This document shows, one piece after another, positions 1 to 64,000 of a stretch of DNA of 64,000 bases. The notes beneath the pieces are model-generated. The model was not told where the DNA came from. It searched no databases and saw only the letters and a program-made list of their open reading frames with translations. The stretch is from contig NZ_QPJS01000005.1 of the NCBI RefSeq assembly GCF_003337435.1, positions 62,001 through 126,000 on the forward strand, read 5' to 3'. Each line of letters starts with the position of its first letter. The stretch's first letter is position 1. Source of the stretch: Schleiferia thermophila. Its GTDB lineage: Bacteria; Bacteroidota; Bacteroidia; Flavobacteriales; Schleiferiaceae. The translations under genes were made by a program, and so were the position numbers.

Positions 1-1
1 G

Positions 2-589
2 AACATTACCATCCTCTCCGGAGCTACGCGCGGTTACAGCAATTCTGTTTACGTGGCTACGCGAATCAAAGATATACTAACCTCTATTGATCGCAATCTG
101 GATGTATTGCTGATCAACAACAGGGAAGTCCAGCTACCGGTATATGAAGACAACGATTTTCTCGACAGCCGGGAACTGGAAGCCATCCAAAAGGTTTCAT
201 CCCAGCTAAAAAGCGCTGATGCGCTGGTCATCGTTTCTCCGGAATACAACGGAGGAATGGCAGGAGCTCTTAAAAACACCCTTGACTACTTCAGAAAAGA
301 ATACGAATGGAAACCTATGGGCCTGGTCAGTGTCACATCTGGTACGCTTGGCGGCCAAAATGCCATGAATCAAATGGCTGCCTTCGCAAGCTATGTGGGA
401 GCATGCCTGTGTCCTACCCGATTGCTCGTAAGCCAGGTCGATTCGGTGGTCAAAGCTCCGGCTTCTCCAGAAGCGTTGAGATTTGAAACCAATGCAAAAA
501 AGTTTTGCAATGATTTGCTTTACTTTACAGAAGTTGTAAAAACCGGCATGTTAAATCTTAAAAACAAGGAATTTCTTAAGCAGATCTAA
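2..589 (+). CDS. NADPH-dependent FMN reductase family protein, 5' end outside the window
   Basis: Flavodoxin-fold NAD(P)H:FMN (or quinone/azo) reductase, cytoplasmic. The frame is open to the left edge: codons from position 2 read ITILSGATRGYSNSV, the usual N-terminal FMN phosphate-binding loop of the family, so the GTG at 53 is not the true start and the initiation codon lies just outside. The family signature SPEYNGGMAGALKNTLDY follows, then the SVTSGTLGGQNAMNQM loop that normally contacts the flavin. About 195 residues are visible, close to full length. The physiological substrate cannot be told from sequence. A new promoter follows at once, so it is probably the last gene of its transcript. 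Confidence 0.85.
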   Translation, partial: NITILSGATRGYSNSVYVATRIKDILTSIDRNLDVLLINNREVQLPVYEDNDFLDSRELEAIQKVSSQLKSADALVIVSPEYNGGMAGALKNTLDYFRKEYEWKPMGLVSVTSGTLGGQNAMNQMAAFASYVGACLCPTRLLVSQVDSVVKAPASPEALRFETNAKKFCNDLLYFTEVVKTGMLNLKNKEFLKQI

Positions 590-590
590 T

Positions 591-598
591 TACCTTTG
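591..598 (+). promoter_or_regulatory. Bacteroidota -7 element TACCTTTG
   Basis: TACCTTTG matches TAnnTTTG exactly. It lies just after the FMN reductase stop and 17 bp before the preferred ATG (616) of the His-rich lipoprotein. No clear -33 TTTG was found, so the call rests on the -7 box and its position. It argues for the start at 616, because a transcript beginning near 604 would make the ATG at 604 leaderless. Confidence 0.5.
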
Positions 599-615
599 TT
601 AAAATGTTTACTCCC

Positions 616-1089
616 ATGAAAAAAATTAAAATTTTTGCTTTTGTCTCCGCATTAGCGCTCTTCTACGCCTGCAATTCCAGTCAAAAAGAGGAAGAAACCA
701 GTGAACAAAACACGGAGATGTACGAAGAAGAAAATGAGGATGCGCATCACGACCACGATCACGACCACGGTCAACACACAGACCACCATGGTGCCGACCA
801 GGCAAATGCAGATCAGTCAACTCCCGCCCAGCAACAGCAAACAAGCTCCCGTACCAAAAGAACTGCTACCAGCCAGGAAGAACAACCCGGACAAACAACT
901 ACTCTAAAAGAAGCTATACAGCAACAAGGCACACAACTTCAAACGCCACAGACCCAGGAACCTGGGGAAAAAAAGACTCAGGCCTCTGATGATGCCCAAA
1001 AAGCCACTCAGGAGCAGCAGAAAGAGTACCGCAAAGATTTGATGCGCAGAAGCCGAAACAATACTGAAAAGACTGGCGAAGGCCAATAA
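616..1089 (+). CDS. histidine-rich low-complexity lipoprotein
   Basis: No recognised domain. A short signal peptide (MKKIKIF, then a hydrophobic stretch) ends in the lipobox LFYAC, so a lipid-anchored envelope protein is expected. The mature part opens with an acidic stretch and then HHDHDHDHGQHTDHH, a likely divalent-metal (Zn/Ni/Cu) binding tract. The rest is rich in Gln, Thr, Glu and Lys and probably unstructured. An upstream in-frame ATG at 604 would add four residues before the Lys-rich n-region; 616 is the better start. It may act as a periplasmic metal buffer, but that is inference from composition only. Confidence 0.7.
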   Translation: MKKIKIFAFVSALALFYACNSSQKEEETSEQNTEMYEEENEDAHHDHDHDHGQHTDHHGADQANADQSTPAQQQQTSSRTKRTATSQEEQPGQTTTLKEAIQQQGTQLQTPQTQEPGEKKTQASDDAQKATQEQQKEYRKDLMRRSRNNTEKTGEGQ

Positions 1090-1111
1090 ATTATCTGCTT
1101 AATTTGGAAAG

Positions 1112-1139
1112 AAGCCGCCCCAAATGGTGGCTTTTTTAT
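1112..1139 (+). terminator. rho-independent terminator
   Basis: AAGCCGCC pairs with GGTGGCTT (one G-T pair) around a short CCAAAT loop, followed by TTTTTTATTTTT. It closes the His-rich lipoprotein transcript. Confidence 0.75.
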
Positions 1140-1172
1140 TTTTGAACACCCTATAAAGCCTGGTTGTCAGCT

Positions 1173-1922
1173 ATGCCGCTCTCTAAAAGTGAAATCAAAC
1201 TGATACGGTCCCTACGACTTAAAAAATACAGGTATCAGCACCAACTTTTCGTAGCCGAAGGAAAAAAATTAGTAGAAGATCTCTTGCTTTCGAACGCAAT
1301 TCCTTACAAACTACTCTCCACCGATGAAACAGACAGCCATACCTATCAATATATCAGCCCGAAGGATATGGCGTCGATTAGTCTACTGGAAGCACCCTCA
1401 ACTCATTTAGGCGTATTCCACATACCTGCTGAAGTCCATATTGAGCAACTACAACCCAAACAATTTTTTGCCCTTCATGCCCTGCAAGACCCTGGAAATC
1501 TCGGTACTATCATTCGCTCAATGGATTGGTTTGGTCCGGTACCTGTAGTCATTTTACCGGGCACTACCGATCCATTTTCACCCAAAGTAGTTCAGGCTTC
1601 AATGGGAAGTATCTACAGGGTCCCAATCATCAGATGCCGGCCTGATGAGCTGTTGAATTATCTAAAAAAAGAAAACATATCTCTCCTTGCTGCCCATATG
1701 ACCGGACATCCTATTGACCAGTTTTCGGTTCCAGCCCGTTTTTGTCTGGTTATAGGCAATGAGGGAAAAGGACTGACAGACTTTTCTCTTCTGCCAGACT
1801 TTTTGGTAAGCATCCCACCTTCGCCACTTTCAAAAGCCGAGAGCCTTAATGCCTCCGTATCGGCAGGAATCCTGGCTTACCGGCTATTTAGCTCAGGGAG
1901 CAGAGATATTCTTACAGTTTGA
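1173..1922 (+). CDS. TrmH/SpoU family RNA 2'-O-ribose methyltransferase
   Basis: SAM-dependent 2'-O-methylation of a ribose in rRNA or tRNA. The N-terminal ~95 residues look like the SpoU substrate-binding domain (SLRLKKYRYQHQLFVAEGKKLVEDLL), and the C-terminal half is the SPOUT knot with its three motifs: ALQDPGNLGTIIRSMDWFG, LVIGNEGKGL and SIPPSPLSKAESLNASVSAGI. The ATG at 1173 (MPLSKSEIK) is preferred over the TTG at 1164. At 249 residues it has normal family length. Its 3' end overlaps the convergent small gene at 1912-2220 by 11 bp. RlmB- versus TsnR-like specificity cannot be decided here. Confidence 0.88.
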   Translation: MPLSKSEIKLIRSLRLKKYRYQHQLFVAEGKKLVEDLLLSNAIPYKLLSTDETDSHTYQYISPKDMASISLLEAPSTHLGVFHIPAEVHIEQLQPKQFFALHALQDPGNLGTIIRSMDWFGPVPVVILPGTTDPFSPKVVQASMGSIYRVPIIRCRPDELLNYLKKENISLLAAHMTGHPIDQFSVPARFCLVIGNEGKGLTDFSLLPDFLVSIPPSPLSKAESLNASVSAGILAYRLFSSGSRDILTV

Positions 1923-2220
1923 GAACCCCGTTTTGTGCGTCGCCTATACCAGCCGGCACCAGATCATCGGCCTGGCTGTCGTTGATGTAGTCGGTTCCGT
2001 TAATTACGTATCTAAACTGATACGTAGAATCTTTTGGAAGCTCTACCTGAAGGCTGAATCCACCGGACTTGAGCTTTTTCATCGGGTGAGCAGAAGGGTC
2101 CCAGCCATTGAAATCGCCAACCAATGAGGCGGTCTCAGCATTGTGCACTTCGGAAGCATCAAGGGTGAAGCTCACCTTGCACACATCTTTGGTCTTAAAG
2201 TATTGCTTTTTGATTGCCAT
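1912..2220 (-). CDS. free-standing isoamylase-type early set (CBM48/AMPK-like) domain protein
   Basis: A 102-residue single-domain protein with the E-set fold found at the N-terminus of branching and debranching enzymes and in AMPK beta glycogen-binding modules. Recognisable signature: SLVGDFNGWDPSAHPMKKLKSG and YQFRYVINGTDYINDSQADD. No signal peptide, so cytoplasmic glycogen or starch binding is likely. The start at MAIKKQYF is preferred over upstream MLILST because the promoter at 2239-2269 would place the transcription start only about 15 nt upstream. The stop overlaps the methyltransferase gene from the other strand. Known relatives occur beside glycogen enzymes; here it is alone. Confidence 0.85.
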   Translation of the reverse strand: MAIKKQYFKTKDVCKVSFTLDASEVHNAETASLVGDFNGWDPSAHPMKKLKSGGFSLQVELPKDSTYQFRYVINGTDYINDSQADDLVPAGIGDAQNGVLKL

Positions 2221-2238
2221 AGCAAGAAAATTTGTTGA

Positions 2239-2269
2239 CAAAATTAGCAATCAAAAATTCTAAAGCAAA
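2239..2269 (-). promoter_or_regulatory. Bacteroidota promoter for the early-set domain protein
   Basis: Read on the minus strand: TTTG (2266-2269), a 19-bp spacer, then TAATTTTG (2239-2246), a full match to TTTG-N19-TAnnTTTG. The expected transcript start is about 13 nt before the ATG at 2220. Confidence 0.7.
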
Positions 2270-2312
2270 CTTAATCAATATTTTACACATTTCCTTAAGC
2301 GTACCCAACTCC

Positions 2313-2493
2313 TGTACATTTCGTACTACTTTTCTGTTGTTTTCAAAGTTTGGTTTTGTTTTTCCAACGATAGCTTAAACATCATGTAAAGAAAACCATG
2401 TACAAAGTACACGACTCTTCTCCAGATCTGCCAAATCCTTTTACATTAGTTTTGATCATACTCACATCAGGGCCAGTAGTGTACTTAGGTACA
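2313..2493. promoter_or_regulatory. three spaced TGTAC-N(3-5)-GTACA inverted repeats
   Basis: TGTAC-atttc-GTACT (2313-2327, one mismatch), TGTAC-aaa-GTACA (2399-2411, perfect) and TGTAC-ttag-GTACA (2480-2493, perfect). Centres are about 85 and 82 bp apart. The arrangement could be operators for a dimeric regulator, but no regulator gene is nearby and function is not shown. Confidence 0.35.
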
Positions 2494-2958
2494 TTCGTAT
2501 AGAAAAATTAGAAAATATCCGTCCATTCTTTTTTACATTTGAGAGATTTGAAACTGTTGTAAATTTTTTATTTTTTTTTGACGGAAAATATTCACCATTA
2601 AAGAGTCCAATAAGCTTTGGTTTTAACTAAGTTTTTTGATTTGCCGGTGAAAAACTTCCTGGGTTCCTATTTCAAAATCAGCTGATGCGTGATATCGTTC
2701 CTTTAGTAGTTGCACATCAGATGGAAGGGGCTTTAGAATAGGCGATTTTCCTTAGTAATCCGAGATATTGAAAAGGATACATTCATTTTTTGGTTGCGCA
2801 GAGAACAATATTTAATTCGCATGCTATACGCGTTCCTACTCTACAACCTATCAAATCCCCGGTCTTGGACAGCGGAAGGGATACGTGTAGGGCATTGTGC
2901 TGTGCAATACATCGCAGAAGTAAACTTATCTGCCTCCTTGACAGCCATTGATCTCATG

Positions 2959-2966
2959 TACCTTTG
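2959..2966 (+). promoter_or_regulatory. -7 element TACCTTTG of recQ
   Basis: Exact TAnnTTTG match, 27 bp before the recQ TTG start codon at 2994. No convincing -33 element was found. Confidence 0.5.
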
Positions 2967-2993
2967 TTGTTGAGACCAGGAGTAATTTGAACG

Positions 2994-4817
2994 TTGACAC
3001 CGATAGAAGCACTTCGACAGTATTGGGGGTTTGATGCATTCCGGCCATTACAGGAAGAAATTATTTCCTCCTCAATGAACGGCGTGGATACCCTTGCTCT
3101 GCTTCCGACGGGAGGAGGAAAATCGCTGTGCTACCAGGTGCCGGCACTTTGCCTGCCAGGGTTGGCGCTTGTTATATCTCCTTTGATAGCTCTGATGAAC
3201 GATCAGGTAGCTAACCTGAAAATGAAAGGAATAAAGGCAGCAGCCATCACCTCACATCTCTCGAAGCGGGAATGGATTGATGTGCTCGACTCCAGCGAGA
3301 GGGAAGATCTGAAACTTCTCTATCTGAGCCCGGAAAGACTCCTGCATCCCCTGGTACTGGAAAAAATCACTGCTAAAAAAATTTCCTTGATAGCAGTAGA
3401 TGAAGCCCACTGCATCTCCCAATGGGGTCACGATTTCAGACCAGCCTACAGGAAAATCGCTCAATTCAGAAACGCCCTTGGTATCGACATTCCTTGCCTG
3501 GCACTCACAGCTACAGCCACACCCCGGGTCGTGGACGACATCGTTCGATCGCTCAACTTCAGAAATGGCTATCAGGTGTTTAAAAAAAGCTTTCACCGAC
3601 CCAATCTCAGCTACAACATCCGTCTGGTCGAAAACAAGGTTGACGCTCTTATAGAAGCCTTGCGGGCCGTACCTGGAAGCGCAATTGTATTTATGCGCCA
3701 AAGACTAAAAACCGCGGAAGTGGCCCAAGTACTCAAAGCCAGAGGCATCAGCGCTGATTTTTATCATGCAGGGCTTCCGGCTCAGCTACGAAAGGAAAAG
3801 CAACAAGCCTGGATGGACGATAAAATCCGGGTAATGGCTGCGACCAATGCTTTTGGTATGGGAATCGACAAACCGGATGTACGTCTGGTGGTCCACCTCG
3901 ACATAGTCCCCTCGCTTGAAGAATACTTTCAAGAGGCCGGCAGAGCCGGCCGTGACGAAAAGAAGGCCTATGCAGTCTCCTTTATCACTGCAGCTGATCT
4001 CAGGAAAATAGAGCAACTGTTGCAAACAGGCTATCCCACCATCGATGAGATCACCACCCTCTACCAAAAGCTCCACGAATTTCTACGATGTGCTGTCGGA
4101 CAAGGACAATGGGATAAATTTCCATTTTCAATTCAGAAATTCGCACAATATGTCAATCTCCCCAAAAGCAAATGTTACGAAATCCTCAGTTGGCTGGAGC
4201 GGGAAGGTTATATTGCCCTTGACGATGAAGTACTCCAACAATCAAAATTAAAGCTGTATCTGGACTTCAGAGATTTTGACAAGCGATATGCTGCCCACTC
4301 GGATATGGTAGATGTGGTAAAAGCAGTCCTGAGACTTTATGAAGGGGTCAAGCATTCATCTGTTGATATCGAAGAAAGCCGCATCGCCTATGCAGCAGAA
4401 CGCTCCGAAAAACTGGTCAGACGTGTACTGTACCAATTGAGCAGAACCGGCGACGCTGACTACCACCCTAAAGAAACAGACGGATATATCACATTGCTCA
4501 CCAATCGAATTGAAAAAAAATACTTTACCATCAATCATAAAGAATATAACGAAAGAAAACGACACTACCTCGACCGACTGAAAGCAGTTAAAAGTTTCTA
4601 TCAAAGCACAACTGAATGCCGGGTGACCATGCTGCTACGCTATCTTGGCGAACATCGCCCGCAACCCTGTGGGTGCTGCGACTTTTGCAGAGATGCCCGA
4701 AAAGCCCGTAATAACGACCTCAACCCTGACCTGCTGCGCAAAGCCTCTGAAAATGAATGGATCATACGAGATAATACGGGTAAAATACTTTGGAAAAATT
4801 CGGTGAACAAGTCATAA
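2994..4817 (+). CDS. recQ: ATP-dependent DNA helicase RecQ
   Basis: 3'-5' superfamily 2 DNA helicase for recombination and fork repair. Walker A LLPTGGGKSLCYQ (about residues 37-48), DEAH box with QWGHDFRP (motif II/aromatic loop), LTATAT (III), QEAGRAGRD (VI). The RecQ C-terminal part carries the zinc-binding cysteines (TTECRVTMLLRYLG, CGCCDFC) after a winged-helix segment. At 607 residues it ends soon after the zinc motif, without a clear HRDC domain. The start is TTG (MTPIEALRQYWGF); an in-frame TGA lies six bases upstream, so no earlier start is possible. Monocistronic from its own promoter; a new promoter follows at 4837. Confidence 0.95.
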   Translation: MTPIEALRQYWGFDAFRPLQEEIISSSMNGVDTLALLPTGGGKSLCYQVPALCLPGLALVISPLIALMNDQVANLKMKGIKAAAITSHLSKREWIDVLDSSEREDLKLLYLSPERLLHPLVLEKITAKKISLIAVDEAHCISQWGHDFRPAYRKIAQFRNALGIDIPCLALTATATPRVVDDIVRSLNFRNGYQVFKKSFHRPNLSYNIRLVENKVDALIEALRAVPGSAIVFMRQRLKTAEVAQVLKARGISADFYHAGLPAQLRKEKQQAWMDDKIRVMAATNAFGMGIDKPDVRLVVHLDIVPSLEEYFQEAGRAGRDEKKAYAVSFITAADLRKIEQLLQTGYPTIDEITTLYQKLHEFLRCAVGQGQWDKFPFSIQKFAQYVNLPKSKCYEILSWLEREGYIALDDEVLQQSKLKLYLDFRDFDKRYAAHSDMVDVVKAVLRLYEGVKHSSVDIEESRIAYAAERSEKLVRRVLYQLSRTGDADYHPKETDGYITLLTNRIEKKYFTINHKEYNERKRHYLDRLKAVKSFYQSTTECRVTMLLRYLGEHRPQPCGCCDFCRDARKARNNDLNPDLLRKASENEWIIRDNTGKILWKNSVNKS

Positions 4818-4836
4818 ATAGCCCTTGTATCGACAT

Positions 4837-4844
4837 TACATTTG
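4837..4844 (+). promoter_or_regulatory. -7 element TACATTTG of the acyl-CoA dehydrogenase gene
   Basis: Exact TAnnTTTG match 32 bp before the ATG at 4877. A TTG is present at 4825-4827 but too close to be the -33 element. Confidence 0.45.
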
Positions 4845-4876
4845 CCCGGATAACCAATCGATAAACGAGAAGAAAA

Positions 4877-6019
4877 ATGAATTTTCAACTGACCGAAGAA
4901 CACATAATGATCCAGCAGGCTGCAAGGGATTTTGCACAGAATGAGCTGTTGCCCGGTGTCATTGAAAGAGATACTCATGAAAAATTCCCCGCCGAGCAAA
5001 TTAAAAAAATGGGTGAACTCGGATTTATGGGCATGATGGTCGATCCTAAATACGGAGGTGCAGGGCTGGATACCATCAGCTATGTACTGGCCATGGAGGA
5101 AATTTCTAAGATCGATGCATCCGCTTCCGTATGTATGAGTGTCAACAATTCACTGGTATGCTGGGGACTGGAAAAATATGGAACCGAAGAACAGAAACAA
5201 AAATACCTGGTTCCCCTGGCCAAAGGTGAGATCATCGGTGCCTTTTGCCTCTCCGAACCTGAAGCCGGTAGTGATGCTACCTCCCAAAAAACCACCGCCA
5301 TCGACATGGGCGACTATTACCTGCTCAACGGTACCAAAAACTGGATTACCAACGGCAACTCGGCCAGCGTATATCTGGTCATGGCGCAAACCCACCCCGA
5401 AAAAGGCCATCGCGGAATCAACTGCCTGATTGTCGAAAGAGGCATGGAAGGTTTTGTCGTAGGTAAAAAAGAAGAAAAAATGGGCATACGTGGCTCCGAT
5501 ACACATTCGCTCATGTTTACAGATGTGAAAGTTCCCAAAGAAAATCGCATTGGCGAAGACGGATTCGGATTCAAATTTGCCATGAAGACCCTCTCCGGCG
5601 GACGCATTGGGATTGCTGCCCAGGCACTGGGAATCGCTTCAGGAGCCTACGAGCTTGCCCTTAAGTACAGCAAAGAGCGCAAAGCCTTTGGCAAAGAAAT
5701 CTATAAGCATCAGGCCGTTGCCTTTAAGCTCGCCGATATGGCCACTGAAATAGAGGCTGCCCGCCTGATGACCCTTCGCGCTGCATGGCTCAAGGATCAA
5801 GGTCTTCCCTTTGACAAAGAAAGTGCCATGGCCAAGCTCTTCGCCTCTGAAATAGCTATGAAAACCACGGTCGAAGCTGTGCAAGTCCACGGCGGATATG
5901 GCTATGTAAAAGAATTTCACGTAGAACGACTGATGCGCGATGCCAAGATCACTCAAATCTATGAGGGCACCTCAGAAATTCAGCGTATCGTCATTTCCAG
6001 AGCCATCCTTGACCAGTAA
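4877..6019 (+). CDS. acyl-CoA dehydrogenase (short/medium-chain type)
   Basis: FAD flavoenzyme of beta-oxidation, oxidising acyl-CoA to trans-2-enoyl-CoA and passing electrons to ETF. N-terminal helical domain (FQLTEEHIMIQQAARDFAQ), middle beta domain with the FAD-contact stretch CLSEPEAGSD and ITNG, C-terminal helical domain with QVHGGYGY and the catalytic-base region IYEGTSEIQR; by alignment with short-chain enzymes E363 is the likely catalytic glutamate. 380 residues is standard. Closest in flavour to butyryl-CoA dehydrogenases, though chain length cannot be fixed from sequence. No ETF genes are adjacent. A 9-bp inverted repeat follows its stop. Confidence 0.93.
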   Translation: MNFQLTEEHIMIQQAARDFAQNELLPGVIERDTHEKFPAEQIKKMGELGFMGMMVDPKYGGAGLDTISYVLAMEEISKIDASASVCMSVNNSLVCWGLEKYGTEEQKQKYLVPLAKGEIIGAFCLSEPEAGSDATSQKTTAIDMGDYYLLNGTKNWITNGNSASVYLVMAQTHPEKGHRGINCLIVERGMEGFVVGKKEEKMGIRGSDTHSLMFTDVKVPKENRIGEDGFGFKFAMKTLSGGRIGIAAQALGIASGAYELALKYSKERKAFGKEIYKHQAVAFKLADMATEIEAARLMTLRAAWLKDQGLPFDKESAMAKLFASEIAMKTTVEAVQVHGGYGYVKEFHVERLMRDAKITQIYEGTSEIQRIVISRAILDQ

Positions 6020-6046
6020 CTGTTCAAGCTCACAGGCAGGTGCTTC

Positions 6047-6070
6047 AGCCTCTGAAAAATCTCAGAGGCT
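6047..6070. terminator. perfect 9-bp inverted repeat, likely transcript end
   Basis: AGCCTCTGA (6047-6055), AAAATC loop, TCAGAGGCT (6062-6070). No run of T follows on either strand, so it may act as an RNA 3'-end stabiliser or a weak terminator between the dehydrogenase and hemE. Confidence 0.45.
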
Positions 6071-6103
6071 TACTTAGAATTCCATTTACTTGAGTTTGAA
6101 TCC

Positions 6104-7156
6104 ATGACTTTACAAAATACATTTCAATCAGACCATTTATTGCTCAAAGCCCTCCGCGGTCAAGAGGTTTCAAGACCCCCGGTGTGGATGATGCGCCAGG
6201 CCGGCCGATACTTGCCGTCCTACATGCAATTGAGAAGAAAATACGATTTTTTTACCCGGGTCCAGACACCAGAACTCGCCTGTGAAATCACCCTCCAGCC
6301 TGTAGACCAAATAGGGGTGGATGCAGCCATTCTGTTTAGCGACATTTTGGTAGTGCCTCAAGCCATGGGTCTTGAAGTCCAGTTAGTGGAAAACAAAGGC
6401 CCCTACCTTCCAAAAACCATTGAAAACCGCTCCGACATCAATTCACTCGTAGTATCCGAAGCAGCCGATCGACTAGGCTACGTCTATGAGGCTATACGGC
6501 TGATAAAGTCTGAGCTCAATGGCAAAGTACCTCTAATCGGTTTTGCCGGAGCACCATTTACCCTACTGTGCTACATGGTAGAAGGCAAAGGCTCAAAAAA
6601 CTTTGACAAAGCAAGGCAATTTTGCATTCGCCGGCCGGATCTGGCACACATGCTACTTGCCTCCGTTACAGAGGTCACAACAGAATATCTGAAACGCCAG
6701 GTACAGGCCGGAGCCGATGTGGTTCAGGTCTTCGATTCCTGGAGCGGACTGCTCTCACCGGATGATTTCAAAGCATTTGCTGAGCCGTATTTGCTATCCA
6801 TAGCGGAGGCACTGGCGCCATTAGCTCCTGTCATATTATATCCAAAAGGCTCCTGGTATGCGCTACAAGACCTCTCCAATTCGCCTTACGTCGCTGCCCT
6901 GGGAGTAGACTGGTGCATCAGTCCGTCAATGGCCCGCAAATTAACCGGTAGTACTATCACCTTGCAGGGCAATTTTGACCCGGCACATTTGCATGCCCCC
7001 GTCGATCAGATTAAGAAGGAAGTTCACCGTATGATCCGGGAATTTGGCCATCGCCGTTACATCGCCAATCTCGGCCACGGCATCACTCCCGATGTGCCGG
7101 TTGACCATGCCAGAGCCTTTGTAGATGCCGTAAAAAGCTATACGCCGGATATGTGA
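6104..7156 (+). CDS. hemE: uroporphyrinogen decarboxylase
   Basis: Decarboxylates the four acetate side chains of uroporphyrinogen III to give coproporphyrinogen III in haem synthesis; cytoplasmic. The family hallmark PPVWMMRQAGRYLPSYMQLR with its two arginines is at residues ~25-44, followed by ILFSDILVVPQAMG with the conserved aspartate, GFAGAPFTLLCYMVEG, and the C-terminal NLGHGITPDVP. 350 residues, normal. No other haem genes sit beside it. The next gene encodes a haem protein but has its own promoter. Confidence 0.96.
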   Translation: MTLQNTFQSDHLLLKALRGQEVSRPPVWMMRQAGRYLPSYMQLRRKYDFFTRVQTPELACEITLQPVDQIGVDAAILFSDILVVPQAMGLEVQLVENKGPYLPKTIENRSDINSLVVSEAADRLGYVYEAIRLIKSELNGKVPLIGFAGAPFTLLCYMVEGKGSKNFDKARQFCIRRPDLAHMLLASVTEVTTEYLKRQVQAGADVVQVFDSWSGLLSPDDFKAFAEPYLLSIAEALAPLAPVILYPKGSWYALQDLSNSPYVAALGVDWCISPSMARKLTGSTITLQGNFDPAHLHAPVDQIKKEVHRMIREFGHRRYIANLGHGITPDVPVDHARAFVDAVKSYTPDM

Positions 7157-7180
7157 TGTTCAACGCATTTTTGCTTTGAA

Positions 7181-7215
7181 TTGAAACAAATAAGATGGGT
7201 TTTGACTTAAATTTG
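7181..7215 (+). promoter_or_regulatory. promoter of the di-heme peroxidase gene
   Basis: TTG at 7181-7183 and TAAATTTG (7208-7215), an exact -7 match. The 24-bp spacer is slightly long. The ATG lies 18 bp after the -7 box. Confidence 0.5.
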
Positions 7216-7233
7216 TAGTCAAGGTCGCCGATA

Positions 7234-8316
7234 ATGAGAGGTAATGCACTTGTTTTTTGGATGATTGTCGGGCTGGTGGTTGTTGCAGCCTGTTCCAAAG
7301 ATACCAAAGGGGCTGAACCTGTCCATACACCGACGCCGTATCAGCTGAAGGTTCCAAGAGGGTTTCCTCCCCCATTGCTCAACCCCGACAATCCACTCAC
7401 TGTAGAAGGAGTTGAGCTCGGACGTCATCTTTTTTACGAAAAAAAACTCTCCCGCGACAATACCTTGAGCTGCGCCAGCTGCCACAAGCAGGAATTTGCA
7501 TTTTCCGATGCTCCTAATCGCTTCAGCAAAGGGGTAGATGGACTCAGCGGCAGTTTCAATGCCATGCACATTGTCAATATGGCATGGCTGCAACACTTTT
7601 TTTGGGATGGCCGCTCTCCAAGTCTCGAAGAACAGTCCTTTCATCCGGTGGTCGACCCTCTGGAACTGAATACTACCTGGGAATCTGTGTTGGAAAAGCT
7701 CCGGCAGACCCCCAAATATCCGCCTATGTTTAAAAAGGCCTTTGGCACAGAAGAAATTACAGTGGAAAGAGTCACTAAAGCCATCGCCCAATTCGAACGC
7801 ACGCTGATATCAGGCAACTCCAAATTTGACCAGTGGCAGAGAGGTGAAGCTCAACTCACTGAGCTGGAGCTGTTTGGTTTTACCCTTTTTGAAACCGAAA
7901 GAGGAGACTGCTTCCACTGCCATGGCTCCACCACCACAGGCAATCTTTTTGGCGCTTTTGGTCAATTGGTCTTTACCAACAATGGCCTCGAACCTGACGC
8001 CACCATGCCCCCAGGCCGAATGAATGTAACCGGTAATCCCGCTGACCGCGGGAAATTTAAAATTCCTTCCCTCCGCAATGTAGCCGTTACCTTTCCCTAC
8101 TTCCACGATGGCAGATTCCAAAACCTCCAGGAAGTCATCGAATTCTACAACATGGGCGGGCACCCCTCCAACACCATTGATCCCAATATGAAAGCTGCGG
8201 GTGTAGGTCGCAACTGGACTCAATACGAAAAAAGCGCCTTACTGGCTTTTTTAAACACCCTCACTGATGTGGAATTCCTTACCAATCCTGCCTTCTCCGA
8301 TCCAAATGAAGAGTAA
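7234..8316 (+). CDS. di-heme cytochrome c peroxidase/MauG family lipoprotein
   Basis: Periplasmic, lipid-anchored c-type haem protein. A signal peptide ends at the lipobox VVAAC (Cys20). Two haem c sites are visible: CASCH (residues 80-84) and CFHCH (226-230), with the usual CCP/MauG spacing and conserved segments GRHLFYEKKLSRDNTLSC, FWDGR and KIPSLRNVAVTFPYFHDG. The family either reduces H2O2 using cytochrome c or oxidises a protein or small-molecule partner (MauG-like); which applies is not determinable. 360 residues, complete. The next transcript begins with the poly-C promoter. Confidence 0.92.
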   Translation: MRGNALVFWMIVGLVVVAACSKDTKGAEPVHTPTPYQLKVPRGFPPPLLNPDNPLTVEGVELGRHLFYEKKLSRDNTLSCASCHKQEFAFSDAPNRFSKGVDGLSGSFNAMHIVNMAWLQHFFWDGRSPSLEEQSFHPVVDPLELNTTWESVLEKLRQTPKYPPMFKKAFGTEEITVERVTKAIAQFERTLISGNSKFDQWQRGEAQLTELELFGFTLFETERGDCFHCHGSTTTGNLFGAFGQLVFTNNGLEPDATMPPGRMNVTGNPADRGKFKIPSLRNVAVTFPYFHDGRFQNLQEVIEFYNMGGHPSNTIDPNMKAAGVGRNWTQYEKSALLAFLNTLTDVEFLTNPAFSDPNEE

Positions 8317-8364
8317 ACAAGATTATACGACACTTTATTTTTAGATATTATTTAACATTATTCA

Positions 8365-8395
8365 TTTGGAAATATACCCCCCCCCCTCATATTTG
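8365..8395 (+). promoter_or_regulatory. promoter with a ten-C homopolymer in its spacer
   Basis: TTTG (8365-8368), a 19-bp spacer, then CATATTTG (8388-8395; one mismatch to TAnnTTTG). The spacer contains C10 at 8377-8386. The spacer length is optimal at the present C count, so slippage would move it off optimum. Drives the lipoprotein gene at 8466 and probably the two after it. Confidence 0.5.
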
Positions 8396-8421
8396 CAAAG
8401 CTTTAACTAAAAGTGGCCATC

Positions 8422-8452
8422 TGGTTAAGCACTTCAACCCATTGTTTAACCA
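8422..8452 (+). promoter_or_regulatory. 5'-leader hairpin
   Basis: TGGTTAA (8422-8428) and TTAACCA (8446-8452) form a 7-bp perfect stem in the ~64-nt leader of the lipoprotein operon, 13 nt before the ATG. Its role is unknown. Confidence 0.3.
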
Positions 8453-8465
8453 AAAAGTTAACGTA

Positions 8466-8933
8466 ATGAAAAATGCAATTTTTGCCCTATTGGCCATGGC
8501 AGCCATCTCCTTCAGCTGTCAAAAAACCGAGCCATTCACGCCCCAAGCCCAAGTACCTGAGTTGAGTCGTGTACCCGATACCATTTACCGGGCTACGTTT
8601 CTGCCTAATAAATGGAGTGGTACAAAATTAGAATGCATAAATGAAAAAGGTGATTGCTTTGATGAGGTGGAAGTCAGAACCATCCCCTCGGATCAACGAG
8701 ACCTGCTGGCAGCTATGCTCACCATGGAGCCGGCACAAGTAGCCGAAGTATTTGCCAACAACCGGCTCAGTGCATTCGCTGACTTTGCCAGACCTGAATT
8801 TGAAGACATTCTTCAATACCTCAGCGCCCAGGGCGCAGTGGTAGAAAAAGTACTTGCTCAAAACACAGATTTTTATAAATTTAGCTCCACAGAAGGTACG
8901 CTCTTGTTCGTAATTCCAGTGGTCAATGATTAA
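8466..8933 (+). CDS. lipoprotein of unknown function, first of a three-gene cluster
   Basis: No family recognised. Start at MKNAIF (8466), giving a clean signal peptide and lipobox AISFSC; the upstream ATG at 8442 would add a polar MFNQKVNV extension. The mature ~135 residues are mixed alpha/beta with one Cys pair (LECINEKGDC) that might form a disulfide, and a C-terminal strand TLLFVIPVVND. Its stop overlaps the start of the next lipoprotein by 8 bp, implying translational coupling. Expression probably depends on the poly-C promoter. Confidence 0.65.
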   Translation: MKNAIFALLAMAAISFSCQKTEPFTPQAQVPELSRVPDTIYRATFLPNKWSGTKLECINEKGDCFDEVEVRTIPSDQRDLLAAMLTMEPAQVAEVFANNRLSAFADFARPEFEDILQYLSAQGAVVEKVLAQNTDFYKFSSTEGTLLFVIPVVND

Positions 8934-9966
8934 AACATACTATTTACCTACAGCACAGGCAGGTTTACTGCTTGTGCTTTTTCTCTTTGCATCATGCAGT
9001 CAAAAAAAGCAAGAAAAAGCACCCAATATGGTGCTTGAAAGAGAAATCTATCTGGGCGATCAGCTGTATGAAAAAATACAAATCAACTCAATAACCGATG
9101 AGGGAGTTTTTATTCTAAACAAAGGAAAACAACAAATATGTCTGCATACCGAGGATACTGTGCTATACTGTGTTGATTTAAAAAGATATACCAATGGCAG
9201 GCCTGTTTTTTCGTGCTCATTTCTCGATACGTGCAACTTTATGCTTGATGTACTTAATTATAATGACACTACAAAAAGTTTCATGGGGATATTATATGAT
9301 GACAGAACATACATCAATTACATTGTTTCGAAAAATTGCGTCCTGAAAGAATTTATAATCGACGATTTTTCAGGCCATGAAGATGCAATACATTTATTGT
9401 ATGGATTAAAAAATTTTTCGGACAAGTATGTTGTACTGGAAAGACTGCCCCAGGAAATAAATTATTCAAAAGTTAATCAAGCTTCTTATTTGGAATTGCG
9501 TGATTTTGAAGGGAATCTTTTAAACAAAATCACAGAAGACCCCAGTAAAATAAAATACAATTTTTTATACGCTGTTTGTGAAGATGGGCTATATTTTGTA
9601 AAAGCTGAAGATTCCTGGAAAACAAACAAACTTTTAGGTTTAGATACCGTGTATTTCATGAATGAACATGAAATAAAACCGGTATTTTGCTTCCCAATGA
9701 AACCATATAAATCAACGTTAATTGCCTACTGTCCTGACACAAGGTCTATTGCATTGCTCTACATTATATTGGATGAAACTTCTGAACACTACAACCGGAA
9801 AGTAGTACTTATCTATAACCTGGACAAAAAAACACACTATTACTTTCCTGTTCGCCGGGATTTAGTATTTATCCCCTTTCAAATTCACAAGGGAAAACTA
9901 TATTTTCACAAATACAACCATGAAAACCATACAATCAGCCTTTATTCTCATACTATTCGGCATTAA
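8926..9966 (+). CDS. lipoprotein, possible TolB-like/6-bladed beta-propeller
   Basis: 346 residues with signal peptide and lipobox FASC (Cys25). The body is a run of short strands with repeating Y/F-V/I-D patterns (YVVLERLPQEI, LYFVKAEDSW, IALLYIILDE), which fits the beta-propeller lipoproteins of Bacteroidota such as the BF3164 type, but no firm match was made. The DNA is clearly more A+T-rich than the flanking genes, a possible sign of transfer. It overlaps both neighbours (8 bp upstream, 47 bp downstream), so the three genes form one translationally coupled unit. Confidence 0.6.
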   Translation: MIKTYYLPTAQAGLLLVLFLFASCSQKKQEKAPNMVLEREIYLGDQLYEKIQINSITDEGVFILNKGKQQICLHTEDTVLYCVDLKRYTNGRPVFSCSFLDTCNFMLDVLNYNDTTKSFMGILYDDRTYINYIVSKNCVLKEFIIDDFSGHEDAIHLLYGLKNFSDKYVVLERLPQEINYSKVNQASYLELRDFEGNLLNKITEDPSKIKYNFLYAVCEDGLYFVKAEDSWKTNKLLGLDTVYFMNEHEIKPVFCFPMKPYKSTLIAYCPDTRSIALLYIILDETSEHYNRKVVLIYNLDKKTHYYFPVRRDLVFIPFQIHKGKLYFHKYNHENHTISLYSHTIRH

Positions 9967-10300
9967 AACCATCGGGTGTTCTTCAGAAAATCGCGATTTT
10001 CTGGACATTTCACCCCAATCCGAAATCACTGATAAAAACTACAACCTCATAGTCATCAACCCCAAGCAATGCTTCTCCTGCATCAGAAAAAACGAAGAAC
10101 TCATTGAACAAGCCAGAAAAGACACTTCACAAGAATATGTAATACTCCTGCCAACCAATTTTTCATGCGTTAACCCGGCCTACAAAGGATTTACTTTAGT
10201 CTACTACGAATTAAACCGCTCTACCTTCCCATTCGATGAGTCGTTTATTGCCAACAAATACAAGCCGAAAGGAAATAATCTGATAGTGTATAAAAATTAA
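9920..10300 (+). CDS. small lipoprotein with CxxC motif, thioredoxin-like candidate
   Basis: 126 residues. The signal peptide ends in KTIGC (a poor but usable lipobox). The segment YNLIVINPKQCFSCIRKNEEL has the beta-strand then CxxC then helix order of a thioredoxin active site (CFSC), and a further strand YVILLPTNFSC follows. It lacks the full thioredoxin length and the cis-Pro loop is not obvious. It overlaps the preceding gene by 47 bp. A thiol-oxidoreductase or a metal-binding role for the operon is inference. In Bacteroidota, redoxin-like proteins are often encoded next to propeller lipoproteins. Confidence 0.55.
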   Translation: MKTIQSAFILILFGIKTIGCSSENRDFLDISPQSEITDKNYNLIVINPKQCFSCIRKNEELIEQARKDTSQEYVILLPTNFSCVNPAYKGFTLVYYELNRSTFPFDESFIANKYKPKGNNLIVYKN

Positions 10301-10596
10301 TCCACCTGCACAAGCAGTATGAAAAACAGAAGAATTCTGAAAATATCTATCCTTAGCTAATTAAAAGCTCTTCACTGTAAGAGGTTAAGCCCGTCCAGGC
10401 TATTGGTTCTGAGTCACCTGCACAGTAAGAATAGCTTCAGTGAATTCGCTGTATGTATGACACCAGGAATCGCATGATTGCTGTTTGTTTATCAATTTCT
10501 CGAAGAGCATATTCTGCCGGGATTGTGGTGAATGCCGGAAAAATCAGTTTGTCCGATATTTCAATGACTGTGAAACCCGAAAAGAAAAAATTGCTC
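10301..10596. other. intergenic stretch before fabI
   Basis: About 300 bp with no supported gene. Around 10485-10590 one frame reads CRDCGECRKNQF, faintly like the zinc region of an ISXO2-type transposase, but it is too short and degenerate to call. Confidence 0.5.
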
Positions 10597-10604
10597 TACT
10601 TTTG
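10597..10604 (+). promoter_or_regulatory. -7 element TACTTTTG of fabI
   Basis: Exact TAnnTTTG match 17 bp before the fabI ATG. The -33 region is A-rich without a clear TTG. Confidence 0.5.
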
Positions 10605-10621
10605 GCCAAAAGCAATAAGCA

Positions 10622-11437
10622 ATGGCATTTAATTTATTGAAAGGAAAAAAAGGGATCATTTTCGGAGCTCTTGATTCCAACTCCATCGCCTGGAAAGTAG
10701 CAGAGCGTGCTTTTGAAGAGGGAGCGAAATTTACACTGACCAACGCTCCAGTAGCCATGCGCATGGGTGAAATACAAAAACTGGCCGAAAAAACAGGTTC
10801 AGAAATCATTCCGGCAGATGCTACATCGGTCGAAGACCTGGAAAATCTCTTTGCGAAATCCGTTGAAATACTCGGTGGTCCGGTCGATTTTGTTTTGCAT
10901 TCGGTTGGCATGTCGGTCAATGTGCGCAAAGGCCGCCCATACACGGATCTCAACTACGACTGGCTGGCCAAAGGATGGGATGTATCGGCGGTATCTTTTC
11001 ACAAAGTACTTCAGACCGCCTGGAAACTAGATGCCATTGCCGAATGGGGCAGCGTAGTGGCTCTTACGTACATAGCAGCGCAGCGCACCTTTCCCGACTA
11101 CAGCGATATGGCCGAAAATAAAGCCTATCTGGAATCCATTGCCAGATCCTTTGGGTATCACTACGGAATCAGGAAGAAGGTTAGAATAAACACCATATCG
11201 CAATCCCCTACACGTACCACGGCCGGCAGTGGTGTCAAAGGGTTTGACGCTTTCATTGATTACGCAGAGAAAATGTCGCCTCTCGGCAATGCTACCGCCG
11301 ATGACTGTGCCAACTACTGTGTAGCGCTCTTCAGCGACCTGATGCGACGGGTGACCATGCAAAACCTTTATAACGACGGAGGCTTTAGCAGCATGGGCGT
11401 GTCCGAACTGGTGATGAAGCACTTCGGAACCGACTAA
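10622..11437 (+). CDS. fabI: enoyl-[acyl-carrier-protein] reductase (NADH)
   Basis: Last reduction of the fatty-acid elongation cycle, trans-2-enoyl-ACP to acyl-ACP, cytoplasmic; the triclosan target family. Short-chain dehydrogenase fold: nucleotide-binding start GKKGIIFGALDSNSIAWKVA, HSVGM in place of the NAG strand, and the FabI-type active site with Tyr-x6-Lys (YSDMAENK), then SFGYHYGIRKKVRINTISQSPTRT. 271 residues, normal. fabH and the acetyl-CoA carboxylase genes are 28 kb away, so this pathway gene stands alone with its own promoter and terminator. Confidence 0.95.
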   Translation: MAFNLLKGKKGIIFGALDSNSIAWKVAERAFEEGAKFTLTNAPVAMRMGEIQKLAEKTGSEIIPADATSVEDLENLFAKSVEILGGPVDFVLHSVGMSVNVRKGRPYTDLNYDWLAKGWDVSAVSFHKVLQTAWKLDAIAEWGSVVALTYIAAQRTFPDYSDMAENKAYLESIARSFGYHYGIRKKVRINTISQSPTRTTAGSGVKGFDAFIDYAEKMSPLGNATADDCANYCVALFSDLMRRVTMQNLYNDGGFSSMGVSELVMKHFGTD

Positions 11438-11464
11438 GTCTCGTTGACCAAAATTTTTTGGCAG

Positions 11465-11494
11465 AAACCGGCATCTGTACAGCCGGTTTTTTTG
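11465..11494 (+). terminator. rho-independent terminator of fabI
   Basis: AAACCGGC (11465-11472), 9-nt loop, GCCGGTTT (11482-11489), then further T residues. Confidence 0.85.
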
Positions 11495-11522
11495 TTTAAG
11501 ACGGTACAATGGCAAATCATAC

Positions 11523-12713
11523 ATGAAAAAGTTCGCAACCGTTATTTTTTCTTTGATAAGTTTCACACTTGGAATGAGTACACATCCGGCTACAGCACAG
11601 CCATCGCTGCAAGGTTATGTGCGTTACTTTCCGCTGCTAAGCATGGATCGCAGAGATTTCAGCTTTTCACCAGTCAATCATACGATTCACAACAGAATAA
11701 ACTTCAGTTATTCGCATAGCTTTATTAGGGTATATGCCGGCCAGCGAACCAGGCTTTTTTCAGGCCCCAACGCTTCCAATCCTTTTTTTAAAGCCTTCCT
11801 GGAAAATGACCTGAATGGCCCGATTGACATGAGCTTTGTGCTGCATCAACGAGGTGATTTTCTGGCCCATACCATTACTGATAGATTTTACCTGGATTTT
11901 ATGGGCGATACCTGGCAGTTGTCCATCGGTCGTCAACGCATCAATTGGGGTATCAATCTTGCAACCAACCCGCAGGATTTGTTTAACAATTACTCCTTTT
12001 TTGACTTTGACTATCCGGAGCGACCGGGGGCCGATGCCATCCGGGTTCAACGATTTCTTAGCCCAACCTCCCGAATAGAAGTAGCTGCTGCTCCCGGGCG
12101 AAAGAGATCTGCCGCAACACCCGGCAGGTGGGAAGTGCAGAATTCGGTGCTTGCCGCCTTATGGGCGTTTAACAGCAACGGCTATGATGTTCAACTGACA
12201 GCCGGCTACTTCAGACACCGGTGGCATGGTGGCATCGGCTGGGCCGGACATTTGTGGAATGCAGGCTTCAAAGGCGAAATCAGCTATTTTCACGATATCG
12301 AGCCACTGCAGGGTGTTCGGCCCGGAAATATAACCGCTACCATCAGTGCTGATTACAGTTTTGAAAATGGAGTTTTCCTGACCCTTGAAACTACTTTTAA
12401 TCAGAGAAGATCCTCCGGCGGTGGGTTAAATCCGCTTACAGCCCTCATCCCCCGCAGCGCTGATGATGTGGCTTTTTCACAATGGCAGGTGCTGGCCGTA
12501 GCAACCTATCCGATTAGCCCGGTGCAGAGTTTTACCTTATCAGGCATCTGGCTCCCGGAGGAGAAATTGCTCTTTGCCGGCCCCTCTTATGTGTACAGTG
12601 TTTGGAAAAATGTGGACATTAACTGCCTGGCACAGCTCTTCTTCGCTCCAAAAGACAACCCCATCAATGCCGCAGGGTATACGCTGGCACTACTCGCCAC
12701 ATGGAGTTTTTGA
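11523..12713 (+). CDS. outer-membrane beta-barrel protein of unknown function
   Basis: 396 residues, signal peptide ending near HPATAQ. The mature protein is almost entirely alternating amphipathic strands (NRINFSYSHSFIRVYAGQRT, WQLSIGRQRINWGINLA, GVFLTLETTFNQR) and ends in LLATWSF, the C-terminal Phe recognised by the BAM machinery. The strand count suggests a 14-18-stranded barrel; the QLSIGRQRINWG segment resembles alginate- or phosphate-porin-type barrels, but no family is claimed. The bidirectional terminator after it is shared with the convergent amylase gene. Confidence 0.75.
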   Translation: MKKFATVIFSLISFTLGMSTHPATAQPSLQGYVRYFPLLSMDRRDFSFSPVNHTIHNRINFSYSHSFIRVYAGQRTRLFSGPNASNPFFKAFLENDLNGPIDMSFVLHQRGDFLAHTITDRFYLDFMGDTWQLSIGRQRINWGINLATNPQDLFNNYSFFDFDYPERPGADAIRVQRFLSPTSRIEVAAAPGRKRSAATPGRWEVQNSVLAALWAFNSNGYDVQLTAGYFRHRWHGGIGWAGHLWNAGFKGEISYFHDIEPLQGVRPGNITATISADYSFENGVFLTLETTFNQRRSSGGGLNPLTALIPRSADDVAFSQWQVLAVATYPISPVQSFTLSGIWLPEEKLLFAGPSYVYSVWKNVDINCLAQLFFAPKDNPINAAGYTLALLATWSF

Positions 12714-12740
12714 AAGACTTCGGATTTCTGAATTGAAAAA

Positions 12741-12762
12741 AGCCGGACTTTGCCGGCTCTTT
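12741..12762. terminator. bidirectional terminator
   Basis: AGCCGG (12741-12746) and CCGGCT (12753-12758) around ACTTTG. A-rich on the left and CTTTGCTC on the right, placed exactly between two convergent genes. Confidence 0.6.
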
Positions 12763-12777
12763 GCTCTGTGTACATGT

Positions 12778-15654
12778 TCATCTGGTCAACTTGTTGATCC
12801 GGTAGGTAGCGCTATGGTGTTTTCCGGACAGCTTTAAAATATACAATCCCGGGCGCAATTTGGCACCAGAGTCGTCTGCCCCGTTCCACCAGTAAAGTTG
12901 ATTTCCAGCTTCTAGCTTCTCTCCTTTGAGTAAGGTGTGCACCTTTCTGCCACCCAGATCATATATTTCCAGGGTAATTTCATCGGGCAGAGAGAGGTAA
13001 AAGTCGATGGAGGTCCCGGCTGAGGTCATGGGATTGGGATATGTCCTGAGGCCCGGATCGTCTAAAAACCTGGTAATTTCGATTTCATCCGTTGATAGTG
13101 GTATGACGGGAGACAAGTCAGGAGCAGGAAGCTGCAGAGTCGTGTAAATGCGGTATTCGCCCGGCTGAAGGGTGATTTGTGCATTCAGATCGGTCACATT
13201 CAGGCTGGTGCTGGTAAAATATTCATACCAGGTGCCCGTCTTGTTAAATCCCGGAACAAAGGAAATGGGTTGTACGTGAATGTTTCCAAGAATGACCACA
13301 TCCATGGTCGGGTGGTAAAGAAAAATTCTCTTGATCAGGCCTCCAACATCGAGGTTAAAATTATTGGTCGAAAAAGCAGGATATTGGGTTTTAAGTTTTG
13401 AAACCGCTGCATACACTTTATAGAGGCGGGCCCTGTTGGTCACCTGAATGTAATCCCAACGTATGGGCTTGCGATCGGTACGGCAGTTGGGACTTATTGT
13501 TCCGTTCGAACAATAATTGATTGAATAGGGATACCCCAATTCGTCAAACTGCCACCACATTTTAGGACCAGGAATGGGAATCAGCAAAGCAGCGATCATC
13601 TCAGAGCGTTTCAAGGCTGTGTTGAGCTCCCTTACATTATGGGCCTGATTGGAAGTATTGCCAAAGTTGAGCGCTTCATACACCAGTCTTTCCTCGTCAT
13701 GGCTCACGGCATATCCTATCAGATGGGGATGATTCCATCCTCTGGCTTGATGGGATACCCAGCTGAAATTGCTATTGGACTGAAAACCCAGGATGCTTTG
13801 CTTGTATTGCTCGTGCATCATTCCCCAGAGCATCATTCCGTTGTTGGCAAGTACGGTTTCTTCGTCGTTGTCGGCAAAGTGCTCCAGAATCACATAAGCA
13901 GTGGAATCGACACTCCAGATGTGTGACGAATAGTCCAGCCAAATGTTGATACGGCTCTGGTCGTACTGATTCCAGGCAGCTATATTGCCAAGGGTGAAGT
14001 TTTGGGTAAATCCCTTGGAAAGGTCAAACCGATAGCCGTCGATCTTAAATTCTCTGATCCAATACTCCATTACGCGTTTTGAGAATTGGCGGGTGTGCGG
14101 ACTTTCGTGATTGTAGTCATAGCCTACGCCAAAAGGATGGCGGTCGGTTTCGTTAAACCACGGATTGTCGGGCGTTGGCTGTCCAAACTGGCCGGCATTG
14201 GGATTGAAATACATCCGGACCTGCGGATTCTGACCAAAGGAATGGTTCAGCGCAATATCGAGTATTACGGCGATGCCGTTGCGATGGCACTCTTCTACAA
14301 AGCGTTTAAAATCGTTTTTTGTTCCGTAATATTTGTCTACAGCAAAGTAAAACATGGGGTTGTACCCCCAGCTTTCGTTGCCTTCAAACTCCATGATCGG
14401 CATGATTTTCACGGCATTGATGCCCAGTTCCTTCAAATAAGGGAGGGTGTCTTTCAGCGATTTGAAATTGTGGGAATGGATAAAATCTCTTACCAGCAGT
14501 TCATAAATCACGAGTTTTTCCTTCGGAGGCCTTTGATAGCTGATGGTGGTATCCCATTGATACGGCTCTTCACCCGGTTGCAGTACGGATACCACATGCG
14601 AAGTTTTTCCATAAGGATAGCCGATCAGATTGGGATATACGGTTGGAGGGATAAAGGGATCGTTCCAGGGATCGAGTTGCAGATCGGCGTATACATCCCC
14701 CACTTGTAGCAGGGTTGAGTCGATCCAATATTGATATCGGTATTGCTGTTTTGGGGTAAGGCCATTGATTTGAATCCACCAAATATCTCCGTTTTGGTTT
14801 TTTTTCATGAAATACTTGGGATCGAGCTCCCAATCGCTCCAATCGCCTACTGCATACACAAATTGTTTATTAGGTGCATGCAGACAGAGGATCAATGACG
14901 AGTCGTTTAAGTAATTGATTCCATACTTAATGTTGGCCGGAGGATTTTGCACAGATACAGGTGGCTGTACGATAAAATAAATTGAATCGTGAACAGTGGT
15001 TGAGCCATTGGAAGCCTCGAGCGAAATGTAGTGTTTTCCAAACCCTAGCAAATTGGTATTGATGCTGGCTGTGATGGTTTTAGCATTGGTTTGCTGACTG
15101 ATTGTAGTGCCGTTTACTTTAATGCTCAAAGTTCCAAAGTCGCTGGAAGCACCTTCAATTTCGATCACCTGATTGATTTGCCGGATTTGATGGTTTCCGA
15201 AAGGTTTAATAAGCTTCGCTGCAAATTGGCCCGGCTGGTAGACATCTACGAAGATGTCGCTTCCATCGGCATTGCGCCCTACCCTGGTGCCAGAAGCATT
15301 CCGGAAAACAAAAGCCATCTTATGCACTATGGTGCCGGTAGGCAGGTTGTAAAAGGTAGGGATGTGATAGGTGATTTGATGTTTGTTGTTGCCAATTGGA
15401 GTCATGAGCACTTTTGGGTCTGCCGTACCCCAATTGCCCTGCACATGCATCCAGGAAGTGGGTGTAGGACTAGTATTGGTGATGACTCCAGTGTGAGCGT
15501 AAATGGGCACGAAACCAGCAAGAGCACCATTGCCTTGGGTAGCATCGTAAATGATCGTGACCGTATCGTTTTGAGTCGGAAAAACAGGGATTGTAGTTAT
15601 TACCTGGGCATGCACCCCAATCCCTGCCAGGCATACAAACAATATTTTCCTCAT
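12778..15654 (-). CDS. secreted GH13 alpha-amylase-family glycosidase with T9SS sorting tail
   Basis: 958 residues. Signal peptide (MRKILFVCLAGIGVHA), about 220 residues of beta-rich N-terminal domains, an E-set starch-binding-like segment (QFVYAVGDWSDWELDPKYF), then a GH13 barrel from ~residue 375. All three catalytic acids are visible: nucleophile Asp in DGYRFDLSKG (~544), acid/base Glu in ILEHFAD (~591), and Asp in AVSHDEE (~653). The C-terminus (YPNPMTSAGTS ... YDLGGRKVHTLL) is a type A T9SS sorting domain, so the enzyme is exported through the outer membrane and surface-anchored or released. Alpha-glucan hydrolysis is likely; exact specificity is not clear. A 19-bp palindrome sits 25 bp upstream of the start. 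Confidence 0.92.
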   Translation of the reverse strand: MRKILFVCLAGIGVHAQVITTIPVFPTQNDTVTIIYDATQGNGALAGFVPIYAHTGVITNTSPTPTSWMHVQGNWGTADPKVLMTPIGNNKHQITYHIPTFYNLPTGTIVHKMAFVFRNASGTRVGRNADGSDIFVDVYQPGQFAAKLIKPFGNHQIRQINQVIEIEGASSDFGTLSIKVNGTTISQQTNAKTITASINTNLLGFGKHYISLEASNGSTTVHDSIYFIVQPPVSVQNPPANIKYGINYLNDSSLILCLHAPNKQFVYAVGDWSDWELDPKYFMKKNQNGDIWWIQINGLTPKQQYRYQYWIDSTLLQVGDVYADLQLDPWNDPFIPPTVYPNLIGYPYGKTSHVVSVLQPGEEPYQWDTTISYQRPPKEKLVIYELLVRDFIHSHNFKSLKDTLPYLKELGINAVKIMPIMEFEGNESWGYNPMFYFAVDKYYGTKNDFKRFVEECHRNGIAVILDIALNHSFGQNPQVRMYFNPNAGQFGQPTPDNPWFNETDRHPFGVGYDYNHESPHTRQFSKRVMEYWIREFKIDGYRFDLSKGFTQNFTLGNIAAWNQYDQSRINIWLDYSSHIWSVDSTAYVILEHFADNDEETVLANNGMMLWGMMHEQYKQSILGFQSNSNFSWVSHQARGWNHPHLIGYAVSHDEERLVYEALNFGNTSNQAHNVRELNTALKRSEMIAALLIPIPGPKMWWQFDELGYPYSINYCSNGTISPNCRTDRKPIRWDYIQVTNRARLYKVYAAVSKLKTQYPAFSTNNFNLDVGGLIKRIFLYHPTMDVVILGNIHVQPISFVPGFNKTGTWYEYFTSTSLNVTDLNAQITLQPGEYRIYTTLQLPAPDLSPVIPLSTDEIEITRFLDDPGLRTYPNPMTSAGTSIDFYLSLPDEITLEIYDLGGRKVHTLLKGEKLEAGNQLYWWNGADDSGAKLRPGLYILKLSGKHHSATYRINKLTR

Positions 15655-15679
15655 GTCTGCTAAAATAAAATTGCTAATA

Positions 15680-15698
15680 TAGTGTAATAATTACACTA
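15680..15698. promoter_or_regulatory. perfect 19-bp operator-like palindrome
   Basis: TAGTGTAATAATTACACTA: 9-bp perfect arms about one central base. It lies 25 bp upstream of the amylase ATG and about 75 bp before the divergent pyruvate kinase-like gene. Placement and symmetry fit a dimeric repressor or activator site; the regulator is unknown. Confidence 0.5.
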
Positions 15699-15773
15699 AC
15701 CGAACAGCATTAGGTAAATCATATCATTTTTCTTTTCTATATACAAAAATTGGCCTTTCAAAGTCTTCATCTT

Positions 15774-17220
15774 ATGAACGAAAGCCCGCACCTAGTCAAA
15801 TTTTTGCAAGATTTGGAACACCAGTTTTGCCAAGCCGAAGCATCCGAAATATGTACAGCAGTACACGAACAGATGCGTAGCTCTGCAAAAAATCTGTACA
15901 AATACCTAATCCTGAGAAGCTACGATATGCGACAGGCTCAACAAGAGCTCCACCATCTGGGTCTGTCTTCTTTAGCGGCCGCTGAAAGTCATATCCACTA
16001 TCAGCTGAGCAAAGTGCTGGGATGGCTCTGTCCTGAGTACATATCAAATCCCTGTTCTATTGACGATTTTACAGGGAGAAAATTGATTGCCGATAGGACT
16101 GAGATGCTTTTTGGTCCAAAAAAATCAACCCACGGAGACCCCTTACCTGATGGTTACCATAGACGAAAAAGCATTTGGCGATCCCCGATATTTTGATCAG
16201 CTGCTGCTCCACGGAATGAATGTGGCCAGGATCAATTTTGCTCATACTGATGAAGCAACGGCAAGGTCTATGATTGCGGCTCTCAGAAAATCCTCGGCCA
16301 GGGTAGGTATTGCTTGTAAAATCTACATGGACCTGGCCGGTCCAAAAATCCGGACCGTGATACCAGGGAACAAAAAAAAGATCAAAATTCAAGCAGGCGA
16401 AATAGTGAACCTGTGCACGCTCAACTCAGAACCGAGAGATAAAAAAACGATATGGGTAAGCGAAGCATCCATCTTTCAGACCGTATCGCCGGGCGACAGG
16501 GTCTTTATCGACGATGGAAAATTCTATGGAATTGTCGAAAAAAACGACTGCGATAAAGTAGCGGTCAGAATCCTTCGAACCCCTCAGGAAAAAGCTGAAA
16601 TAAAATCCGATAAAGGAATCAACCTGCCCGATACACAGCTAAATACACCGTCTCTGACATCCGAAGACATAAAACATCTCCGATTAGCCGGGGAGTTTGC
16701 TGATCTTATTGGGTATTCATTTGTGCGAAAAAGGGAAGACATCAAAGTGTTGCGAACCTACATGCGAGAACTTAACATTCAGGTTCCGGTCATTTATAAA
16801 ATCGAAACATCAGAAGCGGTTGAAAATTTCCCGGATTTGCTCATAGAGGCCATGCGCGAACCTTTGTTTGGAGTAATGATTGCCCGGGGAGACCTGGCAG
16901 TAGAGATAGGGTTTGAGCGGTTGGCTGAGATTCAGGAGGAATTGCTTTGGCTGGCAGAGGCGGCCCACATTCCCATGATCTGGGCCACACAAGTGTTGGA
17001 AAACCTCAACAAAACCGGGATATTGACGCGCAGCGAGATATCAGACGCCGTAATGGCTTCCATGTCCGAATGTGTGATGCTCAACAAAGGAAGGAACATC
17101 CATCAGACCATGAGGACCTTATCCGACATATTACAGCGCGAAACATCACATCGACAAAAAAAGCGCTTCACCATGCGATCCCTCAGCATAGCAAAGCGCT
17201 TTCTGCACAAAATTCAATAG
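15774..17220 (+). pseudogene. pyruvate kinase-like protein, interrupted by one frameshift
   Basis: Two overlapping frames form one protein. The first (15774-16124) encodes a helical N-terminal extension (SSAKNLYKYLILRSYDMRQAQQEL, LGLSSLAAAESHI) of the kind known on a branch of bacterial and plant pyruvate kinase-like proteins. The second carries the barrel: MNVARINFAHT, YMDLAGPKIRT, KGINLPDT, VIYKIETSEAVENFPDLL, GVMIARGDLAVEIG, PMIWATQVLENL. They join in frame if one A is removed from the A7 run at 16118-16124. The normal C-terminal alpha/beta domain of glycolytic pyruvate kinase is absent, so another role or an inactive enzyme is possible. TTG at 15750 is an alternative start. The single lesion may be a sequencing error rather than a true mutation. 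Confidence 0.75.
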
Positions 17221-17226
17221 CCAAAA

Positions 17227-18483
17227 TCAGGACACGGCCTTGAGATGTTTGAACACATCGGAGTGTTCCAGCTGCATGGAGGCATATTCCACGCTGAGCA
17301 CAAAGGTGTTTTCCTTAATTTGCATGGATGGCAGCTCAAACATGGCTTCCGTGAGAATGGTTTCACAAATGGATCTCAATCCTCTGGCTCCCAGCTTATA
17401 GCTTACCGCTTTATCCACGATGTAGTCAATGGTTTCGTCCGGTACTATCAATTCAATGCCATCGAGGGCAAAGAGCTTTTTATACTGCTTGAGCAATGCA
17501 TTTTTGGGTTCTGTAAGTACTCTGCGCAGCGCCTCTGCGTCCAAGGGTTTGAGATGGCACACCACAGGAAGGCGCCCCAGCAATTCGGGAATCAGACCAA
17601 AAGTCCTGAGATCGGAGTGATTGACATATTCGAGCAGCTGCTCTTTGCCAAGAGACCTCTGAAGGCTGGAGTGATAGCCTACGGTTGTGGTGTTCAGTCT
17701 TCGGCCGATGATTTTGTCGATTCCCTCAAAGGCACCTCCGGCGATAAACAGGATGTTGCGCGTATCGACTTCGATAAACTTTTGCTCAGGGTGTTTTCTG
17801 CCGCCCTGTGGCGGTACATTTACCTTACTGCCTTCCAGCAGTTTCAGCAAGGCTTGCTGTACACCCTCGCCCGATACATCCCGGGTGATGGAGGGATTGT
17901 CACCTTTTCTGGCAATTTTGTCGATTTCGTCAATAAATACAATGCCTTTTTGTACTGCTTCCACGTTGTAGTCAGCAGCTTGCAACAAGCGTGTGAGAAT
18001 GCTTTCCACATCTTCGCCCACATAGCCGGCTTCAGTGAGTACAGTGGCATCAACCATCGCAAAAGGCACGTCGAGCAGCTTAGCCACTGTACGTGCCAGA
18101 AGGGTTTTACCGGTACCCGTCTCACCGACGAGTATGATGTTGGATTTTTCCAGTTCTACATCATCAACTTCCGCACTTTCGCTAAAAATTCGCTTGTAGT
18201 GATTATATACAGCCACAGAAATGACTTTCTTGGCCATGTCTTGTCCGATCACATATTCATCGAGATACGACTTGATTTCGGAGGGTTTGTATATCTTGGT
18301 TTTTTTCTGACCGGAGCCGGGTTTGCGTTTTTTAGGTTCCTCACCCATTTCAGCACTTACCAGGTCATAGGCCTGCATCACACAATAGTCGCAGATCAGG
18401 CCGTTAATGCCTGTGATGAGCATGTTTACATCATTCTTTTCCCTCCCACAGAAAGAGCAAAACTGATGGTCAGGACTTTTCAT
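17227..18483 (-). CDS. clpX: ATP-dependent Clp protease ATP-binding subunit ClpX
   Basis: AAA+ unfoldase that feeds substrates to ClpP. N-terminal zinc-binding domain with four cysteines ([11 protein letters not shown] and [11 protein letters not shown]), Walker [12 protein letters not shown], Walker [13 protein letters not shown], arginine-sensor region and the C-terminal small domain ([17 protein letters not shown]). 418 residues, normal. The start codon overlaps the clpP stop by one base (TGATG), so it is translated after clpP in a tig-clpP-clpX operon. Its 3' end is only 6 bp from the convergent pyruvate kinase-like gene, with no visible terminator. Confidence 0.97.
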
Positions 18484-19163
18484 CAGGAGTTTGCATTTGT
18501 TTTTTTAGAGAGCAGAATATCGTCGATCATGCCATATTCTTTGGCTTCTTCGCTGCGCATCCAGTAGTCGCGGTCGCTGTCAGCCGATATTTTTTCAAAA
18601 GGCTGTCCGGTGTGTTGTGCCAGGATGTTGTAAAGCTCATCGCGAACCCTGAGCGTTTCCTTCAGGGCAATTTCCATATCAGAAACCTGCCCCTGAGTAC
18701 CGCTCATCGGCTGGTGTATCATGATGCGGCTGTGCTTCAGTGCAGTTCTCTTGCCTTTGGTTCCTGCACACAGCAGTACGGCAGCCATAGAAGCAGCGAT
18801 GCCCGTGCAGATTGTGGCTACATCGGGTGCCACCACTTGCATTGTATCGTAAATCCCTAAGCCTGCATACACCGATCCGCCGGGTGAATTCAGATAAATC
18901 TGAATGTCCTTTTTCGGGTCAACGCTCTCTAAAAACAACAGCTGTGCCTGCACTATGTTGGCTACCTGGTCGTTTATAGCGGTTCCCAGGAATATAATCC
19001 TGTCCATCATCAGACGGCTGAATACATCCATCTGGGCCACATTCAACTGACGCTCTTCGATGATGTAAGGAGTCAACGAATTGGCCAGATACGATTCCAC
19101 GTTCAGAGATGAAATGGATTTATGTTTTATGGCATATTTTTTAAATTCTTTACCGAAGTCCAT
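18483..19163 (-). CDS. clpP: ATP-dependent Clp protease proteolytic subunit
   Basis: Serine peptidase that forms the double-heptamer chamber. Counting from MDFGKEF, the nucleophile is S125 in [11 protein letters not shown], the base H150 in [11 protein letters not shown], and the aspartate follows in the DRDYWM region. The [14 protein letters not shown] oxyanion loop is intact. The ATG at 19163 is preferred; TTG at 19169 adds two residues. The longer than usual N-terminus (about 30 residues before SLTPYIIEE) may be partly processed. It starts 8 bp after the tig stop. Confidence 0.96.
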
Positions 19164-19171
19164 TGTCAAAG

Positions 19172-20482
19172 CTATTTTTGATTAGAAAGTATTTCTTTGA
19201 ATTGGGTAAACGTCACTTGGAAGGGGTTTGTTTTTACGGATTTAATTTTCTCAAAAAGAGCCTCTTCATACACCCGATCATACATGGTTTCGGATTGACG
19301 ACTGTCGTTGAGGTTGTTTTCCACAATTTGGACGATCAAATCCTTAAGGGCCTCCCTTTTTTCTTCATCAATGCTGTTCAGGTGTTGATTGACATAATAA
19401 TCTCTGACCTGCTCCCTGGAAATTTGTATATCCAGAAGCTTATTTATGGCTTTGCTGATGATGTTGCTTTTGATTTCGTACTCAAGCTGAGGGTATATGG
19501 ATTCGAACTTTATTTCTTTGTTTTTTTCCTCCCGACTCCACCATTTTTCTAAAAATTCTTTCGGAATTCCATTGATTTTCGCTTCTGCTTTGGTCTTTAT
19601 GTGTTGTATGTACACCCTTAAGGCGTCTTCGTTCAGATACTTTTCTATTTGTTCACGAATGGCGCTTAAAAGCTCCTCTTCGTTGTCAAACTTTCTGCTG
19701 TGTCCGAAGATCAAATCTTTCAACTCATCCATGGAAGGATCTTCGAAGCGGACCATTGCATCAAAGTGCAGATGATGCGCGGCTGTCAGTTCAGAAAATT
19801 TTTTATCATCCGGATTGACCAGAAATTCAGCAATGCGAATTTCCGTGTTTTGTTGGTCAAAAGCACTTTTAAATTCATCCAGTTTTTCGGGCAGGATGTC
19901 GGATTTGAGCACTACAACTGCATGGTCATGCGGCTGGCCGGGCTGCTGGTGGTCGTCATGTGCTGAGGTATGAACCAGAACTCTGAATCCATCGGCTTGA
20001 GAAAAATCATCGGTTGTTACGGTTTTCTTGTTTCGGATTTTGATGTTTTCCAACTCTTGTGCAAACTCCTCATCCGTCAGATACACCTGATAGAGGACTT
20101 CGCTGTGCAAATCCTCTGTGGAGAGCTCCAAGTCAGGTTCTAAGGCATATTCAAAGTGAAAGGCAAGATGTTCACCTGTGGTAAAATCTGCCTCCGGTGC
20201 CAACTCAGCCAAAGGCTCGAGTAGCAATTTCAGATTTTTTTCTTTCAATTCTTGATTGAAATAGGAATAGACCTTTTGGTATGTTTCATCAAAACCCAAA
20301 CCTTGTCCATACATTTTCAGCACTACAGCTTCCGGTGCTTTGCCCGGACGAAAACCCGGTATGTTGGCAGTGCTTTGTACTTTTTTTAAGGCTTTTTTTC
20401 TCTCAGCAAGGTATTCTTCTTTCGACACAGTTATGGTCATTCGCTGATGATTATCAGAAAGTTCTACGGTCGTATTTTCCAT
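19172..20482 (-). CDS. tig: trigger factor (ribosome-associated chaperone and prolyl isomerase)
   Basis: Binds the ribosome at the peptide exit and shields nascent chains. N-terminal ribosome-binding domain contains the conserved NIPGFRPGKAPEAVV signature (~residues 39-53, close to the E. coli GFRxGK loop). The middle region (about 150-245) aligns in position with the FKBP-type isomerase domain but is weakly conserved, as is usual in Bacteroidota. The long helical C-terminal chaperone domain completes 436 residues. First gene of tig-clpP-clpX, a classic arrangement linking folding with proteolysis. Confidence 0.9.
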   Translation of the reverse strand: MENTTVELSDNHQRMTITVSKEEYLAERKKALKKVQSTANIPGFRPGKAPEAVVLKMYGQGLGFDETYQKVYSYFNQELKEKNLKLLLEPLAELAPEADFTTGEHLAFHFEYALEPDLELSTEDLHSEVLYQVYLTDEEFAQELENIKIRNKKTVTTDDFSQADGFRVLVHTSAHDDHQQPGQPHDHAVVVLKSDILPEKLDEFKSAFDQQNTEIRIAEFLVNPDDKKFSELTAAHHLHFDAMVRFEDPSMDELKDLIFGHSRKFDNEEELLSAIREQIEKYLNEDALRVYIQHIKTKAEAKINGIPKEFLEKWWSREEKNKEIKFESIYPQLEYEIKSNIISKAINKLLDIQISREQVRDYYVNQHLNSIDEEKREALKDLIVQIVENNLNDSRQSETMYDRVYEEALFEKIKSVKTNPFQVTFTQFKEILSNQK

Positions 20483-20506
20483 TGTACGCTAATCAGTTTG
20501 AACCGA

Positions 20507-20514
20507 CAAAACTA
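20507..20514 (-). promoter_or_regulatory. -7 element TAGTTTTG for tig-clpP-clpX
   Basis: Exact TAnnTTTG match on the minus strand, 24 bp before the tig ATG. No strong -33 element was recognised. Confidence 0.45.
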
Positions 20515-20648
20515 TCCAATTCCAGGGTATTTTATTGGACTTTGTTAAAAAACCACGTAGTCAAAAAAAATAAAAAGGTGTTTTTAACAACTTTGTTTTA
20601 TTTCCTTTAAAATTATTCTACTTTTACCGCATTATTAATCCCATCCAA

Positions 20649-21794
20649 ATGAAAAATATGTTACATTCCGTAACTCTACTCCTATCAGTATTTTTTTCAA
20701 CTTTGAATTCCATAGCTCAGCATGGACATTTTGTAGTGAGCAGTACCATAAGCTTTCTGCAGAATAGCTCTCCACTTGATTCGAGGGAATTTGCCAGATA
20801 TAAACTAAACACTGCTCTGACCCCTGAAATTGGCTATCAATTCAATGATAACTTTTATGCAGGCGCTTTTTTGTCCGTTGGGATCTTGAACGGTGCAGAC
20901 ATCACGCGCTATTACGAAACTACTTTTTTCTCCCCCGGAGTTAACGGTCGTTTCAATTTTATGCCGCTGATTAGTAATCGTACGAAAGTCAGGTTGGAAG
21001 CTGACGCTGGCCTACAAGTGTTGTCCTTCTACGGCACATTGTACAACAGAAATTCCAATGCCCGCCTTAGCCAGGTGCCTGCCAACAGAAATACCCTGAG
21101 TTTTGGACCGGGTGGATATTTAGGTGCGCGCATGGCCTTCCCGGTATCGAAAAGTCTCGGAGTTACAGTGGGCTACCGATGGCATGTGCTTAACAATCCA
21201 TGGATCGATTTGGTCAAAAAAACTACGGACGAGTCTTTTTCATTCATACACGATGTGCATGTAGATTTGAGACTTTCCTTAGAAAATATGCTGAAGGGTA
21301 ATGAAGTTCGAGTGGACAGAAAAAAATACCAAAACCTGAACACCCAATTACAAGACCTGCAGCAAAATCAACAAAGACTGGTTGCCAGCAATGAAGCCAG
21401 ACTTAAAGAGAAAGACGACCAAATCGTGGCAATGGCTCGCGAAATCGACAGCCTGAGGGCTTACATCGCCTCCATGCCCGAGAGGGAAACGGATAGCGAC
21501 ATGGCTCCTGCTGTTTCCTCATCGACCAGAAGTCCCGGAAAACAAGTTGACCCTATGGATGCGGTCAAGACCAAAGCCTTCCGAATCGTCGTCGGCAGCT
21601 TCCCCACTCAGCTCATGGCTCAATCCTATATGGAAAAATCCCCGCTGAACAATCCGGATATGTTTGTGGTGTATGTAGAAGACCTCAAAACCTACAGGGT
21701 CATTTACAAATCGTATCCTACACGCGAAGCCGCTGCAAAAGACCTTGGAAAGGTGCGTGAATCTGTGAAAACTGCCTGGATCATCTATTTTTGA
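20649..21794 (+). CDS. outer-membrane beta-barrel fused to a coiled coil and a SPOR domain
   Basis: 381 residues. Signal peptide to NSIAQ, then about 200 residues of beta-barrel strands (EIGYQFNDNFYAGAFLSVGIL, FGPGGYLGARMAFPVS, HDVHVDLRLSLE), a coiled coil of about 55 residues (KYQNLNTQLQDLQQNQQRL ... AREIDSLRAYI), a Ser/Pro-rich linker, and a C-terminal SPOR domain (RIVVGSFPTQLMAQSYMEK, YRVIYKSYPTREAAAKDLGK). SPOR domains bind denuded peptidoglycan glycan strands, so the protein may tie the outer membrane to the cell wall in the way OmpA does. The combination is unusual. Own terminator downstream. Confidence 0.78.
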   Translation: MKNMLHSVTLLLSVFFSTLNSIAQHGHFVVSSTISFLQNSSPLDSREFARYKLNTALTPEIGYQFNDNFYAGAFLSVGILNGADITRYYETTFFSPGVNGRFNFMPLISNRTKVRLEADAGLQVLSFYGTLYNRNSNARLSQVPANRNTLSFGPGGYLGARMAFPVSKSLGVTVGYRWHVLNNPWIDLVKKTTDESFSFIHDVHVDLRLSLENMLKGNEVRVDRKKYQNLNTQLQDLQQNQQRLVASNEARLKEKDDQIVAMAREIDSLRAYIASMPERETDSDMAPAVSSSTRSPGKQVDPMDAVKTKAFRIVVGSFPTQLMAQSYMEKSPLNNPDMFVVYVEDLKTYRVIYKSYPTREAAAKDLGKVRESVKTAWIIYF

Positions 21795-21825
21795 GTGCTT
21801 TTAATTTAGGTTCTATTTACTTCAA

Positions 21826-21865
21826 AACTCTGTGGTTGGATGTTCTTCTTCCACAGAGTTTTTTA
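21826..21865 (+). terminator. rho-independent terminator
   Basis: AACTCTGTGG (21826-21835), 15-nt loop, CCACAGAGTT (21851-21860), followed by TTTTATTTT. Confidence 0.85.
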
Positions 21866-21870
21866 TTTTG

Positions 21871-22333
21871 ATGCTGCTATTCTTTTATTCTCCGACTCTG
21901 GAAATCTAAAGCTTTTAGCCCTGTAAGTACTAAATTCGTAAAACATCATACTGTTCAAATGCAAACTATAGCATCTCTAAACATAAGAAAAAATTTTTTC
22001 GATTATTGGTCATCCGCATTAACAAAATGAATTCATATTTCATTCTACAGAAATGAAAACCCTATCGATTGAATTTCGGAAGATAATTTATTTAAGCTAA
22101 ACACCGAGCGGGTTTTGTTCAAAAAATTCATGCTTTAAAAAATTATTCTCAGTGGGTTTAAAAGCACCGGAATGCTAATACCATATTGATGAAAAAACTC
22201 TGTAGGAGCGATATGTCAATAAACCGGCTTTGAAGAAAAGCGACGAATATGATTAATCAATACAAACCAGGGAAATGTTGACATCATCTCCAAATCTAAC
22301 AAAAAAACAAGTTCTGCAAGGATTTTTAATTCA
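21871..22333. other. A+T-rich gene-free stretch
   Basis: About 460 bp between two terminators. No open frame with protein character was seen. A 10-bp palindrome ATGAATTCAT lies near 22028. Otherwise nothing recognisable. Confidence 0.55.
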
Positions 22334-22369
22334 ATAAAAAACCCACATCCGATCAAGCCGGATGTGGGT
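22334..22369 (-). terminator. rho-independent terminator of the giant beta-helix operon
   Basis: On the minus strand ACCCACATCCG pairs with CGGATGTGGGT (arms 22359-22369 and 22341-22351, 7-nt loop), then a T run (22334-22340). Confidence 0.9.
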
Positions 22370-22395
22370 AAAACCTGATCATAAACCAATGTATA

Positions 22396-22569
22396 TCAAT
22401 CTTTCCTCTCCCTCTGTTTACGGGCATATTCGCTGATGCCGTAGGTAACACCTGCAGCTGCCAGCAGGCCAATGATGCCATCCAGAGGAGTGGGATTGTT
22501 GGGCATTCCGGGCTGGGCAATCAATACCATCGGCAGTATGGCTGTCAAAGTCAACACAAGCTTTTTCAT
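22396..22569 (-). CDS. 57-residue signal-peptide protein with C-terminal membrane-like segment
   Basis: Too small for most gene finders. MKKLVLTLTAILPMVLIAQ is a signal peptide; the mature ~38 residues read PTPLDGIIGLLAAAGVTYG and then a basic tail (ARKQRERKD). Short proteins with a P-x-D-G-I-G-L-L-x-A-A-G hydrophobic segment and a basic end are common in Bacteroidota, often beside T9SS-secreted proteins, and resemble exosortase/PEP-CTERM-like sorting tails in layout. It starts 20 bp after the giant protein's stop and shares its terminator, so it is co-transcribed. Function unknown. Confidence 0.7.
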   Translation of the reverse strand: MKKLVLTLTAILPMVLIAQPGMPNNPTPLDGIIGLLAAAGVTYGISEYARKQRERKD

Positions 22570-22589
22570 AGCGATCAATATTTTGAAGA

Positions 22590-25500
22590 TTAGTAAACAA
22601 ACTTTACGGTGGTCTGACCTTCGCGGCTGATCAATTGGACCATGTAAACTCCCGGACGCAGGGAGGGAATTGACCACCGGGTCAGCTCTCCGGCTCCGAT
22701 AGCGATGACTTCCTCTGCTATGCGCTTGCCGCTTACATCCACCAGCCTGGCGGTAACAGGCCCGCTGAATCCGAGTGATTTCAGATGGATGCGGCCGTCG
22801 AAATACCATGCCTGAAGTCCTTTGATTCCACCGGATGACAGCTCCTGCTGGCCTACGTTGATCTGGTTGTAGTGCAGCACAAAGCGATCTTTGTTCATCT
22901 GTGGAGTGTGGGTGAAGGTGTAGGCACTTTGATTGTTTTGGAATACGAAGGTGGCATTGGTCTGCTTGTCTTCCAGGGTCACTTCGATGGTCGGGTCTAT
23001 TTCATCCCGGTTGATGTGGAAGGTGAAGGTGCCTTGTACATCGCTTTCAAACCATACCGGCACGCTGGCTGTGCCCGTAAACGCCGGTAGATAGTTGAGT
23101 GCAAAGGATTGCATGCCGCTGCGGCTGTACACATTGTGCATGCCAGCATCGTTGCGCAGTTTGTACCCATCGTACAGGCGGTCGAAGCCAGGTGTACCAT
23201 TGTTGTGGAAGCTGATCACAGCCTGATCGTCATATCCGTTGGCCGTGTTGGTCACTTTGATTCGTGTCAGCACTTCCCCGGCACCTGGTTTCTCGATCAC
23301 CTGAGTACTGTTGGTGCTGCGCTGAGCGATATCGGCAGTGAGCGGCTCTGAAACAGTGGTTCTGATCCAGAAGCCCTGCATGGGTGGAATGTACCGACGA
23401 TTGGAAGTCTCCGAAGTATTCCAGGCGACCCAGCCGGTATTGGTAGAGTTGCGGATGTAGATGGCAGCTCCTGTGTTGGGTCCGAGGGTCTGGCCGTTCC
23501 AGTCGTAGGAGGTCAGGTATGGATTTGCCAGGCAGTTCCAGCCGTCCGTAGGCCCGTCGATGGTGGGGAAAGTAGGTGTATTGGTGTACCCCAATGTAGC
23601 TGTCAGATTGGCTGCACTTCCGTAATTTCCGGTCAGCGACACGGCACCGGGTATTGGTCGGATAAAGGTGCCAAAGGGCGAATTTCCGAAGTAGGCCACA
23701 TATCCGAGTCCGCGGATAAAGTTTTCGGTCGCGCTGGCAGGTAATACATAATCGCCTGTGGAGGCATCCCAACGGCGCAGCGGAGACTCTGTCGCACTGG
23801 TCACATTGAATTCACTGGTGCCGTCGTGCAGCTGATTGATGGGCACAGCAAAGGGCGATCCGATGGTATACCAGCGGGCGTTGTTGGGTCCGGTGGATGC
23901 ATTCAGATACATCTGGCGGGTGAAGGTGCCGCTGCCCCTCACCGCTTGCTCCAGCAGGGAACCATAGCCTGAAGCCGTGGCTTCCAGCAGCACATTTCCG
24001 TTGTTGGCTAGGGCTGATGCACTGCCCATGGTCAGTGAGCCGCCGGCTTTTACCGTGAGGGTACAGCCAGTGGCGATGAGCAGTTCTTCATCGAGATTCA
24101 CGGCTGAAGAGATCTCCGGCTGGGTCACTGAACTATTGATCACAGCTACCACAGTAGATGCCGTAGGTACGGCACCATGACTCCAGTTGGCAGTATTGGT
24201 CCAGGCGGCTGTGCTGCCGAGCCAGACTCCGGGTACTGTGCCTTCGTAAGCGCCTTTGGCAGGGGCGGTAGCGCTGCGGGTAGCACCTGTGATGTCGGTA
24301 GTTATGCCGCTGATGGGTTGGGCAAAATAGCCGTTGAAATCCGTAGGTGTCAGATCAGTAGAGGAGGTAAAGCTGGGATTGCGGCTGATGGACATTCCGT
24401 CCTGACCGGTGGCCGTCTGCCAGTCGGTGAGGGTGGTGATGTTTGTATTACCAAACATTCCAATATTCTGCGCAAAATAATTGTTGAAATTGATTGTGCT
24501 AAAGGGAAGGGATGAAGATTCTATTGCGACAGCGTATCTCGTGCCGGTAGTCATCTGATTGGCTATCACGTTGTTTTGCAGTACGTTTCCGGATGTCGTA
24601 ATGTTATGCACCAATACTCCGGAGCTGTTAGCAGCATTTGGTTGATTGGTCACCAGATTGATGGAATTGTGTGCAATCAAATAGCCCCCTCCGCTCTCCA
24701 GCCGTATTCCAACTCCATTATCTGTTCTATTACCAGTCCATCCTCGTCCTCTTATATTGCTGATGGAATTGTTTACTACCGACAGGTTTGTGCTGGATGA
24801 GGTTGAAGCTAACCGAATACCGCTCATACCCCATGCATTAGAATGAAAATTAAATGCGTTATCAATTATGTTTCGAGCAATTGTGCCGCCGGATTGAATC
24901 CCAGCAACAGCTATCGCAGCAGGGTCATTGTTGTTAATATTAGCTAAGATACCAGTAATGGTATTGCCCACCACGGAAATGTTTGACTGATTGGATACAA
25001 AAATACCTGAATGACCTATGGAATCTCCCACTGCTAACGGGACAATCTGATTGAATGAAACCAAATTGTTATCCTCTGCTGACGTTGGACCAACTAAGAC
25101 AATTCCATATAGAGCTTTTCTTATGATGTTTTCTGTATACAGATTATCGGAATTTGGAGCCAAAGCTGCAGTTCCAATGGTCGGTCCGCTGGAAACAATG
25201 GCGGCTAAAGTGCCAGATGTTGAACCTCCTTCTAATATACAGTTCCTGATCACATTGTTGGTAGCGCCATTTCCGGCCGAAGGTGAAATCAGCCAAATAC
25301 ATGCTGCCGATGATGAGGTACTGCTATTAACTATTCGAAGATATTCGCCACTGCCACCAAACCTTCCGTCGATGGTGACCCGATCCGCTCCATTAAGGCG
25401 TATCAGGCCGCCGGCAAACGAACCGGAGATCAGTCGCGGGTCGGCATCATCGGGTCGGATGGTAATGGTATATCCCCCCGGCGAGACTTCTCCAAATTCA

Positions 25501-28500
25501 TTCAGAGCTACCGTGCCAGGCTCCGTGATATCGCTGATGATCTCAGCGATCAGATCACCCCCCAATAGTGAATTGTTGACCGCCTCAAACAATCCTCCGG
25601 TGCCCGTCAGTGTGGCATAGGTGCCTCCGGTGCCCACCGTTACCGTGCCGGAGAGCGGAGTAGCTATGGAGTATTGATTGATTGTGCCTCCAATGGGAAA
25701 ATTAGCAGCGGTCAGCGCCACAGAAGTGGGTGCGGTGGCAAATGTACCGGAATTGATCCCCACATTGGGCGTAGGTGCCAGGTCCTGTGCCACTACAAAA
25801 TATTGAATCACATCGCCGGCCGACACAGCACCTCCGTTGAGTAGGGTGTAGTCGATGGTAAAATTGAAAGGAGAGGAAGTATTGGAGGCTTCCACAAACT
25901 TCCAGCCGTTGTCGGAGGAGGTGTTTCCTGCGAAGGTATTGTTGTCCGATGACTTTTTGTAGTAGATCCTCGGCCGTGTGCCGCTTGTCGTATTCACTCC
26001 GCTGACGTCGGTAATGGTGGCAAAACCGGTCAACACCCGTGAAGTGCCCACAGGACCATTGCTAAGCGCAGTGTAGCTGATCGCCGGAGCAGCTAAATCT
26101 GCGACTTGTTCATAGGCCCCGATGGTAGGAGTCGTAGCACTTCTCGAGGTGCCGAGAAAATCCACCGTGATACCGCTGATCGGAGTACCCGCTCCTACTA
26201 AGGGAGAACCCGGCTGAGGAGAAAGATTTGTATTGGAGTTAAACAGAGGATCTGCCGAAATGGAGTTGGCATCCTGACCGGTGGCTGTCTGCCAGGCGGT
26301 GAGGGTGGTCACATCGGCTGAACTGATAAAACCAAGTATTCCCTCCGGACCGGATGGATAATAATCGTTGTAGTTGATCGTGGTAAAGGCTGAAGCTGCT
26401 GCTGCAGAGTAGATGGCATAACTCTTCGATGTGGTATTTCCAAGATTGTCCATGCTGTTGGCAAACACATTGTTTCGAATGTCCAAATTGCTTGCTCCGC
26501 TACCCACATACAAAGCTGTTGTAATCGTTGATGTTGCCGCACGGGTATATGTATTGTACATGTTAACGCTGTTGTAATAGAGGTTTATACCGCCAGTGGT
26601 GGTAGTTAAGGTTGAAGAATTACCAATAACCCCAATCACAATACCCATTGACGAAGAATTGCCGAAAGCGCTCCAGTTATCGCCTGTAACTCCGTACACC
26701 ACATTGTTTGCCAGGGTGATGTTGCTGGATGTGGAGCCAGTACCTACTGTAATCCCTCTGCCACCATAACCGTCTGAGCCCGTATAAGCACTTCTTTTTA
26801 CGACATTGGATGAAACCATGGTATTGCTCACCCCTGTTTCCAGCGAAATGCCTACAGGGGCATTGGATGTACTTTGTTGTACATCTACCTCATTGCCAGA
26901 AATGGTAGAGCCTAAAACATTGCTTACGCGGATGCCGATGGCTGCGACGCTCGTACTGCAGGTTACTGAGTTGCCTGAGATGGTCAGGTTGTCTAAGCCG
27001 CCGGCTGAGGTAGAAGCCGTTCCAAAGGCATAAATACCATTGGAGGCAACCGTAATGGTGTTGTTTAAAATGGAATTGTCATCGTTGTCGGCACCCGAAC
27101 TGCCCAGGGTACTGCCTCCAAGGTGAATGCCATACGTCGTAGCAGCGATGGTACCGGTAGAGATTGTACAATTTCGTATCGTATTGTTGGTAGCCCCCTG
27201 GCCTGCTCCGGAGCTGATGAGCATAAATACGGCAGAACTGCTTGTCGAGGTATTTTGAAAGGTCAACCAACTGCCACTGCCACCAAACCTTCCATCGATG
27301 GTGACCCGATCTGCTCCATTCAGGCGTATCAGGCCGCCGGCAAACGAACCGGAGATCGTTTTACTGCTGGCATCGGCCGGGCGGATGGTCAGGGTCCAGG
27401 GACCTCCGGATTCTGTAAATTGATTCAGAGCATTGGCGCCGGTTTCCGTCAGATTGTCCAGAATTTCGGCTACAATGTTTCCGGATACGATTTTGGCATT
27501 GATATCCGCAAACAATCCTCCGGCTCCGGTAAGCGAGGGATAATCACCTCCGGTGCCTACCGTGACCGTACCGGAAATGGTGGGGACAATATTGAACGTA
27601 TTGATGGAGCCGCTGATCGGGAAATTTCCGGACACCAGGGCCACAGAAGTGGGTGCGGTGGCAAACGTACCGGAATTGATCCCCACATTGGGCGTAGGTG
27701 CCATATCCTGTGCCACTACAAAGTATTGAATCACATCGCCCACAGACACCCCGCCACCGTTGAGTAAGGTATAGTCGACGGTAAAGTCGAAAGGTGAGGA
27801 TGTATTGGAGGCTTCCACAAACTTCCAGCCGTTGTCGGAGGAGGTATTGCCCACAAAGTTATTGGCATCCGTTGATTTTTTGTAATATATCCTAGGCCGT
27901 GTGCCGCTTGTCGTATTTACCCCACTGGGATCGGTGATGGTGGCAAAACCGGTCAGCACCCGCGAGGTAGCCACAATGTCGTTGCTTAACGTGGTGTAGG
28001 AAATCGAAGGCCCTACTAAATCCAGCGGAGTCATATTCCCTTCAAAACCTCCGATATCAGGTGTAGAAGCACTGCGGGTGGTGCCGTAGTAGTCATCCGT
28101 AATTCCTAAAATGGGCACCCCTCCGCTTTCAATCTGGGTTGGGATGTTCAGGTCAATTTTCAGAAAGTCAGCAGAACTGCCTGAGATGCTCTGGAAATTG
28201 GGATTTTCGGTCACAGAGGCTGCATCGCGGGGCGCTACACGGGCCTTGTAGTCCGAAAGCGTCTGATCCGAATTGGTCCCATCGAAGAAAATCAGATTGG
28301 TGGTGCTGGGCGTTCCGGCATAAAACAAATTGTTGTTGGAAGCGCTGGCAAAATTTGCAAGAGCAGTACCCGACCTTTGATAGGCAACTGTTCTACCCGT
28401 GCCGTTGGCCGTGGATACATTCACAAAAATGTTGTTGCGCATGGTCAAAGCTGCTGTAGTAGCTGTGGCATTAGCAGTAACAAACAGCGCTGCCGAACCA

Positions 28501-30509
28501 AAATTTGTGGCCGAAGAGGATGCATCTAAATAAACTGTATTGTAGGATAAACTAATTGTAGTATTTGGTGTAGCAGTTGTAATATTAATGCCTCTTACAG
28601 CTGGAACTGTCGCAGCACTGATACCTGCATTGGGGGCTTTGATGTCTGCAATCAGGTTGTTGTAAATATTTGCTGTACCCGCGGTACCTAAGCCAGCTAG
28701 AAGCATTCCGGAGACGATCGGGTTACTGGTGGACGTGCTCTGGATGTTGTAGATCTTGTTTTTAAACACATTGGGGGAGCTGCTGATGTTTTCGATGCCA
28801 ATTATCGTGGTTCCGGCGCCACTGATGCTGTGGACAGTATTGCCGGACATTGTTCGAGTACCAGTGGTTGTCCAAGCATAAATGCCCCTGACTATTCCTG
28901 TTCCGTTATGAGTTAGATTGTACACTAAGTTATTGCTATATGTTTCTATCGTTGGGCTTGCAGAACTTCTGATTCCATTCATTTCACCCGAACCACTTGT
29001 TTTGATGCAAGACAAATTATATACTTGATTATCGTTAACAGTTAAAGTACTGGTAGGGACCTGTATACCGTACATGATTGAAGCCGTACCTGAGCCACCA
29101 ATGCTCATATTGGAGACTACATTGTTATTTACGTTAACCACCATACCGCTGACACCACCAGATACAAAAATCCCAATGGTCGTTCCGCCTGTAGTTCCGG
29201 TTCGGGATATGTTGTTTACGGTGTTGTTGTTTACATTGAATGTGGACGCGGCATTACTTCCGGTAGTGTAAATTGGATACACTGCTCCACTACCCGTCAG
29301 AGAGGCAGTAGAATAGCTTAGATTTGTAACGCTGTTGTTGGTAATATTTAAAGTAGCGGGTGCAGCAGCACTATTAAATATTCCGAAAAACGACGCACCA
29401 CTGGTTGCTGTCAGGTACTCGCCGGTGATTGTGTTATTGGTGATGTTTACCGTATTGCTTGCCGGTGTAGCTCCCATTCCGCTTTCAATAGCAGCGACTT
29501 GTTGCGTTGTTCCACCGCCTTTGATGGTGACGTTGTTGTAGGATATGGTAGCATTGGCGCTGAGGCCTGCCTGAGCAAAGATGCCTCTCAGGGTGTTGGG
29601 ATGATTGACTCCGGCTCCGTCGTTGTTGTTGAGGGTATTGTAGGAGATGTTGATGCTCCATTGGTGGTTGGCGCGAATTCCGGCCGCCGGATTGGTCGCA
29701 CTGGGTGCCCCTCCGTAGTTAAGAATGGTGTTTCCGGTGGAAGCGCTGGTTCCGCCGATGTCGTTGTTCAGGTCACCAAGAAAGGTTAAGGGGTCAGGAT
29801 TAGGCCCGACTCCTGCAGTGGCAGCAAAACCACTGAGGGCGATGCCGTAGTTGCAGTTTTGAATGGTATTGCCGTAAAACTTGTTGTTTGAATTGGAGCC
29901 GGAAGCGGCTGAGGGTGTCAGGGCAGTGGTAGCGGCTGTTCTGGTGGAGTTGATCACCAGGATGCCCACAGAACCTTCTACCATAGGCCCGGAACCTGAC
30001 GCATTGTTTACTCTATTGAGTGTGATGGTACAATTCTTTATTGTCACATTCTGACATCCGTCGGCAGCACTGGCCTTAAACAAGGCTAATCCAAACTCCA
30101 TCGTAGCCGGGTTGGCTGCATTTGGATCCAGCAAGTCAATCCCATCAATGGTCACGTAGTCGCTGCCCGACAATGCCCAGATCCCATCCGGACTTGCTGA
30201 AGTAGGTGTGGAGGTACCGGTGTAGGCGATGATTTGAGGATTGGCTCCCACACCGCTTTTTTGAAAGACGATGGGGTTGGCAGCTGTGCCAGTAGCCGTA
30301 AGTACAATAGTGGATAGGATGGTTTCCGTATGTCCCGCAGCCACATTGAACGTAACCCCCCCTGCACCTACGCCGTTGGTGTTGAGGTCCGCTACAGCTG
30401 CAGCGATGGAAGCATAATCGCCCGGGATGTTTTTGGTGCCCGTGAGGGGCTGGGCATGCAGGCCCCAGGTCAAGATGGCCAACAAGGTTATTGCGTACAC
30501 TTTTTTCAT
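22590..30509 (-). CDS. giant (2639-residue) T9SS-secreted beta-helix repeat protein
   Basis: Signal peptide MKKVYAITLLAILTWGLHAQ, then three right-handed parallel beta-helix modules with N-x-x-Y/V-x-N-x-I style coils (NISYNTLNNNDGAGVNH, ISGNEVDVQQST, NNVIRNCIL). Modules are separated by two nearly identical Ig-like linkers (SRVLTGFATITDxSGVNTTSG, ~residues 840 and 1485), each followed by GTVTVGTGGxYxxLTG. From ~2100 a different region (WLGSTAAWTNTANWSHGAVP) leads to the type A sorting tail (DVSGKRIAEEV ... SLRPGVYMVQLIS). Likely a surface adhesin or matrix protein exported by T9SS; carbohydrate lyase activity is possible but no catalytic residues were assigned. The internal repeats show recent module duplication. 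Confidence 0.88.
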   Translation of the reverse strand: MKKVYAITLLAILTWGLHAQPLTGTKNIPGDYASIAAAVADLNTNGVGAGGVTFNVAAGHTETILSTIVLTATGTAANPIVFQKSGVGANPQIIAYTGTSTPTSASPDGIWALSGSDYVTIDGIDLLDPNAANPATMEFGLALFKASAADGCQNVTIKNCTITLNRVNNASGSGPMVEGSVGILVINSTRTAATTALTPSAASGSNSNNKFYGNTIQNCNYGIALSGFAATAGVGPNPDPLTFLGDLNNDIGGTSASTGNTILNYGGAPSATNPAAGIRANHQWSINISYNTLNNNDGAGVNHPNTLRGIFAQAGLSANATISYNNVTIKGGGTTQQVAAIESGMGATPASNTVNITNNTITGEYLTATSGASFFGIFNSAAAPATLNITNNSVTNLSYSTASLTGSGAVYPIYTTGSNAASTFNVNNNTVNNISRTGTTGGTTIGIFVSGGVSGMVVNVNNNVVSNMSIGGSGTASIMYGIQVPTSTLTVNDNQVYNLSCIKTSGSGEMNGIRSSASPTIETYSNNLVYNLTHNGTGIVRGIYAWTTTGTRTMSGNTVHSISGAGTTIIGIENISSSPNVFKNKIYNIQSTSTSNPIVSGMLLAGLGTAGTANIYNNLIADIKAPNAGISAATVPAVRGINITTATPNTTISLSYNTVYLDASSSATNFGSAALFVTANATATTAALTMRNNIFVNVSTANGTGRTVAYQRSGTALANFASASNNNLFYAGTPSTTNLIFFDGTNSDQTLSDYKARVAPRDAASVTENPNFQSISGSSADFLKIDLNIPTQIESGGVPILGITDDYYGTTRSASTPDIGGFEGNMTPLDLVGPSISYTTLSNDIVATSRVLTGFATITDPSGVNTTSGTRPRIYYKKSTDANNFVGNTSSDNGWKFVEASNTSSPFDFTVDYTLLNGGGVSVGDVIQYFVVAQDMAPTPNVGINSGTFATAPTSVALVSGNFPISGSINTFNIVPTISGTVTVGTGGDYPSLTGAGGLFADINAKIVSGNIVAEILDNLTETGANALNQFTESGGPWTLTIRPADASSKTISGSFAGGLIRLNGADRVTIDGRFGGSGSWLTFQNTSTSSSAVFMLISSGAGQGATNNTIRNCTISTGTIAATTYGIHLGGSTLGSSGADNDDNSILNNTITVASNGIYAFGTASTSAGGLDNLTISGNSVTCSTSVAAIGIRVSNVLGSTISGNEVDVQQSTSNAPVGISLETGVSNTMVSSNVVKRSAYTGSDGYGGRGITVGTGSTSSNITLANNVVYGVTGDNWSAFGNSSSMGIVIGVIGNSSTLTTTTGGINLYYNSVNMYNTYTRAATSTITTALYVGSGASNLDIRNNVFANSMDNLGNTTSKSYAIYSAAAASAFTTINYNDYYPSGPEGILGFISSADVTTLTAWQTATGQDANSISADPLFNSNTNLSPQPGSPLVGAGTPISGITVDFLGTSRSATTPTIGAYEQVADLAAPAISYTALSNGPVGTSRVLTGFATITDVSGVNTTSGTRPRIYYKKSSDNNTFAGNTSSDNGWKFVEASNTSSPFNFTIDYTLLNGGAVSAGDVIQYFVVAQDLAPTPNVGINSGTFATAPTSVALTAANFPIGGTINQYSIATPLSGTVTVGTGGTYATLTGTGGLFEAVNNSLLGGDLIAEIISDITEPGTVALNEFGEVSPGGYTITIRPDDADPRLISGSFAGGLIRLNGADRVTIDGRFGGSGEYLRIVNSSTSSSAACIWLISPSAGNGATNNVIRNCILEGGSTSGTLAAIVSSGPTIGTAALAPNSDNLYTENIIRKALYGIVLVGPTSAEDNNLVSFNQIVPLAVGDSIGHSGIFVSNQSNISVVGNTITGILANINNNDPAAIAVAGIQSGGTIARNIIDNAFNFHSNAWGMSGIRLASTSSSTNLSVVNNSISNIRGRGWTGNRTDNGVGIRLESGGGYLIAHNSINLVTNQPNAANSSGVLVHNITTSGNVLQNNVIANQMTTGTRYAVAIESSSLPFSTINFNNYFAQNIGMFGNTNITTLTDWQTATGQDGMSISRNPSFTSSTDLTPTDFNGYFAQPISGITTDITGATRSATAPAKGAYEGTVPGVWLGSTAAWTNTANWSHGAVPTASTVVAVINSSVTQPEISSAVNLDEELLIATGCTLTVKAGGSLTMGSASALANNGNVLLEATASGYGSLLEQAVRGSGTFTRQMYLNASTGPNNARWYTIGSPFAVPINQLHDGTSEFNVTSATESPLRRWDASTGDYVLPASATENFIRGLGYVAYFGNSPFGTFIRPIPGAVSLTGNYGSAANLTATLGYTNTPTFPTIDGPTDGWNCLANPYLTSYDWNGQTLGPNTGAAIYIRNSTNTGWVAWNTSETSNRRYIPPMQGFWIRTTVSEPLTADIAQRSTNSTQVIEKPGAGEVLTRIKVTNTANGYDDQAVISFHNNGTPGFDRLYDGYKLRNDAGMHNVYSRSGMQSFALNYLPAFTGTASVPVWFESDVQGTFTFHINRDEIDPTIEVTLEDKQTNATFVFQNNQSAYTFTHTPQMNKDRFVLHYNQINVGQQELSSGGIKGLQAWYFDGRIHLKSLGFSGPVTARLVDVSGKRIAEEVIAIGAGELTRWSIPSLRPGVYMVQLISREGQTTVKFVY
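25230..26075 (-). repeat. internal DNA repeat, copy B (linker plus start of beta-helix module 3)
   Basis: Matches 27160-27995 at high nucleotide identity with an offset of 1923-1926 bp. Shared blocks include cgtatcaggccgccggcaaa and ttccagccgttgtcggagga. Boundaries are approximate. Confidence 0.75.
27160..27995 (-). repeat. internal DNA repeat, copy A (linker plus start of beta-helix module 2)
   Basis: Partner of 25230-26075. The small drift of the offset along the repeat reflects in-frame indels. Such direct repeats could recombine and change the module number by one. Confidence 0.75.
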
Positions 30510-30874
30510 ATGGGAAAATTTACGTGCAATAGTATTTCAATGCTTTTTATCTTGCAAGCATCATTTGTTAAATTATGCCATTTTCTTTACGTATTTTATT
30601 AAAAAACGAATTTTTTATTTTTTTTACCTTACTGATTTCTAAGTGTTTTTTCTTTTTATTTGGTTGCACGATATATTTTTTTGTAAGATTTTATTTGTTA
30701 TATTTATAGCTTAACATTGCGGCAACATTCGCAGTAGTGCATTGACAAACCATTGATTATCAAAAAATTTCTGATGACTGCACCATCAAAGTGGCAAAAA
30801 ATTCGTTTAGAGAATTACCGGTAGGCACAAACAATTGGCATATCTATTTGTCTTACATTCAAAACAGAAACAAC
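30510..30874. other. intergenic divergent region with T-rich tracts
   Basis: Upstream of the giant gene (left) and the small Lacal_2735-like gene (right). Long T runs between 30590 and 30700. TAAATTTT on the minus strand near 30520 is a one-mismatch -7 box for the giant gene. Nothing else recognised. Confidence 0.5.
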
Positions 30875-31054
30875 ATGTTTGGACTCTTCCGGAAAAAAGA
30901 CCCTCTGAGCGAACTTCAGAAAAAATATGAAAAAACAATGGCGGAGGTGCATAAGCTCTCGCACGTCAACAGAAAGAAAGCCGACTTGCTGATGGCAGAG
31001 GCTGACAACATCGCGCGCCAAATCGAAGCATTGAAAAAGGCAAAAAACCGATAG
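30875..31054 (+). CDS. Lacal_2735 family small protein
   Basis: 59 residues starting MFGLFRKKDPLSELQKKYEK. This opening (MFGLF-basic-P-x-E-x-L-x-x-x-Y) followed by a single charged helix with HKLSHVNRKKADLLMAEAD is the pattern of the Lacal_2735 family of Bacteroidota, whose function is unknown. The upstream in-frame ATG-less extension (from 30791) lacks family similarity, so the ATG at 30875 is chosen. Likely a cytoplasmic helical hairpin. Confidence 0.75.
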   Translation: MFGLFRKKDPLSELQKKYEKTMAEVHKLSHVNRKKADLLMAEADNIARQIEALKKAKNR

Positions 31055-31272
31055 GACAGGCCGATGCATTGCATTTCGCGGGTTACACAAGAAGCAGTCC
31101 AAGTTGAATGCGGCAGGTGCATCTGTACAACAATGCAGAGGCCCAGGCATCGAACAGCACCTGAGAGGAGCTGTGTGAAGCAAAAACCACCACATATTTT
31201 GCCCGGACACCTCCTGGTCGAAGGTGCAACGCGAGGTTATACAAAATTTCAATAAAGTGCATCCCTGAAAAG

Positions 31273-31280
31273 TACATTTG
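31273..31280 (+). promoter_or_regulatory. -7 element TACATTTG of gcvH
   Basis: Exact TAnnTTTG match 21 bp before the gcvH ATG at 31302. Confidence 0.5.
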
Positions 31281-31301
31281 CCTCAAAAATTTGAAGTAAC
31301 C

Positions 31302-31682
31302 ATGAACATACCCGCTGATCTTCTCTACACCAAAGACCATGAATGGGTGCGCATCGAAGGCGATATCGCAACGGTGGGCATCACGGACTTTGCTCAAAGC
31401 GAGCTGGGCGATATCGTCTTTGTGGAAATCGAGACCCTGGGCCAGACATTGGAGCGCGAAGCCGTATTTGGCAGCGTAGAAGCCGTAAAAACCGTCTCTG
31501 ACCTATACCTGCCTGTTTCCGGTGAAATCGTGGAAGTCAACGAAAAAATCAACTCCAATCCCGAGCTGGTCAACAGCGACCCTTATGGCGAAGGCTGGAT
31601 GATAAAAGTGAAACTTTCAGATCCATCTGACCGCTCCGGACTGCTTTCTGCCTCTGAATACCAGCAGCTGATCGGCGCCTGA
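31302..31682 (+). CDS. gcvH: glycine cleavage system H protein
   Basis: Lipoyl carrier that shuttles the aminomethyl group between the P, T and L proteins. Starting at [20 protein letters not shown], the lipoylated lysine is K63 in [11 protein letters not shown]. The domain is complete (127 residues incl. AYNDPYGEGW-type end, here [16 protein letters not shown]). No gcvP or gcvT is adjacent. The start at 31278 would place the -7 box inside the gene, so the ATG at 31302 is preferred. A VanZ-like gene follows after 127 bp. Confidence 0.96.
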
Positions 31683-31809
31683 ACCGACTGTAGAGGGTGA
31701 GAGTCCGACCGTTGGATTTCTGATACAGGGGTTTGGGCAGAAGCAGGGCGGATGGATGGTGTCTGTAATGCTTTGCATCTGCTCACGCCCCTTTCAAATA
31801 TGTAAATCG

Positions 31810-32205
31810 ATGGAGAAATATTTTCGCTGGATGCCCTTTGCTACATACACTGCAGTGCTGACCTATCTGCTGCTGATTCCATCCGACCGGCTTCCCTCCC
31901 TGCTGGCCGAAACCAGCGACAAGATTCTCCACTTTCTGGCCTTTGCCCTCCTGATGTTGCTGTATCTGGCCGGGTTGAGCAATTTTTTCATACGTCGAAA
32001 GGTGCACATGCCCTACCTGGTAGCGGGCTTTGCGGGCCTGAGTCTCTTCAGCGGACTGCTCGAAATTTTTCAATACTTCATCCCCGGGCGCAGCGGGAGT
32101 CTAGCCGATTTTGGCTTCAACAATCTGGGGCTTTTGGCGGGAGGTTTTTTTGCCCGGATGGTAAACTGTCTTGTTTCATCTTGCACTCCCTCTGCTTCCG
32201 ATTAA
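31810..32205 (+). CDS. VanZ-like family membrane protein
   Basis: 131 residues with four predicted membrane segments (FATYTAVLTYLLLI, ILHFLAFALLMLLYLAG, YLVAGFAGLSLFSGLLEIF, GFNNLGLLAGGFFARM). The VanZ-family pattern is present: DKILHFLAFALL with the conserved His/Phe, and LLEIFQYFIPGRSGSLADFGFNNLG with the E...Q...P-G-R...D...N residues. Named after a teicoplanin-resistance protein, but members outside that cluster have no known role. The start at MEKYFRWMPF is preferred over 31756, which adds a non-hydrophobic tail. Confidence 0.85.
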   Translation: MEKYFRWMPFATYTAVLTYLLLIPSDRLPSLLAETSDKILHFLAFALLMLLYLAGLSNFFIRRKVHMPYLVAGFAGLSLFSGLLEIFQYFIPGRSGSLADFGFNNLGLLAGGFFARMVNCLVSSCTPSASD

Positions 32206-32508
32206 AGCAGCACGGCAGTCAAGCGAATCAAATTCTTTTTTACACGGTAAGTTATTAACAATTCGTGTGAATTAATGTTGGCCTCATTTGGGCTCGTTTC
32301 ATGAATTGCATTGGCCTTTTCTAAATTTCAGCAACTTATCCCGTGCAATTTCTGTTTTATGTTAGTAAATCCGTTGGATTGTCGAAAACTAACATTTGGT
32401 ACTTCGGTTTTTATTTTTCAGTTTTGAAACACCTTGGGAAAACGTCGCTCAACTGAGCCCCAGCCTGTTACATATATTATTGAAATTCAACATTTTAACT
32501 AAAAAACT
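32206..32508. other. nrdBA upstream region with an 8-bp inverted repeat
   Basis: ATGTTAGT (32359-32366) and ACTAACAT (32388-32395), perfect, 21-nt loop. No convincing pair of NrdR boxes and no cobalamin riboswitch were seen. A -7 box could not be fixed. Confidence 0.4.
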
Positions 32509-33519
32509 ATGGCCACAGAAATTGAAAAGACTACAGAGCCCTTGCTGATGGAAAACAAGGACCGCTTTGTGCTATTTCCCATCCAACATCACGACATCTG
32601 GCAATTTTACAAAAAGGCAGAAGCCTCCTTTTGGACGGCCGAGGAGATCGACCTGCAGCAAGATCTGACCGACTGGAGCGATAAGCTCAACGACGACGAG
32701 CGCCACTTTATCAAACACATCCTCGCATTCTTTGCCGCCAGCGACGGCATCGTCAATGAAAATCTGGCGGAAAATTTTGTCAATGAGGTCCAGTACACCG
32801 AAGCCAAATTTTTTTACGGCTTTCAGATCATGATGGAAAACATTCACTCTGAGACCTATTCCTTATTAATTGATACCTATATAAAAGACCCGGTAGAACG
32901 CGACCGGCTCTTCCACGCCATTGAAAACTTCGACGCCATCAAGGAAAAAGCCGACTGGGCCTTGCGCTGGATCAAATCGCCGTCCTTTGCCGAAAGGCTC
33001 ATTGCCTTTGCAGCTGTGGAGGGCATATTCTTTTCCGGGGCCTTTTGCTCGATCTTCTGGTTGAAAAAGCGCGGCCTGATGCCGGGGCTCACCTTTAGCA
33101 ACGAACTCATCTCGCGCGACGAGGGCCTGCACGCCGACTTTGCCGTGCACCTGCACAACCACCACCTGGTAAACAAAGTGAGCCAAAAACGCATCACGCA
33201 GATTCTCGACGAGGCCCTGAGCATCGAGCGCAAATTCATTACCGAAAGCCTGCCCGTGCGCCTGATTGGGATGAATGCCGACCTGATGACTCAATATCTC
33301 GAATTTGTGACCGACCGACTGCTCTCCGAACTGGGCTGCCCCAAGCTCTACAACGCCACCAATCCGTTTGACTTTATGGAAATGATTTCCCTGCAAGGCA
33401 AGACCAACTTTTTTGAAAAACGCGTGTCCGAATACCGCAAAGCCCGCGTACAGGTCGAAACACCAGCCGCAGAATCGGTAGCCGTAAAAGACGAAATTTC
33501 CTTCGACGCTGATTTTTAA
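32509..33519 (+). CDS. nrdB: class Ia ribonucleotide reductase beta subunit
   Basis: R2 protein that holds the di-iron cofactor and tyrosyl radical. Ferritin-like helices carry the iron ligands: DEE-type pair in the first helices (WTAEEIDL), [21 protein letters not shown] (E..H), and [13 protein letters not shown] and [11 protein letters not shown] (E..H). The radical tyrosine is expected in [13 protein letters not shown]. 336 residues, complete. nrdA follows after 31 bp, so the two are co-transcribed. The C-terminal tail (SFDADF) is the usual acidic/aromatic contact with the alpha subunit. Confidence 0.95.
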
Positions 33520-33550
33520 ACCGTTTAACCCCAACCTAATTGCCAAAACT

Positions 33551-36103
33551 ATGTATGTAATAAAAAGAGACGGCCGTAAAGAGACGGTGAAATTTGACAA
33601 AATCACCTCCCGCATCGAAAAACTCTGTTACGGCCTCAGCCCTCTGGTCAATCCCATTTCCGTGGCCATGAAGGTAATCGAGGGCATCTATGACGGAGTG
33701 CACACTACCGAGCTCGACAATCTGGCTGCTGAAGTGGCTGCCTCCATGACCACCACACACCCGGACTACGCCATGCTGGCCTCGCGAATAGCTGTGAGCA
33801 ACCTACACAAGAACACCAAAAAGTCGTTTTCCGAAACCATAAAAGACCTCTATCACTACATCAACCCAAAAACCGGAGAACACGCCCCGCTGATCGCCGA
33901 AGACGTGTATGAAATCGCACAAGAGCACGCCGAACTGCTCGACAGCGCCATCATCTACGACCGCGACTTCGGATACGACTACTTTGGTTTTAAGACCCTG
34001 GAACGGTCCTACCTGCTCAGGATCAACGGACAGGTGGCTGAGCGCCCTCAGCATATGCTGATGCGCGTATCGCTGGGCATTCACAAGCGAGACATCGATG
34101 CCGTGCTCGAAACCTACGACCTGATGAGCAAGCGCTATTTCACCCACGCTACCCCAACCCTGTTCAATTCCGGAACGCCCAAGCCCCAAATGTCGTCCTG
34201 CTTTTTGCTCACCATGAAAGACGACAGCATCGAAGGCATCTACGACACCCTCAAACAATGCGCTAAAATCTCCCAATCAGCCGGGGGTATCGGACTGAGC
34301 ATTCACAACATAAGGGCCACAGGCTCCTACATCCGAGGTACCAACGGGACCAGCAACGGCATTGTGCCCATGCTGAGGGTCTACAACGACACGGCCCGCT
34401 ACGTAGACCAGGGAGGCGGAAAGCGCAAAGGCTCCTTTGCCATCTACCTGGAACCCTGGCATGCCGATGTATTTGAATTCCTCGATCTGAAAAAAAATCA
34501 CGGAAAGGAAGAGCTCCGCGCCCGCGACCTCTTCTACGCCCTTTGGATACCCGATCTATTTATGAAGCGGGTGGAGAAGGACGAGCATTGGACGCTGATG
34601 TGTCCCAACGAATGTCCGGGGCTTTGCGACGTGTACGGCGAAAAGTTTGAGCAACTCTATGAGCGATACGAAAGAGAAGGCCGTGGCCGCAAAAAAATCC
34701 GCGCCCGCGATCTATGGCAGAAAATCATCGAATCGCAGATCGAAACAGGCACCCCGTATATGCTCTACAAAGATGCCTGCAACGAAAAAAGTAACCAGAA
34801 AAACCTGGGCACCATTCGCTCCAGCAACCTCTGCACCGAAATCATCGAATACACAGCTCCCGATGAGGTGGCCGTGTGCAACCTGGCCAGCATCGCCCTT
34901 CCGATGTTTGTGGATGCGGGCAAGTTTAACCACAACCTCCTCTATGAAGTCACCTACCGGATCACCGTGAATCTCAACAAAATCATCGACCGCAACTACT
35001 ACCCCGTGCCCGAAGCAGAGCGCTCCAACAAGCGCCACCGCCCGATAGGCATCGGCGTACAGGGCCTGGCCGATACGTTCATCAAGCTGCGTCTGCCCTT
35101 CACCAGTCCGGAAGCCAAAATGCTCAACCGCGAAATTTTTGAAACCATCTATTATGCAGCTCTGAATGCCTCTTGCGATCTGGCCATCTTCGACGGACCT
35201 TACGAAACCTACCCGGGCTCACCCATATCGCAAGGCATCTTCCAGTTCAACATGTGGGGGGTAGACGAAAGTCAGCTGAGCGGACGCTGGGATTGGGCAG
35301 AGCTGCGCCAACGCATCCTCAAAAATGGCGTGCGCAACTCACTGCTGCTGGCACCTATGCCAACCGCATCCACATCGCAAATCCTCGGCAATAACGAATG
35401 CTTCGAACCCTACACCTCCAATATTTACACCCGCAGGGTGCTTTCCGGTGAATTTGTGGTCGTCAATAAACACCTGCTGCAAGACCTCATGGCGCTGGGG
35501 CTGTGGAGTGAAGAGATGAAAAACGAAATTATCAAAGCCAACGGATCCATTCAGCACATCGACATCATCCCCCTTGAAATCCGCGAAATATACCGAACGG
35601 TTTGGGAGCTGAGCATGCGCGATATCATCGACATGGCAGCTGACCGCGCCATCTTTATCGACCAATCCCAGTCGCTCAACCTGTTTGTAGAAGCTCCTAC
35701 TCTGTCCAAACTCTCCAGCATGCACATGTACGCCTGGAAAAAAGGACTGAAAACCGGCATGTACTACATGCGCACACGGCCGGCAACCGATGCTATCAAA
35801 TTTACCGTGAGCAAAGAATCCTCACTTACCCAACCCACGGCTGAGACCACCCCAAATCTATTGCACCGATACTCCTACGCCGAGCGCGAGGCCGAAAAGC
35901 GCGCTGCCGAGGAACTCGCCCGCAAACGCATAGAAGCACTTGCCACACAGCAACGCAATCATCAGGCGACACGCCCGGCAGAAAAAAACACTCAACCTGA
36001 CCTATTTGCTCCGCAACAGGATGCCCCCGCTGCCGACGAAAGCCAAAAAGCCATCGCCTGCAGCCTGGACAATCCCGATGCCTGCGAATATTGCAGCTCG
36101 TAG
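33551..36103 (+). CDS. nrdA: class Ia ribonucleotide reductase alpha subunit
   Basis: Makes dNDPs from NDPs. An N-terminal ATP-cone ([20 protein letters not shown]) for dATP inhibition, then the ten-stranded barrel with [19 protein letters not shown] (first redox Cys), the active-site loop SSNLCTEI (Asn, Cys radical site, Glu), and the second redox Cys in VAVCNLAS. The substrate-phosphate loop [18 protein letters not shown] is intact. The tail ends CEYCSS, the shuttle cysteines reduced by thioredoxin. Between about 790 and 840 an E/R/A/Q-rich extension ([19 protein letters not shown]) precedes the tail. Co-transcribed with nrdB; a terminator follows. Confidence 0.96.
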
Positions 36104-36127
36104 ACTTTTACCCGTACCCGTCATCAT

Positions 36128-36156
36128 AAGCCGGACACCCTTCCGGCTTTTCTTTT
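36128..36156 (+). terminator. rho-independent terminator of nrdBA
   Basis: AAGCCGG (36128-36134), 8-nt loop, CCGGCTT (36143-36149), then TTCTTTTT. Confidence 0.8.
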
Positions 36157-36176
36157 TGAAAAAACATAAATTCAAT

Positions 36177-36683
36177 ATGCCAGAACTCATTATAATCGCA
36201 GCCATAGCCCAAAACCGCGCTCTGGGACGCAACAACCAATTGCTTTGGCATCTGCCGGCCGACCTTCGCCACTTCAAAAAACTGACCATCGGACAAGTTG
36301 TACTGATGGGAAGGCGAACTTATGAATCCATCGGCCGCCCCCTACCCAACCGAATCAATGTGGTCATCACCCGCAATCGCGACTTCCATCCGCAGGGAGT
36401 GGAAATCTTTCACTCGCTGCAGGAAGCCATCAAAGCCAAGAATGACTGTGAAAAGCTCTACATAGCCGGAGGAGCGGACATTTACCGACAGGCATTGCCG
36501 CTGGCCCACCGCATGGAGCTCACTATCGTACACCGAGATTACGATGCTGATACATGGTTTCCGGAGTGGAATCCGGACGAATGGGAAACCCAAAACACAC
36601 AGCAGATCACCGACCGAGATTCCGACACAGAAGTACAGCTTACTTTCCTCTCCTTGATTCGAAAGCAAACAACATCGCCGTAA
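36177..36683 (+). CDS. folA: dihydrofolate reductase
   Basis: NADPH-dependent reduction of dihydrofolate for thymidylate synthesis. MPELIIIAAIAQNRALGRNNQLLWHLPADLRHFKKLT holds the Met20 loop (GRNNQLLWHLP) and the conserved acidic residue D29 next to LRHF; GRRTYESIGRPLPNR and LYIAGGADIYRQAL follow. 168 residues. An upstream in-frame extension to 35940 runs inside nrdA and is rejected; the ATG at 36177 sits after the nrd terminator. Expression may rely on read-through or a weak promoter. Placement beside nrdBA groups DNA-precursor genes. Confidence 0.95.
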   Translation: MPELIIIAAIAQNRALGRNNQLLWHLPADLRHFKKLTIGQVVLMGRRTYESIGRPLPNRINVVITRNRDFHPQGVEIFHSLQEAIKAKNDCEKLYIAGGADIYRQALPLAHRMELTIVHRDYDADTWFPEWNPDEWETQNTQQITDRDSDTEVQLTFLSLIRKQTTSP

Positions 36684-36815
36684 TCAAAAAAATTATTAAA
36701 TCAATCCCGATCCAAAACCATCGTCCTCCCGTAAAGTTACTTATCTGACTATGGCCTGGATGTTCGGCGGGAATTGTGTGTGTAATATTGCATCGGATAC
36801 GAGAGCTCAACGTTT

Positions 36816-37799
36816 GTGGAAAAGCAGATATCATTGGACGAAATAAAAAGACCTGTTGCACAGGAGCTGGCACTGTTTGAAGAGAAGTTCCGGCAGGCCA
36901 TGAAGTCCAATACCCCTCTGCTGGACAGAATCACACACTACATCATTCGCCGTAAAGGAAAGCAACTCAGACCCATACTGGTATTTCTGACTTCCCGATA
37001 CTTTGGCCAGGTAAGCGAACAGACCTACCGAGGTGCTGCATTGATAGAGCTGATGCACACTGCTACTCTGGTACACGATGATGTAGTGGACGAAGCTTAT
37101 TACAGAAGGGGATTTTTCAGCATCAATGCGCTGTGGAAAAACAAAATAGCTGTATTGATCGGCGATTACTTGCTTTCCAAAGTGTTGCTGCTGGCAGTAG
37201 AACACGGCGATTTTGAAATGCTGAGACTCGTCTCTACTGCCGTGCGTGAAATGAGCGAAGGGGAGCTGCTACAGATCGAAAAGGCACGACGGCTGGACAT
37301 CGATGAGCACGTGTACTACGAAATAATCAGGCAAAAAACCGCTTCGCTGATAGCGACTTGCTGCGCTGTGGGCGCTTATGCAGGGGGGGGCAGTGCAGAA
37401 CAGGTGCAGTTGTTTACAGAATTCGGGCAGCACCTGGGTATGGCCTTTCAGATCAAAGACGATTTGTTTGACCTCGACCCGGATAGCAATTCCGGCAAAC
37501 CTTCGGGTATTGACATTAAAGAGCGCAAGATGACTCTGCCACTGATTTATGCCCTGAACCATGCCGGTTTTTTAGAAAAAAAACAGATTTCCTACCTTGT
37601 AAAATACAAGAGCAACGATCCCAAAAGCGTGAAGAAAGTCATTGATTTCATCCTGGGAAGCGGAGGAGTGGAATACGCCAAGGAAAAAATGAAGGAGTAC
37701 CATGCAGCAGCCATCGAAATACTGCAAAAGCTGGGGGGTGGACCGACGGAAGAATCGCTGAAACTCTTGTCGCTATACGTACTCCGGCGCAAGCAGTAG
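36816..37799 (+). CDS. polyprenyl diphosphate synthase (long-chain type)
   Basis: Condenses isopentenyl diphosphate onto an allylic primer to make all-trans polyprenyl diphosphate, probably the menaquinone side chain or an undecaprenyl-type precursor. First Asp-rich motif DDVVD (88-92), second DDLFD (215-219). The residue five before the first motif is small (A83), which in the family goes with long products (C35 or longer) rather than FPP or GPP. 327 residues; the GTG at 36816 gives the family-length N-terminus (MEKQISLDEIKRPV). ribE follows after 37 bp and may be co-transcribed. Confidence 0.88.
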   Translation: MEKQISLDEIKRPVAQELALFEEKFRQAMKSNTPLLDRITHYIIRRKGKQLRPILVFLTSRYFGQVSEQTYRGAALIELMHTATLVHDDVVDEAYYRRGFFSINALWKNKIAVLIGDYLLSKVLLLAVEHGDFEMLRLVSTAVREMSEGELLQIEKARRLDIDEHVYYEIIRQKTASLIATCCAVGAYAGGGSAEQVQLFTEFGQHLGMAFQIKDDLFDLDPDSNSGKPSGIDIKERKMTLPLIYALNHAGFLEKKQISYLVKYKSNDPKSVKKVIDFILGSGGVEYAKEKMKEYHAAAIEILQKLGGGPTEESLKLLSLYVLRRKQ

Positions 37800-37836
37800 A
37801 AGAAATCAGGGATGGTGTAAAAAAGTGCAAGAAGAC

Positions 37837-38433
37837 ATGTTTACAGGAATCATTGAGACATTGGGCGAGGTAAAGTCCATAGAAGCCGAAGGCTCCAACA
37901 TACATTTTGTGATTGAATCGGCAATAAGCCATGAGCTCAAAGTAGATCAGAGCGTGGCGCACGACGGCGTGTGCCTCACGGTGACCGATCTGCCGGGTAC
38001 CGGACGGCATCGCGTCACAGCCATTGCCGAGACCCTAAAGCGCACCAACCTGGGTAGCTGGAAGCCAGGCACATTGGTAAACATCGAACGAGCCATGCAA
38101 ATAGGCGGCCGACTGGACGGCCACATGGTGCAGGGCCACGTTGATACCACAGCCGTACTGGTCTCGGTAACCGACCAGGGAGGTTCCTGGGATCTGGTAT
38201 TCACTCACCCCGAAAGTCCGGAATGTATCACTGTGCCCAAGGGGTCGATATGTGTAAATGGCGTGAGCCTGACAGTAGTAATTTCCCGGTCGGATTCCTT
38301 TTCGGTATCAATCATTCCCTACACATGGGAGCATACCAATCTGCGATTGCTGAAGCCCGGGGACCGCGCCAATGTAGAATTTGACATTCTGGGCAAATAC
38401 ATTCACAGATTTTTAGCCGTTTATCGCCAATAA
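37837..38433 (+). CDS. ribE: riboflavin synthase alpha chain
   Basis: Dismutates two 6,7-dimethyl-8-ribityllumazine molecules into riboflavin. The tandem lumazine-binding barrels are clear: MFTGIIETLGEVKSIE and VAHDGVCLTVTD in the first, GGRLDGHMVQGHVDTT and VPKGSICVNGVSLTVV in the second; the catalytic Cys-His pair of the family is covered (GVCLTV, GHMVQGHVD). The start MFTGIIE at 37837 is the family's invariant N-terminus, so the ATG-less MQED extension at 37825 is rejected. 198 residues. Convergent with accC. Confidence 0.95.
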   Translation: MFTGIIETLGEVKSIEAEGSNIHFVIESAISHELKVDQSVAHDGVCLTVTDLPGTGRHRVTAIAETLKRTNLGSWKPGTLVNIERAMQIGGRLDGHMVQGHVDTTAVLVSVTDQGGSWDLVFTHPESPECITVPKGSICVNGVSLTVVISRSDSFSVSIIPYTWEHTNLRLLKPGDRANVEFDILGKYIHRFLAVYRQ

Positions 38434-38454
38434 AACATCGGACATCTGAAAGCA

Positions 38455-38500
38455 AACGGGCACCACAGAGACTCTTGCAGAGAGTATCCAGGCGCCCGTT
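38455..38500. terminator. nested stem-loop between convergent ribE and accC
   Basis: AACGGGC (38455-38461) pairs with GCCCGTT (38494-38500); inside, ACTCT (38471-38475) pairs with AGAGT (38481-38485). Probably ends both transcripts; no strong T run. Confidence 0.5.
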
Positions 38501-38544
38501 AGAGATGATACATTTCAGGTCCCAGGACCGGCGAAGTGAGAGCG

Positions 38545-39882
38545 TTATTTCAGCTTAAAGTTTTCGAGGAACTTGGTGGTGTAGTTTCCATTGATGTAGT
38601 CAGGGTGGTCCATGAGTTGGCGATGGAAGGGGATGGTAGTTTGAATGCCCTCAATGACAAACTCGTCGAGTGCCCTTCGCATCTTGTCGATGGCTTCTTC
38701 ACGGGTCTGGGCGGTAGTGATCAGTTTGGCAATCATGCTGTCGTAGTGAGGCGGGATCACATAGCCGGCGTACACATGCGTATCGAGCCTTACGCCATGA
38801 CCACCCGGAGCGTGAAAAGTAGTGATGCGGCCCGGACACGGTCTGAAGTCGTTATATGGGTCTTCGGCATTGATCCGGCATTCGATGGAATGTAGCTTCG
38901 GATAATAGTTTTTGCCGGATATGGGTATTCCATAGGCCACTTTGATTTGTTCGCGGATGAGGTCATAATCAATGACCTGTTCGGTGATGGGATGCTCCAC
39001 CTGAATGCGGGTATTCATCTCCATAAAATAGAAGTTTCGGTGCTTGTCCACGAGAAACTCTACGGTACCCGCGCCCTCATATCTGATGTATTCGGCAGCT
39101 CGAACGGCAGCTGCACCCATTGCCTCGCGCAGCTCAGGTGTCATAAAGGGGGAGGGGGTTTCTTCAGTAAGTTTCTGATGCCGTCGCTGGATGGAGCAGT
39201 CGCGTTCGGAAAGGTGGCAGGCTTTGCCCGTAGAGTCGCCTACGATCTGAATTTCGATATGGCGGGGTTCTTCGATGAGTTTTTCCATATACATGCCATC
39301 GTTGCCAAAGGCTGCTGCCGCCTCCTGCCGTGCGGTTTCCCAGGCTTTTCGAAGTTCTTCTTCGTTCCAGACGGCACGCATGCCTCTCCCACCCCCACCG
39401 GCAGTAGCCTTCATCATCACCGGATAGCCGATTTCACGGGCTACAGCTATGGCATGGTCGAGGGATTGGAGCAGCCCGTCACTACCGGGAATGGTCGGCA
39501 CACCGGCTGCTTTCATTGTGGCTTTGGCAGTAGCCTTATCTCCCATTTTTTCGATCATCTCAGGAGAAGCACCGATAAATTTGATGCCGTGCTCGGCACA
39601 AATTTTCGAGAATTTGGCATTTTCGCTCAGAAAGCCATAGCCCGGGTGGATTGCGTCGGCATTGGTAATTTCAGCAGCTGCTATGATGCGAGGGATATTC
39701 AGATAGGATTCTTTGCTGGGAGGCGGACCTATGCACACGGCCTCGTCGGCAAAGCGCACATGGAGGCTGTCCTTGTCCGCAGTAGAATAAACAGCTACTG
39801 TCTTGATGCCCATCTCTTTACAAGTCCGAATGACCCGCATGGCGATCTCGCCACGATTGGCAATGAGTATTTTTTTAAACAT
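38545..39882 (-). CDS. accC: biotin carboxylase subunit of acetyl-CoA carboxylase
   Basis: ATP-dependent carboxylation of biotin on BCCP, first half-reaction of malonyl-CoA synthesis. N-terminal biotin-carboxylase domain [23 protein letters not shown]-grasp with the Gly-rich loop [29 protein letters not shown] with the conserved Asn/Arg/Glu residues, and the C-terminal [10 protein letters not shown] segment. 445 residues. Third gene of fabH-accB-accC, 32 bp after accB. Subunits AccA and AccD are not in the window. Confidence 0.96.
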
Positions 39883-39914
39883 AATACTCCTGATTGAATT
39901 ATTAAGTATTTGAT

Positions 39915-40406
39915 TTACAATGGCTCTACAAGAAAGAGCGGCTGGTCGTATTCCACGGGCTTCTGATCGTCTACAAGTACTTTTACGATCCGCCCATCGA
40001 TTTCGGATTCAATTTCATTGAAGAGTTTCATGGCCTCAATGATGCAGACCACCTGTCCTTTTTTGATTTCTGAGCCCACTTCTACAAAGGGTGGTTTGTC
40101 GGGCGCCGGTCTGCGGTAGAATGTGCCTATCATAGGCGATTTGATGGTGAGGTATTTAGACTCGTCGGCAGCCGGAGCAGCGGGTTTGGCAGGCTCAGCA
40201 GGTGCTGCCGGAGAGGCTGCTGAAGGTACCTCTACCACCTGGTGAACAGGAGCCGCGTGTGCCACTACAGGCACTGACTCTACCGGATAGGTGACCCCGC
40301 TGTGCGTTTTGATGGTGATTTTAAAGTCCTCTGTTTCGAGACTGACTTCTGAGGCACCTGATCTGGCCACAAATTTTATTAGATTTTGTATTTCTTTCAG
40401 GTCCAT
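39915..40406 (-). CDS. accB: biotin carboxyl carrier protein of acetyl-CoA carboxylase
   Basis: Carries the biotin moved between AccC and AccAD. N-terminal segment [20 protein letters not shown], an Ala/Pro-rich linker (about 45-82), and the biotinyl domain with the invariant [12 protein letters not shown]127 is the biotinylated lysine. The thumb loop [20 protein letters not shown] of bacterial BCCP is present. 163 residues. Starts 34 bp after fabH. Confidence 0.97.
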
Positions 40407-40440
40407 TGCGCTATGATTTTACATGGTTTAGATTCAGAAT

Positions 40441-41466
40441 TTACTCAATATAAGGTTTACCTACGGCACTGCCGTCATATGCCCATTTTACGTATACAGC
40501 ACCCCATGTAAATCCTCCTCCAAAGGCAGCCAATATCAGGTTGTCACCCTTTTTCAGCTTGCTTTCGTAGTCCCACAGCAAGAGGGGTATGGTGCCGTTG
40601 GTGGTATTTCCATACCGGTGAATATTGAGCATCACTTTAGTGTCGTCGAGGTTCATTCGCCTTGCGGTAGCATCTATGATTCTCTTGTTGGCCTGGTGTG
40701 GTACCAGCCAGGCGACATCATCGGGGGATAGGCCGTTGCGCTCCATGATCTGAGCCGCCACCTCCGCCATATTGGTCACGGCAAACTTAAAAACAGCCTG
40801 TCCTTCCTGATGCACAAAGTGTTCGCGGTTTTCTACCGTGCTTTTGGTAGGCGGGTACATACTTCCTCCGGCTTTGATGTAGAGGTATTCCCGACCTATT
40901 CCATCGCTGCGGAGGATGTGGTCCAATACTCCGTACTGCTCATCGCTGGGCTCCAGCAACACGGCACCACATCCATCGCCAAAAATCACACAGGTAGTGC
41001 GGTCGGTGTAATCGATGATGGAAGACATCTTATCGCCACCAACCAGCAGCACTTTTTTATAGGAACCTGTCTCCACAAACTGTGCAGCCGTCACCAGACC
41101 GTACAAAAAACCTGAACAGGCAGCCTGCAGGTCAAAGCCAAAGGCATTTTTTGCTCCGATTTCGCTGCACAAATAGGCAGCAGTGGAGGCCACCGGCATA
41201 TCCGGCGTGGTAGTACTTACGATCACAAGGTCGATTTCGCTGCCGTCTATGCCGCGTTTTGTAAGGCATTCGGCTATGGCTTTTTTTGCCATATACGATA
41301 CTCCAAGACCCTCTCCTTTTAAAATTCTGCGCTCTTTAATGCCCGTCCGCGTTGTGATCCACTCATCAGAAGTGTCTACCATGGTTTCGAGCAGGGCATT
41401 GGTCAATCTGAATTCAGGAACATATCCTCCAACAGATGTGATGGCCGCCGTGATTTTGCGATCCAT
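40441..41466 (-). CDS. fabH: 3-oxoacyl-[acyl-carrier-protein] synthase III
   Basis: Starts fatty-acid synthesis by condensing a primer acyl-CoA with malonyl-ACP. Thiolase fold with catalytic triad: C117 ([10 protein letters not shown]), H257 (VPHQANKRI) and N287 ([11 protein letters not shown]). 341 residues, complete. In Bacteroidota the primer is often branched-chain or propionyl-CoA. First gene of the fabH-accB-accC operon, which joins malonyl-CoA supply with chain initiation. The promoter could not be fixed; a 396-bp spacer separates it from the divergent esterase operon. Confidence 0.96.
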
Positions 41467-41862
41467 AATACAGCTGATAAATAAATTTTTTAAGGCTGCA
41501 AATGAACAAAATTCAATCTAAACTATACGAACAATTTACATGCTTGCATAACATTGAGGTAAAATACCACACATAAACGTGCAAGGCTGCATCCCCCCTG
41601 AAATGCTTTCACCAAAAAACGGCAGGGCCGATAGATTTTTTCCGATGGACTACGAACTACAACAGCTCCATCCGCCGATAGCCAATGCAGCAAAAAAATG
41701 CTTCACAAGTTTTTTTTAGCAATTAACTAAGAATCATCAGTGATAGAATAAGATTTCGGCCTCTTTAAGTTAAAATAAAAGAAAGATGCATCGGGACTGC
41801 GGATTTAACGGATTTTTTTATTTCTTGCAGCCAACTTCTTTGTAAAAAACCGCCCCTTCGGA
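41467..41862. other. divergent regulatory region between fabH and the esterase operon
   Basis: 396 bp, A+T-rich, no supported gene. Neither strand shows a clean TTTG-N19-TAnnTTTG promoter. TTCTTTG precedes the esterase start by 19 bp and is only a weak -7 candidate. Confidence 0.5.
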
Positions 41863-42585
41863 ATGACAAATGAAAGGTACATTAAATGGCATTCGAGCCA
41901 CTTGAACATGGACATTGAAATGCTGGTGTACGGATATAAGGGCATGCCCTTACTCATTTTTCCTACCAGCATGGGCAGATTCTATGAGGCGAAAGATTTC
42001 AGACTGATACATTCGATTGACTGGTTTCTGAGAGAGGGATTTTTCAAGGTGTATTGTATTGATGGGATTGACCGCTACAGCTGGTACAACAGATCTATTC
42101 ACCCTGCCGACAGGGTTAAGAATCACATTTGGTACGACCTGATGGTGTATCGCGAACTGGTCCCGTGGGCCATGCACGAAACCGGATTTGGAAAGGTAGC
42201 TGTGGCCGGGTGTAGCTTTGGTGGTTATCACGCGGTGAACTTTGGTCTGAAACACCCCGACAGCACCAAATACATCCTCAGCATGAGCGGAGCTTTTAAC
42301 ATCAAAGGCAGATTGGACGGCTACTACGATGACAACGTATATTTTAACAATCCGCCGGACTTTCTGCCTAACGCATGGGATGACCACTTCAGAGACCTCT
42401 TTGTGTTTCTTGGAGCCGGTGAGTGGGACATCTGCCTGGGCGACAACTACGAAATGGCCGACTTACTCGGTCGAAGAGGTATCCGCAACTGGCTGGACAT
42501 CAGGCCGCGTGAGGTTCATGATTGGCCCCTTTGGCGCATGATTTTTCCGCACTATTTGTCAATGATCGTCAACTCACAGGTATAA
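41863..42585 (+). CDS. esterase-D/antigen 85-type alpha/beta hydrolase
   Basis: 240 residues with no signal peptide. Nucleophile elbow GCSFGGYH gives S118; the C-terminal EVHDWPLW supplies the likely catalytic H219, with an aspartate between. The opening (RYIKWHSSHLNMDIEMLVYG, PLLIFPTSMGRFYEAKDF) is typical of the PF00756 putative-esterase group found next to ATP-grasp and carboxylate-amine ligase genes. Possible roles are ester or thioester release, or cleavage of a small acyl conjugate; the substrate is unknown. First gene of a tight three-gene operon: the ATP-grasp gene starts 18 bp later. Confidence 0.82.
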   Translation: MTNERYIKWHSSHLNMDIEMLVYGYKGMPLLIFPTSMGRFYEAKDFRLIHSIDWFLREGFFKVYCIDGIDRYSWYNRSIHPADRVKNHIWYDLMVYRELVPWAMHETGFGKVAVAGCSFGGYHAVNFGLKHPDSTKYILSMSGAFNIKGRLDGYYDDNVYFNNPPDFLPNAWDDHFRDLFVFLGAGEWDICLGDNYEMADLLGRRGIRNWLDIRPREVHDWPLWRMIFPHYLSMIVNSQV

Positions 42586-42603
42586 AAATTTAAACCCGCA
42601 ACT

Positions 42604-43626
42604 ATGAAGAAAATAGGAATTCTCTTTGGCATGGAAAGAAGCTTCCCCAAAGCTTTTGTGGAGGCCGTAAACGAAATGAATGTGGACGGAATCACGGCAG
42701 AACCTGTACAGGTAGACGTCGTTCAGCAGGCAATTGGTACCGATTACGCAGTAATCATCGATCGAATATCGCAGGATGTCCCCTTTTACAGAGCTTACCT
42801 GAAAAATGCAGCTGCAGCCGGTACTGCAGTCATCAACAATCCATTTTGGTGGAGTGCCGATGAAAAGTTTATCAACAACAGCATCGCCATATCGGTAGGT
42901 GTTCCAGTGCCAAAGACCGTACTGCTGCCGAGCTTTGCCAGACCCGACGATACCACCGATGCCTCTTTCAGCAATCTGGCTTTTCCGCTTTCCTGGCAAA
43001 ACATATTTGACTATCTGGGCTTTCCGGTTTTTATGAAACCACATGCCGGCGGTGGTTGGAAGAGTGTCTTCAAAGTACACAATGTGGATGAATTTTTCAA
43101 CGCATATCACCAAACCGGCCAACTGGTGATGATGGCTCAAGAAGCCATCGAATTTGAGGAATATTACCGGATTTACTGCATCGGACGGAAATATGTACGC
43201 ATCATGCCTTATGAGCCTCGCAATCCACATCACCTGCGCTATGTAAGCGATAAGCATCCCTCAGCTGAAATGGAAAAATTGCTTACAGATTACGTGCTTC
43301 GCCTCAACAATGCCCTCGGTTACGACTTCAATACCGTTGAATTTGCCGTTAGGGATGGCATTCCGTACGCTATAGACTTTTGCAATCCTGCCCCGGATGC
43401 CGATGTACATTCGGTGGGCGAAGAAAATTTCAGATGGGTCGTCGAACACGCTGCCAAATATGCCGTGGAGAGAGCTCAGGCTCACAGAGATGGACAAATG
43501 AACCTCACCTGGGGCGACTTTGTCAAACGCTCGGTAACCGAATCAGAATTACCTGCCAGCGAAGCATCAAAAAAGACCTCAAAGTCTGGATCCTCTAGAA
43601 GTAAATCTTCGAAAAAAACCACTTAA
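42604..43626 (+). CDS. ATP-grasp (RimK-like) ligase with Ser/Lys-rich tail
   Basis: 340 residues, cytoplasmic. The ATP-grasp core is visible: FPVFMKPHAGGGWKSVFKV (phosphate-binding loop), MMAQEAIEFEEYYRIYCIG (adenine-contact strand), and the metal-binding end VEFAVRDGIPYAIDFCNPAPD. Such enzymes join a carboxylate to an amine or thiol by an acyl-phosphate. The last ~20 residues are Ser/Lys/Thr-only (SKKTSKSGSSRSKSS), unlike the rest, and may be a nucleic-acid or partner-binding tail. Between an esterase gene (18 bp) and a GCS2-type ligase gene (11 bp). Confidence 0.85.
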   Translation: MKKIGILFGMERSFPKAFVEAVNEMNVDGITAEPVQVDVVQQAIGTDYAVIIDRISQDVPFYRAYLKNAAAAGTAVINNPFWWSADEKFINNSIAISVGVPVPKTVLLPSFARPDDTTDASFSNLAFPLSWQNIFDYLGFPVFMKPHAGGGWKSVFKVHNVDEFFNAYHQTGQLVMMAQEAIEFEEYYRIYCIGRKYVRIMPYEPRNPHHLRYVSDKHPSAEMEKLLTDYVLRLNNALGYDFNTVEFAVRDGIPYAIDFCNPAPDADVHSVGEENFRWVVEHAAKYAVERAQAHRDGQMNLTWGDFVKRSVTESELPASEASKKTSKSGSSRSKSSKKTT

Positions 43627-43637
43627 AAAATTCTTAC

Positions 43638-44747
43638 ATGGGACTGCCTAAATTTACCCTCGGCGTAGAAGAGGAATACATGGTAGTACATCCCGAAACA
43701 CGGGAACTTACCAGTCATGAACAGAAAATCGTGGAAATAGCTTCCCGGACGATGGACGATAAGGTCAAGGCTGAAATGCACCAGGCTGTGGTGGAGGTCG
43801 GTACTTCCATCTGCAACAATGTCCATGAAGTGCGCGATGAAATCCGAAAACTCAGAAAAAATGTCTCAGACATAGCCGGAGAATTGGGACTGAGAATCGG
43901 TTGCTCGGGTACACACCCCTTCTCCCTCTGGACAAAACAACTCATCACCCCAAATCCACGATACGATGAAATCGTAAACGAAATGCAAGAAGCCGCCCGA
44001 AGCAATCTGATCTTTGGCCTACATGTGCATGTGGGCATGCCCAACAAACCTACCGCCATGCACATCGCCAATACAATGCGCTATTTTCTGCCTCACCTTT
44101 ATGCACTCAGCACCAATTCACCCTTCTGGGAAGGGAGAAATACAGGTTTTAAGTCCTTCAGAAGCAAGGTATTCGACAAATTTCCACGCACCGGTATACC
44201 CGACTATTTCGGAAGCTATGAAGATTACATGCGCTATGTAAATCTATTGGTGAAAACCAACTGCATTGACAATGCGAAAAAAATCTGGTGGGACTTACGT
44301 GTGCACCCCTTTTTCGACACCATCGAGTTTCGGATTTGTGACATTCCGATGACCTGTGAAGAGACCGTTTGCCTCACCGCACTCTTCCAGGCACTCGCAG
44401 CCAAAATCTTCAAACTCCGGCAGCAAAATATGGGCTTCATCATCTACCAGCGAGCCTTGATCAACGAAAACAAATGGCGTGCAAGCCGATATGGCATCGA
44501 TGGCAAGCTGATCGACTTTGGAAAAGAAGAAGAAGTGCGGGTGCGCGTGCTGATCGAAGAGCTCCTCGACTTCGTGGACGATGTGCTCGACGAGCTCGAC
44601 TGCCGGAGAGAAGCTGAATATGCGCTGAAAATACTGGAAATGGGTACAGGAGCCGACCGCCAGCTCAAAGTGTTTGAAGAAAGCGGAGGAGACTTTATCC
44701 AAGTAGTCGACTACATCCTGGAGCAATCCATTTGCGACTGCGATTGA
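43638..44747 (+). CDS. GCS2/YbdK-family carboxylate-amine ligase
   Basis: 369 residues of the glutamate-cysteine-ligase 2 family. LGVEEEYMVV (the metal-binding glutamates), ELTSHEQKIVEIASR, LRIGCSGTHPFSLW, NLIFGLHVHVGMP (the conserved His-x-His-x-Gly) and FDTIEFRICDIPMT are all family landmarks. The family forms amide bonds with ATP; YbdK itself has only weak gamma-glutamylcysteine activity and members in gene clusters probably act on other substrates. Third gene of the operon, after an 11-bp gap. Complete; no terminator was found. Confidence 0.88.
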   Translation: MGLPKFTLGVEEEYMVVHPETRELTSHEQKIVEIASRTMDDKVKAEMHQAVVEVGTSICNNVHEVRDEIRKLRKNVSDIAGELGLRIGCSGTHPFSLWTKQLITPNPRYDEIVNEMQEAARSNLIFGLHVHVGMPNKPTAMHIANTMRYFLPHLYALSTNSPFWEGRNTGFKSFRSKVFDKFPRTGIPDYFGSYEDYMRYVNLLVKTNCIDNAKKIWWDLRVHPFFDTIEFRICDIPMTCEETVCLTALFQALAAKIFKLRQQNMGFIIYQRALINENKWRASRYGIDGKLIDFGKEEEVRVRVLIEELLDFVDDVLDELDCRREAEYALKILEMGTGADRQLKVFEESGGDFIQVVDYILEQSICDCD

Positions 44748-45018
44748 CTTTTTTGCCAAATTCCGTGAACTGTTTACCTGCAGCGGGAGACTTTTTTGTC
44801 TAACCGACACGGTTCCACTCAATTATTGAGCACCGATGAGTTCGAACCAGCATTTCCATAGTGACCTGACGCATCACCTGTGATTCCACAGATGATGGTA
44901 TGATGCCGAATTGGCTGAAGAGAAAAATTCAGCAGTCCATTGATTTCAATCAATCAACACCCCGATATGCTTCTAAAATCTGAATGTATCAGAAATATGC
45001 TCCACCGTATGAGTGGGT

Positions 45019-45675
45019 TTACACAAGAGCTGCTAATTCATCCGGCCCGGAGACAAGGGTATTGCCTGTAAAATCCTTGCGAAGCAAAGCCTGTATCAAC
45101 AGCTCCAAATGCTGGTCATTTCCGATAAAATCAAAAGATTCCCTGACCAGAGTAATCGTCGGGGTTGTAACCATTTTCAGAAAGTTCTTGTATTCTTCGG
45201 AAAGTCTGAGCAGATATTCTGAAGGGATGTTTTGCTCAAAACTCCTTCCTCTCGATTTTATGTTGGACATAAGAGTGGGCAGCTCTGCACGAATAAAAAT
45301 GATCAAATCCGGCCCACGGATGGAGGAAAAAAGCGCATCGAAAAATTGACTGTAAAGGCGGAACTCTTTAGGCGAAAGATTTACAGAGGCAAAGAGCTTC
45401 GATTTCAGAGGATGGTAATCGCTTACTACATCTGGTTGAAACAAATCGGATTGGGTCAAAATACCAGACAATTGTGCATATCGCTCCGCCATGAAGGCCA
45501 TTTCCACCGTAAAAGCCCATCGCTCCGGACTGGTATAAAATTCCTCCAGAAACGGATTGTCGGCAAACTGCTCCAAGACAAGGCGGGCATTGAGTCGCTG
45601 AGCGAGCATTTGGGCAAGTGTAGTCTTACCAGCGCCAATATTTCCCTCTATTGCAATGTATTTACCGAGTTTCAA
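45019..45675 (-). CDS. deoxynucleoside kinase
   Basis: Phosphorylates deoxynucleosides in salvage (dGK/dAK or dCK family). P-loop KYIAIEGNIGAGKTTLA, the DRS-equivalent region VVSDYHPLKSKLFA, and the lid SNIKSRGRSFEQN. The start is taken as TTG at 45675, whose TTGA overlaps the folK stop; the apparent N-terminal extension to 45729 lies inside folK. That gives 218 residues, the normal family length. folK-dNK adjacency is conserved in Bacteroidota, so co-translation is likely. The last residues (DELAALV) are variable in the family. Confidence 0.9.
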   Translation of the reverse strand: MKLGKYIAIEGNIGAGKTTLAQMLAQRLNARLVLEQFADNPFLEEFYTSPERWAFTVEMAFMAERYAQLSGILTQSDLFQPDVVSDYHPLKSKLFASVNLSPKEFRLYSQFFDALFSSIRGPDLIIFIRAELPTLMSNIKSRGRSFEQNIPSEYLLRLSEEYKNFLKMVTTPTITLVRESFDFIGNDQHLELLIQALLRKDFTGNTLVSGPDELAALV

Positions 45676-46169
45676 TTCAACTTTTCTATTTTGCTGTCGT
45701 CTCCACACTCGGAGAGCAATTCCATACAAGTCTTTTTTAGCACCGGATGCACCCAGTCGGGAGAGATTTCTTTCACCGGAACGAGGGCAAACTTACGCAA
45801 GTGCAGCCGGGGATGAGGAATGCATAGTTCATTGGATTGATATACCAATTCATACGAATGAATGATGTCGATATCGAGTTGCCGCGACTGATACCCCATA
45901 CCCGAATTACGTCTCCGGCCAAATTGCTTTTCAATTTCCAGCACGGTGTGTAAAAGTTCATCAGGTGAAAGTGAGCATCTAACCTCCACGGCCATGTTCA
46001 AGAAGTCGTCACCAACCATCCCCCAGGCCGGTGTTTTAAAAACAGAGGATTTTGCGACAATTTCAAGACCCGACTGAGCCAATACCATCAATGCTCCATC
46101 AAATGCCGTCAATACCTCACCTTGATTTCCCCCCAAGAGGAGTACATAATGATTTTGTGAATTTTGCAT
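45672..46169 (-). CDS. folK: 6-hydroxymethyl-7,8-dihydropterin pyrophosphokinase
   Basis: Transfers pyrophosphate from ATP to the pterin in folate synthesis. HYVLLLGGNQGEVLTAFD at the start, SSVFKTPAWGM (pterin loop), and the family signature RQLDIDIIHSYE with the two metal-binding aspartates. IPHPRLHLRKFALVPVKEI is intact. The start at MQNSQNHY (46169) is preferred over 46190. 165 residues. Divergent from sppA with a 61-bp spacer, and its stop overlaps the dNK start. Confidence 0.95.
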   Translation of the reverse strand: MQNSQNHYVLLLGGNQGEVLTAFDGALMVLAQSGLEIVAKSSVFKTPAWGMVGDDFLNMAVEVRCSLSPDELLHTVLEIEKQFGRRRNSGMGYQSRQLDIDIIHSYELVYQSNELCIPHPRLHLRKFALVPVKEISPDWVHPVLKKTCMELLSECGDDSKIEKLN

Positions 46170-46230
46170 ATTGCCGTTTCTGATGACCAAACTATTATTG
46201 TATCATTGCAAATGAAAAATATTCCGCACA

Positions 46231-47988
46231 ATGAAAACTTTTTTCAAAATGTTAATAGCCAGCATCCTGGGTGGTGCCATTTTGCTATCATTGATCATTT
46301 TTATCATCGCTGGCATTGGCATGGCCAGCAAAAAAGAATTTGTGCTGAAAGAAAATACCGTACTGAGCATTGATCTCAATATTCCAATACTCGAAAGAAA
46401 CTACAACAACCCCTTTGAAAACTTTGACCCATTTACCGGGGAGCCGCAGAAGAGCGTTGGTCTGTACGAGCTGATAAAAGCCATCGACGAAGCTTCCGAA
46501 AATGAAAAAATTGCTGGTATTTACCTGAAAGCCGGAAGCGTACAGGCCGGATTTGGCACCTTAAAAGAGTTAAGAGATGCCCTTCTGCGCTTCAAAGATT
46601 CCGGAAAATTTATTATCGCCTATGATGAAAACATGTCGCAGAGAGGCATGTACCTGAGTAGCGTAGCCGACAGCATTTATGTGGCTCCTGAGGGTATTGT
46701 CGAATTTGGCGGCCTATCTACATCTATTCCCTTCTTCAGAAAATTTCTGGAAAATGCCGGCATTAAGGCAGAAGTGGTGCGTGGCAGCAACAACAAGTTT
46801 AAATCGGCCGTAGAACCCTACCTGGAGTATGAAATAAGCGAAGCAAACCGCCAGCAGATTTCTACCTTACAGCAATCCATCTGGGCCGTGATGCGAAGTG
46901 ATATATCCAAATCGAGAAACATAGCTGAAAATACACTGGATGACCTGGCTAATACACGTGAAGCTACCTTGCCGGCAAAAGCAGCCGAATATGGTCTGAT
47001 CACCCGACCTGCTTACATCGATGAGATCCGAAATGTACTTACAACACTTACCAACAATGAAAAATATGACGATGTACATTTTGCAAATGCCTCACAGCTT
47101 CTGTCGACAGCCAGAAAGGAAAAAACAAAAGTTGTGAAAGACAGAATTGCTATCGTATTTGCCCAGGGAGAGATCAACAGCGGAGAGGGGAGCGAAACAC
47201 AAATCGGCAGCGATCGCATCGCGGCTGCCATTCGCAAGGCCCACGAAGATGACAAAGTGAAAGCGATCGTACTCAGGGTAAACAGTCCGGGTGGCTCTGT
47301 ACTCGCCAGTGACATCATTCTCAGAGAGGCTATCCGGGCCAAAGAGAAAAAGCCTTTTATTGTATCCTTTGGCGATCTGGCTGCCTCAGGTGGTTATTAC
47401 ATCTCCTGTATGGCCGATACAATCGTAGCACAACCCACCACCATCACGGGTTCTATTGGTGTATTTGGCCTGTTTTTCAGCGCTCAGGACCTGCTCAACA
47501 ACAAGCTGGGTGTACGTTTTGATGTAGTGAAGACCCACGAATTTGCAGACTTTGGCGCTGTAGACCGCCCGCTCAAAGAAAGTGAAAAGAGATTTCTGCA
47601 GCAGTATATCGATAAGTTCTATGGCGAGTTTTTGCAAAAAGTGGCAACAGGCCGTAAGCTGGATTCGCTTTTTGTGGACAGCATTGGCCAGGGCAGAGTA
47701 TGGACAGGTGGATGGGGCCTGAAACTGGGACTGGTCGATGTGCATGGAGGTCTGAATGATGCACTCAAAATAGCAGCAAAAAAAGCCGGTCTTGAAACCT
47801 ACAAAGTCGTAGAATATCCGGAGCCAGAAAACCCCTTAACTGCGTTTCTCAAACAATTTGGCCTTGATGCCACCAGCCGAATGAAAAAAGAGCTGGGGAT
47901 GCTTTATCCTTATTACGAGAGGATTAAAAACCTCTACAGTCAGCAGGGACTGCTCATGCGAATGGAGTACGATCTAATGTTTGAGTAA
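46231..47988 (+). CDS. sppA: signal peptide peptidase SppA, 67K type
   Basis: Membrane-anchored serine-lysine peptidase that degrades signal peptides left after cleavage. One N-terminal membrane segment (ILGGAILLSLIIFIIAGIG, residues ~11-29), then two tandem S49 domains. The general base K191 is in FKSAVEPY and the nucleophile S386 in LAASGGYYISCMAD, the same Lys/Ser split as the E. coli tandem enzyme. 585 residues, full length. The queuosine-precursor transporter gene begins 6 bp later. Confidence 0.95.
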   Translation: MKTFFKMLIASILGGAILLSLIIFIIAGIGMASKKEFVLKENTVLSIDLNIPILERNYNNPFENFDPFTGEPQKSVGLYELIKAIDEASENEKIAGIYLKAGSVQAGFGTLKELRDALLRFKDSGKFIIAYDENMSQRGMYLSSVADSIYVAPEGIVEFGGLSTSIPFFRKFLENAGIKAEVVRGSNNKFKSAVEPYLEYEISEANRQQISTLQQSIWAVMRSDISKSRNIAENTLDDLANTREATLPAKAAEYGLITRPAYIDEIRNVLTTLTNNEKYDDVHFANASQLLSTARKEKTKVVKDRIAIVFAQGEINSGEGSETQIGSDRIAAAIRKAHEDDKVKAIVLRVNSPGGSVLASDIILREAIRAKEKKPFIVSFGDLAASGGYYISCMADTIVAQPTTITGSIGVFGLFFSAQDLLNNKLGVRFDVVKTHEFADFGAVDRPLKESEKRFLQQYIDKFYGEFLQKVATGRKLDSLFVDSIGQGRVWTGGWGLKLGLVDVHGGLNDALKIAAKKAGLETYKVVEYPEPENPLTAFLKQFGLDATSRMKKELGMLYPYYERIKNLYSQQGLLMRMEYDLMFE

Positions 47989-47994
47989 TCCGTA

Positions 47995-48690
47995 TTGAGC
48001 CGGAAAAGCGAAATTCCCATCACAGATAAAGCACGGAGAGACTTTATGCTACTCTCTGCGCTTTTCGTCAGTGCACTGATCACGTGCAACCTGATAGCCA
48101 ATAAATTTGTGGCCTTGGACCTCGGTTTTAAAACGTTTATCATCTCGGCTGGAGTACTGCCTTATCCCATCACTTTTCTGATCACCGATATCTTATCGGA
48201 AATTTACGGTAAAAAGAAAACACAGGAAGTAGTTTTGTTTGGCTTTGCAGCTGCGCTGTTTACGTTGTTGATACTATTGCTCGGAGCATCTTTTGAGGCC
48301 ATACCCAATTCGGTAGTATCGGATGAGACCTACAATCAGGTGTTTAAAAACTCATGGAGACTCATTGGTGCTTCGATGGTTGCATACATTGTGGCTCAAC
48401 TGGTCGATGTGCGTTTATTTCACTTTTGGAAGCGGCTGACCAAGGGCCGGATGCTATGGGTCCGAAACAATTTTTCGACCATATTGTCCCAGCTGGTTGA
48501 TACGACTTTGGTGGTTACCATCATATTTATTGGGCGGGAAGACCTCCCCACAATAGGCAGGTATATCCTGGATGGATGGATATTTAAAGTCATCATCGCA
48601 GCTCTGGATACACCCTTTTTCTACGCGGGTGTATATTGGTATCGCAAAAAGTATCACCTGTCCTCTGCCCATCAGGAAGTGGACTTCTAA
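47995..48690 (+). CDS. yhhQ: queuosine precursor transporter
   Basis: 231 residues, six predicted helices, YhhQ/VUT family: imports 7-cyano-7-deazaguanine or 7-aminomethyl-7-deazaguanine for tRNA queuosine. Landmarks: ALITCNLIANKFVALDLG, PYPITFLITDILSEIYGKKK (the conserved P..F..TD..SE.YG), QLVDVRLFHFWKRLT, and NNFSTILSQLVDTTLVV. The TTG at 47995 is the likely start, 6 bp after the sppA stop. The following GT-C gene starts 5 bp after its stop, so the three genes are probably one transcript. Confidence 0.9.
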   Translation: MSRKSEIPITDKARRDFMLLSALFVSALITCNLIANKFVALDLGFKTFIISAGVLPYPITFLITDILSEIYGKKKTQEVVLFGFAAALFTLLILLLGASFEAIPNSVVSDETYNQVFKNSWRLIGASMVAYIVAQLVDVRLFHFWKRLTKGRMLWVRNNFSTILSQLVDTTLVVTIIFIGREDLPTIGRYILDGWIFKVIIAALDTPFFYAGVYWYRKKYHLSSAHQEVDF

Positions 48691-48695
48691 AAGAT

Positions 48696-50099
48696 ATGAA
48701 AATCCGATCTCACCGAATTCAATTGTTTCTGCTGCAGGTAGCAGTCATAGCTTTGAAGATCCCGTTTCTAACCCTGGGGTTCGGACCTGAGGAAGACGCC
48801 TGGGGACATGTGTACAACATCATTGAAATTTTTGAGCAAGGCCATTACATAGTGTCGCGTCTTCCCGGTCATCCGGCCTACGAAGCACTGATGTTTCTGC
48901 TTTTTCCGCTGATTGAGTTTCCATTTATCATCAATGTACTTTCAGCTTTGGCAGCGGCTTTTGCCATTCGTGAATTTTATCGCATTGCTGTGTTCATCGG
49001 TATTAAGAGGCCTGTGCTGTGGACCCTGGCTTTTGCTCTGATGCCGGCATTCTTTTTAGGCAGCACCTATGCCATTGATTACAGCTTTACAATCTGGCTG
49101 ATCCTTCTCTCCACAAGAATGCTCCTGAAGCGCAGGTATGTTTCGGCCGGATTGGCCATTGGGTTGGCCACGGCCTTTCGCATTACCTCATTGGCCATGT
49201 TGCTTCCTGCAGTTCTGTATCTGTACATGCAAAAGTCCAGATTCAGAAATTACCTCTTGATCCTATTATCTTCTGCCGCTGTGTCTTTGGTTTTTTACAC
49301 ACCGGCTATACATCAGTATGGTATTGGATTTTTCGATTATCACAAGCCACCCGGTCCGGGATTTTTAAAGGCCTTTTACAAGCTCACCTTTGGTGCCATA
49401 GGAATTATGGGTGTTGCAGGTTGTATCCTGTTGGTCATCAATGTGGCCAAAAATTCAATTGGACAGGTGGTCATCGGTCTTAAAAATCCGTTTTCCATCT
49501 ATCTGCTTAGCGGATTGATGTTGTTTGTCTTGTCCTACTTGATGCTTCCAGAAAAATCGGCATTTGCCATACCCATTTACACCTTTTTATTTCTGATTTT
49601 GGGCACTTTTGAAAACAAAGGTTATCAGGACTACGGACTGGCGATGATGTGTATTTCGCTCTTTGCATTTGGCATCCAGTTTATTCATCCTTTTAGAGGA
49701 GCAAATCCTTTGTCATATTCCATCTCGGTGCAGTCTGCCGATCAGGAAATTCAGTTCTCTCCTCATGTGGGGCTTTATTTTTCAGAACTTCAAAAAAGAA
49801 AAAACAAACTGAAATATGCCAATGCTGCTTATGAAACACTGGCCGGAATGCCTCCCTCCCAAACAGCGGTAATCACTGGTTGGTGGTATGCACAGCTCAA
49901 AACAATGGAATGGCTTAGGGATGAAGAATTGCCTGTAAAACTGGTCTATTACGTAAATGAGAAAGAGTTGGAGGAATTGGTTCGTCAAGGCTATCAATTC
50001 CGACATCTGGAAGACCTCCATGAGGTAAACGACCGGCTAAAAAACACCAACATTCAATTACGATCAGAACCCATAACCATCAGCTACGATGAGCAATGA
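48696..50099 (+). CDS. GT-C-like integral membrane protein (putative glycosyltransferase)
   Basis: 467 residues with about ten membrane helices and a ~90-residue soluble C-terminal part. The start at MKIRSHRIQLF (48696) is preferred; 48636 would run into the transporter gene. An acidic pair in the first external loop (GPEEDAWGHVYNI) is placed as the catalytic Asp/Glu of ArnT/PMT-type GT-C enzymes, and HPAYEALMFLLFPLIEFP follows. It may transfer sugars from a lipid carrier, but no defined family is claimed. The stop overlaps the Rid gene start by 11 bp. Confidence 0.65.
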   Translation: MKIRSHRIQLFLLQVAVIALKIPFLTLGFGPEEDAWGHVYNIIEIFEQGHYIVSRLPGHPAYEALMFLLFPLIEFPFIINVLSALAAAFAIREFYRIAVFIGIKRPVLWTLAFALMPAFFLGSTYAIDYSFTIWLILLSTRMLLKRRYVSAGLAIGLATAFRITSLAMLLPAVLYLYMQKSRFRNYLLILLSSAAVSLVFYTPAIHQYGIGFFDYHKPPGPGFLKAFYKLTFGAIGIMGVAGCILLVINVAKNSIGQVVIGLKNPFSIYLLSGLMLFVLSYLMLPEKSAFAIPIYTFLFLILGTFENKGYQDYGLAMMCISLFAFGIQFIHPFRGANPLSYSISVQSADQEIQFSPHVGLYFSELQKRKNKLKYANAAYETLAGMPPSQTAVITGWWYAQLKTMEWLRDEELPVKLVYYVNEKELEELVRQGYQFRHLEDLHEVNDRLKNTNIQLRSEPITISYDEQ

Positions 50100-50520
50100 A
50101 CACATCACAACCGGACAGGCACCTAAACCCGTAGGTCTGTATCCACATGCCAGGAGAGTGGGAAACCTGCTTTTTCTATCAGGCGTAGGGCCAAGAGTGG
50201 CAGGCTCAGGCCCAAACGATTCGGCAGTACCCGGATTGGTCCTCGACCACAATGGAAATTTTAAAGAATTTGACTTCGAGGCACAGGTTCACTCTGTATT
50301 TCAGAATGTGAAAGCCATATTGGAGGCCAGCGGCAGCAAATGGGAAAATCTGGTGGATGTGACCGTATTTCTGGTGAATATGAAAAGAGACTTTCACACC
50401 TTCAACCGCATCTATGCAGCGTATTTTAAGGACAATCAACCCTGCCGTACTACGGTCGAAGTCAATGCCCTGCCTACACCTATTGCCATAGAACTGAAGT
50501 GCATCGCAGTAATAGAGTGA
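50089..50520 (+). CDS. Rid-family protein, 2-aminomuconate deaminase-like
   Basis: 143 residues, YjgF/YER057c/UK114 fold. Opening APKPVGLYPHARRVGNLLFLSGVGPR, then FEAQVHSVFQNVKAILEASG, ENLVDVTVFLVNMKRDF and the arginine-containing end PCRTTVEVNALP (Arg needed for imine hydrolysis). The insertion (GSGPNDSAVPGLVLDHNGNF) is shared with 2-aminomuconate deaminases rather than with RidA. In the absence of a kynurenine or aminophenol pathway nearby, a general imine-deaminase or regulatory role is equally possible. Translationally coupled to the GT-C gene by overlap. Confidence 0.85.
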   Translation: MSNEHITTGQAPKPVGLYPHARRVGNLLFLSGVGPRVAGSGPNDSAVPGLVLDHNGNFKEFDFEAQVHSVFQNVKAILEASGSKWENLVDVTVFLVNMKRDFHTFNRIYAAYFKDNQPCRTTVEVNALPTPIAIELKCIAVIE

Positions 50521-51153
50521 ACCATTGATTTTACCGGGCTTATACATCACAATAGTAAAGGAAAACCCCCTTAAGTCTGGCATGATATCGGGCGGGTGAT
50601 TGGCCACAACATTGTAGCCAACACCTGTTTCGCCCATCACTCTTTCTCACTCCATAGCAAATGAGGTCGATAAAAGATGCAAATTCCGAAGTGCGATTGG
50701 TCTCTACTTCAGGAGCTACCGGGTTTGGTATGGGGAAATTGTTGCTCTTATTAATTTTTTTTCACTTGTAAATGCACTTCCTGATGTGCTGCTTTGAAAG
50801 TATTTGCCTGATGAAATTTGTCTTTTCTGGTTTTAGTGAGCGTATATGCAGGCAAAGGCACTTATCCGAGATGAACGGTACTGATTACCTTCTCACTTAA
50901 TGTGGTAAAGCTGGTAAAAAGTACTAATTTCCAGACTTTATAAATATGGAAAATGAGATGCTGAACTTAAAAAAAAAATCCCGGACTTGTGGTCCGGGAC
51001 TTTAAGTGGCTTAAAGCGATTAACACAAAATTTACCCAAATGAAAAAAGCGCACTTAATTGGAAAGAACGTTGATCATTTAAGGTCAATCTTTGTACCAA
51101 AAAGTGACTTTTGAGGGTCAGGGTTGTTAATGATAGATTAAAATTTGAAATAA
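50521..51153. other. intergenic region between the Rid gene and ychF
   Basis: About 630 bp with no supported gene on either strand; short frames lack codon bias. The only clear element is the ychF terminator (50969-51000). Confidence 0.55.
50969..51000 (-). terminator. rho-independent terminator of ychF
   Basis: TCCCGGAC (50979-50986), TTGTG, GTCCGGGA (50992-50999). A9-10 precedes it on the plus strand, giving a T run for the minus transcript. About 155 nt beyond the ychF stop. Confidence 0.8.
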
Positions 51154-52248
51154 TTACACATTGAATCTAAAATGCATGATATCACCGTCTTTTACCACAT
51201 ACTCTTTGCCTTCAATGCGCAGTTTGCCGGCTTCTCTCACGGCTGCTTCTGAGCCATATCGGATGTAGTCTTCAAAAGAGATGACCTCTGCTCTGATAAA
51301 TCCTTTTTCAAAATCGGAATGAATTACCCCGGCTGCTTTGGGTGCGGTATCGCCTTTGCGTATGGTCCATGCTCTGACTTCCTTTTCGCCTGCAGTAAAA
51401 AAAGTCTGCAGGTTGAGCAGCTCATATGCGGCTCGGATCAAGCGGTTAACTCCGGGTTCTTCAAGACCCAGCTCTTCAAGGAATAGTCTGCGTTCTTCAT
51501 AGCTCTCGAGCTCGGCAATTTCACTTTCAATCTTAGCTGCCAGCAGAAGGACGCCGGAGTTTTCGGTCTTGGCGATTTCTCTGATTTTTTCCACCCATTC
51601 ATTGCCGGTAGCAGCGGATTGTTCATCTACATTGCACACATAGAGTACAGGTTTGGCGGTGAGCAATTGCAAGCCCTTGACAATCTCAGTTTCATCCTCG
51701 TTTTGAGGGACAAACATTCTTGCATTTTTTCCTTCCAGCAGGAGATTTCTAATTTGGGTCGTGACGGCCAGTTCCTTGGCTGCTGTTTTATCTCCGGTTT
51801 TAGCTGCTTTTTCTATCCTGCTGATCCGTTTTTCTATGGTTTCAAGGTCTTTGAGTTGCAGCTCGATGTCTATTACCTCCTTGTCCCTTACGGGATCTAC
51901 TGAACCATCTACATGGATGATGTTGGGGTCGTCAAAACAGCGAAGCACATGAAGTATGGCATGTGTTTCTCTGATGTTACCGAGAAACTGGTTGCCTAAT
52001 CCTTCGCCTTTAGAGGCCCCTTTGACCAAACCCGCAATATCAACAATCTCTACGGTAGCCGGTACCACTCTTTGTGGTTTGACCAATTCGGCGAGCTTCT
52101 CAAGCCTGGGATCCGGCACATTTACCACGCCCACATTCGGCTCTATGGTGCAAAAAGGAAAGTTTGCACTCTGTGCTTTGGCATTTGACAGACAGTTGAA
52201 CAAGGTGGACTTCCCTACATTTGGGAGTCCTACAATTCCACATTTCAT
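51154..52248 (-). CDS. ychF: redox-regulated ATPase YchF (Obg-like)
   Basis: OBG-family P-loop protein that hydrolyses ATP rather than GTP and binds ribosomes. [15 protein letters not shown] (G1), [29 protein letters not shown] (G3), YVCNVDE replacing NKxD (the ATP-selecting G4), and the C-terminal TGS domain ([32 protein letters not shown]). 364 residues. Own promoter (TACTTTTG) and terminator. Confidence 0.96.
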
Positions 52249-52271
52249 TTATTTACAATACAATAGACCGG

Positions 52272-52279
52272 CAAAAGTA
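52272..52279 (-). promoter_or_regulatory. -7 element TACTTTTG of ychF
   Basis: Exact TAnnTTTG match on the minus strand, 23 bp before the ATG at 52248. Confidence 0.5.
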
Positions 52280-52402
52280 GATGAACATACGATTAAACAT
52301 TCTATAATTTTCGATGAGCTGGTTTGGTTTTGAAGTGTGCTTTTGCCTTGTAGTCCGAAATTTTTTCTCCGGCTTTCAGAAGCTTAAGCTGGATAGAAGC
52401 AC

Positions 52403-53446
52403 TTACTGAATGAAAGTATTTTCGATTTTCAATCCTTTGAGTATTTCAACGCATTGCCGGATCTGATGATCATCAATGTTGAGGTGAGTCACCATTCGTA
52501 GCCATCCCTGACCCATATAGATGCATCTGATCCCATTTTTTTCCAGCGTTTTCTGAACGTGTATTGGATCAGCGGAAGTCCGGAAAAAGATGATATTGGT
52601 CTCAGGATCAATCACTTCTGTCACCCAGTCAAGTTTTTTTAGGGTTGTTGCAAGATCAGTAGCCCGCCGATGGTCGTCGGCCAGGCGCTCAATGTGGTGG
52701 GTGAGTGCATAGATGCCGGCAGCCGCCAACAAGCCGCTTTGCCGCATTCCTCCGCCGAGTCTTTTGCGGATGCGCCTGGCTTTGGCTATAAACTCCCTAT
52801 CGCCCATCAATAAGCTTCCTACCGGACATCCCAATCCTTTGGACAAGCATATGCTCATGCTGTCGGCCAATCCGTGATAATCAGATGGTTTTTCCCCTTT
52901 TGCTACCAGCGCGTTGTAAATCCTTGCCCCGTCGATATGTACTTTTAGTCCTAGCCTTCGGGCCTCATCAGACAATTTTCGGATGTGTGAAACTGCGTAG
53001 CATGTACCTCCTGCTTTGTTTACTGTATTTTCCAATGAAAGCAAGGATGACCGGGCATGATGGTCATCAGCCGCATTGATGTTCTGGCTTAGCGAACCGG
53101 GAGCTATCATTCCTCTTACACCGTCGAGCAGCCGCACACTGCAGTGGGCATTGGCAGCTATTCCCCCGCCTTCATACCAATAAATATGAGAAAGGCGATG
53201 GCAGAGTACTTCGTCGCCGGGTTGTGTATGGACCATGATAGCGATTTGATTGCACATCGTCCCTGAAGGGCAGAACAGTGCCGCATCGAAACCCCAGATT
53301 TCCGCTGCCATTTGCTCCAATCGGGCTGTTGTCGGATCCTTGTCGATCACATCATCGCCAAGAGGGGCCTCCAGCATGGCTTTTTTCATTTCGACAGTTG
53401 GAAGGGTCACCGTGTCGCTGCGCAAATCGATGCTTTCGGTAGTCAT
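52403..53446 (-). CDS. ltaE: low-specificity L-threonine aldolase
   Basis: PLP enzyme cleaving L-threonine/allo-threonine to glycine and acetaldehyde. IDLRSDTVTLPT at the start, FCPSGTMCNQIAI (phosphate loop), HIDGARIYNALVA, and the PLP lysine in the CLSKGLGCPVGSL segment, all family landmarks. 347 residues. Monocistronic, divergent from the GH13 lipoprotein gene with a 90-bp spacer. It could feed glycine to the glycine cleavage system (gcvH) in the same window. Confidence 0.94.
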   Translation of the reverse strand: MTTESIDLRSDTVTLPTVEMKKAMLEAPLGDDVIDKDPTTARLEQMAAEIWGFDAALFCPSGTMCNQIAIMVHTQPGDEVLCHRLSHIYWYEGGGIAANAHCSVRLLDGVRGMIAPGSLSQNINAADDHHARSSLLSLENTVNKAGGTCYAVSHIRKLSDEARRLGLKVHIDGARIYNALVAKGEKPSDYHGLADSMSICLSKGLGCPVGSLLMGDREFIAKARRIRKRLGGGMRQSGLLAAAGIYALTHHIERLADDHRRATDLATTLKKLDWVTEVIDPETNIIFFRTSADPIHVQKTLEKNGIRCIYMGQGWLRMVTHLNIDDHQIRQCVEILKGLKIENTFIQ

Positions 53447-53535
53447 TGATTTTAGTTTTATGCAAATAAAATTTTTAGTTAGTTTGTCAAATCAAATATT
53501 TTGTTTCTTTTCAATTGGATAAAACCATCAGGCTT

Positions 53536-54921
53536 ATGCTTCCAAAGTTTTGTATTGTCCGATATCTTTCGTTGGCCTTCTTGCTGGTCTTTGCTTCTAC
53601 ATGTACCCATCAAAAGGCACGTCAGAGCAGCAATGAAATATGTAAAAATCAAGGTATAGAAGTGCCTGAATGGGCAAGAAAAGCCCCCATCTACCAGGTA
53701 AATATCCGACAATTCACTCCTGAGGGTACGATCAATGCATTTTCCAAACACTTACCACGACTGGCAGAGATGAATGTGAAAATCCTGTGGATCATGCCTG
53801 TGCAGCCCATAGGAAAGCTCAACAGAAAAGGCCCTCTTGGAAGCTACTACAGCATCGCTGACTACCGGTCGGTGCATCAGGATTATGGCACGCTTGATGA
53901 CTTCAGGAATATGGTAATTGAAGCACACCGACTGGGCATGAGGGTAATACTTGACTGGGTGGCCAATCATACGGCCTGGGACCATCCATGGATTGAAACG
54001 CATCCGGAGTGGTATAAAAAAGATGAAAACGGACGCATTGTGCCCCCCATACCGGACTGGAGTGATGTAGCACAGCTCGACTACTCAAATGCCGAGTTAA
54101 GAGAAGCCATGAAAAATGAAATGAAATTCTGGATTTTTGAAACAGATATTGATGGATTTCGATGTGATGTGGCTGAAATGGTTCCGGGAGGCTTTTGGTC
54201 CAATACATTTCGGGAACTCAACCAAATAAAACCTCTGTATCTGCTGGCCGAGGCCGAAGGCGTTGAAATGCACGAAAATTTCCACGCCACCTATGGCTGG
54301 CACCTGCACCATATCATGAACAAAATCGCTAAGGGCGATACCACCGCCGAGGCCATTGACAGCTATCTCGAAACACAAAACAAGGAAGGCTACAGAAGCA
54401 ATATGCAGCGCATGTATTTCACCAGCAATCACGATGAAAACAGCTGGAACGGAACGGAGTTTGAGCGATTGGGACCGCTTCATCAGGCGATGTTTGTCAC
54501 CATGGCGTTCTTGCCTAATGCAGTGCCGATGATCTACACCGGGCAGGAGTCGGCCCTCAACAGGAGATTGAAATTTTTTGATCGCGATCCGGTAGACTGG
54601 GCAGATTTTCCCCTGATGGATTTTTACAAAAAAATCTTTGAACTCTACACCACCCATCCGGCTGTGACAGCCGCCTGCCCTACCGGTGATTTTCTCCGAC
54701 TCGACAATGGTCCATACCCCAATCTATATGTATACATGCGGGCAAAAGATGACAAAAAAGTGCTGGTGATAGCCAATATGGAAAAGGAAACGGTTACTCT
54801 GCCTGAGCTGGAACTTATATTCGGAGAGTGGACAGATCTCTTTACCGGAAAGAAAAAAACCATAAAGGCAGGTACAGAAATCGCTCTCGGCTCGGGTGAG
54901 TATTTAGTTTTGTACATCTGA
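53536..54921 (+). CDS. GH13 alpha-amylase-family lipoprotein
   Basis: 462 residues from MLPKFCIVRY; signal peptide with lipobox VFASTC, so anchored in the envelope. GH13 barrel with all three catalytic residues: D211 (DGFRCDVAEM), E239 (LLAEAEG), D300 (TSNHDEN), and the region I motif DWVANHTAWDHPW. Short and single-domain apart from a C-terminal beta domain (LVIANMEKETVTLPELELI). It likely hydrolyses maltodextrins near the membrane, downstream of the secreted amylase at 12778. TTG at 53515 is an alternative start. Convergent and overlapping by 18 bp with mutS2. Confidence 0.93.
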   Translation: MLPKFCIVRYLSLAFLLVFASTCTHQKARQSSNEICKNQGIEVPEWARKAPIYQVNIRQFTPEGTINAFSKHLPRLAEMNVKILWIMPVQPIGKLNRKGPLGSYYSIADYRSVHQDYGTLDDFRNMVIEAHRLGMRVILDWVANHTAWDHPWIETHPEWYKKDENGRIVPPIPDWSDVAQLDYSNAELREAMKNEMKFWIFETDIDGFRCDVAEMVPGGFWSNTFRELNQIKPLYLLAEAEGVEMHENFHATYGWHLHHIMNKIAKGDTTAEAIDSYLETQNKEGYRSNMQRMYFTSNHDENSWNGTEFERLGPLHQAMFVTMAFLPNAVPMIYTGQESALNRRLKFFDRDPVDWADFPLMDFYKKIFELYTTHPAVTAACPTGDFLRLDNGPYPNLYVYMRAKDDKKVLVIANMEKETVTLPELELIFGEWTDLFTGKKKTIKAGTEIALGSGEYLVLYI

Positions 54922-57078
54922 TACATCGTTTGGCGATGTGTTTCTTTTTTCTTCAGAAGTTGTGGATTTTCCCTTCTTGTTGGAAAGAGGGACAAATTGA
55001 TTTCGCTCGAGCATCATCATCATATTGCCAAGCCGTATTTGGTATTTGTCCTTTCGGATGTCGGTGATTTGACCGATTAGATTGTTTTCCAGTACACGGA
55101 TCTGATCGCCCACTTGCACCGGAGCCGTCAACAGCTTTTTGAGATTTTTACTGGTTTTTTCTTTCTTTTCCAGCTGTTCGGCTTGTCGTTTCCGGTTGTT
55201 TTCTGCTGATTTTTCCTGAAGAAGTTTCCAAAATTTCTGACTGATGGATTTTTTGTTGGAAGAGATGGGGTTTTGCTCCCAGGCATTGACCAGTTGACTA
55301 AACCTGCTGCCCCAGATGAGTTTGTCGCTGTGGTGGCGGTTGATTTCGCTCTGCTTTTCGAGCTTTTCTTCCAGTTTTTTGATTTTTATTTCCTGGTTTT
55401 CTTTCAGTGCGGAGAGTTCGGACAGTTGCTTTTCGAGTTGCTTTTTTTGGTATTCGAGGTGTTGTTTTTCCTGTTGAATGCTTACCAGCAACCTATCGAT
55501 TTCTACCGTGGAGTTTTCGAGTTTTTCCTTAGCTCTTTGAATGATGAAAGGGGGTATTCCCACATTTTGAGCGACTTCGAAGGTGTAGGAGCTGCCCGGA
55601 GCACCAACCTGCAACTGGTAAAGGGGTTGCAAGGTCTCGCGGTCGAAGAGCATAGAGGCATTTTCCACATTGTTGAGCTGGGCAGCCAGGGCTTTTATTT
55701 TATTGAAATGAGTAGTGATGACGGCCAATGCACCGGCACTTTGAATTTCTTCGAGAAAGACCATGGCAATGGCTGATCCCAGTTCGGGATCGCTGCCACT
55801 GCCAAACTCATCTATCAGCACAAGCGAGCGTTTGTTCATCCGACGCAGCATCACTTTCATCCTTTGAAGCCTGGAGCTATAGGTAGAGAGTTCATTTTCC
55901 ATGCTTTGGGCATCTCCGATATCGCCGAATAGGCTGTGTACAAGGCCGAATTCACTTTCCGGTGAAACGGGTATGGGGAAGGCGCTCTGCAACATCATGG
56001 ACAGAAGACCCACGGTTTTCATGGCGACGGACTTGCCTCCGGCATTAGGGCCGGAAATCACCACTATACGCTTGTGCCGACTCAGCTCGATGTGGAGAGG
56101 TATGGTTTTCTTTTCCCTTTGTCGATTGTGGAGCAGAAGCACCGGATTGAACCCTTCGACAATTCTGAGGGTGGTCGGATGTTCCCTGACCGCCGGAATG
56201 CAGCCGTTGACTTCAATACCAAACAGCGCCTTAGCTTTACACATGTCTAAATCTACCAGGCGATCTTCAAATTCTTGCAGCACCGGATAGTACACCGAAA
56301 TTTTCAGCGTCAGCTCCGTGAGTATTTTCAGGATTTCGCGTTTTTCATCATCTACGAGTCGAGCAATTTCATTGTTGATTTCAATGGTTTCAGGAGGTTC
56401 TACAAATACCACCATATTTTTGCCGCTGGAGCCGTGAAAAATGCCGTTTACTTTGTTTTTGTGCGAAGAAAGCACTGCCAAAACCCGGCGGTTTTCGTGA
56501 ACAGACTCTTTGAAATCAGCTAAAAGTCCGCTGGCCTCCAGCCGGTTTACGACTTTGTAAAAAATCCGGTCGCACTGCTGTCGTTTTCTTTGCAGCTCTT
56601 CGCGTATGGCGGCCAATGTCGGTGAGGCAGAGTTTTTTATGTTGCCTTTGTTGTCAAAAACCTTGTCAATGGATTGGACAATTTGTGGCTCAGGCGGTCG
56701 ATGTTGAATTTCTTTCCAGAGGTTTGGGCACAATTCTCTGTTTTGATGCAGAAATTTGTATATGTTTTCATAGCCTTCTGCTAGCTGGCGTATGGCCATG
56801 AAGCCTTTTTCGTCTACGGTGCCACTTCCGGTCTTGAGAATTTTGAAAGCCTTGGTACAATCCTCGTGAGCCAATGCAGGTAGACCATTGGTTCTATTGA
56901 TCAGGAGCATCACCTCTTCCACTTTAGAGAGCTCTGCAGTCAACCGATTAAAATCGGTATGAGGCACAGCTGTCAATACCTCTTGTGCTGCTCTCGCAAG
57001 CGTACACCTGGAACTTATGTGCTCTTTGATTACATGAAATTCAAGTATTTCTGCTATGTTTTTCGGATATAAATACAA
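54904..57078 (-). CDS. mutS2: MutS2-family protein lacking the Smr domain
   Basis: 724 residues. MutS core without mismatch-recognition domain: helical lever (residues ~1-310), ATPase with GPNAGGKSVAMKTVGLL (Walker A), LVLIDEFGSGSDPELGSA (Walker B) and ITTHF, then a coiled coil of about 80 residues (QEKQHLEYQKKQLEKQLSEL) and a KOW-like segment (VQVGDQIRVLENNLIGQITD). Normal MutS2 ends in an Smr nuclease domain (LDLRG); here the chain stops 36 residues after the KOW-like part. The gene on the other strand overlaps the last 18 bp and is intact, so the Smr domain was not lost by a recent frameshift. Role in recombination control or ribosome rescue is unsettled for this architecture. Confidence 0.9.
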   Translation of the reverse strand: MYLYPKNIAEILEFHVIKEHISSRCTLARAAQEVLTAVPHTDFNRLTAELSKVEEVMLLINRTNGLPALAHEDCTKAFKILKTGSGTVDEKGFMAIRQLAEGYENIYKFLHQNRELCPNLWKEIQHRPPEPQIVQSIDKVFDNKGNIKNSASPTLAAIREELQRKRQQCDRIFYKVVNRLEASGLLADFKESVHENRRVLAVLSSHKNKVNGIFHGSSGKNMVVFVEPPETIEINNEIARLVDDEKREILKILTELTLKISVYYPVLQEFEDRLVDLDMCKAKALFGIEVNGCIPAVREHPTTLRIVEGFNPVLLLHNRQREKKTIPLHIELSRHKRIVVISGPNAGGKSVAMKTVGLLSMMLQSAFPIPVSPESEFGLVHSLFGDIGDAQSMENELSTYSSRLQRMKVMLRRMNKRSLVLIDEFGSGSDPELGSAIAMVFLEEIQSAGALAVITTHFNKIKALAAQLNNVENASMLFDRETLQPLYQLQVGAPGSSYTFEVAQNVGIPPFIIQRAKEKLENSTVEIDRLLVSIQQEKQHLEYQKKQLEKQLSELSALKENQEIKIKKLEEKLEKQSEINRHHSDKLIWGSRFSQLVNAWEQNPISSNKKSISQKFWKLLQEKSAENNRKRQAEQLEKKEKTSKNLKKLLTAPVQVGDQIRVLENNLIGQITDIRKDKYQIRLGNMMMMLERNQFVPLSNKKGKSTTSEEKRNTSPNDVSDVQN

Positions 57079-57097
57079 CCTTCAGAGTCTTTGTCAA

Positions 57098-57113
57098 TAC
57101 CTTTGCAAAGGTG
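57098..57113. promoter_or_regulatory. 14-bp palindrome with overlapping -7 boxes on both strands
   Basis: ACCTTTGCAAAGGT (57099-57112) is a perfect palindrome. The plus strand reads TACCTTTG (57098-57105, exact -7 box, toward the lruC-like pseudogene) and the minus strand CACCTTTG (57106-57113, one mismatch, 27 bp before mutS2). Probably a shared bidirectional promoter. Confidence 0.4.
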
Positions 57114-57257
57114 CACATACATTGGGCATGTTGCACTGGTGCAGAAAAAGACTGTTTTTTTGGACTTTTGTTGCAAAACGGGATTCTATCAACAACGCTG
57201 TTTACCACACAAGCTTGATAATGTGTGGGTTGTAAATATGGCATTATTTGATGTTTA

Positions 57258-57994
57258 CTAAATACAAACCGTACGAACAAAGAAAAACGGGTTTTTTCTG
57301 CTCTTTTCTGTAGCGCTTTTTTCGGCCTGTAAGAAAGAGGATCAAAACAATCCGCTACCTACCCCGTCAGAGTTTAAAGACCTTGTGGTGAGTCCCGATT
57401 TCAAATGGAATACGACCCGAAACTTTACCCTTAAATTCATAGGGTTTACAACCTTAATGCCTGAGGCTTCCGGTGTGCTTACCATAGAAACTTTGCCGGA
57501 TGGAGGGGGAATTCTCAGAGTTCGACACCGAAATGTGGTCAAACAGAGGTTTTGAGCTGATGCTGCCGGGCTTGTAAAGAAAATCAGTGTGGCCTACAGT
57601 CTTGTTGAAAAAGAAATTCAGGTCGATGGCACTTTAGCTGAATTCACACCGCTTCCCGACCTTGACAGTGAGGATTAGCGCGTTTTACTAATGCATCTGT
57701 TTGTGAAAAAGAAATGGTTTGCTGCTTTCATTACCTGGATGATAACGGCAGTCCCTACCACCAAAGCACAGGTAACGCTGAATGCTGAATCCGGCAGCGG
57801 GCAGGTATTATGTGACCAAAAACAACCTTCCATGGGCCATTCATTTGCCTGTACGGTTTGATTATCCGACGGAAAAGTCAGATATACTGAAAGCCTATAA
57901 AAAACTCGCTGACTGGGCTCAGAGCAATGGAGAATTGTATACCGATTGGTATCTGAACCTTCCGGGATACAGGGATCCTGAGTTTATCTACTGA
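57258..57994 (+). pseudogene. decayed LruC/DUF4842-type lipoprotein gene
   Basis: N-terminal remnant: a lipoprotein signal and lipobox SVALFSACKKED, then FKDLVVSPDFKWNTTRNFTL, in a frame from 57280. It needs at least three corrections: no start in frame (ATG at 57251 is in another frame), a shift near the G5 run at ~57500 (to read TEMWSNRGFELMLPGL), and a shift back at ~57577 (VKKISVAYSLVEKEIQVDG). C-terminal remnant (to 57994): NNLPWAIHLPVRFDYPTEKS and DILKAYKKLADWAQSNGELY, the characteristic end of LruC-domain proteins. Intact members are roughly 600-700 residues, so the middle is deleted. The terminator is kept. Confidence 0.72.
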
Positions 57995-58021
57995 TTCAGG
58001 GAATTCCTGTCGACATAAAGG

Positions 58022-58055
58022 GCCGGCGCATCTTATTATGCGTCGGCATTTTTTT
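58022..58055 (+). terminator. strong rho-independent terminator
   Basis: GCCGGCGCAT (58022-58031), CTTATT loop, ATGCGTCGGC (58038-58047, one G-T pair), then ATTTTTTTG. Retained behind the pseudogene. Confidence 0.85.
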
Positions 58056-58538
58056 GTACCAAAATGCGCTCGTCCTTTGGGGTGATGAAGTCACCTGTCA
58101 TGCTGATGCTCGTGACCATCTGAACTGTACGCCTCGGGTCGGCCATTTGGATGAGTGAGCGCAAAGGGTGCATCTGGTGATTTTTTTTGGTTGAGGCTCA
58201 CGGGGGATGAACGTGCATGACATCTGTCTGGTGGAAGGCCGTAGAGAGAGCCTTGCGTGAGGGATGCGAAGGGCGCCCTCACGGGCGGTGCGAAGCACGG
58301 GAGCGAAGCGCACCCCGGAGCAGCCCGACCCCGCGCGGTTAGGCCGCAAGGCCGGCACGCGGGGGCACGCCCAAAAAATCTTCAATACACTGTGTGCATG
58401 GAGTGGTGTTTTTTGGGATATAAAAGTGCAATTGCAGTCTTTTTTTGTTAAATTGGGGATTTGAGTGAATGTCTGGGTGCAAATTACCGGTGGAGTGTGC
58501 GTTTGTTTATAAATTGTAGCCCAAATCATAGGACATAG
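58056..58538. other. gene-free stretch holding a GC-rich structured element
   Basis: About 480 bp. 58257-58372 is the GC-rich structured element described separately. The minus-strand frame across 58098-58586 is judged spurious because it simply reads through that element. The remainder is unremarkable. Confidence 0.6.
58257..58372. repeat. GC-rich multi-hairpin element (candidate structured RNA or interspersed repeat)
   Basis: Much higher G+C than its surroundings. Paired arms: GTGAGGG/CCCTCAC (58257-58263 and 58276-58282), GGTGCG/CGCACC (58287-58292 and 58309-58314), CCCCGCG/CGCGGGG (58329-58335 and 58358-58364), inner GGCC/GGCC closing a GCAA tetraloop (58342-58353), and GGGCG/CGCCC (58271-58275 and 58368-58372) possibly enclosing the set. 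Similar GC-rich blocks recur in many Bacteroidota genomes as far as I recall. Only one copy is in this window, so repeat status is not shown here. Confidence 0.5.
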
Positions 58539-61283
58539 ATGCGAGTATACTTGTTGGTGGGTGTCTTTTGGATGTTGTGGACCCAAGGTGTGAAGGGACA
58601 GGTGGATTTTGAATATTACGACAGCATTCCCGTGCTATGGAACAACTCTCCCCTGCCTCAACCGTGGACAGGGGGTATGAGCCATATGCATTTTGCGGAG
58701 CTGGATCTGGATTTTGATGGTGTGGAGGATCTGCTGGCACTGGACCGTATGGGCAACCGGGCAATGGCTTTTCTGAGAAAAGGGTCTGGACAAAATTTTT
58801 ACTATACCTACAGCTATGAAGTCAGCAAAAGGATTCCTGAGCTGAGAGGATTTGTGATAGCTGCTGACATCAACTGCGATGGGAAAAAAGATTTGTTTAC
58901 GGGCAATCAATTTGCGGGGATCTTGCTGTATCTCAACACCTCGACCCAGGGCCAGCTGCAGTTTACCAAAAATCCGAACGGGGATTTTCTGTTTTCTCAA
59001 TTTGGCACGATCAGTTCCACGATTTTCAACAATCCCCTGTCGATACCGGTCATTGCGGATCTGGATGGTGACAACCGATTGGAAGTCATCAATCAAAGCG
59101 TATTTGAAGACCGGTTTGAACTGCACAGGGCGGTGCAGCCTTGTACCACGCATTTTGAGCAAATCAAACTGTGCTGGGGTGGTTTTGTGAAAAGCGATTT
59201 GTTTTTGTCGCTTCATTTGATGAGCTGCAGCATCAACAACTTGTATGAAGATGTGATACTGCCTGAAAAGGTGCAGCATCTCGGTGCTGTAAATGCTGCA
59301 TTAATGGACCTATCGGGCAATGGAAGGCTGGATATGCTGATGAGTGAGGAAGATTATCCGACTATGACGGCTGTATTCAACACAGGTACCTCCAATATCA
59401 ATGCCTGGATGACTGGTCAGGACACGGCCTTCCCGTCGGGAAATCCCATCTATTTGCCCTACAGCCCGTCGCCGGTCTTTATCGATCTTGACAAAGATGG
59501 AAAAAAGGACCTGCTGCTCAGTCCGCGACAGAGAACCGGCAGGATGAAAAACAGTGTCTGGTATCTGAAAAATGTCGGCACAGGGCCGGCTGCGCAATTT
59601 CAATTGCAGACCAAATCGTTTTTGCAGGACCAATCGCTCAATCTGGAGTATGCCGCCTATCCGGTGATAGCAGACCTGGATGGAGACGGCAAACCTGACC
59701 TCATCGCAGGTCATCACGGACAGGAGATCGACAGTGCTTTGTACAGAGGACGGCTGTACTTTTTTAAAAATACCGGGACAGCGTCGATGCCGGTCTTTGA
59801 ACTGGCCGACACCAATCTGGCCAATACATGGGGGCTGAATGCGGCCAATCTGTATCCTACTTTAGGGGATATCGATGGTGACGGAGATCTGGACCTTATC
59901 GTAGGGCTCTCCGACGGGTCGCTGGTCTATGTGGAAAATACCGGAACGTCGACAAACCCTCAATGGGCAGTACCGGTGAGCAATTTCCAAAATATTCAAG
60001 TGGGCCAATGGGCAGCTCCCGAACTGGTGGATGTGGATGGTGATGGCAAACTGGACCTGTTGATCGGCAATCGCCTGGGGCATATTCTGTACTACAAAAA
60101 CACAGGCACGAGTACAAATCCGGTCTTTACATTATCCAATCAGAAGTTTGGGGGTGTAGATATGCGCGGGCCTTTTGATTTCAACGGGCACGCCATGCCG
60201 CGCCATTTTCGCTTGCAGGGAAGAAGCCTCCTGGCTGTGGGCAGCCATACCCAGGGGATTCATCTATTTGACAGTTTATCGCTTATTTCCCAAAAGCCTG
60301 AAAGCATCACACAGTCGATAGGCAATGGGTCTCACCAGCTCAATACAGCTGACCTTACCCCGTTTGGAATCAGTCGCCGAACGGGTAGAAATCAGGTGCT
60401 GTATCGGGCACAGGACATTAAAGATGCCGGTTTGGTGGCCGGGAGAATAACACAACTGGCTTTTAACTTGTCTCTTTCAGGAAATTTTTACATCAGCCAG
60501 GGAATCAGTATCAAAATGAAAAACACCAAACTGAGCCAACTGCAACAATTTGACACACTTGGCTTTACGGAAGTTTACAATCAGATGCTGATTCTTTCGA
60601 CGGGTTGGAATGTAATTCCGCTCACCACTACTTTTCTCTGGGATGGTCATTCGGATTTGGTGATTGAATTTTGTTTTTCACAGAATATGCCTTCTCAGGA
60701 CCTCGTCATTACGGGACACGATGCCGGATTTCCAGCCAATGCCTATGGCAATATTCAGGGTTTCAACACCATTTTTGCCAACGGGTGCGCAATGCCGTAT
60801 CTGAATACTTCCACACTCAGACCTGATATCCGAATCACTTTGTTGCCATCCCTTTACAGCTACGGACAGCGACTGGTAGAGGGGCACCTGAATGCTGCTG
60901 CACTGCACGATTTCGATGGCGATGGATGGCCGGAACTGATCCTGGGCAATGCCTCCGGAGGCTTGCAGTTTTTCAAAGGAAAAGTGCCTGCAAATCTGAG
61001 CGTTCCGACTCATGAATCCACTGAAGTGTACAAGGGGATTTCGGTGTTTCCCAACCCTGCCTCCGATATCATCAATCTGCTAAACCATGCAGAAAGTTCT
61101 GAAAAAACTTTGAAATATGCCATGTACAGCCTGGACGGCCGAAAGGTTTCTTCAGGAGAAGGTGTGTGGTATGGCGCTCATTTTCAAATAGATGTGTCAC
61201 AGATGCCCGCAGGTATGTACATTTTATACCTTCAGACTGCCGACCATGGGGCACAGGCTTTGAAGGTGTGTATCCGTCGTTGA
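58539..61283 (+). CDS. secreted FG-GAP/VCBS repeat protein with T9SS sorting tail
   Basis: 914 residues with signal peptide (MRVYLLVGVFWMLWTQGVKG). At least six Ca-binding FG-GAP/VCBS-type repeats with D-x-D-x-D-G motifs: DLDFDGVEDLL, DINCDGKKDLF, DLDGDNRLEV, DLDKDGKKDLLL, DLDGDGKPDLIAG, DIDGDGDLDLIVG, DVDGDGKLDLLIG, DFDGDGWPELI. A central beta-sandwich segment (about 590-760) has no repeats. The end (VFPNPASDIINLLN ... YSLDGRKVSSGE) is a type A T9SS sorting domain. Likely a surface beta-propeller for adhesion or binding. Monocistronic. Confidence 0.9.
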   Translation: MRVYLLVGVFWMLWTQGVKGQVDFEYYDSIPVLWNNSPLPQPWTGGMSHMHFAELDLDFDGVEDLLALDRMGNRAMAFLRKGSGQNFYYTYSYEVSKRIPELRGFVIAADINCDGKKDLFTGNQFAGILLYLNTSTQGQLQFTKNPNGDFLFSQFGTISSTIFNNPLSIPVIADLDGDNRLEVINQSVFEDRFELHRAVQPCTTHFEQIKLCWGGFVKSDLFLSLHLMSCSINNLYEDVILPEKVQHLGAVNAALMDLSGNGRLDMLMSEEDYPTMTAVFNTGTSNINAWMTGQDTAFPSGNPIYLPYSPSPVFIDLDKDGKKDLLLSPRQRTGRMKNSVWYLKNVGTGPAAQFQLQTKSFLQDQSLNLEYAAYPVIADLDGDGKPDLIAGHHGQEIDSALYRGRLYFFKNTGTASMPVFELADTNLANTWGLNAANLYPTLGDIDGDGDLDLIVGLSDGSLVYVENTGTSTNPQWAVPVSNFQNIQVGQWAAPELVDVDGDGKLDLLIGNRLGHILYYKNTGTSTNPVFTLSNQKFGGVDMRGPFDFNGHAMPRHFRLQGRSLLAVGSHTQGIHLFDSLSLISQKPESITQSIGNGSHQLNTADLTPFGISRRTGRNQVLYRAQDIKDAGLVAGRITQLAFNLSLSGNFYISQGISIKMKNTKLSQLQQFDTLGFTEVYNQMLILSTGWNVIPLTTTFLWDGHSDLVIEFCFSQNMPSQDLVITGHDAGFPANAYGNIQGFNTIFANGCAMPYLNTSTLRPDIRITLLPSLYSYGQRLVEGHLNAAALHDFDGDGWPELILGNASGGLQFFKGKVPANLSVPTHESTEVYKGISVFPNPASDIINLLNHAESSEKTLKYAMYSLDGRKVSSGEGVWYGAHFQIDVSQMPAGMYILYLQTADHGAQALKVCIRR

Positions 61284-61370
61284 CAGCCTTGCAATGAAGT
61301 ATTTTTGAGGCATCGTTTGTCCGTTTGAAGGACAACTTTTGCGTTGTAAGTAAAACCGATCCGACCAGGC

Positions 61371-62048
61371 ATGAAGGATAACTCCACTACACTGATTGTG
61401 CAAACCGATGCGCTGAAGTATGCATACCATCATGAAAGTTCGTTTTTGTACCGGGACATTCATCTCGCCCGAAATCAAACTTTGTTTGTGTTGGGGAAAT
61501 CAGGCTCAGGAAAGACCACCTTGCTCAACCTGTTGGCTGGCTTTTTACTACCACAGTCGGGAAGTGTTTGGATCGCAGGAGAAAACCTGGCCCGAATGTC
61601 GCAAGCGCAAAGAGACAGATTCAGAGGGAGGAATATTGGCATTGTGTTTCAGAAAAACATTTTTTTGAGCTCTGTGACCGTGTGGCAAAACCTTCAATGG
61701 GCAGCATATGCTGCAGGTCTCCCGTTTGACAAGGAACACGCCGGCCGGCTGCTGGAGCAGCTCGGCATTCAATCAAAGTCCAGCAAGAAACCCCATACCC
61801 TGAGCCAAGGTGAACAGCAAAGAGTATCCATCGCCAGAGCATTGGTCAATCGGCCTGCTCTTTTAATGGCCGATGAGCCTACCTCAGCTCTAGACGACGA
61901 AAATGCGTTGGAAGTAATCCAGCTGCTAAAAAATGCCTGCTCCAGCCACGAAGCTGCTCTGATTGTAGTGACCCACGACCGCAGGATTGTCTCATCGGAA
62001 GATTTGATTTATTACACCACACCATTTCAAACCCCTTCGCCTCAATGA
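61371..62048 (+). CDS. ABC transporter ATP-binding protein (LolD/MacB-type)
   Basis: 225 residues. Walker A LGKSGSGKTTLLN, Q-loop in GIVFQKNIFL, signature LSQGEQQRVS, Walker B LLMADEPTSALDD, H-loop VVTHDRRI. This class powers FtsX-fold permeases (LolCDE, MacB, or ZrgD/E-type). The stop overlaps the permease start (ATGA), so the pair is one translational unit. Confidence 0.93.
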   Translation: MKDNSTTLIVQTDALKYAYHHESSFLYRDIHLARNQTLFVLGKSGSGKTTLLNLLAGFLLPQSGSVWIAGENLARMSQAQRDRFRGRNIGIVFQKNIFLSSVTVWQNLQWAAYAAGLPFDKEHAGRLLEQLGIQSKSSKKPHTLSQGEQQRVSIARALVNRPALLMADEPTSALDDENALEVIQLLKNACSSHEAALIVVTHDRRIVSSEDLIYYTTPFQTPSPQ

Positions 62049-63232
62049 AAAATATACTCCTGGCCTTAAACAACTTAAGAGACACACCCGCCAGAAGCCT
62101 CATTTCGATATTGCTGATGGCTTTTGGACTTGGCATGATAGGTGTAATGCGTTTTTTTTCAAAAAATGTGGAAGCCCAGTTTACCAGCAATTTAAGGGGA
62201 GTGGATATGATTGTAGGAGCCAAAGGCAGTCCATTGCAACTCGTGCTTTGCGGGATCTATCACATTGATGCACCTACTGGCAATATTCCGCTGCGTGAAG
62301 TTGAAAGCCTGCGAACGAACCAATGGGTAAAAGAGCTCATTCCGCTGAGCTTGGGCGATAACTATATGGGCTACAGAATAGTTGGAACTGATTCGTCCAT
62401 CTACTCGCACTACGGCATAGAAATGGTGAAAGGAAGGCCCTTCCGAAAGCCGATGCAGGCCATAATCAGCGAACGGCTAGCCAGGGAACTGGGCATTTCG
62501 GTCGGACAGAAAATCGAAGGTACACATGGACTTACAGCCGGGGGCGAAGAGTCGCATCACCATCCGTACAAAATCACTGGCATCTTCAAAAACACCGGCA
62601 CAGTAGCGGACCAACTCATCTTCACATCACTGGAAAGTGTGTGGGAGGTACATCACGACCATGGACATGATCACAGCAACGAACACGAAGATTTGGAGAT
62701 TACCCTGGCTCTCATAAAATTTACCGGACCTATGGCCAATTTTACCTTGCCGCGCCTTGTCAATCAAAATTCATCCATGCAGGCAGCGCTTCCATCCATT
62801 GAAATCAATCGCGTATTTAATCTGCTGGGAATCGGGATGGAGGTGATTCGTTGGATAGCCATCGTATTAATTGTTCTCTCTGTAGCAGGTATTGTGTTCG
62901 CTTTGTTTCAATCGTTGAGTGGTCGCATGCATGAACTATCGTTGCTGAGAGCTCTGGGCTACAGACCTTTCGGCATATTTTCGATAGTGCTAAGCGAGGG
63001 ATTGCTGATTTCGCTGCTGGGTGGAATAATAGGTGTACTGCTCAGCAAGACAGCTCAGTATTTTTTGGCTTCCTTTGCTGCCGGGACATTTAAATACAGG
63101 TTCGACTATGAATTTGGCGTTGATGATATTGCCTTGCTATTGGTATCTGCTGCCACAGGCATCATAGCTTCTTTGTTTCCGGCAATCAGGGCTTATTCGA
63201 AGTCTGTAGTCGTTACCATTCAGAAAGCCTGA
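62045..63232 (+). CDS. FtsX-family ABC permease with His-rich periplasmic loop
   Basis: 395 residues, four membrane segments: one near the start (SLISILLMAFGLGMIGVM), then three near the end (IRWIAIVLIVLSVAGIVFALF, LLISLLGGIIGVLL, DDIALLLVSAATGIIASLF). The ~230-residue external domain between helix 1 and 2 is MacB_PCD-like (FTSNLRGVDMIVGAKGSP, DNYMGYRIVGTDSS) and carries two His clusters, EESHHHPYK and VHHDHGHDHSNEHED. Such tracts suggest metal-linked transport, as in ZrgABCDE-type zinc systems, but no ZrgA-like gene is present here. A lipoprotein-export role is the alternative. Confidence 0.88.
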   Translation: MKNILLALNNLRDTPARSLISILLMAFGLGMIGVMRFFSKNVEAQFTSNLRGVDMIVGAKGSPLQLVLCGIYHIDAPTGNIPLREVESLRTNQWVKELIPLSLGDNYMGYRIVGTDSSIYSHYGIEMVKGRPFRKPMQAIISERLARELGISVGQKIEGTHGLTAGGEESHHHPYKITGIFKNTGTVADQLIFTSLESVWEVHHDHGHDHSNEHEDLEITLALIKFTGPMANFTLPRLVNQNSSMQAALPSIEINRVFNLLGIGMEVIRWIAIVLIVLSVAGIVFALFQSLSGRMHELSLLRALGYRPFGIFSIVLSEGLLISLLGGIIGVLLSKTAQYFLASFAAGTFKYRFDYEFGVDDIALLLVSAATGIIASLFPAIRAYSKSVVVTIQKA

Positions 63233-63245
63233 TGGTGAACCTGGG

Positions 63246-64000
63246 TTAAAATTGTTTGAGAAATCGCATATCGTTTTCGCTGAGCATTCGGATGTCGGGT
63301 ATTTGATACCGGTTCATGGCAATGCGTTCGATTCCTATGCCAAAGGCAAAGCCCGAGTAGACCTCAGGATCTATTCCACAGGCTTTCAGCACATTGGGGT
63401 CTACCATGCCACAACCTAAAATTTCCAGCCAGCCGGTGCCTTTGGTAATACGGTAATCCACTTCATTGTTCAGGCCCCAGTACACATCCACTTCAGCACT
63501 AGGCTCTGTAAAGGGGAAGTACGAAGGTCGCATCCGGATGTTACTCTTTCCAAAAAAGGATTCTGTAAAATAGAGCAGCGTCTGCTTGAGGTCAGCAAAG
63601 GATACTTTTTTGTCAATGTACAGACCTTCTATCTGATGAAAGAAACAGTGTGACCTGGCCGAAATGGCTTCATTTCTGTAAACTCTTCCGGGTGCCAGTA
63701 TCCTGATGGGTGGTTTCATGCTTTCCATCGCACGAACCTGAACATTGGAGGTATGAGTGCGCAGGGCTATATCAGGGTTTTTGGTCACGAAAAAAGTATC
63801 CTGCATGTCGCGGGCCGGATGCTCGGGCGGAAAATTCAGAGCAGTGAAGTTGTGCCAGTCATCTTCTATCTCAGGGCCATCCATCACCGAAAATCCAATA
63901 CGGGAGAATATTTCCACAATCTCTTCAATCATTTGAGAAACCGGATGACGGCTGCCCACAGGTAACAAACCTGCCGGACGCGTATAATCCTCTCCTTTAT
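63246..64000 (-). CDS. pheS: phenylalanyl-tRNA synthetase alpha chain, 5' part outside the window
   Basis: Class II aminoacyl-tRNA synthetase catalytic subunit, (alpha-beta)2 complex with PheT. The frame is open to the right edge ([20 protein letters not shown] is readable there), so the TTG at 63968 is internal. Motif 2 region FRNEAISA (here [19 protein letters not shown]) and motif 3 [18 protein letters not shown] are intact. The N-terminal coiled coil that binds tRNA lies outside. Convergent with the ABC permease, 13 bp apart. Confidence 0.96.

Follow-up and report, generated by a model that had tools for sequence, protein, structure and literature searches.

A 64,000-nt stretch of the Schleiferia thermophila genome (contig NZ_QPJS01000005.1, positions 62,001 to 126,000 of the forward strand; hereafter the window) carries an operon that encodes an esterase and two ligases. 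We give roughly even odds (a probability of about 0.5) to the reading that its genes are those members of a conserved Bacteroidota pathway that have stayed linked here, a pathway in which three ATP-dependent ligases join small units much as in glutathione or glutathionylspermidine synthesis. The product is best read as a small peptide or peptide-amine, built by a ribosome-independent route. The two ligases of the operon, a third ligase encoded elsewhere (c4), a glutamine amidotransferase (GATase)-like protein (c3) and two esterases would all work on one substrate.

ORF analysis of the window placed three codirectional genes on the + strand at 41863-42585 (EST1), 42604-43626 (AG) and 43638-44747 (GCS). 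The intergenic distances are exactly 18 nt between EST1 and AG and 11 nt between AG and GCS, as an earlier reading made from the sequence alone had given. The operon is flanked upstream by a divergent fabH gene (40441-41466, − strand), separated from EST1 by 396 nt, and downstream by a convergent deoxynucleoside-kinase-like gene (45019-45729, − strand), both identified by reading; EST1, AG and GCS therefore form a self-contained codirectional unit. Consensus scans for promoters and terminators in the operon region returned no more sites than shuffled sequence, the G+C content is similar to that of the surroundings and no substrate gene adjoins the operon.

EST1, of 240 aa, exceeds the threshold of the PF00756 esterase family (30.9 bits, cut-off 22). 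All 22 orthologues compared conserve S118, D189 and H219 without exception, D189 being the acid of the triad, so that the alpha/beta-hydrolase esterase with S118 and H219 proposed by the sequence-only reading is borne out. GCS, of 369 aa, clearly belongs to the YbdK family by its sequence, again in agreement with that reading: it scored 219 bits against PF04107 (GCS2; cut-off 21), 304 bits against the YbdK family TIGR02050 (cut-off 176) and 537 bits against the NCBIfam carboxylate-amine ligase model PRK13515.1 (cut-off 371), which it matches over residues 4-367. The GhExE motif, described as the diagnostic signature of the carboxylate-amine ligase superfamily (PMC2588565), corresponds to G9-V10-E11-E12-E13, with G9, E11 and E13 invariant, and further catalytic residues are found at H129-V-H131 and at R221/E230/R232/D235. 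GCS is the sole PF04107 protein encoded in the Schleiferia genome.

The ATP-grasp ligase AG, of 340 aa, had been called RimK-like, a description that stands for the fold and fails for family membership. AG reached no Pfam family above its cut-off and scored only 31 bits against the RimK family TIGR00768, whose cut-off is 143; its likeness to RimK is thus one of fold. The AlphaFold model of AG (pLDDT 80, with an uncertain loop at residues 148-151) gave 487 PDB matches at E ≤ 1e-3, and the best 50 were all ATP-grasp proteins, led by D-Ala-D-Ala ligase when ranked by E-value and by LysX/ArgX when ranked by TM-score. The LysX/ArgX structures 5k2m, 3vpb and 1uc9 aligned with target-normalised TM-scores of 0.69-0.75 at 15-18% identity, and a viral fold library returned only generic ATP-grasp proteins. 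Residues K145, E246, D258 and N261 are invariant among 38 sequences, and in our reading of the alignment the metal site is spaced D-F-C-N. The metal site of D-Ala-D-Ala ligase is E-x-N, one residue tighter.

AG ends in a tail (residues 314-340; 43543..43623, + strand) that had been described as made of Ser and Lys only. Its 27 residues comprise 10 S, 6 K and 3 T, a Ser/Lys/Thr-rich composition instead, and are predicted to be disordered (model pLDDT < 50). Among AG orthologues the tail ranges from absent, as in most of the Chitinophagaceae sequences aligned, to long Lys/Ala/Pro-rich stretches. Since it is missing from many orthologues, varies in length and composition and is disordered in the model, we discarded it as a special feature; it is a lineage-variable disordered extension.

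We then examined the distribution of these genes in 296 genomes, all of them from the phylum Bacteroidota, counting as close GCS those proteins with at least 45% identity. AG was present in 108 genomes, close GCS in 93, c4 in 92 and c3 in 70, while 185 genomes contained none of the four. AG and close GCS were found together in 90 of the 296 genomes, and AG, GCS and c4 in 84, distributed over 25 families; AG was present in all but one of the 70 genomes with c3. At the genus level, GCS occurred in 63 of the 78 genera with AG and no genus had GCS without AG. Fisher values for co-occurrence were 1e-25 or less in a calculation that ignores shared ancestry. Among the genomes listed for genus g3, each carried either the whole set or none of it, with the single exception of G154, where GCS, c3 and c4 are present and AG is absent from the locus.

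Gene order is also conserved. GCS lies close downstream of AG in 91 of 110 AG loci, the order of the trio is repeated in many genomes, far more than expected by chance, and the longer order EST1-AG-GCS-c3-c4 recurs as well. In Thermaurantimonas aggregans, the nearest named relative, the trio of the window is found in identical order with an AG that is 88% identical, and the flanks have nothing detectable in common with those of the window. Adjacency of the trio thus extends beyond Schleiferia. AG and GCS are neighbours in 55 genomes, and a further 35, which belong to 14 families, carry both genes without linkage; this combination rules out a local accident of adjacency. The neighbours that recur beside unlinked copies (a peptidase S10-like protein, a sigma factor, a TonB receptor and RibBA) look like lineage synteny, and no substrate gene recurred among them. 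Neither AG nor c4 was found on any of 72,556 plasmids. As for the earlier proposal that the two ligases share one amide metabolite, the 55 adjoining and 35 unlinked pairs lead us to infer that they do act together; the proposal was incomplete in that it lacked c4, c3 and the second esterase, EST2. The set does not behave as one rigid pathway, given that 34 genomes with AG, GCS and c4 have no detectable c3 and 18 genomes with AG lack GCS; in view of the latter, the pathway does not always include GCS.

In many loci, GCS is followed by c3 and c4, two further families whose distribution is the same as that of the operon genes. Schleiferia carries them at a second locus (L116, G000:C1), where c3 (7078-7956) and c4 (7934-9136) overlap by 23 nt, and c3 likewise overlaps or adjoins c4 in many other genomes. 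The Schleiferia c3 matches the class-I GATase family PF00117 (30.9 bits, cut-off 22.8), and its triad C104/H207/E209 is invariant in 24 sequences. GATase folds are found as well in gamma-glutamyl hydrolases and in homoserine succinyltransferase.

c4, a protein of about 397 aa, had no match in Pfam or NCBIfam. The model of a c4 relative (pLDDT 91.8, pTM 0.91) gave 24 PDB fold matches at E ≤ 1e-3, all belonging to the glutathione-synthetase group. They comprise the human, yeast, soybean and trypanosome enzymes, homoglutathione and trypanothione synthetases, nematode glutathione-synthetase-like effectors, E. coli glutathionylspermidine synthetase, YgiC, YjfC and the fungal Cp1B. Structures with the glutathione-synthetase fold include 8fbz (E 4.8e-15), 1m0w and 3kal, a likeness of fold at 10-18% identity, and by sequence c4 is weakly linked to YgiC (7uk8, E 0.043). 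YgiC and YjfC are described as ligases that attach spermidine to peptides, and Cp1B as an enzyme that couples epoxysuccinate with amino acids (PMC12568646). In some genomes without c4 (L168, L169 and L175), a protein of ~470 aa lies between AG and c3. It scores as a circularly permuted ATP-grasp (CP_ATPgrasp_2, PF14403; of two such proteins tested, one exceeded the cut-off) and matches the putative glutathionylspermidine synthase 3n6x (E 4e-4), which suggests that one ligase of this kind has been replaced by another. Profile comparisons of c4 with this ~470 aa protein and of AG with c4 were not significant.

A PF00756 esterase is located near AG in 96 of the 110 AG loci, either as a codirectional EST1 or as a divergent EST2, and often as both. 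EST1 is the codirectional upstream neighbour of AG in many relatives; elsewhere EST2 replaces or accompanies it, and many relatives have no EST1 beside AG and only a divergent EST2 there. In Schleiferia, the EST2 orthologue (47% identity, E 1.4e-64) stands alone at a third locus, C1:524145-524930. With c3, c4 and EST2 encoded elsewhere in the genome, the window thus contains a portion of a gene set that is divided among several loci.

The characterised relatives of these proteins point to ATP-driven amide bond formation by each of the three ligases and suggest how such a pathway might run. GCS would phosphorylate a carboxylate, by analogy with characterised relatives the gamma-carboxylate of glutamate, and then join the acyl phosphate to an amine. 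AG, likewise through an acyl phosphate, might add or join a further amino-acid-like unit, and the unlinked c4 would place a final amino acid or amine as a cap by the same chemistry. c3, which keeps Cys, His and Glu, could hydrolyse gamma-glutamyl or amide bonds or feed ammonia to c4, and EST1 and EST2 may hydrolyse an ester or thioester of the substrate or product. The order of the steps, what c3 and the esterases do, and the peptide or amide character of the product are all putative, and the trimming or release role that the sequence-only reading gave to the esterase is speculative.

The second of the roles suggested for c3 leads to a different product. If c3 released ammonia from glutamine and c4 used it to amidate a peptide assembled by GCS and AG at its C-terminal carboxylate, the pathway would yield a peptide amide comparable to the glutathione amide of purple sulfur bacteria (PMC6282198). 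The complete class-I GATase triad of c3 is consistent with this, as is its overlap or adjacency with c4, an arrangement often seen between glutaminase and synthetase subunits. We nevertheless regard this outcome as unlikely: the 34 genomes that have AG, GCS and c4 without detectable c3 imply that c4 can function without it, and the other functions known for GATase folds mean that ammonia supply by c3 is not implied. Plain synthesis of glutathione or gamma-glutamylcysteine, in which GCS would make gamma-Glu-Cys, AG or c4 would add Gly and the esterases would be S-formylglutathione hydrolases, agrees with the logic of glutathione synthesis, where a GCS2 enzyme is paired with a ligase of glutathione-synthetase fold, and YbdK is credited with gamma-glutamyl:cysteine ligase activity in the passage of PMC2588565 that cites Lehmann 2004. 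One PF02955 (glutathione-synthetase-type) protein is encoded elsewhere in the Schleiferia genome (C1:849343), in which no match to the classical GshA family PF04262 was found. This explanation appears distinctly unlikely, since a single ATP-grasp enzyme suffices for glutathione and here there are two in addition to GCS. Furthermore, the gshA-gshB pair is reported from Cyanobacteria, Proteobacteria, Eukarya and one actinobacterium, and not from Bacteroidetes (PMC6282198), and BshC of bacillithiol synthesis is present in 291 of the 296 genomes, Schleiferia included, which also weakens the idea that the product is the sole glutathione-type thiol of its host. S-formylglutathione hydrolase is itself a PF00756-type enzyme; a relative of EST2 matches its model TIGR02821 weakly, at 14 bits, far below the cut-off of 282, and EST1 had no listed match to it.

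That AG might instead modify a ribosomal peptide or the C terminus of a protein, as graspetide and RimK ligases do, is suggested by the fold that it shares with the graspetide ligase PsnB (7drm) and RimK-type proteins. Yet the 18-nt and 11-nt gaps are too short for a peptide gene, no conserved precursor gene was found beside the operon, its flanks being unlike those in Thermaurantimonas aggregans, and the relatives of GCS2 act on small molecules, with the exception of PafA/Dop; a tagging or graspetide system, which could still have a precursor encoded elsewhere, is accordingly very unlikely. Separately, the clusters of small ORFs collected in the precursor search resemble shadow frames of neighbouring genes. 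The patchiness of the set and the loss of single members could also be accommodated by three housekeeping enzymes that travel together and have no common substrate, which we judge highly improbable because AG and GCS co-occur in 35 genomes in which they are unlinked and because the genomes listed for genus g3 carry all or none of the set, save G154, which lacks AG only.

About one third of the 296 genomes retain three to four of these amide-ligation genes as a group despite reshuffling of gene order, a pattern indicative of selection for a single common product. A more specific proposal, that this product is a low-molecular-weight cofactor or peptide-amine new to science and of gamma-glutamyl type, built by three ligases and coexisting with bacillithiol in about one third of the sampled Bacteroidota species, is tentative; should a new glutathione-like compound of this kind prove real, the view of bacillithiol as the small-molecule thiol system of Bacteroidota would have to be revised. 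The set provides named genes, a testable list of partners that includes a putative ligase without a Pfam family (c4), and numerous carriers in culture that could be searched for the metabolite. Our literature search found no description of the set, and its product was not among the peptides and cofactors in the literature searched. The 2009 amidoligase survey by Iyer and colleagues lies outside the coverage of that search, and priority for describing the set is uncertain.

Compared with known systems, GCS is closest to the YbdK/PRK13515 ligases (GCS2; 1R8G, 1TT4), which it matches over nearly its full length (1tt4, E 9e-46) with the catalytic residues kept. Identity to E. coli YbdK is ~26%, a value that relies on one stretch of the YbdK sequence, and the E. 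coli ybdK gene has no such operon context. AG has its fold in common with the LysX/ArgX/RimK ligases and differs from them in its low identity, its score far under the RimK-family cut-off and its D-F-C-N spacing in place of E-x-N. c4 resembles the GspS/YgiC/YjfC synthetases in its fold and in the weak link to YgiC, and its replacement does so through 3n6x; peptide-spermidine ligase activity is ascribed to this group in the passage of PMC12568646 that cites Pederick 2023. In contrast to glutathionylspermidine synthetases, c4 has no fused amidase domain, its partner being the separate class-I GATase-like c3, and the family PF03738 (GSP_synth) had no match in the Schleiferia genome. Glutathione and homoglutathione synthesis share with the set a first ligase of GCS2 type and the glutathione-synthetase fold of c4, whereas the set goes beyond them in its LysX-like AG, its GATase-like c3 and its pair of esterases, its c4 has no Pfam match and its host phylum carries bacillithiol genes. 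Finally, neighbourhoods in which a GCS2-like ligase is accompanied by a GAT-like thiol peptidase have been predicted to make glutathione-like peptide metabolites (PMC2588565), the closest precedent in the literature searched. Like the set described here, they combine a carboxylate-amine ligase with a GATase-like protein and a predicted small peptide product; they differ in their ligase family (Clostridium CJD_1902), in their occurrence in proteobacteria and firmicutes and in that no arrangement of two ATP-grasp ligases is described for them.

In the genome of S. thermophila itself, the genes for the class-I glutamine-amidotransferase-like protein (c3) and the glutathione-synthetase-fold protein (c4) overlap by 23 nt (L116:7078-9136, contig G000:C1), which is an arrangement of the translational-coupling kind. 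Two genes lie upstream of this pair on the same strand, one encoding an isoaspartyl peptidase/asparaginase (PF01112) and the other a CoA-transferase-like protein. The same genome carries a match to PF02955, the glutathione-synthetase ATP-grasp family (79 bits, G000:C1:849343-849813).

At three loci of genomes lacking c4 (L168, L169 and L175), the ATP-grasp ligase gene (AG) is followed by that of a ∼470-aa protein and then by c3. The ∼470-aa protein resembles circularly permuted ATP-grasps (PF14403), and a different ligase apparently replaces c4 at these loci. A ∼400-aa protein that adjoins c4 or the esterase at four loci (L071, L112, L113 and L175) reads, by eye only, like a further ATP-grasp ligase.

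At six loci of Cyclobacteriaceae type (L034, L035, L037, L041, L044 and L090), an alpha/beta hydrolase gene is inserted between the PF00756 esterase gene (EST1) and AG. The inserted hydrolase is secreted-looking and a relative of proline iminopeptidase.

Finally, the Bacteroidota genome G154 retains the YbdK-type GCS2 ligase, c3 and c4 in order (L177, contig C60), whereas AG was found neither at this locus nor elsewhere in the genome (E ≤ 1e-10). G154 is a case of natural AG loss that would be of use for comparison.
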